A stretch of 32,232 bases of DNA, taken from positions 1-32,232 of the forward strand of contig VERF01000026.1 of assembly GCA_018882895.1 (NCBI GenBank). The letters are read 5' to 3'. This stretch comes from Candidatus Kapaibacterium sp. GTDB taxonomy: Bacteria > Bacteroidota > Ignavibacteria > Kapaibacteriales > Kapaibacteriaceae. This document shows positions 1 to 32,232 of the stretch, one piece after another. The position numbers and the translations under genes are program-made. The notes beneath the pieces are model-generated. The model did not search any database and was not told the DNA's origin. It saw nothing but the letters and a program-made list of their open reading frames with translations. Positions within the stretch are counted from its first letter, which is position 1. Each line of letters begins with the position of its first letter.

Positions 1-191
1 AGACGACGTCATCGTCATTTGACTACATCTTTGTCGTTGTTCTTGTCGACGCAGTCACCGGTCGTAAGGTCCGCGAGATCGAGTTCCCACAAGCCGTCAT
101 TCCACGGGGCTTTCGTAATGGACAGTTTATCTGCGCAGCCTACTACGGATCATCAATCAAGGTGAAGTGGTATGATATGCCTGCTGAGTAG
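1..191 (+). CDS. Partial CDS: C-terminus of a beta-propeller-like exported protein
   Basis: Only the last 62 codons are inside the window, ending in TAG at 189-191. The peptide differs by a single residue (Ile for Leu in the GQF-I/L-CAAYY stretch) from the C-terminus of the protein encoded at 997-2523, so this is the end of a close paralogue or of a recent tandem copy. The similarity continues past the stop codon into the palindromic elements up to about 273. The function is unknown. By analogy with the complete copy it would be an exported thioredoxin-like/propeller protein. Its 5' part lies outside the window. Confidence 0.85.
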   Translation, partial: TTSSSFDYIFVVVLVDAVTGRKVREIEFPQAVIPRGFRNGQFICAAYYGSSIKVKWYDMPAE

Positions 192-194
192 ATC

Positions 195-239
195 GTCATC
201 CCCGCGAAAGCGTCGTCATCCCCGCGAAAGCGGGGATCC
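195..239. repeat. Two tandem GTCATCCCCGCGAAAGC palindromic elements
   Basis: Two head-to-tail copies of GTCATCCCCGCGAAAGC follow the stop codon of the partial gene, and the second completes a hairpin (ATCCCCGC / GCGGGGAT). The same double element sits after the paralogous stop codon at 2527-2570. Related single elements occur across the window in gaps between genes, as expected of a REP-like interspersed palindrome. It may act as a transcript 3'-end hairpin. Confidence 0.8.
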
Positions 240-288
240 ATGCGACCCTGCTTTTGCACAACGCCCAACAAGGCGGAATGGACATGTC

Positions 289-346
289 GTGACCGAACCG
301 TGACCTTTTGTGACAAGACCGTGACCTTTTATAACAAAACCGTGAC
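289..346 (+). promoter_or_regulatory. Helically phased GTGAC array (copy A)
   Basis: GTGAC occurs at 289, 300, 310, 321 and 342, with the variant ATAAC at 331. The spacing alternates 11, 10, 11, 10 and 11 bp, one motif per helical turn on one DNA face, or equivalently about three 21-bp direct repeats. An 85-bp block (281-365) containing the array has an ungapped homologue at 3017-3101 with the same phasing. It lies between a palindrome element and the promoter of the next gene, which fits a cooperative operator. The binding protein is unknown. Confidence 0.6.
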
Positions 347-388
347 AAGGCATTTCGTAAGATGCAGGTACCGAAAATGATTCATAGT

Positions 389-407
389 TGACGTCAAACA
401 GACGTCA
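389..407 (+). promoter_or_regulatory. Twin ACGTC operator/promoter element
   Basis: TGACGTCA (389-396) and AGACGTCA (400-407) are two half-palindromic boxes 11 bp apart. They lie inside a 30-bp stretch that is identical, on the other strand, upstream of the gene starting at 22536. This perfect conservation outside coding sequence suggests a regulator site or core promoter. The TTGACG could serve as a -35-type element. No clear -10 or Bacteroidota -7 box can be fixed by eye. Confidence 0.55.
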
Positions 408-457
408 TGTTTCACATACTTTTCTAGGGTGTTGACAGAAAAAGAATCCATTTCCTC

Positions 458-991
458 TTGTCGCTCGCAGCGTGGGCGACACTCAGCGCGTGCCTTGCGC
501 CGCAAGTTGTGGCACAGAATCAGGTGTCAGCATCCCCGCCGGCTGCGAGTGGCATCGATTGCAAGTCGGAAGCTGCTCCACAAATCATATCGTGCTGGGT
601 TCAAAAGGGCGGTCCTAACCCGCCACCATACACCTACAATATGTGGTGGATCGGTGCGGACAGCAAGGATCCTTCTAAGGCAACTTGCCTCGCTCCCGGA
701 CAAGACTGCGCAAAGATCTGTGAGATTCGAAACCAAGGCACGATCGAACCAACCGGATACGGGTACATTCTCACGGTAACTCTCGATGCTACTGAGTACA
801 CTCGGAACGATGGAGCCAAGAGTACAGGTGGAGTTTTGGCACCTGGTACGTTCCTTGGACCGAATGAATGTGTTGTGCGCATTGATCAATGTCCGGAGCT
901 TCCCGAGTTGGAGTCGTTGCAATTAGACTTCAAAGGTGTTGCGGTGAGCGAGACAGGAACCGTATCTATGATTATCTCAATTACTCGATAG
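458..991 (+). CDS. Small exported Cys-containing protein with lost ATG
   Basis: This is an unrecognised protein of about 177 residues. The open frame extends upstream to a stop at 425-427. Reading from 437 gives a classic signal peptide: a basic start (RKR), a hydrophobic core and an AQ cleavage-like end near codon 27. The paralogous leader at 22536 has ATG exactly where this copy has AGA (437-439), so the ancestral start codon is gone. The only in-frame start left is TTG at 458, which aligns with a second Met of the paralogue and would give a leader without its basic end. The mature part has about seven cysteines (for example SCW, TCL, DCAKICE, NECVV and DQCPE), suggesting disulfides outside the cytoplasm. 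The next gene starts 5 bp downstream. The gene may be expressed weakly or be decaying. Confidence 0.6.
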   Translation: MSLAAWATLSACLAPQVVAQNQVSASPPAASGIDCKSEAAPQIISCWVQKGGPNPPPYTYNMWWIGADSKDPSKATCLAPGQDCAKICEIRNQGTIEPTGYGYILTVTLDATEYTRNDGAKSTGGVLAPGTFLGPNECVVRIDQCPELPELESLQLDFKGVAVSETGTVSMIISITR

Positions 992-996
992 GCTCA

Positions 997-2523
997 ATGA
1001 GATATGTTCTGAAACTGACAACCATTCTCTGGCTCTGTGCTGCGTATGCGGCGCAGGGCCAGGGTGATGTTAAGACCGGCGATGCCGTGGCGATCAAGAC
1101 CACTGACCGATTGAAGGGAGTGGTGCTGTGCTTTGCCCCATCGCAACTGTGCGGTGGATGCTCGCAGGATCTTGACGCCATTGCTTACGAGTGCCAGCAG
1201 CGTGGGGTCCCTCTGCGCGTGTATCTTCAAGACCCGGGATTTGGCAATGGGATGTACAGTCTGGCCGAAGACCGGCCGATGGTAACGATCCATGATGACG
1301 AGCTGCGCGTGTATGCGGGACTCTATCGCGTTGCGAGATCTCCGTTTGCTATGGTCGTTTCATCGAATGGGGTCGTTCAGAGCACCGGCATTCCGGGTGC
1401 AAAGGGATTTGACGTTGATCCGTTTCTCGAAGCCATTCGCAGCACGGCAACGGCAGGTAGCGGTGACGTCTTCTTCGGTCCCCGAGAAAATCGTGTGCGG
1501 TATGCTCGTACACTCTGTCCGATAGACGGCGACACCCTTGTTGAGAGGGCACTGACACGAGCGAGCATTGCATATTTCCCAGAGCGGAACAACACTCTCA
1601 TAATAACGCGTGATGAGTCGAAACGATTACTAGTGGTCGATAGCAATGGCAAAGGGATCTCCGAAAACCCGGCAATGCCATCAAACCTGCGTTACAGTTC
1701 GTCATATCCTGAGTGCTTCGCTCAGAGTGTTTCGGGCGACTCGGTTCTTACAACTGACTGGGCACATTTCGAACATCGCAAGTATATATTTTGGCGCAGT
1801 CTTCGTGATGGGAAGGCAGACACCATTCACGTCCCCGAAATACTAAATCAGCTTAATAGCAGAGAAAATCTGTTCCATCACTCGAGTAACACCATCTTCC
1901 ACGACTTGCGATTTGACGACCCGTCGACTGCTCGGAAACGTGAAGAACGATCGCTGATCATCGGACATGGAACGAGTGGAATCCGTCTGTTTGGACTCCG
2001 ACCTCAGATCTATGACACCGACAGCATTCTACCGATTGAATCAGGAACGAATTTTGCGCTGCATGGTGATCATCTATGGGTGATCTCTCGATTCCGCGAT
2101 TCACTCACACGCTACGACTTGCGCACGTGGGATTCCGTTACGGTACCGATTGGCTTGTCTTCCACGTACTACGTCGATCCGCGACCTGTGCTGACGGGGC
2201 ATTTTCGTGACCCCATGTCGCGGCGCAACATGCAAACCAAAATGTCGTATTCCAGTGGTGTTCTATCAGACCCGAATGGGCAGCACATCGCAGTGATGTA
2301 TGTGGTACCAATATCGAAGCTGACAGGTAAGGAGACGACGTCATCGTCATTTGACTACATCTTTGTCGTTGTTCTTGTCGACGCAGTCACCGGTCGTAAG
2401 GTCCGCGAGATCGAGTTCCCACAAGCCGTCATTCCACGGGGCTTTCGTAATGGACAGTTCCTTTGCGCAGCCTACTACGGATCATCAATCAAGGTGAAGT
2501 GGTATGATATGCCTGCTGAGTAG
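997..2523 (+). CDS. Exported thioredoxin-like / beta-propeller fusion protein
   Basis: This 508-residue protein has a signal peptide (MRYVLKLTTILWLCAAYA, cleavage near AQG). Residues about 30-165 look thioredoxin-like: a strand GVVLCFAP leads into a CGGC motif (Cys52, Cys55), and a later SPFAMVVSSNG stretch resembles the cis-proline strand. The remaining roughly 340 residues are strand-rich and read like the propeller folds common in exported Bacteroidota proteins, although I cannot count blades. The ATG at 997 is preferred over the longer frame from 889 because it gives the signal peptide and starts 5 bp after the previous stop. The last part is duplicated at 1-191. A thiol-dependent role in the envelope is inferred. 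A comparable pair of separate genes lies at 24991-26665. Confidence 0.7.
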   Translation: MRYVLKLTTILWLCAAYAAQGQGDVKTGDAVAIKTTDRLKGVVLCFAPSQLCGGCSQDLDAIAYECQQRGVPLRVYLQDPGFGNGMYSLAEDRPMVTIHDDELRVYAGLYRVARSPFAMVVSSNGVVQSTGIPGAKGFDVDPFLEAIRSTATAGSGDVFFGPRENRVRYARTLCPIDGDTLVERALTRASIAYFPERNNTLIITRDESKRLLVVDSNGKGISENPAMPSNLRYSSSYPECFAQSVSGDSVLTTDWAHFEHRKYIFWRSLRDGKADTIHVPEILNQLNSRENLFHHSSNTIFHDLRFDDPSTARKREERSLIIGHGTSGIRLFGLRPQIYDTDSILPIESGTNFALHGDHLWVISRFRDSLTRYDLRTWDSVTVPIGLSSTYYVDPRPVLTGHFRDPMSRRNMQTKMSYSSGVLSDPNGQHIAVMYVVPISKLTGKETTSSSFDYIFVVVLVDAVTGRKVREIEFPQAVIPRGFRNGQFLCAAYYGSSIKVKWYDMPAE

Positions 2524-2609
2524 ATCGTCATCCCCGCGAAAGCGTCGTCATCCCCGCGAAAGCGGGGATCATCCATGCGACCCTGCTTTCGCACAACGCC
2601 TAACACGCC
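2335..2609. repeat. Direct repeat of window positions 1-273
   Basis: The last 63 codons of the propeller gene, its stop codon and the following palindromes repeat the sequence at 1-273 almost exactly. By eye the differences are TTTATC against TTCCTT in the coding part and a 3-bp insertion after the palindrome. The repeats are about 2.33 kb apart, so gene plus intergenic DNA was probably duplicated in tandem, with the other copy extending left of the window. Confidence 0.85.
2527..2570. repeat. Double GTCATCCCCGCGAAAGC palindrome, second copy
   Basis: The arrangement is the same as at 195-239 and lies directly after the TAG of the propeller gene. The second element forms a hairpin with ATCCCCGC and GCGGGGAT arms. 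Confidence 0.8.
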
Positions 2610-2623
2610 GTGCTGCAGCTCAG

Positions 2624-2643
2624 CCCAGGGCTTCAGCCGTGGG
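2624..2643. repeat. CCCAGGGCTTCAGCCGTGGG hairpin element
   Basis: This imperfect 20-bp inverted repeat belongs to the same family as the elements at 23859, 23974 and 31718. As at 23823 and 23937, it is preceded by a CTAACACG(C) segment, so hairpin and flank travel together. Confidence 0.7.
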
Positions 2644-2648
2644 ACGCC

Positions 2649-2940
2649 GTGTGAGACGCTTCGCGTGCGAGACGCTTCGCGTGTGAGACGCTTCGCGTGC
2701 GAGACGCTTCGCGTGTGAGACGCTTCGCGTGCGAGACGCTTCGCGTGCGAGACGCTTCGCGTGCGAGACGCTTCGCGTGTGAGACGCTTCGCGTGTGAGA
2801 CGCTTCGCGTGTGAGACGCCTTCGGCGTGCGAGACCTTCGGTGCGAGACGCCTTCGGCGTGCGAGACCTTCGGTGCGAGACGCCTTCGGCGTGCGAGACG
2901 CCTTCGGCGTGTGAGACCTTCGGTGCGGGACGCCTTCGCC
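2649..2940. repeat. Hairpin minisatellite with 16-, 18- and 14-bp units
   Basis: Ten consecutive 16-bp units (GTGYGAGACGCTTCGC) fill 2649-2808. They are followed by eight units of 18 bp (GTGCGAGACGCCTTCGGC) or 14 bp (GTGCGAGACCTTCG) to 2940. Each unit carries a small hairpin around TTC whose arms change together: GC/GC, GCC/GGC or CC/GG. The unit lengths are not multiples of three, so the Arg/Ser/Ala-rich open frames across it on either strand are artefacts. The array continues directly into another palindrome at 2947. The whole gap 2524-3299 has no credible gene. Confidence 0.9.
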
Positions 2941-2946
2941 GTGCGC

Positions 2947-2972
2947 GTCATCCCCGCGAAAGCGGGGATCCA
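2947..2972. repeat. GTCATCCCCGCGAAAGCGGG palindrome
   Basis: A single complete copy of the interspersed palindrome follows the minisatellite and precedes a GCACAACGCCTAACACGC segment that also occurs near 2591 and, diverged, near 23825. Confidence 0.75.
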
Positions 2973-3024
2973 TGCGGTCACGGTTTCGCACAACGCCTAA
3001 CACGCTGTGCGGTATTGACATGTC

Positions 3025-3082
3025 GTGACAGAAATGTGACCATTTGTGACAAGGCCGTGACCTTTTATGACAAAACCGTGAC
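3025..3082 (+). promoter_or_regulatory. Helically phased GTGAC array (copy B)
   Basis: GTGAC occurs at 3025, 3036, 3046, 3057 and 3078, with ATGAC at 3067. The 11/10/11/10/11 spacing is identical to copy A at 289-346, and the homologous block is again 85 bp (3017-3101) without gaps. It lies about 220 bp upstream of the T9SS-protein gene. Bases inside the spacers have diverged while the pentamers and phase are kept, which supports function. Confidence 0.6.
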
Positions 3083-3299
3083 AAGGCTTTTTGTAAGATG
3101 CCTGAATCGAAGTATCCAGGAATACCTCCAGCAATACTTTGCAATTCGATGATTCTAGATGCACGGATAGGCAATGTAGTCTACGACTGCGAAAACGTCT
3201 GTGCCGGAACCAGTCGCTGAGAGAAGACGCGGAGTATCTTGGCATCGCTCGAATGATGTCACTTGTTGCTTTCCAAACATGATTAAGGGATAGGATCAC

Positions 3300-5654
3300 A
3301 TGAACAAGCACACATGCAACTCTATTGCACTAGTGACAAGCCTGATGACTCTACTACTTTTGGGAGCGGTAGATGCCGTTGGGCAGGACACGTGGAAGCT
3401 CCTTAATAGGCTTTCATATCATCAGGCCATGTTTACGACTGCGACATCGAGAGATGGTCTCCACGCCATGGCAGCAGGACGATATGGGAGACTCTACGTC
3501 ACCTCCGACAGTGGTGATACGTGGTCGGAACGGAGCATCGAGGCATACGAAACCATCATGAGTGCTGCATACTTCTCCGACAGCGGCGTTGTCGCTGTCG
3601 GAGAAAGCGGCGGCGTGTACCGAACAGATAACCATTTTCGTGACTGGCAGCATGTGATGGTGAATACCGCCGATACGCTTACCTGTGTGAGGGCGATATC
3701 CGAACGAGCGGTCATCGTCACCGGAATCACTGGAGCAATATATCGAAGCACCGATGCGGGCCGTCAATGGTCGCGGGTGCATGCCGCAGATGCACCCCTG
3801 CGTGCGGTGGCAAATTCAAGGGATGGCCGATTTGTTGCGGTTGGCGATCGCGGCACGGTACTGGTCAGCAGGGATTCAGGAGTTACGTGGGAGCGTTCCT
3901 CTGAATTGCCCCCTGACACAGTCAGGCTGCAGCGTGTATCTCATGTTGTTGATTCCACGTGGATGATAGCGGGCGCACCGTCGTACCTGGCACAGTCGTT
4001 GAACGGAGGCCAAAGCTGGATTCGACGCATCCCGAAGGTGGGTGCTCCCAATCGCTATTTCGAAGCTCGGGCAATGTCATTCTCTGATAACGGCGTGGGT
4101 ATGCTCATCGACAATGACTGGTATACTCCAGCTGCAAAAACCCTGTTTACTTGGGATTCCGGAAGAACCTGGCATGAGGGACAATGCGCAACGGAGACGC
4201 TCAGTATGACGGAGAAGCTGTCGATGAAGGATGTCGCATTCTTCCCAAACAGTTCTCGAGGTGTTCTCGCCGGAACGAATAATCGTGTCTCGGTGATTCA
4301 ATTGTATCCCAGCGAGTTATACCTACCACATGTCTATAACCGATCAATCAAGGTGTCCGACTTCTTTGATGATCTATCTGCTGATCGGCAGCCGGTGTTT
4401 TCCGTACGTGGAGATTCTAACACCTACCTGTGGTGCCTCCGTAACGGCAAAGTGAACAGCGTCATCGAGTACAGTGGTTTGGACGATGTTGCCCTGAAAA
4501 CGTGGATTCAGTCCGATAGCACTGGGTGGAGAACCGCCGATGGCTATCATCAATGGGTGTATCATTCCGCATGCAAGCCACGGAGTAACGTGATGCACAT
4601 TCTGGCAGACAGTATCATCAGTCGCGATGGATCTAATCGAGAAGTCAGAGGTCATGTGATCTCTACCCAGGATGGCGGGCAGACATGGCAGCACACGGAA
4701 GTTCCCGGAGCGTCCGTCATGCATAAGTTCCTTTGGAAGTCGCCGATGCAGGGTTTAATCGAGATGCGTTACGACCGGCGGCTAGTGCTGACCGAGGATG
4801 GAGGCAAGTCATGGAATTTTGCTGACATTCCCGAAGCCTACTATGGGCTGTCTCTGGAAACGATCAGTCATGATGGTAGCTCATTCATCGCCGTGGGAAT
4901 TCGCAATGACGAAACAGGGCGTGACCTTCTTAGCTCTACTTCAGGCCGCGACTGGAAGGTGATTGCTTCCAATCTTCCTAACGGCAATTATGTGTTTCGA
5001 GACGGACGGTTACTAGTGATCATGGATTCGCTTGCAACATATCACGTTGCAGTTCCAAACGATGCATCAAGCGCTGCGGTGGGAGATGGCGTTGAACCCT
5101 CTGGTGCCGCTAGTTCTGATGTAGGTTTTCACTGTTACGCCGGCGGAGTCCTTGTTTCTGTTCGTGACAATGGCCGCGTATTCACTTCCAGCAATGATGG
5201 AGTGGCATTCGAAGGACCGATACGATCAGCCTGTCTAGACTATATGGATCGTGTAGACAGGTCTCTCGTTACGTCACTCTTTAGCCTTGGCCAAAAGGTA
5301 TACTTCGGAAAAAGGTCGGACCACTTCATCTGCGGTACGATTCGGCCAACAACTTCTTCGGTCGACGATGCCCTGGACATTTATACCAATCCGCCCTATC
5401 CCAACCCATTCCACACCGAGACAAAGATCCGAATCAGCTGGTATCTCAACGTTTCCCCACAGTCACTGTCGCTAAGGATCTACGATCAGTATGGAGCAGA
5501 GGTGTCAGATCTCACTACGCAACTTCGCGCTAAGGCAGAGAACCATGCATCAGTCATCAGCTGGAACGCCGACGGCCTGCCTAACGGTGTGTACTTTGTC
5601 GTCTGCCGAAGTGGACGCGAGGTATCTAGTCAAAAGGTCGTGCTTTCAAGATGA
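3300..5654 (+). CDS. T9SS-exported YCF48/BNR-repeat protein
   Basis: This 784-residue secreted protein begins with a signal peptide (hydrophobic core LVTSLMTLLLLGAV, end near AVGQ). The body carries repeated BNR/YCF48-type turns: SDSGDTW, TDAGRQW, SRDSGVTW, NGGQSW, WDSGRTW, QDGGQTW, EDGGKSW and STSGRDW. This is a propeller built from sialidase-like Asp-box repeats, related to the photosystem II assembly factor fold but here exported. Residues about 694-784 form a type A T9SS sorting domain: YPNPF, an RIYDQYG strand, the NGVYFV motif and a final KVVLSR. The protein should cross the outer membrane through the type IX secretion system and be anchored or released. No ligand can be predicted. The ATG at 3300 is the only one that gives the signal peptide. 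Confidence 0.85.
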   Translation: MNKHTCNSIALVTSLMTLLLLGAVDAVGQDTWKLLNRLSYHQAMFTTATSRDGLHAMAAGRYGRLYVTSDSGDTWSERSIEAYETIMSAAYFSDSGVVAVGESGGVYRTDNHFRDWQHVMVNTADTLTCVRAISERAVIVTGITGAIYRSTDAGRQWSRVHAADAPLRAVANSRDGRFVAVGDRGTVLVSRDSGVTWERSSELPPDTVRLQRVSHVVDSTWMIAGAPSYLAQSLNGGQSWIRRIPKVGAPNRYFEARAMSFSDNGVGMLIDNDWYTPAAKTLFTWDSGRTWHEGQCATETLSMTEKLSMKDVAFFPNSSRGVLAGTNNRVSVIQLYPSELYLPHVYNRSIKVSDFFDDLSADRQPVFSVRGDSNTYLWCLRNGKVNSVIEYSGLDDVALKTWIQSDSTGWRTADGYHQWVYHSACKPRSNVMHILADSIISRDGSNREVRGHVISTQDGGQTWQHTEVPGASVMHKFLWKSPMQGLIEMRYDRRLVLTEDGGKSWNFADIPEAYYGLSLETISHDGSSFIAVGIRNDETGRDLLSSTSGRDWKVIASNLPNGNYVFRDGRLLVIMDSLATYHVAVPNDASSAAVGDGVEPSGAASSDVGFHCYAGGVLVSVRDNGRVFTSSNDGVAFEGPIRSACLDYMDRVDRSLVTSLFSLGQKVYFGKRSDHFICGTIRPTTSSVDDALDIYTNPPYPNPFHTETKIRISWYLNVSPQSLSLRIYDQYGAEVSDLTTQLRAKAENHASVISWNADGLPNGVYFVVCRSGREVSSQKVVLSR

Positions 5655-5664
5655 CGTATCTGGT

Positions 5665-5774
5665 TATCCCCGCTTTCGCGGGGATGACGGCATGGGCCCC
5701 GGCCTGCGCCGGGGCGACGATGGGCCCCGGCCTGCGCCGGGGTGACGATGGGCCCCGCTTTCGCGGGGATGACA
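5665..5774. repeat. Cluster of four palindromes after the T9SS gene
   Basis: An ATCCCCGCTTTCGCGGGGAT hairpin is followed by two GGGCCCCGGCCTGCGCCGGG-type hairpins and a further CCCCGCTTTCGCGGGG hairpin, separated by GATGACGG or GACGATG linkers. Two subfamilies with different loop sequences share the same linkers, so they belong to one repeat system. It begins 10 bp after the stop codon and could end transcripts arriving from both sides. Confidence 0.8.
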
Positions 5775-5787
5775 ATGCCTGTCATCA

Positions 5788-5837
5788 GTAATCCGTAATC
5801 AGTAATCCGTAATCAGTAATCCGTAATCCGTAATCAG
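5788..5837. repeat. Seven-bp tandem array (GTAATCC/GTAATCA)
   Basis: Seven heptamers alternate mostly between GTAATCC and GTAATCA. The last unit (5830-5836) supplies the TGA stop of the minus-strand DCC gene. Similar heptamer arrays lie at 15172-15276 and 26780-26929. Confidence 0.9.
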
Positions 5838-6202
5838 GCATCATCCCTCCTCCCAAACACCCGATAGCGATTTCGCGATACCCATTGGTAGAGGGAGCGG
5901 CGCAGGGGAGGGGGAACGAGCCGGATGATCAGTGAGAACAGGTTGTGGATGCCGCCGAGGCGCGAAAAGAGGTAGATGATGGCGTGGTCCTCGATGAGAA
6001 GCTCGCCACGGTGGGTGATCACATAGACCGTGTCGGGTGGGCCGATGATGCCATGGCGCGCAAGCATTGCGGCGCCTTCGTCAGACTGAAATGAGAGGTA
6101 GTTGAACTGCCCTTTGGCGTCGAAGCGATGCAGGTATCGCACGACAACATCGCAGAGGTTGCAGACGCCGTCGAAGATGACTGTTATCGGGGCGCTGTGC
6201 AT
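5834..6202 (-). CDS. DCC-family thiol-disulfide oxidoreductase (DUF393)
   Basis: This 122-residue protein begins with a strand followed by FDGVCNLC at residues 9-16, the Asp-Gly and Cys-x-x-Cys signature of the DCC/DUF393 family of small thioredoxin-like oxidoreductases. The length is typical for the family, whose substrates are mostly unknown. It has no signal peptide, so it is probably cytoplasmic or at the inner face of the membrane; the LFSLIIRLVPPPLRR stretch is amphipathic or hydrophobic. The gene starts 4 bp after the rsmB-like stop and is the last of the minus-strand operon. Its stop codon is formed by the final unit of the heptamer array. Confidence 0.85.
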   Translation of the reverse strand: MHSAPITVIFDGVCNLCDVVVRYLHRFDAKGQFNYLSFQSDEGAAMLARHGIIGPPDTVYVITHRGELLIEDHAIIYLFSRLGGIHNLFSLIIRLVPPPLRRSLYQWVSRNRYRVFGRRDDA

Positions 6203-6206
6203 TGGA

Positions 6207-7274
6207 CTACGCCTGGCGTGTCAGGTGGGCCACATAGAAGCCGTCACCGCCATCGTCGCCGGGCAGAGTCTGCCACTGTCGGTCGATTCGGTAGGGGGCT
6301 CCCTGGTCACTCGAGAGGAATGTGGCAACCTGGTCAGCCCCTTCCTCGGGAAGGATGCTGCAGGCGGCGTACACGACGCGTCCGCCGGGCTTGGCCGCGG
6401 CAGCGCTGCGACGCAGGATGGCCTGCTGAGTGGCGAGGAGCTCGGCAAACCCCTCTTGCGTGCGGTGATAGAGGATGTCGGGATTGCGGCGCAGCACGCC
6501 CGTTCCGGTGCACGGTACATCTACAAAGACCGCATCGGCCGATTCGGCAAGGCGCTTGATGGTCTTGGTGGTGACAATATGACGTGTTTCGATGATGTCC
6601 ACCCCGGCCCGCGTAGCGCGCGTGCGCAGAGCATCGAGCTTGGCTTCTACCACGTCAAGGGCAATGATGCGTCCGCGGTTCAGCATCGAACAGGCAAAGA
6701 GCAAAGACTTGCCTCCGGCGCCGGCGCAAGCGTCGATGATGCGCTCGGACGGGCGGGCCGCCAGCTCGTATCCGGCGCGCACCGATGTTATGTCCTGCTG
6801 CTCAAACCAGCCGGCCGCAAAAGCCTCCGTGGTGAAGAGTCCGAATGGACGATCGATGCGCAGGACCGCGTCGGCAACGGCGTGCGGTGCATGCTGCATC
6901 AAAGCCACCATGCAGGCGTCTCGCGTGGTACGCAGCGTGTTGATGCGCACGAACACGGGAGCGTCCGATAGCATACGGGCGATCACGTCGGTGAACGTTT
7001 CCGGATAGGCCTTGGCGATAAGCGAGCCGAGCCACTCGGGTATCGCGGCACGAGAAGGGTCAACCACACCGTCGAGCTCGCCGGCAAGGGCGGCCTCTAC
7101 GTTGTCGTAGCGGACAGCTTGGAATACCACGCGGCGCAGTTCGGCGGCCAGATCTTCCGTGGGCGAAACATCACGGAAGAGCCGTTCGATCGACGAGGTC
7201 AGGTGTCGGCCCTGGGCTAGTGTGTCATACACACAGTCACGCACGGCCCCATGCAGAGAGGCAGGTATCGGCAC
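6207..7274 (-). CDS. rsmB: RsmB/NOP2-family rRNA cytosine-C5 methyltransferase
   Basis: This 355-residue SAM-dependent methyltransferase probably forms 5-methylcytosine in 16S rRNA (C967 in E. coli). Residues 1-130 are helical and fit the NusB-like RNA-binding region. The Rossmann-type catalytic domain shows the SAM loop DACAGAGGKS (181-190), an acidic strand end (LDVVEAK), the VDVPCTGTG motif with Cys255, and the catalytic-Cys motif YAACSILPEEG with Cys305. The usual T before that Cys is A, a mild deviation. The C-terminal FYVAHL is typical. RsmB is the best guess, but a related family member that modifies another site cannot be excluded. It lies 5 bp after the Rieske gene and 4 bp before the DCC gene. 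Confidence 0.85.
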   Translation of the reverse strand: MPIPASLHGAVRDCVYDTLAQGRHLTSSIERLFRDVSPTEDLAAELRRVVFQAVRYDNVEAALAGELDGVVDPSRAAIPEWLGSLIAKAYPETFTDVIARMLSDAPVFVRINTLRTTRDACMVALMQHAPHAVADAVLRIDRPFGLFTTEAFAAGWFEQQDITSVRAGYELAARPSERIIDACAGAGGKSLLFACSMLNRGRIIALDVVEAKLDALRTRATRAGVDIIETRHIVTTKTIKRLAESADAVFVDVPCTGTGVLRRNPDILYHRTQEGFAELLATQQAILRRSAAAAKPGGRVVYAACSILPEEGADQVATFLSSDQGAPYRIDRQWQTLPGDDGGDGFYVAHLTRQA

Positions 7275-7279
7275 GTTGA

Positions 7280-7756
7280 TCAGGTCCTGACCGTCAGAAT
7301 GCCCGTCTGATCGTCGAACGTGGCCGAAAAACGCTTCAGGTTGGTTGCCGAGCCGACCAGTGGCTGACGCAGCACCGAACCGTCGGTGCGCGAGAACTCG
7401 GCCTTATGGCATGGGCAAATGCAGTTGGCTGCGGTGCTCGACGGAAGGTCCACAGGACACCCGTCGTGCGTGCATACGGAACTGAAGACGGCAAACGTCG
7501 ACGCGCCGATTCGCGAAATGAAGACCGGCTCGCCGCCATTGAGGTCGGTAACGGCCTGCAGCGAGATGCTGCCGATTGCGGACAACTCGGAAATCTTCGT
7601 GATGTCGATCGGGAATGTCTGACCCGTTGGAGAGGTCGGATCCGATTCGTCCTTCTCACAGCCGCTAACGATCCCGGCGATCACCGGAGCCGAGAGCACG
7701 AGGCCTACCGAAGCGGTGGCCTGACGAAGGAAGTTGCGTCGGGATTGTGTTGACAT
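7280..7756 (-). CDS. Tat-exported Rieske 2Fe-2S lipoprotein
   Basis: This 158-residue protein starts with a twin-arginine signal (SRRNFLRQA, residues 5-13), a hydrophobic stretch and a lipobox-like VSGC ending at Cys33. The Rieske ligands are Cys95 and His97 (CTHDGC), and Cys114 and His117 (CPCH). Cys100 and Cys116 can form the cluster-shielding disulfide seen in high-potential bc1/b6f-type Rieske proteins. It should be a folded, Tat-exported electron-transfer protein on the outer face of the inner membrane or in the periplasm. The ATG at 7756 has an AGGAG ribosome site about 10 bases upstream; the longer frame does not. No cytochrome b gene is nearby. A cytochrome-barrel gene in the same operon is a plausible functional partner. 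Confidence 0.9.
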   Translation of the reverse strand: MSTQSRRNFLRQATASVGLVLSAPVIAGIVSGCEKDESDPTSPTGQTFPIDITKISELSAIGSISLQAVTDLNGGEPVFISRIGASTFAVFSSVCTHDGCPVDLPSSTAANCICPCHKAEFSRTDGSVLRQPLVGSATNLKRFSATFDDQTGILTVRT

Positions 7757-7769
7757 GGCAGGGGGCTCC

Positions 7770-8075
7770 TTAGGAATGAGATGACGTCTTTCGCTGACGA
7801 ACCACTCCAAGGCCAATCAAGGTTCCGCACACACCAAGAACGAATGCGTAGCAGCGTGGGAAATCGGCGACAGTTGCATTCAATGGCAGAAGCCCAAACT
7901 TGAAGGCCGGAACGTATTCCGTTGTGCGCGTAACGGTTCCGAACAGCTCGTCCTTGACCTCTTTGACAACTTCCTCGCGGTCCTTGGAAAAGATCTGCCG
8001 GCCGTCACTGTTCCACACATAGCCCCCTGCAAGAATGCCGAGAATGCCGATGATGATGAGCAGACGGTTGATCAT
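7770..8075 (-). CDS. Small two-helix membrane protein
   Basis: This unrecognised 101-residue protein has an N-terminal hydrophobic segment (LLIIIGILGILAGGYVW), a charged soluble middle (KDREEVVKEVKDE) and a second membrane segment near the C-terminus (FVLGVCGTLIGLGVV) followed by basic residues. Both ends are probably cytoplasmic, with the middle outside. The ATG at 8075 follows a GAGG site by 6 bases and is preferred over the GTG at 8087. It lies between the Rieske and cytochrome-barrel genes with gaps of 13 and 21 bp, so it may belong to the same electron-transfer unit. Confidence 0.7.
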   Translation of the reverse strand: MINRLLIIIGILGILAGGYVWNSDGRQIFSKDREEVVKEVKDELFGTVTRTTEYVPAFKFGLLPLNATVADFPRCYAFVLGVCGTLIGLGVVRQRKTSSHS

Positions 8076-8096
8076 GGAATGCCTCACGAGAAATTG

Positions 8097-9284
8097 TCAA
8101 TAGTAGATGTGCAGTTGCAGGTTCCAGCGTGATGCATATCCTTCTCGAAACGTGTCGAGAATGCGATACTCGGGCCGAAGCTCCACGTAGGGGGCCACAA
8201 AGATCTGTGCTCCAAGTACTGCTGCATCAGTTAACACTGTACCCTGTGCCTGCGATTGATCGGTCCAGTAGCGCTCGAGTCGCACAAAAGGGAAAGCCCA
8301 TGTCGAGGCCTGATAGAGAAGCTCTGCCGTTGTCTGCTTCGTCGAAATCACATCGGTGAGTTGCATCGCGGTGTGATCGACCATCAACGAGAGGTGGTCA
8401 CTTAGCCCGATCCCTACGAATGCACTTGAAAGCGTAAACACGTTATTGCGCAGGACCGATGCACCGAACCACATGTTGAGCATATCGTCGAAGGCGCGCG
8501 GCCAAACAACGGCCCTCGCCGTCACGGTTGGCTGGTTGCCTGCAATGGCTGATACATTCTGCGAGCCCCCGTCGCTGATGCGCACCTGGGAGAGCCCCTC
8601 AGAGCCGAACACGCCCGACTGAAGCGTCAGCCAGCGAAGTCCTTCATAGGTGATCTCGGCGCCGTACTCCGACCAATCAGGGGCAAGCAGTGTTTGGCGT
8701 CGGGCCGACGTTGCATAGCCGAACGCACCCATCGTGTGGTCATCATACCTCATGCCGATCGACGGACGGAACAAACCAATCCGCAGTTGAGGCAAGCTCA
8801 GGGAGGGGGCTATAATGGCCGAGAGCGAGCCCATGCGCTGACCCGGGTATACGATGCGCTGATCACTGTTGGGTCCGGTGCGCAGTGCCGCAAGATTGAA
8901 CGTCCCCTCGATCGTAACGGCCTTGATCGGCGTGATCGCGGCATACAGTGATGCCTGCATCGGAAACGTAGAACGCTTTGCATCCGCACTGGAGAACGAT
9001 CGTGTGCTCTGAATGCGGGCATCCATGCCCAGCGTGAGCAACCCATCGAAGAACGTGTTCTCCTTGTCGAGCTCATACATCCACGACAGAAAGGACGAGT
9101 CGCGCGGGATCATGCCGACGTCGTACCAGCTGTACCAGCCAAGGTCGTTTCGGATGCCTCCACCCGAGGGGGCAATGTGGCAATTCGTGCAGCGGTTGCC
9201 CGAGAGCGCAGAGAATTGAGGAATGGCCGTCGTCACTGTCGTGACAACGGCCATTGCAAGAATCGAAGTGATCAGTAACTGCAT
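8097..9284 (-). CDS. Monoheme cytochrome c / outer-membrane barrel fusion
   Basis: This 395-residue exported protein has a signal peptide ending near residue 20, then a short heme segment with the c-type motif CTNCH (Cys32, Cys35, His36) and a following PSGGGIRND stretch. From about residue 75 the sequence is alternating, aromatic-rich beta structure to a terminal aromatic residue (HIYY), as expected of an outer-membrane barrel. An N-terminal single heme attached to a porin is the layout of Cyc2-type cytochrome-porins. I infer a role in moving electrons across or at the outer membrane. The similarity to Cyc2 is architectural; the size fits, but I have not shown sequence homology. A Rieske gene and two lipoprotein genes lie in the same operon. 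Confidence 0.7.
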   Translation of the reverse strand: MQLLITSILAMAVVTTVTTAIPQFSALSGNRCTNCHIAPSGGGIRNDLGWYSWYDVGMIPRDSSFLSWMYELDKENTFFDGLLTLGMDARIQSTRSFSSADAKRSTFPMQASLYAAITPIKAVTIEGTFNLAALRTGPNSDQRIVYPGQRMGSLSAIIAPSLSLPQLRIGLFRPSIGMRYDDHTMGAFGYATSARRQTLLAPDWSEYGAEITYEGLRWLTLQSGVFGSEGLSQVRISDGGSQNVSAIAGNQPTVTARAVVWPRAFDDMLNMWFGASVLRNNVFTLSSAFVGIGLSDHLSLMVDHTAMQLTDVISTKQTTAELLYQASTWAFPFVRLERYWTDQSQAQGTVLTDAAVLGAQIFVAPYVELRPEYRILDTFREGYASRWNLQLHIYY

Positions 9285-9297
9285 GCTTCGAAAAACC

Positions 9298-10314
9298 TTA
9301 CTTCAGCTTAAAGGTTGCAAGGCTCTTCTCGAAGATCGGCAAGTAGACGGCTTGCTCCGGCTTGAACCAGTTCATCGTTACGCGAACCATCCTGTCGCCC
9401 TTGACCATGAAGTATGCGCGCGACTGGATGTTGGCAGCCGGGTTGTAGGTGAAGTAATAGGCCTTCACACCTGAGAGTGATGTGGCTGTGGCACTGCCGC
9501 CACCATAGCGGCTCTTGTTCTGCTCGATGATCTTATCAAGGTTCTTCTGATCCTTCGCATCGAACACGTCAACCTGGATCGTACAGTCCAGACGTGAGCC
9601 GGCAAAGCTCATCGACGAAAGGCCCGAGGCCTGACCCTTTGTGCCTTGGAAGTTCTGCGGGATCTGGATCGTGAAGTCCGGCGCATTGTAAGCACGCAGA
9701 GTGTCGGAAGGGGGCTCCGGAGCTGTCGGACCCTGCGGCGTTGTTGGAGCCACAACCGGGCGTTGGGCGAGCTTTACCGAGGAGAGGATCTCGGCAAAGT
9801 CCTTCTCATAGTCAGAGAAGGTGTTGCCGAAGGCGGCAAAAGTAAGGATCGTTACGACCGAGTCGTTCTCGGCAAAGTAGGCCTCGGAACGGAACTCGCC
9901 ATCTTCCTGATCGAATTTCACAGAGAGCTTTTGAGCCGGCTTGCCCCCTAACGTGGCCGTAGTGCGCTCATAGCGGTCGAGGTTGTCTTCAAACTCAAGC
10001 TTTGAGCGCTTCACGAGCGAGTCGATCGTCGTAGCCGAATCCAGGGGGAAGGCACGGAGCTCAACCTTCGCGCCACCAGTACCCTTGCCAAAGGAAAGGA
10101 AGCGGGCACTGTGCGACTTCAGCGATACGGCAAGAATGAGATCGCCGCGGCGCTGTTGGATGAACCAGTTTTTCGGAACCTTCAATTCAAACTTGCGGAC
10201 CTCATCCGTGCGCAGTTCGAAGCCCTCAACGGGCACGGGAGTGGCTTTGCGTGAGCAGCTTGCGAGCGTCAGCACGAGGACTGCAGCAAGTGCGACGGAG
10301 CGAAGAGTGAACAT
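9298..10314 (-). CDS. Lipoprotein with two similar domains
   Basis: This 338-residue lipoprotein has lipobox LASC (Cys about 20). Two similar halves are separated by a Pro/Thr-rich linker (APTTPQGPTAPEPPSD). Each begins with a strand resembling F-x-[LI]-x-[VI]-P-x-[NF] (FELKVPKNW; FTIQIPQNF) and ends with a segment like FEKSLATFKLK / FAEILSSVKL. This pattern resembles PsbP/DUF1795-type folds, known from exported lipoproteins and photosystem factors, but the assignment is tentative. The ATG at 10314 has a GGAG about 10 bases upstream; an alternative in-frame ATG is at 10329. The next gene, the cytochrome barrel, begins 13 bp downstream, so an envelope-assembly or binding role is possible. Confidence 0.75.
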   Translation of the reverse strand: MFTLRSVALAAVLVLTLASCSRKATPVPVEGFELRTDEVRKFELKVPKNWFIQQRRGDLILAVSLKSHSARFLSFGKGTGGAKVELRAFPLDSATTIDSLVKRSKLEFEDNLDRYERTTATLGGKPAQKLSVKFDQEDGEFRSEAYFAENDSVVTILTFAAFGNTFSDYEKDFAEILSSVKLAQRPVVAPTTPQGPTAPEPPSDTLRAYNAPDFTIQIPQNFQGTKGQASGLSSMSFAGSRLDCTIQVDVFDAKDQKNLDKIIEQNKSRYGGGSATATSLSGVKAYYFTYNPAANIQSRAYFMVKGDRMVRVTMNWFKPEQAVYLPIFEKSLATFKLK

Positions 10315-10350
10315 GATACGTGTCTCCATGATTAAGAATCTTTGTGCTGG

Positions 10351-10374
10351 ATCCCCGCTTTCGCGAGGATGACG
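10351..10374. repeat. ATCCCCGCTTTCGCGAGGAT palindrome
   Basis: A slightly imperfect copy of the interspersed hairpin lies in the 108-bp gap between two minus-strand genes. It runs straight into a 22-bp tandem repeat. Confidence 0.7.
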
Positions 10375-10430
10375 TTGATCAGTTGCGAGGATGAGATTGA
10401 TCAGTTGCGAGGATGAGATTGATCAGTTAT
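10365..10430. repeat. Three 22-bp tandem repeats overlapping a stop codon
   Basis: Units start at 10365, 10387 and 10409 and consist of GAGGATGA followed by (C/A)(G/T)TTGATCAGTT-type sequence. The third unit contains the TGA stop (10423-10425) of the minus-strand CX4CH lipoprotein. The GAGGATGAC end of the palindrome seems to have been taken into the unit. Confidence 0.85.
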
Positions 10431-10827
10431 TGAGAGCCCCTTCGCGGACCCATTGGATCATGCCGAGCCGATGATTGGTCGTCACACGCTCCTGCAGAAA
10501 TCCCCACGGGTGAGAGAATGTTCCGTTGAGAACCTGGATCACCAGACTCTCATCGGGCTTACCGGGCACGATAAGATTGCCACGGTCAAACATGAGCGTA
10601 GAGTACGACGTCAGCCGAATCCCGGCGGCCGGGTTAACGTCGGCATGGCAGCCGCCGATGCCGCACGAGAGAGCAATGAACGGCAAGACGTGCGCCCGAA
10701 AGCTAACGTTGGTGTCCGGAAAGATGATGTCGTTCGGATTGGTTACGATGTTGTCTCCGCATGCCGAAAGGGCGATGCATGACAATCCGAAGACGAAGCT
10801 GACAACGACCGACGACAGGGGGCTCAT
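10423..10827 (-). CDS. Lipoprotein with CX4CH heme-like motif
   Basis: This 134-residue lipoprotein has lipobox LSAC (Cys23). Residues 43-100 resemble the short cytochrome-like domains of the Planctomycete-cytochrome C type: FRAHVLPFIALSCGIGGCHAD, then a GIRLTSYSTLM stretch and VPGKPDESLVI. In that family the first motif is normally CxxCH. Here it is Cys55-GIGG-Cys60-His61, a CX4CH spacing. Either this is an unusual heme site or the residues do another job. A conserved Met (123) could be the sixth ligand. The ATG at 10827 has GAGGAG about 10 bases upstream and overlaps the panB stop as TGATG, so the two are translationally coupled. Confidence 0.75.
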   Translation of the reverse strand: MSPLSSVVVSFVFGLSCIALSACGDNIVTNPNDIIFPDTNVSFRAHVLPFIALSCGIGGCHADVNPAAGIRLTSYSTLMFDRGNLIVPGKPDESLVIQVLNGTFSHPWGFLQERVTTNHRLGMIQWVREGALNN

Positions 10828-11645
10828 CAGTAGCTCTCCTCGTCGGTTGGGAACGTATGCCCCTTGACGTCGGACACGTACGACCGAACGGCCCGCGTCA
10901 TGACGTCGTGGATCTCGGCGTAGCGTCGCACAAAGCGTGGACGAAACTCCGTCGACATACCCATCATATCGGTCCACACCAAAATCTGCCCATCGCAATT
11001 TGGTCCGGCCCCGATCCCGATCGTCGGCACTCTCACAAGTGCCGTCACTTCGGCGGCCAGTGAGGCGGGAATCTTCTCGAGAACGATGGCGAACGCTCCG
11101 GCCTTCTCCAGCGCGATTGCATCGCGCTTTATATCGTCGGCCTCCTGCTGCGATACGCCCCGTTCCTTATACGAGCCGAACTGGTGGATGCTCTGTGGCG
11201 TCAGACCAAGGTGCGCCATAACGGGGATGCCGCTATCGGTCATCATGTGCACGGCTTCCAGCACTCGCTGGCCCCCTTCAAGCTTTACGGCGCCGCTTCC
11301 GGCTTCTTTCATCAGCCGACCGGCGTTTCGGAAGGCCTCCTGCGGCGTGACCTGATACGTCATGAACGGCATGTCGGTAACCACGAGCGCATGTTCGACG
11401 GCACGCACCACGGCCTGCGTGTGGTAGATCATGTGCTCAAGGGTAACAGGGATGGTGGTGTCGTGACCCTGCACAACGTTACCTACCGAGTCGCCCACGA
11501 GAAGCACGTCAACCCCCGCGCCATCGAGGATGCCGGCCGTGATCGCATCATACGCCGTCAGGCATGCGATGGGCGTGCCTGAGGCCTTCATGTCGATGAG
11601 GCGCCGAGTGGTTACGCGTTTGCGGGTGGTTGGTGTTACGGACAT
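10827..11645 (-). CDS. panB: 3-methyl-2-oxobutanoate hydroxymethyltransferase
   Basis: PanB transfers a hydroxymethyl group from methylene-tetrahydrofolate to 2-oxoisovalerate to make ketopantoate, the first committed step of pantothenate and coenzyme A synthesis. The 272-residue length is normal. The sequence shows the family hallmarks of a TIM barrel: LTAYDAITAGI, VDVLLVGDSVGNVVQGH (metal-binding Asp), KLEGG, HLGLTPQS, VLEKIPA and IGIGAG. The ATG at 11645 is chosen because the conserved RKRVTTRRL start follows; the longer frame to 11693 would add 16 unusual residues. It stands first in a minus-strand run and is divergent from lpxH with only 65 bp between. No panC or panD gene is in view. 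Confidence 0.95.
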   Translation of the reverse strand: MSVTPTTRKRVTTRRLIDMKASGTPIACLTAYDAITAGILDGAGVDVLLVGDSVGNVVQGHDTTIPVTLEHMIYHTQAVVRAVEHALVVTDMPFMTYQVTPQEAFRNAGRLMKEAGSGAVKLEGGQRVLEAVHMMTDSGIPVMAHLGLTPQSIHQFGSYKERGVSQQEADDIKRDAIALEKAGAFAIVLEKIPASLAAEVTALVRVPTIGIGAGPNCDGQILVWTDMMGMSTEFRPRFVRRYAEIHDVMTRAVRSYVSDVKGHTFPTDEESY

Positions 11646-11710
11646 GTGAACAGGGGAATTTGACTCGCAAAGATAGCCGTCTTGCCCCCACATGGCGTTA
11701 TCTTATCGTC

Positions 11711-12493
11711 ATGCTTTCGCCCGTGGTATCGGTAACGGACATCGTTCTTGATGTACATCAAGGAAAGAGTGTCGCGTTCCTGTCGGACGTGCACCTTGGT
11801 TATGGGGCTCGCCAGGACGATCGACAGCGGGAAGATCGGCTTTTGTCGGTTCTGCGGAACGTCTCGCAGATGTCATCCCACATCGTGATCGTTGGCGACC
11901 TCTTTGATTACTGGTTCGACTACGGCACGGTGGTGCCGTCTCGCTTTGTGCGCACGCTCTCCATGCTGCACGACCTTGCCGATGCTGGGATTGAGCTCAT
12001 TTACCTCATGGGCAATCACGATTTCGGCCACTACCGATACTTCGAGGAGGAACTCAAGATCCCGGTGATCCTCGGTGATGTGTCGGCAACCATAGGTTCA
12101 AAGCGATTCTACATTGCCCACGGCGATGGGAAGGCACACAATGACGCCGGATACCTTGTGCTGCGCGCTGTTCTGCGAAACCGCTTTGCTCAATGGATGT
12201 ATCGAAAGCTCCACCCCGACCTTGGCATTGCACTCGCATCGCGTACGTCGCACGGAAGCAGAGACCTGACCGGCGCACGTGATTACGGTCAACGCGACGG
12301 TCTGCGCGACTTTGCCGAAGCCCGCCTTGCCGAGGGATATGACGTCGTGGTGATGGGCCACCGTCACGTTGCCGAAGTCACACCGATCGGCTCCGGCCTA
12401 TACGTTAACCTTGGACACTGGCTGGGCCATCAGCCCACGTATGCAACGTATGATATCGAAAAGGGGCTTGTTTTACGCACCGTGACGGAGTGA
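11711..12493 (+). CDS. lpxH: UDP-2,3-diacylglucosamine diphosphatase
   Basis: LpxH hydrolyses UDP-2,3-diacylglucosamine to lipid X in lipid A synthesis at the inner face of the inner membrane. The 260-residue sequence has the calcineurin-type metallophosphoesterase motifs: SDVHLG (Asp26, His28), VGDLFDYW (62-69), MGNHD (100-104), IAHGDG (135-140) and GHRHV (216-220). LpxH and the related LpxG/LpxI enzymes differ; the D-x-H, GD, GNHD and GHxH set supports LpxH. The ATG at 11711 is chosen over the longer frame at 11630 because it leaves the divergent promoter region free. Its last 21 bp overlap the 3' end of the convergent AbiEii-like gene. Confidence 0.85.
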   Translation: MLSPVVSVTDIVLDVHQGKSVAFLSDVHLGYGARQDDRQREDRLLSVLRNVSQMSSHIVIVGDLFDYWFDYGTVVPSRFVRTLSMLHDLADAGIELIYLMGNHDFGHYRYFEEELKIPVILGDVSATIGSKRFYIAHGDGKAHNDAGYLVLRAVLRNRFAQWMYRKLHPDLGIALASRTSHGSRDLTGARDYGQRDGLRDFAEARLAEGYDVVVMGHRHVAEVTPIGSGLYVNLGHWLGHQPTYATYDIEKGLVLRTVTE

Positions 12494-13519
12494 GTGCACC
12501 AGTTCGTTTATCTCTTCCTGGAGCGTAACAAGACGTTTAGTAATCGACTCAAACGTTGGCGGGGTGAGCGTGAACATTCCCGCGTTGACCATGGCATTAT
12601 AGTCTCGCGATAGTGCCTCAAGTGTTATACCGTCGGGTATGAGCTTAAAGCTACCATTGAGGCATGTTGTATATGAAAACCCCCGCTCGAGATAAAAGGC
12701 ATCTTTGTGTCGAACGACTTCCTGCAGCAACCCAATGTCATGCGGCGTAATGTTTCCGTACTTGGAGTCGGCCAGAAGGGAGAGATCGTACCAGTGTCTC
12801 GATAGGCGGTCACTTCGCAACAGCTCGGGTTTCTTAATGCAGACGGCATGTATGAGTGTTGCCTTTTCCCAAAAGGTGCGCTTCGGAGACAGGACTTGCA
12901 CATCTGCAGAGGGCAGGATGAGGTCGCTCAAAAGATGTGCTATATCAGACGTAACATGATGAGTCTCAACAGGCTCGGCCGGATTCCGCGAACCAAGTTC
13001 CAAGAGGACCTGATCGGGTATGTACGAACCTTCAGACCGAATGACGCTTTGGTAGCGAAGGAATATTCGATCGGGGTCTGCCCATGTTATTCCAGCAGTT
13101 TCAGGTGGCAGCTCGTCCACAATGTGTCGCCGAAGTGCAGGTAGCACATGCTCTGTGACGAAATCGCGCAAATGGTCACGCAGCTGCTTGTTCCGTTTGT
13201 CGACTTGGCTTCGCGAAGGAAGTCGGTGTTCATCTGCGCTCATCACACCGAAGTCTCGATGGTCTACCGTGATGTCGATATCCTCAGAGAATCGGTGTAT
13301 CAGACCGTACACCTTTGAGAGCGACGTCCCTCCCTTGAATGCGAGGCGATGAGATAAGGGAAGAGAAAAGAGCTTGCTCAATATCCAGCATACCCACACA
13401 TCCTTCTCAAGCACTGTGGCAGATCGACCGAGTTCGAGAGCTAGTGTCTGAAGAATGTCGGCGCGCTCCTCAGGATCGAGCCAGAGGAAGTTAGCCTCAG
13501 GTTCCATACTCACGCTCAT
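12473..13519 (-). CDS. AbiEii/AbiGii-type nucleotidyltransferase toxin
   Basis: This is a 348-residue member of the AbiEii/AbiGii nucleotidyltransferase toxin family (DUF1814, the toxin half of AbiE-type toxin-antitoxin and phage-resistance systems). Motifs seen are the nucleotide-binding KGGTSLSK (62-69), the metal-binding SEDIDI (78-83), a conserved RTFWEKATLIHA segment and SRHWYDL. The start overlaps the end of the antitoxin gene, as usual in AbiE operons. Candidate starts are ATG at 13519, ATG at 13507 and TTG at 13525; all retain the motifs. The 3' end overlaps lpxH by 21 bp. Relatives transfer nucleotides to target RNA and block growth; the target here is unknown. Confidence 0.85.
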   Translation of the reverse strand: MSVSMEPEANFLWLDPEERADILQTLALELGRSATVLEKDVWVCWILSKLFSLPLSHRLAFKGGTSLSKVYGLIHRFSEDIDITVDHRDFGVMSADEHRLPSRSQVDKRNKQLRDHLRDFVTEHVLPALRRHIVDELPPETAGITWADPDRIFLRYQSVIRSEGSYIPDQVLLELGSRNPAEPVETHHVTSDIAHLLSDLILPSADVQVLSPKRTFWEKATLIHAVCIKKPELLRSDRLSRHWYDLSLLADSKYGNITPHDIGLLQEVVRHKDAFYLERGFSYTTCLNGSFKLIPDGITLEALSRDYNAMVNAGMFTLTPPTFESITKRLVTLQEEINELVHSLRHGA

Positions 13520-14117
13520 GCTCAACGAGGATGGTGCTCATCCATGCAGGTAAGTGATGTGCTACTCCTCGTAGGGCAGAAAGCTCTGCTTTACCGATCT
13601 GCATTCGAAGATGCTCGATGGTTAACGTCGAGACCTCGCTTCGTCCAAGGTACCACATGGCCGTAAGAGCTAGGCCCGCGGGCCTGTCCGCTAGTAAGAG
13701 TCTGCGTGGACTGACATTACGCAGAAGCACTACGGTGTTCCCCATGCGAATCTTACGAGCTGTACCTGTGGTGTAGTAGATGTGCTGTGTGGGAACCTGC
13801 GTTGTTAGTCCTAAGCGACGAGCGGCCTCAGCCCCGCATACTTGAAATGTTATACCAGAGTCGGCAAGGATACTTCGAAGAACATCTACTGGACTGGCAG
13901 CAATTGTGCCGACAAAACGATTGGGCTTCGGCCTCATGTACACTCCTCGAGAGACCCGCACGAGCAGTCCATCTTCGACCAGCCGACAGAGCACCTTGTC
14001 AACGGAAGCACGAGTCCCACAATCAAAAAATCGAGAGCAATGAACAGGTTGACCCAGGTCGAGCTGGCCAATGCGTTGGCGAATGGCCAATGCAGTATTA
14101 CTTCGCGTCGTTGACAT
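13497..14117 (-). CDS. AbiEi-like antitoxin / DNA-binding autoregulator
   Basis: This 206-residue protein is encoded just upstream of the AbiEii toxin and overlaps it. The N-terminal region (about 1-65) is a winged-helix-like block, with SRFFDCGTRASVDKVLCRLVEDGLLVRVSRGVYMRP reading as helix, recognition helix and wing. The rest (AAEAARRLGLTTQVPTQHIYYTTG, LLRNVSPRRL) matches the AbiEi/DUF6088 type of antitoxin. The ATG at 14117 is chosen because homology begins there and a perfect inverted repeat abuts it; the open frame to 14855 beyond this start is the antisense shadow of the ATP-grasp gene. AbiEi proteins are known to repress their own promoter through inverted repeats. Confidence 0.8.
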   Translation of the reverse strand: MSTTRSNTALAIRQRIGQLDLGQPVHCSRFFDCGTRASVDKVLCRLVEDGLLVRVSRGVYMRPKPNRFVGTIAASPVDVLRSILADSGITFQVCGAEAARRLGLTTQVPTQHIYYTTGTARKIRMGNTVVLLRNVSPRRLLLADRPAGLALTAMWYLGRSEVSTLTIEHLRMQIGKAELSALRGVAHHLPAWMSTILVEHEREYGT

Positions 14118-14145
14118 GTCAGAAATATAGCTTGTATTTCTGACA
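14117..14145 (-). promoter_or_regulatory. Perfect inverted-repeat operator of the AbiE pair
   Basis: Arms TGTCAGAAATA (14117-14127) and TATTTCTGACA (14135-14145) are exact reverse complements separated by 7 bp. The outer base of one arm is the first base of the antitoxin ATG. Read on the minus strand, a TATATT box lies about 7 bases before that ATG, which leaves almost no room for a leader. The site is therefore likely to be both promoter and operator, and the mRNA may be leaderless. Confidence 0.75.
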
Positions 14146-14228
14146 CTTTCGATACACGAAACTGATTCAACAGCAACAATCAGCGTATTTTTGCCGGGCA
14201 TCCCCAGCCCCCTACCTAGGAAACGCAT

Positions 14229-15161
14229 ATGAACAAGATCGGACTCCTCTTCGGCATGGAACAGTCGTTTCCGCCGGCACTTGTACAGGAGATCAACGCA
14301 CGTCACGCCGGAGTATCGGCCGAATTCGTCAAGATCGGGGCGGTGACGTTGGAGTCGCTCTTCGAGTACGACGTGATCCTTGACCGCATTTCGCAGGACG
14401 TGCCGTACTACCGCGCGATGCTCAAGCAGGCGGCCCTGAACGGAGTGCGCGTGGTGAACAATCCGTTCTGGTGGTCGGCCGACGATAAGTACTTCAACTA
14501 TGCGCTGGCCGATAAGGTTGGCATTCCGGTGCCGCGCACGGCCCTGCTGCCAAGCAAGAATCACCCGCCGGATACTACCGCCGAGTCTTTTCGCAATCTG
14601 GTCTATCCTCTGAACTGGCAGGAGATCTTCGATCATGTGGGCTTTCCGTCCTACCTGAAGCCATTCGATGGAGGGGGCTGGAAGCACGTGTATAAGGTCA
14701 ACTCGATCGACGAGTTCTTTGCAGCCTATTCCGAAACGCAGGACATCGTGATGACCCTCCAGGAGGGTATTGAGTTTACCGAATACTACCGCTGCTACTG
14801 CATCGGCAAGAAGCACGTACGCATCATGCCGTACGAGCCCCGTAACCCGCATCACCTGCGCTATCAGGCAGGCTTTGCGCCATCACCGGAGATGCTTGCC
14901 CGACTTGAAGAGTACTGCATCAAGATCTGCACGATGCTGGGCTACGAATTCAACACCGTCGAGTTCGCCGTCCGCGATGGCATCCCGTATGCAATTGACT
15001 ACATGAATCCTGCCCCCGACGCCGAACGCACATCGGTTCAGGAAGACAACTTCCAATGGGTGCTCAAGACCACGGCCGATTATCTCATCGAACTTGCCCA
15101 GCAAGGACGCCGTGTTCCAACGGAGTATAGTTGGAGCACGATGATTTCGAGTGACAAGTGA
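14229..15161 (+). CDS. ATP-grasp family enzyme (RimK/glutathione-synthetase-like)
   Basis: This 310-residue cytoplasmic protein resembles ATP-grasp carboxylate-amine ligases. It shows an N-terminal Rossmann-like part ending in DVILDRISQDVPYYR, the hinge NNPFWWSADDKYF, and the central ATP-grasp segment YLKPFDGGGWKHVYKV (ATP-binding Lys and Gly-rich loop). Further on are a QEGIEFTEYYRCYCIG strand and the metal-binding C-terminal part FNTVEFAVRDGIPYAIDYMNPAPD. It probably joins an acid and an amine using ATP, but the substrates are not apparent. AGGAAA lies 6 bases before the ATG. The stop codon lies in AGTGACAAGTGACG, which matches the heptamer unit of the array at 26780 in reverse. Confidence 0.8.
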   Translation: MNKIGLLFGMEQSFPPALVQEINARHAGVSAEFVKIGAVTLESLFEYDVILDRISQDVPYYRAMLKQAALNGVRVVNNPFWWSADDKYFNYALADKVGIPVPRTALLPSKNHPPDTTAESFRNLVYPLNWQEIFDHVGFPSYLKPFDGGGWKHVYKVNSIDEFFAAYSETQDIVMTLQEGIEFTEYYRCYCIGKKHVRIMPYEPRNPHHLRYQAGFAPSPEMLARLEEYCIKICTMLGYEFNTVEFAVRDGIPYAIDYMNPAPDAERTSVQEDNFQWVLKTTADYLIELAQQGRRVPTEYSWSTMISSDK

Positions 15162-15171
15162 CGAGAGACGA

Positions 15172-15276
15172 GTTACTAGGTACTAGTTACTAGGTACTAG
15201 TTACTAGGTACTAGTTACTAGTTACTAGGTACTAGTTACTAGGTACTAGTTACTAGTTACTAGTTACTAGGTACGG
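15172..15276. repeat. Seven-bp tandem array (GTTACTA/GGTACTA)
   Basis: About fifteen heptamers, mostly alternating GTTACTA and GGTACTA, begin 10 bp after the ATP-grasp stop codon. The unit contains TAG on both strands. Together with the palindromes and the octamer array it fills the 346-bp gap before hutH, which has no gene. Confidence 0.9.
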
Positions 15277-15293
15277 GGTACGAGAGACGGATC

Positions 15294-15405
15294 GTCATCC
15301 CGGCGGAGGCCGGGATCCATGTGTTGCCCATACAATGACGTATGGGCCCCGGCCTGCGCCGGGGCGACGTCAATCTCGTGGATTCCCGCTTTCGCGGGAA
15401 TGACG
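15294..15405. repeat. Three palindromic elements before hutH
   Basis: Three hairpins occur in series: ATCCCGGCGGAGGCCGGGAT (15299-15318), CCCCGGCCTGCGCCGGGG (about 15346-15364) and ATTCCCGCTTTCGCGGGAAT (15382-15401). They share GTCATC/GATGACG-type flanks, so they are three variants of the same interspersed element. Confidence 0.8.
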
Positions 15406-15409
15406 AGTG

Positions 15410-15505
15410 ATTCCGTCATTCCGTCCTTGTGTAATTCCGTAATTCCGTCCTTGGGTAATTCCGTCATTCCGTCCTTGGGTAATTCCGTAATTCCGTAATT
15501 CTGCA
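15410..15505. repeat. Octamer array ending 2 bp before the hutH ATG
   Basis: Exactly twelve 8-bp units (ATTCCGTC, ATTCCGTA or CTTGGGTA and variants) form four 24-bp higher-order repeats. The array fills the place where the ribosome site and leader of hutH should be, with no Shine-Dalgarno sequence visible. Confidence 0.9.
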
Positions 15506-15507
15506 CC

Positions 15508-17040
15508 ATGCATCTCTACCTTACTGGCTCCTCTCTGACCATCGACGACATTGAGCGTGTGGCGCATGATGTATCTGTGCGCATCGACATAGCTGAGCAT
15601 GCACGTGAGCGTGTGCGTGCATCGCGGGCGGCGGTGGATCGATGGATTGATGAAGGACGGGTCATCTACGGGATGACGACGGGATTTGGGGAGTTTGCCA
15701 ACGTGGCTATTTCGCGCGACGATGTTGAGCGGCTACAGGAGAACCTCATCATCTCGCATTCGGCAGGGACTGGGGAGCCCCTTCCCAAAGAGGTTGTTCG
15801 TGCCATGATGGTCCTGCGCATCAATGCGCTGGCCAAGGGATACTCGGGCATTCGTGAGACAACGCTTGATGCGTTGGTCGGCATGGTCAACGCAGGCATC
15901 GTGCCGTACATCCCGAGTCAGGGATCGGTGGGTTCCAGTGGTGACCTTGCGCCCCTTTCTCATCTTGCCCTGTGCCTTATCGGAAGGGGCGAGTGCCTCG
16001 TTGATGGCGTACGCACGCCGAGCGCGGGAGTCCTTCGTGCTCATGGCATCGAACCGGTACGACTTGCCGCAAAGGAAGGGTTGGCGCTCATCAACGGAAC
16101 GCAAATGATGTGTGCGTTCGGGGCGCTTACGGTTGCGCGCGCTCGGCGTCTGGCGCGCACGGCCGATCTTGCCGGGGCGCTCTCGCTTGACGCGTTGCAG
16201 GGAACAGATTCGGCGTTTGACGATAGGCTTCATGCCGTCCGACCCCACCCGGGTCAGCGCCAGGTGGCCGCAAACCTCCGCACGCTCCTTCACGGAAGTC
16301 AGATCCGCGAGTCGCATCGCACGGGTGACGGTAAGGTGCAGGATGCATATAGTCTGCGATGCATGCCGCAAGTACATGGAGCCTCGCGCGACGCGATAGA
16401 GTACGCCGCATCGGTGATCGAGCGTGAGATGAACAGTGCCACGGATAACCCACTGATCTTTGCCGATGATGATGCGCATATCCAGGGTGGAAACTTCCAT
16501 GGTCAGCCCCTTGCCCTTGTGCTCGACTTCCTCGCCATCGCACTTGCCGAATTGGCAAGCATCTCCGAGCGGCGCACCGAGCGCCTTGTCAACCATGCGC
16601 TGGGTGGGCTTCCCCGTTTCCTTACTCGTGAAGGGGGCTTGAACTCGGGCATGATGATCGCGCAATACACCGCAGCGGCGTTGGTGAGTGAGAACAAGGT
16701 TCTTGCGCATCCGGCAAGCGTTGATAGTATTCCTACGTCGGCCAATCAGGAAGATCACAACTCCATGGGGAGCATTGCCGCACGCAAGCTCTGGGATGTG
16801 ATGCGTAATGTGGAGTCGGTTATCAGCATCGAAGTGTTATGTGCAAGCCGAGGCGTTGAAATGCTTCGTCCGCTGAAAAGTTCAGTGCACCTTGAGCGTG
16901 CACTAGGTCACGTCCGTGATCGTTTGCCGTTCGTCGAACACGACACGGTATTGTATCACGATATGGAATTGGTACGTACCTGTGTTGCCAACGGATCGCT
17001 TCTGACATCGGTCGATCCGGATCATTCTATCATTCTGTAA
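15508..17040 (+). CDS. hutH: Histidine ammonia-lyase
   Basis: HutH deaminates L-histidine to trans-urocanate and ammonia, the first step of histidine breakdown. The 510-residue length is standard. The MIO prosthetic group forms from residues 143-145, here SSG in GSVGSSGDLAPLSH where most family members have ASG; only the first residue differs and the Ser-Gly core is kept. Other landmarks are YGMTTGFGEF, the His-containing NLIISHSAGTGEPL (His84, the residue typical of histidine rather than tyrosine or phenylalanine lyases), TDNPLIF and SVDSIPTSANQEDHNSMG. No hutU, hutI or hutG is present. The next gene, a P-type ATPase, starts 6 bp downstream and is probably cotranscribed. Confidence 0.93.
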   Translation: MHLYLTGSSLTIDDIERVAHDVSVRIDIAEHARERVRASRAAVDRWIDEGRVIYGMTTGFGEFANVAISRDDVERLQENLIISHSAGTGEPLPKEVVRAMMVLRINALAKGYSGIRETTLDALVGMVNAGIVPYIPSQGSVGSSGDLAPLSHLALCLIGRGECLVDGVRTPSAGVLRAHGIEPVRLAAKEGLALINGTQMMCAFGALTVARARRLARTADLAGALSLDALQGTDSAFDDRLHAVRPHPGQRQVAANLRTLLHGSQIRESHRTGDGKVQDAYSLRCMPQVHGASRDAIEYAASVIEREMNSATDNPLIFADDDAHIQGGNFHGQPLALVLDFLAIALAELASISERRTERLVNHALGGLPRFLTREGGLNSGMMIAQYTAAALVSENKVLAHPASVDSIPTSANQEDHNSMGSIAARKLWDVMRNVESVISIEVLCASRGVEMLRPLKSSVHLERALGHVRDRLPFVEHDTVLYHDMELVRTCVANGSLLTSVDPDHSIIL

Positions 17041-17046
17041 ACATCC

Positions 17047-19740
17047 ATGCATATCCAATGGCACTCTTCTTCGGTTGACGCCGTAGAGGCGTCACTCGGC
17101 ACGTCGCGAACAGATGGACTCAGTGACGATGCAGCGCGAGAGCGAATTGCGCAGTATGGGCGCAACACGCTTCCGAAGGGTCGTATTGAGCACCCCATTC
17201 TACGATTCCTACGTCAGTTCCATGCGCCCCTTGTCTATATCCTGATCGCCAGTGGTGTTGTGACGGCCATCATCGGAGGCATCACTGACACGTCGGTGAT
17301 CCTGGGTGTTGTTCTGCTCAACGCCATCATCGGATTTGTGCAGGAGGGCAAGGCCATCTCTTCCCTGGCGCGGCTGGCCAACTCCGTTGTTGGAACAGCT
17401 ACGGTTGTGCGAGGGGGCGTGCGGATGCGTCTTGCGATGGAGGAGATCGTGCCGGGCGACGTCGTTGTGCTGGAAAGCGGCGATCGGGTGCCGGCGGACC
17501 TGCGTTTGGTATGGGTCAAGGACCTTGCCATCGCCGAGTCATCGCTAACCGGTGAAAGTGTTCCGTCGGAAAAACAGTCGTTGCCGGTTGATGCCACGAG
17601 CGTGCTGGCCGATCGTGCATCCATGGCCTACGCCTCCACGGTGGTGACGCGTGGCGCGGGCATGGGGCTTGTGGTTGCCACCGGCAAATCCACCGAAGTG
17701 GGAACGATTTCGACGTTGCTCAACGAAGCCCCCTCGCTGCAGACGCCGCTCACGCAGCAGATCGCGCGGTTCAGCAACGTGATCCTTGTTGCGATCCTTC
17801 TGCTTGCTGCCGGAACATTTGCTGTGGGAGTGATGCGCGGCGAGCGTCCGGTCGACATGATAATGGCCGCCGTTGCCCTTTCCGTTGGGGCAATTCCGGA
17901 GGGCCTGCCGGCAGCGGTCACCATCATCCTTGCCATCGGCGTCAACCGCATGGCCCGTCGCAGAGCCATCGTGCGCAGCCTGCCGGTGGTCGAGACGCTT
18001 GGGTCGACCACTGTTATTTGCAGTGACAAGACCGGCACGCTGACGGAGAACCAGATGACTGTTGTTGGGCTCACGACCGCGTCGGCCGAGTATATCGTCC
18101 AGGGCACTGGGTATCGTCCGGAGGGTGACATCCTTCTGCGCAAGAATGCCGATGCTGCAAGCCCCGTACATATCGGCCGCGACGTGGCCCTGCACGAAAC
18201 ACTTCGCGTTGGCGTGCTCTGCTCCACTGCCTCGGTGCATCAGGTGGACGGGTACTGGCAGGCCTTGGGAGATCCTACCGAGGCGGCCTTGGTGGTGGCG
18301 GGCATGAAGGCATCGTTACACCGAGACGTCGAGCAGGAGCTGATGCCATTGGCCGATGTAGTGCCGTTTTCAAGCGACGCGCAATTCATGGCAACGCTTC
18401 ACCACACGCAGCCGTCCGGTTCGCGCATCTACATGAAGGGTGCCTTGGAGGCGCTTCTGCCGCGGTGTACGATGATGATGGGTCAGACCGGGTCGCATGA
18501 GTCCCTTGACATGCAGACCATCACGAGCCACGTCGAGACCATGAGTGCCGAGGGCTTGCGCGTGCTGGCCTGTGCCATGAAGGACGTGGACGGACGTCTG
18601 GAGGAGCTTTCTGCGGCCGACCTGTCGGGAGGCTTTGTGTTGACGGGTATCGTTGGCATGGTGGATCCGCCGCGGCCCGAGGTGCGTGCATCCATTGCCG
18701 AGTGTCATCGCGCAGGTGTGGGTGTGAAAATGATCACCGGTGATCACGCCATCACGGCCGTTGCCATAGCGCGCGATCTCGGCATCATCGAGGTCGCCGG
18801 TCACCCGAGCGAATACGTCAGGACCGGACGTGACCTAGAGCAGCTCAGTGACGAGCAATTGGAGGATGCGGCCGAACGTTTCTCGGTCTTTGCCCGTGTG
18901 ACGGCCGAGCAGAAGCTGCGTCTGGTGCATGCACTTCAGCGAAGGGGGCATGTGGTAGCCATGACGGGCGACGGCGTGAATGATGCGCCTGCGCTGCGAA
19001 CCGCCAATGTTGGTATTGCCATGGGTGGTACGGGTACGGACGTTGCCAAGGACGCCTCGGACATTGTGCTGACGGACGACAACTTCACTACCATCGTAGC
19101 TGCGGTGGAGGAGGGTCGGACGGTGTTCGAGAACCTCATGAAGTTTATCGTCTGGACCATTCCCACCAACGCCGCCGAGGGTCTGGTGATCCTCGTCGCC
19201 GTTGCTCTTGGCATCGCTCTTCCGATCCTGCCGATCCACATTCTGTGGATCAACATGACCACGGCCGTGATCCTTGGTCTGCCCCTTGCCTTCGAGCCTA
19301 CGCCCCATGATGTGATGGAGCGACGTCCACGCCGCATGAACGACTCACTCTTCTCTCGCGACATTCTCATGCGCACGGGGCTGATGGTCCTATTGCTTCT
19401 ATCGTCAGGCTTTGGCATCTACTTCTGGGAGCTCAGCTCGGGTAGCACCCTTGTAGAGGCCCAAACCGCCGCCGCAGCCGTCTTCGTTGTCATCCAAACA
19501 TTCTACCTCTTCAACTGCCGCACACTGGTGGGGCCATCTACTCACCCCATCACGTCGAACATGACCGTGTTGTACGGCGCCGCTCTCATGGCGCTGCTCC
19601 AACTTGCCTTCACCTACGTCCCGTTCTTCAACGATGTGTTCCGCACCGCCCCCTTGCCGCTCACCTCATGGATGTACATCCTGGCCTGCGGCCTTGCCTC
19701 GTACGTAATCGTATCGATCGAAAAGGTGCTGAGGAGATAG
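17047..19740 (+). CDS. P2-type cation-transporting ATPase (Ca2+-like)
   Basis: This 897-residue P-type ATPase has all catalytic motifs: TGES in the actuator domain (168-171), the phosphorylation motif DKTGT with Asp327, and GDGVNDAP (641-648) in the hinge. Transmembrane helix 4 has IPEGLP (283-288), the ion-site motif of P2A/P2B calcium and related pumps rather than the CPC of heavy-metal pumps. The N-terminal region matches the cation-ATPase N domain, and the C-terminal quarter carries the extra membrane helices (for example WTIPTNAAEGLVILVAVALG and ILWINMTTAVILGLPLAF). Calcium or manganese export is likely but unproven. It starts 6 bp after hutH. A decayed copy of its last part lies at 22756-23073. 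Confidence 0.9.
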   Translation: MHIQWHSSSVDAVEASLGTSRTDGLSDDAARERIAQYGRNTLPKGRIEHPILRFLRQFHAPLVYILIASGVVTAIIGGITDTSVILGVVLLNAIIGFVQEGKAISSLARLANSVVGTATVVRGGVRMRLAMEEIVPGDVVVLESGDRVPADLRLVWVKDLAIAESSLTGESVPSEKQSLPVDATSVLADRASMAYASTVVTRGAGMGLVVATGKSTEVGTISTLLNEAPSLQTPLTQQIARFSNVILVAILLLAAGTFAVGVMRGERPVDMIMAAVALSVGAIPEGLPAAVTIILAIGVNRMARRRAIVRSLPVVETLGSTTVICSDKTGTLTENQMTVVGLTTASAEYIVQGTGYRPEGDILLRKNADAASPVHIGRDVALHETLRVGVLCSTASVHQVDGYWQALGDPTEAALVVAGMKASLHRDVEQELMPLADVVPFSSDAQFMATLHHTQPSGSRIYMKGALEALLPRCTMMMGQTGSHESLDMQTITSHVETMSAEGLRVLACAMKDVDGRLEELSAADLSGGFVLTGIVGMVDPPRPEVRASIAECHRAGVGVKMITGDHAITAVAIARDLGIIEVAGHPSEYVRTGRDLEQLSDEQLEDAAERFSVFARVTAEQKLRLVHALQRRGHVVAMTGDGVNDAPALRTANVGIAMGGTGTDVAKDASDIVLTDDNFTTIVAAVEEGRTVFENLMKFIVWTIPTNAAEGLVILVAVALGIALPILPIHILWINMTTAVILGLPLAFEPTPHDVMERRPRRMNDSLFSRDILMRTGLMVLLLLSSGFGIYFWELSSGSTLVEAQTAAAAVFVVIQTFYLFNCRTLVGPSTHPITSNMTVLYGAALMALLQLAFTYVPFFNDVFRTAPLPLTSWMYILACGLASYVIVSIEKVLRR

Positions 19741-19783
19741 GTCGGGGGAAGACTGTGGCATTGAAGGACACCGCTTTCATGAC

Positions 19784-20116
19784 TCAAATAGTCGAAACAC
19801 TCTCTGTTGCCGTTGCGGCCATTTGACGACAACATTGCCGACCCTGCAAGTTGCGCGAAATGCAACTGCAACTTGCTCTAGTCCCTATAATGCGATGATT
19901 CCGAAATCGCACGTCATTCACTCGGATGCTCAGTTCGAGACGATTTGTATCATGGACTAGCATGATAGTATCGACAGATGACGCGGGCACAGCACGATAA
20001 TCGCTAGTGCACCATGTCAACTGGCATAGTATCATCATAGACGCAAGTACCAAGACAATCAGATGATGTCGGCTACCTGAAATCAGAGTGATCGTGAGAA
20101 GGTAGAGTGATCTCAT
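19784..20116 (-). CDS. Doubtful small membrane/lipoprotein ORF
   Basis: A minus-strand frame from ATG 20116 gives about 110 residues with one hydrophobic segment (HLIVLVLASMMILCQLTWC) that could be a lipoprotein-type signal, followed by a polar part ending in Cys-rich sequence. It lies downstream of two minus-strand lipoprotein genes and could be the third gene of that run. No family is recognisable, the start is uncertain (the frame is open to 20257, with another ATG at 20134), and there is no clear ribosome site. Otherwise the stretch 19741-20429 holds nothing I can identify and is AT-rich compared with the ATPase gene. Confidence 0.3.
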   Translation of the reverse strand: MRSLYLLTITLISGSRHHLIVLVLASMMILCQLTWCTSDYRAVPASSVDTIMLVHDTNRLELSIRVNDVRFRNHRIIGTRASCSCISRNLQGRQCCRQMAATATESVSTI

Positions 20117-20429
20117 ATTGTTGAATGACCTCATTTGATGATAGCGAAATGGAATGTAGAACCGGATGGATGGTGCGAGCCCTGTTTGTATCTGAACATG
20201 AACTCTGCTCAGAGTTGCCAGGAATCGAGGCACGCGGGATTTGTTAACGCTGACCACCTAGATATCTTCTTGCTTGCAGAGACATCGTTGCCGGCATGGT
20301 GTATGAATGTCGATGAAGTGGGTGATCTGCAAACTGCCAATCGAGAGCACAATGACGAGATCCCAGACATGGCAATCAGTAGAGTGCGTGCCTCATTACG
20401 TCGTGACTCAGCTCTACGGATTAATGGAA

Positions 20430-21131
20430 TTACTCATCACTCGTGGCTGGCTGATACGAGGATATCGCCTGCAAAAGCGCATCATCCTGAGTTCCAACCC
20501 CACTAATTGGGCCCTCATCGTGAAAGTCGCCGCGTGCAAAGGCTATCGTGGACATCGCATGGATTGGCAAACCACACTGCTTCAACAGTATGTCTAGCAT
20601 AGCATACATTGCCTCCGTTGTAATCCTACCTATAGAGAAGCTTAGGCCACTCATGGGACTATACACCTCAGTCAGAGTGTCACGCAGGTAGCAGTCAACG
20701 TAGATTATCTCATCGGCGGGGCACCATGTATACAACATCGCAGCTCTATGCTTGTCCACGCTAACGATAATGCCGTTATCCCGATAATCACCGGAATAGC
20801 ATACAAGAAGCGTCGCGACGCAGCTTGGACGAATGAGTAGGCCTTGCCTGACCAATGACGTGCTGTCCTGAGGATAGCGACTTGAAGTACACATCACCAG
20901 TGTATGAGTCGAATCCCTAATAACTTCTACGTGCGAGGCTTCGATTCGATGTTCACCGACGAATTCAGCCTTCTCGAAAATCACCCGTTGTCTGGGGTTT
21001 ACTTGGGTGCATTCACGGGTGGCTGTACAGCCACCCGCGAATGCGAACATCAATGCAGACGCAAAGCACCGGCAGATCCGCGAGATGCGGCTCAACTCGG
21101 TTGAACGAGTGTTCTTCTTCAATTCAAACAT
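20430..21131 (-). CDS. Orphan lipoprotein
   Basis: This 233-residue unrecognised protein has a basic N-terminus, a hydrophobic run (CFASALMFAFAGGC) and a lipobox-like AGGC, so it is predicted to be lipid-anchored. The mature part has scattered cysteines and a SVDKHRAAMLYTWCPADEIIYVDCYL strand-like region, with no known motif. The ATG at 21131 gives the signal; the upstream in-frame TTG at 21152 overlaps the previous stop. It lies 17 bp after the 417-residue lipoprotein gene and is probably cotranscribed. The codons of the lipobox contain a 36-bp near-perfect inverted repeat. Base composition is more AT-rich than in the flanking conserved genes, which suggests acquired or fast-evolving DNA. 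Confidence 0.6.
   Translation of the reverse strand: MFELKKNTRSTELSRISRICRCFASALMFAFAGGCTATRECTQVNPRQRVIFEKAEFVGEHRIEASHVEVIRDSTHTLVMCTSSRYPQDSTSLVRQGLLIRPSCVATLLVCYSGDYRDNGIIVSVDKHRAAMLYTWCPADEIIYVDCYLRDTLTEVYSPMSGLSFSIGRITTEAMYAMLDILLKQCGLPIHAMSTIAFARGDFHDEGPISGVGTQDDALLQAISSYQPATSDE
21009..21044. repeat. 36-bp near-perfect inverted repeat inside a gene
   Basis: Arms GCATTCACGGGTGGCTGT and ACAGCCACCCGCGAATGC are reverse complements except for one position, with no spacer. The element covers the lipobox codons of the 20430-21131 gene, so the mRNA can fold a very strong hairpin about 30 codons after the start. Both strands encode the same GGCTATRE peptide because of the symmetry. Confidence 0.85.
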
Positions 21132-21148
21132 AAAAGCACCATTTGAAT

Positions 21149-22402
21149 TCAATAAAATTGTGCTGCATTTCGGAAACCGGCCACAGTCATGCTTCCAAAT
21201 GACTCTACATCGCTGATCAAATCGTTAATTACCTGACGGTAAACTGGATCAGAAGACACAGACTGATATGCAGTCAGCAAGTCAATCAATTCCGATCGCA
21301 GGCTTTGTGGTATCAAGACCGACTCGGACGGGAGACTTTCATCCATCAGCACGTTCAGTGTGGACAAGTTAAACTTGAACAGTAGCGCAACTGCTCTGGC
21401 TTTTAGTATCAATGGTACATCAGAAGTATCGATGATCTGAGAGCAGTAATTGTAGTATGAAATCAGTTTTGTCCCCCACGACGTTTCAATGAGTGTCTGA
21501 TCTCGAAAGGCCCGTAACAGCACTGTGTCGAGGGCGCTCTCAATGGTGTCTTGACCGACAGCAATGAGGATGTCTCCATCTGTTCGATAACTCACAATTG
21601 CGCAACATTTCACCCTGTGTTGACAGTGCCATCCATCCTTCGGGTTTATCCAGGTACACTCGTCACCACCCATTGATGGACAGGCGTTCTCACATCCTTT
21701 ACCTCCACTACCAGGAGCAACACCCATGACCTGTTCAAATGAGCGGAATTGCGATCGATAGTGCGATGAACTAGCCAACCAGATCTTTGCATTCAATTCC
21801 GTGTTTCCACCTCCGTGACCCACGTCCTTCAATGGCTGATAGGCATCAGATGCTATGACAAGTATTGTTTCAACGTCATATCCGAGATCCTGCAGAGTCC
21901 TGGATGCAATGAATCCTATCGTGTTCGCGCTGACGCTTCCTGCCGTGCATGAAAGATCCTCGAATAAGGCAAAGTTTGACGACTTACTGCGTCGTATGAA
22001 CATATTGAACGCGTTGCCATCACGCTCATACTTGTACGTAGCGATTCCGACAACATCATCCAGGGTGAGCGGTCTATCAGTACTGGCCACACTACGTAAA
22101 AACAAGACGGCTGCGCCAAAGTCTGCAGCCTGAACTCCATGCTTCCCGAGTAATGATTGAATATCCTGAAGTTCCTGACCCGTAATCTCGGCGTCTAGAA
22201 TGCGTGGACTCTTTGTGACGCCAACGTGCTTCGCTGAAATGGCAATCGATTTCATGCCATCTCTCAGTTGCAGCACCTCTCGCTTGTGTCCTTGATGATC
22301 TAGTGCTGATGTGCTTGATTCGCTCGAACAGGAACACGCAAGAAGTACAGCGTAAACCGACAATCCGAGCGCAACGGGAATCTCCTTAAATGAAGATGTC
22401 AA
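21149..22402 (-). CDS. Cys-rich lipoprotein with CFI-box-like helical C-terminus
   Basis: This 417-residue protein has a lipoprotein-type signal (IPVALGLSVYAVLLAC, Cys about 27). The middle has a cysteine-rich segment (KGCENACPSMGGDECTWINPKDGWHCQHRVKCC) that suggests disulfides or a metal site. A later segment, LLRAFRDQTLIETSWGTKLISYYNYCSQII, resembles the helical repeat before CFI-box C-termini of exported proteins (pattern FRD-x2-L-x5-G-x3-SYY). This is a resemblance by eye. The only start that gives the signal is TTG at 22402, which overlaps the TGA of the 45-codon leader ORF as TTGA, pointing to translational coupling or to an old frameshift. The longer frame from 22585 only re-reads that leader in another frame. 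Confidence 0.55.
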   Translation of the reverse strand: MTSSFKEIPVALGLSVYAVLLACSCSSESSTSALDHQGHKREVLQLRDGMKSIAISAKHVGVTKSPRILDAEITGQELQDIQSLLGKHGVQAADFGAAVLFLRSVASTDRPLTLDDVVGIATYKYERDGNAFNMFIRRSKSSNFALFEDLSCTAGSVSANTIGFIASRTLQDLGYDVETILVIASDAYQPLKDVGHGGGNTELNAKIWLASSSHYRSQFRSFEQVMGVAPGSGGKGCENACPSMGGDECTWINPKDGWHCQHRVKCCAIVSYRTDGDILIAVGQDTIESALDTVLLRAFRDQTLIETSWGTKLISYYNYCSQIIDTSDVPLILKARAVALLFKFNLSTLNVLMDESLPSESVLIPQSLRSELIDLLTAYQSVSSDPVYRQVINDLISDVESFGSMTVAGFRNAAQFY

Positions 22403-22536
22403 AAGATCAGTAAACCTTCGACGCCGGTACGTTTGCCCCCACCCCCGTAAGGGTTCTGCGCCAGAGCATGCGGCGCACGGCACGTGTTGAGTGTCGCCCA
22501 GGCGGCGAGCGACATGAGGGAATGGATTCGTTTCAT
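22399..22536 (-). CDS. 45-residue leader ORF: signal peptide plus short tail
   Basis: ATG at 22536 opens a 45-codon frame: a complete signal peptide (MKRIHSLMSLAAWATL...APHALAQ), an AQ-N cleavage-like site and an 18-residue tail ending at TGA 22401-22399. The tail includes a YGGGGK run encoded by a G-rich tract. The leader is about 85% identical at DNA level, without gaps, to that of the gene at 437/458. The stop overlaps the TTG start of the following lipoprotein gene. It is either a real tiny exported peptide coupled to the next gene, or the remnant of an exported protein truncated by recombination or frameshift. Confidence 0.55.
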   Translation of the reverse strand: MKRIHSLMSLAAWATLNTCRAPHALAQNPYGGGGKRTGVEGLLIF

Positions 22537-22565
22537 ACCAACACCTTAGATAAATTTGAGAAACA

Positions 22566-22584
22566 TGACGTCTGTTTGACGTCA
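22566..22584 (-). promoter_or_regulatory. Twin ACGTC operator/promoter element, second copy
   Basis: On the minus strand, TGACGTCA (22584-22577) and AGACGTCA (22573-22566) lie 11 bp apart, about 30 bp before the leader ATG at 22536. They sit in a 30-bp stretch identical to that at 383-412. No GTGAC array precedes this copy, so the two elements can occur separately. Confidence 0.55.
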
Positions 22585-22755
22585 ACTATGTTCAGCAATG
22601 TATTCCGAGAGTATTTCCCGGCACCACCTCAAACATAGGGTCGGACTAACAAGACTCATGGCATAACAATCAGTGTTTTGGGACAGCGATAAATGGGGTC
22701 GATCTTCATGCTATACAGGTGCCTCAATCGGCCCCGCCGCAGGCCGGGATCAACG

Positions 22756-23073
22756 TGTTCACTCGTCTCCCACGATCGTCATGCGCGCCGGACTCATGAC
22801 CATACTTCATTTATCATCGGGTTTCGGCATGTACCTCTGGGAGCTGTCTGCCGGAAGCCCCCTTGCTGGTGCGCAGACAGCAGCATCGAATGCCTCTGTG
22901 TTCATTCAGATGTTCTATCTCTTCAACGCAGATGGCCTTTACCTATTTGCCGTTCTTTCATGGGGCTTTCCGCACCGCCCCCTTGCCGCTCACCTCATGG
23001 ACGATGATCCTGACTCTCGGCGTGGTCACGTGCCCTATCGTAGCCTTCGAGAAGACGTGAGATGGAGATATAG
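22756..23073 (+). pseudogene. Decayed 3' fragment of a P-type ATPase gene
   Basis: The translation MRAGLMTILHLSSGFGMYLW followed by a QTAA...YLFN stretch, and then, in another frame, AFTYLPFF...FRTAPLPLTSW, align with residues about 775-895 of the intact ATPase at 17047-19740. About 80 bp around the last loop is deleted, apparently between CAAC repeats. Frame changes and the missing first 85% of the gene show that it is dead. It has diverged well beyond a recent duplicate, so it is an old copy or a related gene. It lies between the leader operon and the Phd/VapC pair. Confidence 0.85.
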
Positions 23074-23137
23074 CTAAGAGAAACAGACAAATAGCTAGAT
23101 TGCTTCGCGTCACGTATATCTGATGAGGAGCACGAAG

Positions 23138-23407
23138 ATGATAGTGATCAATATGCACGAAGCCAAAACCACATTATCTCAACTTGTCGAGATGGCATTG
23201 CACGGGGAAACCGTCATCATCGCGCGACGTGGTGTGCCCGCGGTGCGCTTGGAGCCGTTGGCCGACATCGCTTCTCAGCGCCCGATCGGACTTGGGCTAT
23301 CCACATCCCCAATAGGCGATACCGGCAAGGAGCTCTTGTCGGCCACGAATCCTGATATCTATCAGGAAAGCGTGACCGATCCACTTGCCTTGCAACGCCA
23401 AAGGTGA
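23138..23407 (+). CDS. Phd/YefM-family antitoxin
   Basis: This 89-residue antitoxin of the Phd/YefM type opens with MIVINMHEAKTTLSQLVEMALHGETVIIARRGVPAVRLEP, matching the family core: a DNA-binding N-terminus with A-K-x2-L-S-x-L-V and the strand pair V-I-I-A-R-x-G-x-P. The C-terminal part (DIYQESVTDPL) would wrap around the toxin. AGGAG lies 7 bases before the ATG at 23138, which is preferred over the ATG at 23123. The stop overlaps the toxin start. It should neutralise the toxin and repress the operon. Confidence 0.88.
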   Translation: MIVINMHEAKTTLSQLVEMALHGETVIIARRGVPAVRLEPLADIASQRPIGLGLSTSPIGDTGKELLSATNPDIYQESVTDPLALQRQR

Positions 23408-23802
23408 TGAGTACGCGCATTCTGCTGGACACGCATGCTCTACTCTGGTACGATTCCGAACCAGACAGACTCAGTGCAACAAGTCGCGAGGTCATCCAAC
23501 GGAGAGAGACGATCGTCTTGTGCTCAGCAGCATCGATCTACGAGCTCTGGCAGAAGGCAATGAAGCCGAAATCTCCAATCCGACCCGAACATGTCGAGTC
23601 AGTACTTCGTCATCTTCCAGTGTATGGCTTTACACTTCTCCCGATCGAGGCCAATCATGCCGCGGATGCGGCCGTTCTCACATGGTCAAACCGCGACCCC
23701 TTTGATCGCATCATCGCCGCCCAAGCGATCGCCGAAGATTGTTCGATCGTGACGTGCGATACGGCATTCGAGAGACTGAAGCAGGTGGGGATACTCTGGT
23801 GA
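23407..23802 (+). CDS. VapC-like PIN-domain toxin
   Basis: This 131-residue PIN-domain ribonuclease toxin begins LLDTHALLWY (Asp8). It contains the acidic residues SIYELW (Glu46), NRDPFDRIIAAQA (Asp97, Asp100) and IVTCD (Asp118), which together form the metal site. Toxins of this group usually cut tRNA or rRNA; the target is unknown. Its ATG shares a base with the antitoxin stop (TGATG), so translation is coupled. The stop codon is followed by GTGACAGGTGACAGGTG, a short heptamer array that begins with the TGA itself. Confidence 0.88.
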   Translation: MSTRILLDTHALLWYDSEPDRLSATSREVIQRRETIVLCSAASIYELWQKAMKPKSPIRPEHVESVLRHLPVYGFTLLPIEANHAADAAVLTWSNRDPFDRIIAAQAIAEDCSIVTCDTAFERLKQVGILW

Positions 23803-23822
23803 CAGGTGACAGGTGTTAAGTG

Positions 23823-24002
23823 TGCGCACTGCCCCTAACACGCTCTGCCGCATAACTGCCCATGGCTTCAGCCATGGGTAAGTAGAGTGGGAGCAAGAAT
23901 CTTTGTGGTGGATCAATTTGCTTATTAGGTGCCAAATGCGCACTGCCCCCTAACACGCTCTGCCGCATAACTGCCCATGGCTTCAGCCATGGGTAAGTAG
24001 AG
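23823..24002. repeat. Two direct copies of a 65-66-bp hairpin element
   Basis: Copies at 23823-23887 and 23937-24002 are nearly identical (one extra C in the second). Each consists of TGCGCACTGCCCC, a TAACACGCTCTGCCGCATAA stretch and the hairpin CCCATGGCTTCAGCCATGGG at 23859 and 23974, then TAAGTAGAG. A 49-bp unrelated spacer separates them. The gap 23803-24266 holds these elements, two further palindromes and the promoter of the next gene, and no other gene. Confidence 0.9.
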
Positions 24003-24057
24003 AAAGAACAGAATTGTTTCTGCTGGCATTGCAAAGGGGCTTGCGCTTCTTGCCAAG

Positions 24058-24110
24058 ATGGATCCCGGCCTGCGCCGGGATGACGGATGGATCCCGGCCT
24101 GCTGTCAGGC
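24058..24110. repeat. Double GGATCCCGGCCTGC palindrome
   Basis: The first copy is a complete hairpin, ATCCCGGCCTGCGCCGGGAT, followed by GACGG. The second has lost its right arm after CCTGC. The linkers GATGGATC and GATGACG match those of the other elements in the window. Confidence 0.75.
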
Positions 24111-24184
24111 CTCGTCAATTGTCGTATGTGCCGAATAGTATCTCAGTTATCAGTAATGTGGAAAAATACTTCTTGCATTTTATC

Positions 24185-24220
24185 GGGGGGGGTATGTTCT
24201 AACTGTCGATTGCGCAATCG
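24185..24220 (+). promoter_or_regulatory. Poly-G tract and CGATTGCGCAATCG palindrome upstream of a secreted gene
   Basis: Eight consecutive G (24185-24192) precede a perfect 14-bp palindrome (24207-24220), which ends 46 bp before the ATG at 24267. The palindrome could bind a dimeric repressor, and the homopolymer could vary in length. No promoter boxes are clear. Confidence 0.4.
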
Positions 24221-24266
24221 TCGAAATTTCTTTTCTCTCATTGTTTACAGTTCAGGAGTTGTCATC

Positions 24267-24737
24267 ATGAACAACCGTATTCGCGCAAGCGTGTTCGCTT
24301 GCATCTCATGCCTTTGCCTGTTTTTGTCAATCGTGCCTGTGTTGGCTGATGTGGCTATCTACACCAGGATCACACGGGAAGGTGGACGCGATAATGGAAC
24401 AGGACAGGACGCCACGTATGACGTTGTTGACAAGACAATTGTAAACGTTCCCTTTTTAGGCACCGTTTACACGAGCATTGCGTGTTCCGGCCCAGGTGCA
24501 GCGATCTGCCCACAAGCGGTAGTCGGGCCGGGCCGACCTTCTGACGATCATACAGATGCCGAACAGGCAGGGGTTGACTATGCACTCAATCAAATACGTT
24601 CAGGGAATCTGTCGGGTTCCACGGGAATTATGATTCCGGGAAATCCGAATGTCAAGCAGGTTCGGTGGTCAGCATCAGGTGAGAGTTTCTGCTCTGGATC
24701 CATTTACGTGTGGTCATGGGGAACACCTCAGCCATAA
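24267..24737 (+). CDS. Secreted orphan protein
   Basis: This unrecognised 156-residue protein has a clear signal peptide (MNNRIRASVFACISCLCLFL...VLA, cleavage before DVAIY). The mature region is about 128 residues, Gly- and Ser-rich, with four cysteines or fewer and a C-terminal SFCSGSIYVWSWG stretch. An AGGAG lies 8-9 bases before the ATG at 24267, which also defines the signal; longer frames do not. It stands alone on the plus strand, and a strong hairpin lies 170 bp downstream. The high aromatic content at the end and the lack of a sorting domain suggest a small periplasmic or released protein. Confidence 0.7.
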   Translation: MNNRIRASVFACISCLCLFLSIVPVLADVAIYTRITREGGRDNGTGQDATYDVVDKTIVNVPFLGTVYTSIACSGPGAAICPQAVVGPGRPSDDHTDAEQAGVDYALNQIRSGNLSGSTGIMIPGNPNVKQVRWSASGESFCSGSIYVWSWGTPQP

Positions 24738-24906
24738 TCATGAACTCTGCTTGCACGACTTCACTTTCGTTGCCTTGAATTGGAAAGTGCCGCCCAATGA
24801 TAAATCGGTACCGCGATAGTTTACGTGTATCTTACAGCGGCACGGGGTGCGGAATGCGCCATGTTCATCTGTACCGAAGTGATCCGTTATTCCTAAAAAG
24901 GCGCAC

Positions 24907-24936
24907 GGTTGCCGTCACGTGCATGTGATGGCAACC
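24907..24936 (+). terminator. 12-bp stem hairpin between secreted genes
   Basis: GGTTGCCGTCAC and GTGATGGCAACC pair over 12 bp with one G-U wobble around a 6-base loop (GTGCAT). No T-run follows, so intrinsic termination is doubtful. It could end the upstream transcript or act in the leader of the gene 54 bp downstream. The rest of 24738-24990 shows nothing recognisable. Confidence 0.45.
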
Positions 24937-24990
24937 TGCGTCTCTATTCTGCAAGATCATGCTCATCAACTTCAATGTTAAGGTACGATA

Positions 24991-26220
24991 ATGGTAGTGA
25001 TTCAATTGCTGATTACCCTCCTCCTCTTGACCCCAACGGTCTCCTCCGGACAGGTAGGATCCAAGCGATATGCGTACCTGACCGATCTGTTGGAGATCGA
25101 TACCATTGTACAGGTTGGGCTGTTTACTAACAATGAGTTTCGACGCAAGATGTTTGCTGCGAATGACGGCGTGCTGACCCTATACTACGAATCTGGTCGA
25201 CCGCCCTGTCTTCGGGGCTGGTCGTGCAAAGGTGATGTGCTCCCTCAATTGACTCTCGAATGTCTAGATGCACCGGATAGTGTGATAGCACCTAGAAACG
25301 TGGCGGATGTTTCAGTTAATGCTGAACAAGTTGCGCTCATGGGTGATAGTGTAGTGGTGGTACTTAATTACAACGATCTCAAACATTGTCGATCAGCTCA
25401 GCTATTCCGACTACCTCAGGCTTTCGATCGGTGCTGCATCATCAATGACTCTATCATAGCGGTTTGGCGATGGAGGTATGCTTCTGCCCAACCCTTGGTC
25501 AACTGCCACGTAGTCGGACTCGTTAACCGACACACAGGTGAAGTACGGACCGTGTCATTACCTTTTGCTGAGGGGCTTTTGTTATCGTTTGAATCCTCAT
25601 TTAGTTGCATTATCAGCCTCAGACAATACATAGTGGCAGTGGATCCCTTGAACGGAGACATATGGGCACTAAACGCCACGTCAACTGCATCCACATTTGA
25701 GCTGCTCGAATCCGGTGCCTTTCGCACGAGCTCAAAGGAGCTCTACGCGAATCCACCTGATGAGCCAACCGCAAGAGATGTTTCGTCGTTACTGAAGAGA
25801 CTAAGTGACAATGAACTCGAAGATGCACAAGTGTTGAAGTCTGTTCATCAAATCAGCGACAGTATTCTACTGGTTGTAAAGTCTCCCTACCGTGCTCGCG
25901 AAAAGAAAAGGGGTATCGACAGTGTTGATGCCTACGTGCTCTCTGAGGGTAGATTAGAATCGGTTGCTCGAAGTCTAACTCTTGGACACTTGGAAAGCGA
26001 CGTGCCCTGCACCCGTGACATATTTCCAGTTTCTATCTCGGACGGCAGAATCCGTACGATTGGAGACCGCCTTGTTAATCTCACACTGCAGGTTCCGATT
26101 GATGAATGCTGCAATGGTGTCATCCCTCTATCAGACTATGGAAAATGCGTTGCCGCCAAACTGGAGGACTATGAAAATCTACCTCTTATGCTTGTTTCTT
26201 ATCGCCTCAGGTACCGATAG
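24991..26220 (+). CDS. Exported propeller-like orphan protein
   Basis: This 409-residue protein has a signal peptide (MVVIQLLITLLLLTPTVSSG, cleavage near GQ). The mature part is strand-rich with repeated hydrophobic turns of the type DSVVVVLNYND, NDSIIAVWRW, RQYIVAVDPLNGDIWAL and SDSILLVVKS, suggesting a beta-propeller like that of the 997-2523 protein. I found no direct sequence match to that protein. Cysteines occur in CLRGWSC and DRCC. Its last 50 bp overlap the start of the thioredoxin-like gene, so the two are translationally coupled. The function is unknown; an envelope role with the downstream CGKC protein is inferred from gene order only. Confidence 0.7.
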   Translation: MVVIQLLITLLLLTPTVSSGQVGSKRYAYLTDLLEIDTIVQVGLFTNNEFRRKMFAANDGVLTLYYESGRPPCLRGWSCKGDVLPQLTLECLDAPDSVIAPRNVADVSVNAEQVALMGDSVVVVLNYNDLKHCRSAQLFRLPQAFDRCCIINDSIIAVWRWRYASAQPLVNCHVVGLVNRHTGEVRTVSLPFAEGLLLSFESSFSCIISLRQYIVAVDPLNGDIWALNATSTASTFELLESGAFRTSSKELYANPPDEPTARDVSSLLKRLSDNELEDAQVLKSVHQISDSILLVVKSPYRAREKKRGIDSVDAYVLSEGRLESVARSLTLGHLESDVPCTRDIFPVSISDGRIRTIGDRLVNLTLQVPIDECCNGVIPLSDYGKCVAAKLEDYENLPLMLVSYRLRYR

Positions 26221-26665
26221 CCATAGTCAGACTGCCGGGGTCGTTGACACGACTGTTCGCTTGGCAGTGGTCCACGTCAAGCGCATAATATCCTGCGGAA
26301 AGTGTTTGCGGGATCAGGTGCGATTTGTGGACTCACTCGGCACTTTATCGCAAGCGCTGTACGTGCATGATTCAAAGTCCAACCTTGACCGTAGGATTCA
26401 TGTCGAGAGTCTTAATGAAGAGGTGAAACCGACAAATCCTGTGCGCTCACTTCATAGGCTCGCTGCTTCGCTGAGCAATGTGATCGTTGACAGCGTTGCG
26501 GCAACTGATCCGCCCATATCGACAGCGATGTTCGTCGTAATTGATTCCAATATCGTGGCCTTCTATCGATATGAAGACCTGTTTGGGGATAACGAGATCG
26601 CGGTGAGCCGTCGCAGTCAACTTGCGGAAAAGATTCGCAAGGCGCTAAGGGGCTCACGGAAATGA
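26171..26665 (+). CDS. Exported thioredoxin-like protein with CGKC motif
   Basis: This 164-residue protein has a signal peptide (MKIYLLCLFLIASGTDSHSQ). A strand, LAVVHVKRI, leads into a CGKC motif (Cys42, Cys45) followed by a helix, and a later strand TAMFVVIDSN sits where thioredoxin folds have the cis-proline strand, although the proline is not in the usual place. This supports a diverged thioredoxin-like domain. A GGAGG lies only 3 bases before the ATG at 26171, and the gene overlaps the propeller gene by 50 bp in another frame. The order, propeller then thioredoxin-like, is the reverse of the fused protein at 997-2523. Confidence 0.65.
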   Translation: MKIYLLCLFLIASGTDSHSQTAGVVDTTVRLAVVHVKRIISCGKCLRDQVRFVDSLGTLSQALYVHDSKSNLDRRIHVESLNEEVKPTNPVRSLHRLAASLSNVIVDSVAATDPPISTAMFVVIDSNIVAFYRYEDLFGDNEIAVSRRSQLAEKIRKALRGSRK

Positions 26666-26749
26666 CGATCATCAGTTCGCCTCGGCCAATGCCCAGAGCA
26701 CAGGCTTGCGTAAAGCTGAGTAGTGGCCAACCGAGTTAATGATCGCCGT

Positions 26750-26776
26750 GATGACGGGCCTTCGCCGGGATGACGG
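26750..26776. repeat. GATGACGGGCCTTCGCCGGG palindrome
   Basis: A shortened copy of the interspersed element, with CCGG-type arms and the usual GATGACG linkers, lies immediately before the heptamer array. Confidence 0.65.
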
Positions 26777-26779
26777 AGC

Positions 26780-26929
26780 GTCACTTGTCACTCGTCACTC
26801 GTCACTCGTCACTTGTCACTCGTCACTTGTCACTCGTCACTCGTCACTCGTCACTTGTCACTTGTCACTCGTCACTCGTCACTTGTCACTCGTCACTCGT
26901 CACTTGTCACTCGTCACTTGTCACTCGTC
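26780..26929. repeat. Seven-bp tandem array (GTCACTC/GTCACTT)
   Basis: About 21 heptamers of GTCACTC and GTCACTT in irregular order fill 150 bp. The TGA stop of the minus-strand coiled-coil gene (26921-26923) lies inside the array. The open frames across it (Ser/Leu/Val/Thr/His-rich) are artefacts of the repeat. Confidence 0.92.
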
Positions 26930-27541
26930 TGGTGTTGTTCCATCCCAGAGGATGAAGCGGAGGGCGGAGCGGCGGGGATCGCCGCCGAGGAGGGGGAAGC
27001 GGGAGTTGTCGCGATTGCCCATGTCGAGGTCGTCGTGGTCGTCTTTCCAGTCGCCGACGATCTTCTTGGCCTGGGCGCGCCATTGTTCGATCTTGTCCTC
27101 GTTGGCGTCGAAGAGTTCACGGAGCTTGGTGCGGGACCGTTTGGCGATGGGCTTGACGCGTTCGACGAGGCGCTTGTATTCGTCGCGGTGCTTTGTGCGG
27201 AGGTCCTTCAGACGATCGCGAAGTTCGGCGCGGCCGCCTCGCTGGAAGTCGCTCTTGAGTGACTGCATGTCCTTGCGGACGTCGTTGCGGAGGCGCTTGG
27301 CATCGGCACGGAGGGTTGTGAGGGTTGCCAGGTCCTCGCGAGACAATGAAGCGTCGTATTCGGTGTGCATGCGGCTGACGGTTGGCAGCACCTCGCGCGT
27401 GTACCATGACCGGAGGTCGGAGCGAAGTTCCTTGACGGCCTCGCGCCGCTTAGAGCGCTGGTCCTGAGAGCGCTGGTCCTGCGCATGGGAAGACGTGGCA
27501 AGGGCCATGGCCGACAGAACGATCAAAAGAATGCGTGTCAT
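26921..27541 (-). CDS. Exported helical coiled-coil protein
   Basis: This 206-residue protein starts with a signal peptide (MTRILLIVLSAMALATSSHAQ). Residues about 22-165 are almost entirely charged helix (KRREAVKELRSDLRSW, ATLTTLRADAKRLRNDVRKD), reminiscent of periplasmic Spy/CpxP-like chaperones in character, but I see no LTxxQ motif, so this is only an analogy. A short duplication (QDQRSQDQRS) follows the cleavage site. The C-terminal 40 residues are polar and end in the heptamer array. It lies 59 bp downstream of the HAD phosphatase gene on the same strand. Confidence 0.7.
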   Translation of the reverse strand: MTRILLIVLSAMALATSSHAQDQRSQDQRSKRREAVKELRSDLRSWYTREVLPTVSRMHTEYDASLSREDLATLTTLRADAKRLRNDVRKDMQSLKSDFQRGGRAELRDRLKDLRTKHRDEYKRLVERVKPIAKRSRTKLRELFDANEDKIEQWRAQAKKIVGDWKDDHDDLDMGNRDNSRFPLLGGDPRRSALRFILWDGTTPDE

Positions 27542-27600
27542 TGTCTTTCTCCAAGTAGTGAACGGGGCGCAAGACCCCTCCCGCCGCCAATTGGTTTAAG

Positions 27601-28311
27601 CTACTCGGATTCAAAGGCGCTCTTTCGCGCCAAACGGGCCTGACGTCGACGCGGGAAGTCGTTGTCCTTCATCCGACGCTGCAGAATGATCAGTACCTCG
27701 GTCAGCGACCGATACGTGTGGTGGGGAATGCCCTCCTCGGTACACATTGCGGCAAGCGTCCCCTTGGCAAACACAACGTCGGCGTATCGAACCGCACAAG
27801 CGTCCGACAAGCCGTCACCAACGTAGATCACAACGTCGTCGTCGCCGATGGTCGACAGGATCACGTTGCGCTTGCAGGAGGCACAGAAGCAGGTGCATGA
27901 CTCGCTGGCTCCGGGAAAAGCGGGCTTCCATGAGCCCCCTTCAAAGGAAAGCGTGTTGCTGGCAATTGGTAGTTCGTCGTTGCCTAGCTCGCGCCGTAGC
28001 AAGGGGCGGATGTAAACGTCGAATCCGTCGCTGACAACCGTGGCGGGGATGGAGTTCTCTCGACTCCATGCCAGCAAGGGGGCGAACCCGACGTCAAGCT
28101 CTTGTCGCTGCACAAACTCCTCCACGGCCTCCGGTGTAGCGTTGCTCGAGAAGCTGGCAATGGCTCGACGATAGTACTCGGCAACGGTGAATTCGCCGGC
28201 AAGGAGTTCGTTGTGCAGAATGTCGAATGACCCGAATGCGCCAACGAGCCTGTCGCCAACATCGCCGATGCTGATCGTTCCGTCGAAATCCAGAAACAGG
28301 TGCAGGCGCAT
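27601..28311 (-). CDS. HAD-superfamily phosphatase (MtnX/PSP-like)
   Basis: This 236-residue haloacid-dehalogenase phosphatase has the nucleophile motif LDFDGTIS (Asp8, Asp10), a central VVSDGFD (motif II Ser/Thr region) and GDGLSDACA (motif IV). The cysteine cluster CTCFCASCKRN resembles the Cys-rich C-C-x-C-K segment of MtnX-like phosphatases of the methionine salvage pathway, and the general fold matches phosphoserine phosphatase-like enzymes. Either substrate is possible; no other methionine-salvage or serine genes are adjacent. The ATG is at 28311, 3 bp after the stop of the dehydrogenase-like gene, so the two are in one operon. Confidence 0.8.
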   Translation of the reverse strand: MRLHLFLDFDGTISIGDVGDRLVGAFGSFDILHNELLAGEFTVAEYYRRAIASFSSNATPEAVEEFVQRQELDVGFAPLLAWSRENSIPATVVSDGFDVYIRPLLRRELGNDELPIASNTLSFEGGSWKPAFPGASESCTCFCASCKRNVILSTIGDDDVVIYVGDGLSDACAVRYADVVFAKGTLAAMCTEEGIPHHTYRSLTEVLIILQRRMKDNDFPRRRQARLARKSAFESE

Positions 28312-28314
28312 TCT

Positions 28315-29181
28315 CTAGGATTCGTACACGTAGAAGCCGCGTCCGGCAGACCTGCCAGACCACCCGGCACGCATCATCTGCTTGAGCAGCACGCATGGAC
28401 GGTACCGCTCCTGCTCGTATTCACGACGCAGGCCGTCAAGGATCAGCGTAATGATGCCAATTCCTATCTCGTCGGCCCAAGCCAGTAGCCCCTTGGGATA
28501 ATTCACCCCAAGCATCATCGCCTTGTCGATGTCTTCCGGTGTGGCAAGCCCCTCCATCACGGCAAAGGCCGCCTCGTTGATGAGCATTGCCAGCACACGC
28601 ATCTGAACAAGGGCAACACGGTCCTGCACGAGCTCGACCGTGTATCCGAGACGTCGCAGTAGGGAAGCCGCCTGCTCGACATGGCGCGCTTCAGTGTTGA
28701 GTCCGGCCGCCATGTCCATGGTGGTGAGGGTTGACATGATGCTTGGTGCGAGGCCGACGCCGACGATGCGTTGCGCCGTGTTCGTCAGCAGGCCCACCTC
28801 GGTTGCCGTCGTCGTCAGAACGCAAACAATCACGGAGGCCGATGGGTTAACCGATGCGGCAACGTCCACGGCCATGCGATGGTCCGTGTGCGTGGATACC
28901 GACAGGTCAACGATGTGCGTGAAGGATCCGACGTGCTCGCGCAGATCCCAGATCACTGCGTCGGCAAACTCGCCGTAATCAAAGCTGACGTCGGTGACGG
29001 TTGCAACACTGAGGTCAAACTCCGAACCAAGTTCGAAGTCGTCGCCCGACTCAACGGCCGGGAGTATCGAGAAGCGAACACCGGAACGTCTGATAACTGC
29101 AGCGAACTCGACCACGAAGTCAAGATCACCGGTCAGCAACACATTCACAGAGTCCGCGTCGTGGAGGTCATATACGTTCAT
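28315..29181 (-). CDS. 3-hydroxyacyl-CoA dehydrogenase-like protein
   Basis: The C-terminal half of this 288-residue protein is a clear 3-hydroxyacyl-CoA dehydrogenase helical domain (MRVLAMLINEAAFAVMEGLATPEDIDKAMMLGVNYPKGLLAWAD, ending GRSAGRGFYVYE). In the N-terminal half the Rossmann glycine motif G-x-G-x-x-G is absent: the place after the first strand reads LLTGDLDFVVEFAAVIRRSG. NAD binding may therefore be lost or altered. The family oxidises 3-hydroxyacyl-CoA in fatty acid or polyhydroxybutyrate metabolism. The ATG at 29181 starts the homology and lies 28 bp from the divergent cdsA. It is first in a minus-strand run of three genes. Confidence 0.78.
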   Translation of the reverse strand: MNVYDLHDADSVNVLLTGDLDFVVEFAAVIRRSGVRFSILPAVESGDDFELGSEFDLSVATVTDVSFDYGEFADAVIWDLREHVGSFTHIVDLSVSTHTDHRMAVDVAASVNPSASVIVCVLTTTATEVGLLTNTAQRIVGVGLAPSIMSTLTTMDMAAGLNTEARHVEQAASLLRRLGYTVELVQDRVALVQMRVLAMLINEAAFAVMEGLATPEDIDKAMMLGVNYPKGLLAWADEIGIGIITLILDGLRREYEQERYRPCVLLKQMMRAGWSGRSAGRGFYVYES

Positions 29182-29209
29182 CGCCCACGAAACTACGTAG
29201 CTTCGCACT

Positions 29210-30133
29210 ATGACGAACCTCACAAAACGCATCGCCGTGGCCGCCATCGGAATTCCAGCGGCCGTCGGTGCCGTGTATCTGGGCGGCTGGTTCTTTTCCG
29301 GCGCCATCATGCTCATTGCACTTCAGGCACTCAGAGAGTTCTATCACCTTGCCGAGTCTAAGCACGCAAGTCCGAACCAGAGCGTGGGCCTTGTTTGGGC
29401 CGCCGTAATTCTGCTTCTGGTGGGTTTCCCTAATCCGGACGCAACGGTACAAACGGACTCGATCTTCGAAGGTCTTGGCATGGTCATGATTGGTGGCTAT
29501 GTGTGCCTCTTTATGCTCCTTGGGTCGCTCATCACTCTTGCCGCCGAACTATTCCGCGCCCGTGAGAATGCCATGTTGAACACCGCGCTGACGGCCTTCG
29601 GTGTGTTCTACATCGGTCTGAGCATGGCAACACTTCTGTTGTTGCGAGCCATTGACAGGCCGTTCTTGCAGGGGGCTTGGGGCGATTCAGGAGCTTCGCT
29701 GGTGATGACGCTGTTTGTGTCCGTCTGGCTTGCCGATACGGCGGCCTACTTTGTGGGACTCTCCTTCGGCAAGCACAAGCTCTTCCCACGGGTCAGCCCG
29801 AAGAAGTCTTGGGAGGGGGCCATCGGTGGCCTGGTTGGATCGACCCTTGCTTTCGTGGGAATGTCGAAGCTCTTGATGCCCGGAGTTCCGCTCGACATGG
29901 CGATCGGCTGCGGCGTGATCGTCGGCATCGTTGGTCCGATCGGCGATCTGGCCGAGTCGCTCCTGAAGCGCGACGCCGTCGTCAAGGACTCCGGCGGCAT
30001 TCTGCCGGGTCATGGCGGAGTGTTCGACCGATTCGACTCGATGCTGTTTGCCGCTCCGGCGGTGTTTGTGATTTGCTACGGTGATAAGATCATAAGCTTC
30101 CTTACACAACTGCTCGGAAAGTTCGGATTGTAA
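29210..30133 (+). CDS. cdsA: Phosphatidate cytidylyltransferase
   Basis: CdsA makes CDP-diacylglycerol from phosphatidate and CTP, the entry step to bacterial phospholipid head groups, in the inner membrane. The 307-residue sequence has about eight hydrophobic segments and the complete family signature at 250-276: S-L-L-K-R-D-A-V-V-K-D, then GILPGHGGVFDRFD. The WLADTAAYFVG and SPKKSWEGAIGG segments are also typical. The ATG at 29210 begins 28 bp from the divergent dehydrogenase-like gene, so the promoters must overlap. The zinc transporter starts 3 bp after its stop. Confidence 0.95.
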   Translation: MTNLTKRIAVAAIGIPAAVGAVYLGGWFFSGAIMLIALQALREFYHLAESKHASPNQSVGLVWAAVILLLVGFPNPDATVQTDSIFEGLGMVMIGGYVCLFMLLGSLITLAAELFRARENAMLNTALTAFGVFYIGLSMATLLLLRAIDRPFLQGAWGDSGASLVMTLFVSVWLADTAAYFVGLSFGKHKLFPRVSPKKSWEGAIGGLVGSTLAFVGMSKLLMPGVPLDMAIGCGVIVGIVGPIGDLAESLLKRDAVVKDSGGILPGHGGVFDRFDSMLFAAPAVFVICYGDKIISFLTQLLGKFGL

Positions 30134-30136
30134 GTC

Positions 30137-31090
30137 ATGGGTCATGGACATTCGCACGATCATCATCATCATCACGCGCACCATGGTCATAACCATGATC
30201 ACCATCATGGTCACATCCATGAGCATTCGGACATTCGCCCCCTTCGCATCGCCGTAACACTTACGTCGGTGGTCTTCATTGCACAGGTTGTCGGGGGCTT
30301 CCTCTCGGGCAGCCTTGCACTGCTTTCGGATGCGGGGCATGTGCTGGTTGACCTTGCATCGCTGCTGATCGCCTTCTTCGGACTGCGCTTTGCAGCCAAG
30401 GCAAGGGGCGAGCACGATGTGCGCTATACTTTCGGACTGCGCCGAGTGGAGATCCTGGCGGCCCTGACAAATGGGTTTCTACTGATCGGCATCTGCATTT
30501 ACATTGTCATTGAGGCGGTACGACGCATGCTGGGGGATGGCCACAGCCACGTCGACTCAGACCTGATGCTCTGGGTGGCCATTGTCGGCTTTGTGGCCAA
30601 CGCCATCAGCGCCATCTACCTGCACAAGTCCGAGCACATCACCACACGCAGTGCATACCTGCATGTGATGACCGACCTCATGTCGAGTCTCGGTGTGATC
30701 ATCGCCGCCATCGTCATCGAGCTCACAGGCTGGGAATTGATCGATCCGTTGATCTCCATTGCCATCGCCATCATGATCACGCGCGGAGCGATTCGTGTGA
30801 TCCGTCAGGCAGGTGTGATCCTCATGGAGTCAGCCCCCTCACAGATCTCGCCCGTCGAGCTCAAAGAACGGGTGGGCAGGCTGGATGGAATTGCTGACGT
30901 GCACGATGTGCACGTGTGGCAGCTGGGAATGAATGAGTTTACGGCGTCGCTTCATGTTGTGAGCAACGATCCGGTGGATGACGTGATCGCTCGCGTGCGA
31001 CAGCTGCTCAGCAGTGCCTATGGTCTCACGCACGTTACGGTTCAGGTGGAATCTACTTCGGCAGATAAGGGAGAGTGCGGCGCATGCTGA
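30137..31090 (+). CDS. CDF-family zinc/cadmium efflux transporter
   Basis: This 317-residue cation diffusion facilitator has an N-terminal histidine-rich tail (about 17 His in the first 30 residues) that probably binds zinc in the cytoplasm. Six membrane segments follow. The transport-site pairs are in helix 2 (SDAGHVLVD, Asp65/His68/Asp72 region) and helix 5 (HVMTDLMSS), an H-x3-D pattern typical of zinc or cadmium. The C-terminal cytoplasmic domain (VHDVHVWQLGMNEFTASLHV, HVTVQVE) ends at TGA 31088-31090. It exports metal in exchange for protons. It lies 3 bp after cdsA and overlaps the next gene by 7 bp. Confidence 0.92.
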   Translation: MGHGHSHDHHHHHAHHGHNHDHHHGHIHEHSDIRPLRIAVTLTSVVFIAQVVGGFLSGSLALLSDAGHVLVDLASLLIAFFGLRFAAKARGEHDVRYTFGLRRVEILAALTNGFLLIGICIYIVIEAVRRMLGDGHSHVDSDLMLWVAIVGFVANAISAIYLHKSEHITTRSAYLHVMTDLMSSLGVIIAAIVIELTGWELIDPLISIAIAIMITRGAIRVIRQAGVILMESAPSQISPVELKERVGRLDGIADVHDVHVWQLGMNEFTASLHVVSNDPVDDVIARVRQLLSSAYGLTHVTVQVESTSADKGECGAC

Positions 31091-31626
31091 CATCGGTGCG
31101 TGTTGACCCGTGGTTGCGGGCTTTCATCGGCACAACACTCGTTGCCGCCGTGGTGCAGTTGGTGCTTGCCGACGGTGATACGTTCACCGCTCGCCCCTTT
31201 GAAAGGATATTCTCCAGCGTCGGCGCAGCAAGCGTGTATGCGTGTTACATGGCCGGACGTTATTTCGGCACCAACAAGGCCAAGGCCGCACAGGGTGTGT
31301 TCATCTTCTGCGGACTGTTTGCGCTGTTGCTCTCCGGTGCTCGTATGGCCGATACGGCGCTCGCCGAGTACCTGGTCTCAGCCCAGATCATTGTGCACGT
31401 TGCTCTGTCGATGATGTTCATTGGCATCAACGCCGGACTCAGCGGAGCTCTGGCCATGAACATCCTGCGCGTCCGCTCCGGTCTGCGTAGCGGCATTCTC
31501 GAGATCCTCTCCGGCATCACCATCTCGATGATGATGCTCTCGGTCCTCTTCCCGTGGCCGCATGAGATCCACGCGCCCGTCTGCGCACTGATGACGGCCA
31601 TCTTTCAGCTCATCGCCCGACGATAA
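31084..31626 (+). CDS. Polytopic membrane protein of unknown function
   Basis: This 180-residue protein has about five hydrophobic segments (AFIGTTLVAAVVQLVLA, ASVYACYMAGRYF, GVFIFCGLFALLLSGA, IVHVALSMMFIGINAGLS, ISMMMLSVLFPW). I do not recognise the family. The ATG at 31084 overlaps the transporter stop (ATGCTGA) and indicates coupled translation, so it may assist or share regulation with the zinc transporter. There is no signal peptide or cysteine motif. Confidence 0.7.
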   Translation: MLTSVRVDPWLRAFIGTTLVAAVVQLVLADGDTFTARPFERIFSSVGAASVYACYMAGRYFGTNKAKAAQGVFIFCGLFALLLSGARMADTALAEYLVSAQIIVHVALSMMFIGINAGLSGALAMNILRVRSGLRSGILEILSGITISMMMLSVLFPWPHEIHAPVCALMTAIFQLIARR

Positions 31627-31637
31627 GGCCACGACGC

Positions 31638-31664
31638 CGCCCCGGCGCAGGCCGGGGCCCATCA
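31638..31664. repeat. CCCCGGCGCAGGCCGGGG palindrome
   Basis: This is the reverse-oriented version of the GGCCTGCGCC-loop palindrome, 12 bp after the last plus-strand stop. The gap 31627-31795 between convergent genes contains this and the element at 31718, which may terminate both transcripts. Confidence 0.75.
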
Positions 31665-31717
31665 GGGCAGCCCGATTTCAATCCACATCACACAATCGGC
31701 TCTTATGGCCCTGTTGT

Positions 31718-31737
31718 CCCAGGGCTGAAGCCCTGGG
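31718..31737. repeat. CCCAGGGCTGAAGCCCTGGG hairpin element
   Basis: This is the reverse-oriented member of the CCC-x-x-GGCTTCAGCC family seen at 2624, 23859 and 23974. The arms are perfect over 9 bp, while the middle bases differ from the 23.9-kb copies in a compensated way (AG/CT against AT/AT). Confidence 0.8.
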
Positions 31738-31795
31738 CAGGTATGCAGCATTGTTTTTTAGGAGCAGTGATGCCTAATCCGGGGCGACGGTGTCA

Positions 31796-32232
31796 TTACC
31801 GCGCAACAACGAGGGGCCTCACCACGGCGCCTCCGCCAAAACCGATGCGGACGTAGTACTGACCCGACGGGATCGATGTGACGTCGATGCCCATGGTTGC
31901 CGTGCCACCGGAGTGCATTTCCGTGTGTACCATAATCTGCTGACCGGTGCCGTCGAAGAGTGACATCGTGACAGCCCCCTGAGGAGCCTCGTAGGCGACG
32001 GTGACGTGCGAGTGCGATGGGTTGGGTCCAAGACGAAGGGCAAGGCTCGGTGTGGCAAGATCATCGATCACCGATGTTGGTGCGCTGGACGTGAGAACGT
32101 CCAAAACGCCAAAGTCGCGGAAGAGCAGCTTCTCGGTCGTTGCTGCGTCGACGCAGAACCAGTTCCGGAGGATCGTTGAATAGACACTTCGGAAGTCATA
32201 CTGCATCGGCACGTTGTCTTCGCTCGTCGGAC
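31796..32232 (-). CDS. Partial DUF1501-type protein with T9SS sorting domain
   Basis: The frame is open to the window edge, so the N-terminus lies outside. The visible 145 residues begin TSEDNVPMQYDFRSVYSTILRNWF, which resembles the C-terminal end of DUF1501 proteins (exported, sulfatase-like alkaline-phosphatase fold). They continue into a typical T9SS type A domain: LRLGPNPSHSHVTVAY, a MSLFDGTGQ strand, SGQYYVRI and a final RPLVVAR. The protein should be exported through the outer membrane. The GTG at 32212 and ATG at 32206 inside the frame are unlikely to be starts because the homology continues upstream of them. Confidence 0.85.
   Translation of the reverse strand, partial: PTSEDNVPMQYDFRSVYSTILRNWFCVDAATTEKLLFRDFGVLDVLTSSAPTSVIDDLATPSLALRLGPNPSHSHVTVAYEAPQGAVTMSLFDGTGQQIMVHTEMHSGGTATMGIDVTSIPSGQYYVRIGFGGGAVVRPLVVAR

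Follow-up and report, generated by a model that had tools for sequence, protein, structure and literature searches.

Can a promoter region and a signal peptide travel together as one unit and be placed in front of unrelated exported proteins? The question is raised by a 32,232-nucleotide stretch of a Candidatus Kapaibacterium draft genome (hereafter the window), in which two loci share a block of 137 bp. Alignment of positions 22590-22454 (minus strand) with 383-519 (plus strand) is gap-free and yields 116 matches in 137 bases, the first 31 being identical, which agrees with the figures read by eye in the original prediction (about 116 matches, first 30 identical). In a repeat search, the pair was the top inverted repeat of the window (85%).

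22454-22590, minus strand: 137-bp cassette block, copy A, comprising dyad, ribosome-binding region, start and signal peptide (116/137 identical to copy B, 118/137 to copy C)
383-519, plus strand: 137-bp cassette block, copy B, with AGA in place of the start codon (sequence comparison)

Number and distribution of the shared block

A BLAST search with the 137-bp block against the whole source draft genome (G000; 2.57 Mb, 131 contigs) returned three strong matches, all with E-values of 3e-38 or better: the window pair (3e-38) and a third copy, C, on contig C62 (12463-12599; 6e-41), which is identical to copy A at 118 of 137 positions. The block is thus not limited to the two copies that had first been noticed. 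A weak match on contig C18 was discarded as a chance match within a gene. Four further strong copies reside in the sister MAG Ca. Kapaibacterium sp. ZLKRG19 (G009), three of them (G1, G2 and G3) on contig C49 and one (G4) on C12. Among 119 genomes, comprising the source and its relatives, G009 is the only one outside the source with strong copies, and it belongs to the same genus, placed in the Kapaibacteriaceae (Bacteroidota). A 29-residue signal-peptide profile run against 149 genomes had the same distribution, source and G009 only, and a degenerate DNA pattern of the cassette matched nothing but G009 contigs in 85k genomes. Carriage by viruses was considered and rejected, as a search of viral contigs gave 0 matches. 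In all, seven full copies with at least five different downstream proteins were found in two MAGs, these and all other copy numbers being lower bounds; most of the genomes used are fragmented drafts, and both carriers are MAGs or MAG-like.

Organization of the two loci in the window

The features of the locus of copy A are as follows.

22666-22685, minus strand: 20-bp upstream motif TGTCYCAAAANNNYGATTGT, left end of cassette A (exact match, the only one in the window)
22630-22637, minus strand: TATGTTTG, candidate -7 box of the TAnnTTTG type (read from the sequence)
22566-22584, minus strand: dyad TGACGTCAAACAGACGTCA (sequence)
22399-22536, minus strand: 45-codon leader ORF, with codons 1-26 (22536-22459) as signal peptide (ORF reading, signal-peptide profile)
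22436-22446, minus strand: GGGGGTGGGGG, which corresponds to the junction G tract and is interrupted in copy A (sequence)
21149-22402, minus strand: gene behind cassette A for a probable 417-aa lipoprotein with its own lipoprotein signal (sequence, homologs)
20430-21152, minus strand: gene for a 240-aa protein, next in the operon behind cassette A (overlapping frame)

The leader ORF of copy A is 45 codons long and closes with a TGA that overlaps the TTG with which a separate, intact gene starts. The 417-aa product of this gene is probably a lipoprotein with its own signal, and homologs in G033 and G051 are likewise equipped with a lipoprotein signal of their own. Cassette A adds a promoter region and a 45-codon leader to a lipoprotein operon, with no fused mature domain. 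The leader ORF is locked, since its G tract is interrupted by a T.

The locus of copy B is organized differently.

458-991, plus strand: body of copy B, a Cys-containing exported protein 79% identical to G1 of G009, in which the ATG is intact (sequence comparison)
997-2523, plus strand: gene X, encoding the 508-aa partner of the B-type operon (sequence comparison)

At the start position copy B reads AGA where the other six copies have ATG, and it contains neither an in-frame ATG nor the 20-bp upstream motif. As both are missing and the counterpart in G009 is intact, copy B is probably a decayed copy. A paralog of the B body (30%) is encoded on contig C104 of the source genome, with the signal peptide MFKLIAVIAVAFVASTTLSNA and followed by a relative of gene X, and further relatives in G014 and G015 possess unrelated signal peptides. 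A structural reading of the B protein was dropped because the AlphaFold model, with a mean pLDDT of 39, was unusable; in a PDB sequence search the best hit for G1 had an E-value of 0.9, and none was obtained for C. Positions 1-238 and 2333-2570 of the window form a 238-bp repeat of 99% identity, and the contig begins within the 3' end of a second gene X. A second B-type operon may therefore sit just upstream and have been lost to assembly.

Mosaic structure of the cassettes

Identities calculated segment by segment gave different nearest relatives for the promoter, the signal peptide and the mature part of the cassette copies. Between -150 and -60 two groups are apparent, A/C/G3 and G1/G2/G4, with near-background identity between them, and B falls into neither; in the operator segment B groups with A/C/G3; the signal peptide segments of A, B, C, G1 and G3 are 81-85% alike; and beyond the signal peptide matches are confined to B/G1, G2/G4 and, briefly, A/C/G3. 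Within the groups, the DNA of promoter region and leader is 81-95% identical from -150 to codon 28, B excepted upstream, and A and C, not B, are also alike for about 100 bp further upstream. It follows from these groupings that B combines a type-1 dyad with the body of G1, while G1 itself has a type-2 promoter. According to diagnostic sites, G1 changes from one type to the other between codons 3 and 16; a single site further on is an exception.

The leaders end in A-x-A/QN (the slash marking the cleavage site) without a lipobox and are by inspection Sec-type signal peptides. The proposal that the match stops at the cleavage site is nearly true for A and B, which part about two codons past the ALA/QN and VVA/QN sites; other pairs run further, A and C as far as the G tract and G2 and G4 with identical sequence for about 20 codons, such that the junctions lie 2 to about 20 codons after signal-peptidase sites that were read from the sequence by eye (A-x-A).

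Behind the cassette, A, B and C continue into mutually unrelated sequences. For A and B this had been predicted, and indeed their identity of 47-50% is that of shuffled sequences, so that no mature-domain homology links them; Pfam yielded no match in the downstream sequence of either, and phmmer no link between the C and B body families. Homologs of the B and C bodies occur behind unrelated signal peptides, again beside the same partner genes, which argues that the 5' end was replaced and not that the body diverged. Together with the mosaic copies, these homologs indicate that the 5' module is truly shared or replaced. The portable 5' module of the original prediction is thus borne out by three copies here, four in the sister MAG and the same mature domains elsewhere behind other signal peptides. 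The accompanying idea of mature domains plugged onto the cassette agrees with the variety of downstream proteins and fails for the very pair from which it was derived, A having a separate leader ORF and B no in-frame ATG.

Upstream motif, candidate -7 box and dyad

The 20-bp motif TGTCYCAAAANNNYGATTGT marks the left end of all cassettes except B. With 0-1 mismatches it occurs dispersed in 4 of 11 genomes of the genus, the control being near 0, and its sites lie upstream of exported operons and of a conserved small gene (66-67 aa, two genomes). A box similar to the candidate -7 box follows the motif at other loci, too. In two genomes, outward-facing motifs lie on either side of a gene whose 522-535-aa product has no match other than a weak one to TPR (L093, G000 C84:46500-49200, 487-2094, minus strand; L094, G009 C90:52800-55400, 465-2033, minus strand), and one of these motifs abuts the stop codon. 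The TPR-like protein is a candidate regulator of the motif operons.

A role of the dyad as a genome-wide operator with a wider regulon was rejected: dyads with at most one mismatch are nearly confined to the cassettes, with one place only outside them. Because the dyads of cassette types 1-3 occupy similar positions despite their unlike sequences, an RNA hairpin in the 5'UTR was considered. On folding, the z-scores ranged from +0.2 to -2.5, and most of them did not surpass those of shuffled sequences.

Poly-G tracts at the junction

In copy C, the signal peptide ends in ...VLAQNPS and is followed by a run of 12 G and then by CTC TAG. This G12 is the only run of at least nine G on either strand of G000. 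When tract lengths were simulated, the frame stayed open for 274-276 codons with 10, 13 or 16 G; all remaining lengths between 8 and 15 G led to a stop at 34-47 codons. The body encoded behind the tract comprises 241 aa with 19 cysteines and is 79% identical to a protein on G009 C77, a contig that starts about four bases past the expected tract position, 43% to one in G010 and 39% to one in G018. The C-body genes of G010 and G018 begin with very different signal peptides, and a partner gene of the same kind comes next.

A second multi-copy cassette, also preceded by the 20-bp motif, was found in G005 and G008 (five copies, two of them cut by contig ends); the signal peptide of its complete copies reads MKRFITSVALLVC...VAQPNTA. 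The two complete G005 copies have tracts of G12 (C143) and G13 (C9) at ATG+92, out of frame with a Cys-rich body, and the copy on G008 C73 has N across the junction. Eight runs of at least nine G are present in G005, two of which are these junction tracts. Simulation opens the frame at 10/13/16 G for G005 C143 and at 9/12/15 G for G005 C9. The three complete junction tracts (G12 in copy C and G005 C143, G13 in G005 C9) sit at ATG+90 to +92; all are assembled in the OFF state, the reading frame of the body reaches the tract without a stop at each locus, and a change of one base, +1 in C and G005 C143 and -1 in G005 C9, joins the signal peptide to the Cys-rich protein. Judged from this arrangement of frames, the run of 12-13 G probably switches the attached protein on and off. 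The putative switch is not a constant part of the module, since three of the seven type-1/type-2 cassette genes (G1, G2 and B) are devoid of a G tract.

Searches of Pfam and NCBIfam gave no family for the Cys-rich bodies. A single Cys-rich superfamily for all payloads was considered and dropped, because profile comparisons join some of them (L178-L185, 97%; C-T3, 64%) and not most.

Poly-G tracts elsewhere in the family

Runs of at least nine G are present in 21 of 23 genomes of the family. Inspection of 60 such regions showed that many are intergenic without a pattern or lie at contig ends. Several tracts are located in promoter-like spacers directly upstream of signal-peptide genes, as in L212 and L205, where TTTG and TAAATT boxes are 19 nt apart as counted by eye, and this looks like phase variation of the promoter type. 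Runs of 9-13 G in such spacers, mostly before Cys-rich signal-peptide genes, were noted at L206, L212, L214, L215, L205, L166, L177, L178 and L184. Seven of 45 interior tracts lie upstream, on the sense strand, of a signal-peptide gene with at least seven cysteines and one more on the other strand, a raw count made by reading the list and not an enrichment over all genes. The body of L205 is homologous to the G005 payloads and is combined with another signal peptide and a promoter tract instead of a junction tract. At L194 and L196 (G005 C58 and C89) a repeat of about 200 bp, apparently a gene 3' end, runs into G11 or G12, after which the sequences diverge; here poly-G marks a junction in a different context.

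Proposed mechanism and alternatives

With moderate confidence we favor the view that the cassette is a portable export module which is copied by recombination and which, in its best-preserved form, ends in a poly-G phase-variation switch. The module would consist of the 20-bp upstream motif, a promoter, the dyad, a ribosome-binding region, the start codon and a signal peptide of about 26 residues. Recombination, by gene conversion or ectopic crossover, would copy it ahead of several operons for exported proteins, where it would replace or precede the operon's own 5' end. In the fullest form a poly-G tract would directly follow the signal peptide, and slipped-strand changes in the tract would shift the frame such that every third length would fuse signal peptide and mature protein (ON), while at the remaining lengths translation would end after some 34-47 codons, at one locus up to about 73 (OFF). 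The payloads behind G tracts are Cys-rich proteins, predicted to be secreted, and are encoded together with a larger partner gene. The sequences themselves show the sharing of the module, its mosaicism, the replacement of 5' ends relative to homologs, and the tract with its frame logic; the route of recombination, slippage in cells, promoter activity and the role of the proteins are inferred. Against the favored reading speak the origin of the genomes from metagenomes, in which G runs of 12-13 are assembled unreliably, the OFF state of all three complete tracts, the lack of a tract in G1, G2 and B, and the many poly-G tracts of the family without such a context.

The most serious competitor, which we still regard as unlikely, is plain duplication: segmental duplication and gene conversion would have spread the 5' block, and the G tracts would be incidental or mis-assembled, with no switching. 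It suffices to account for sharing and mosaicism and can point to the lack of a tract in G1, G2 and B. Moreover, homopolymer lengths and repeats are the weakest point of short-read assembly. However, the sole run of at least nine G in the genome sits precisely at the copy C junction, and two loci in a sister species carry a tract at the same position with the body frame open to the tract in each. Programmed ribosomal or transcriptional slippage on the G tract, which would provide a constant low level of full-length protein without heritable switching, is very improbable: G runs are slippery and all three loci are assembled out of frame, but the shift needed differs between the loci (+1 in two, -1 in the third). 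Similarly improbable is a mobile element ending in the cassette or its left motif, or a site-specific inversion acting there and moving promoters between genes, as might be thought from the inverted orientation of A and B and from the outward-facing motif pairs around a gene of about 1.6 kb for the TPR-like protein in two genomes, because no transposase or recombinase was found among the 20 window ORFs scanned and promoter-like boxes and genes come after the motif, which is what a regulatory site would lead one to expect.

The favored reading of a portable module with a poly-G switch can be carried one step further, to a tract that is switch and seam at once, ending the module, toggling the payload by slippage and offering a short homologous joint for swapping secreted domains. 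We consider this extension doubtful. If it were true, Kapaibacteriaceae would maintain a set of Cys-rich secreted proteins that is phase-variable and assembled from exchangeable 5' modules and bodies.

Relation to known systems

A promoter-leader module common to several genes and phase variation by poly-G both have precedents, most of them in animal pathogens. Type III effectors of Pseudomonas syringae reportedly undergo terminal reassortment, in which a 5' regulatory and export region is re-used with new bodies (cited in PMC6460904); the cassettes resemble them in this re-use and differ in having a Sec signal peptide, no type III signal and no hrp box, so that they may work alike without being members of that system. 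The closest description concerns the Borrelia erp genes (ospE-ospF-elp, 'upstream homology box'), in which one promoter, leader and localization sequence is joined to many diverse bodies: promoter/operator, leader and first mature residues are conserved, the bodies are of independent origin, and recombination is involved (PMC10016077). As these genes have been described in the same terms (PMC10016077), the notion of an undescribed mechanism in the original prediction was too strong. Here, too, promoter and leader are conserved in DNA, bodies are unrelated, and body homologs have other 5' ends. In contrast to the erp genes, which encode lipoproteins, form one locus type and are located on cp32 prophages, the cassettes have A-x-A/QN leaders and no match in viral contigs, precede mostly Sec-exported Cys-rich proteins in scattered two-gene operons, carry a poly-G tract at the junction and occur in a different phylum.

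Poly-G phase variation is known from Campylobacter and Helicobacter canadensis. Homopolymers at the 5' end of genes lead to translational phase variation (PMC2823697), and in Campylobacter the genes capC and capD carry poly-G tracts either in the promoter or within the coding sequence, although capC inactivation was not explained by tract length (PMC7168839). In such genes one-base changes switch the frame (PMC7168839, PMC2823697), and the cassettes likewise have a long 5' homopolymer in which one-base changes would alter the frame and which is exceptional for the genome; unlike in them, the tract lies between a shared signal peptide and a variable body. In Mycoplasma bovis, too, each vsp gene combines a variable body with a promoter region of 150 bp and a signal peptide region of 75 bp (PMC10504702). 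The vsp genes are switched by site-specific inversion, whereas the cassette copies are scattered, with no recombinase among the 20 window ORFs. Overall, the cassette system appears to work like the erp, poly-G and reassortment systems, a likeness in working that need not reflect common descent. In the proposed reading, Kapaibacteriaceae combine both devices at a single junction, where a common signal peptide meets a variable secreted domain. A literature search that covered few subscription papers found no paper that deals with variation of this kind in Kapaibacteria, a result that counts only weakly for novelty. If the reading is true, it would suggest that bacteria without a known pathogenic life also profit from such variation, perhaps in contending with phages, predators or competitors.

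Further features of the window

Long arrays of tandem units of 14-16 bp lie between genes at 2600-2940, 15148-15311 and 26757-26929, and palindromic repeats of the CCCCGCGAAAGCGGGG type are dispersed in the window. At 12473-14855 on the minus strand, a gene for an AbiEii toxin-like protein adjoins a DUF6088/AbiEi-like gene, and the two probably constitute a type IV toxin-antitoxin pair.
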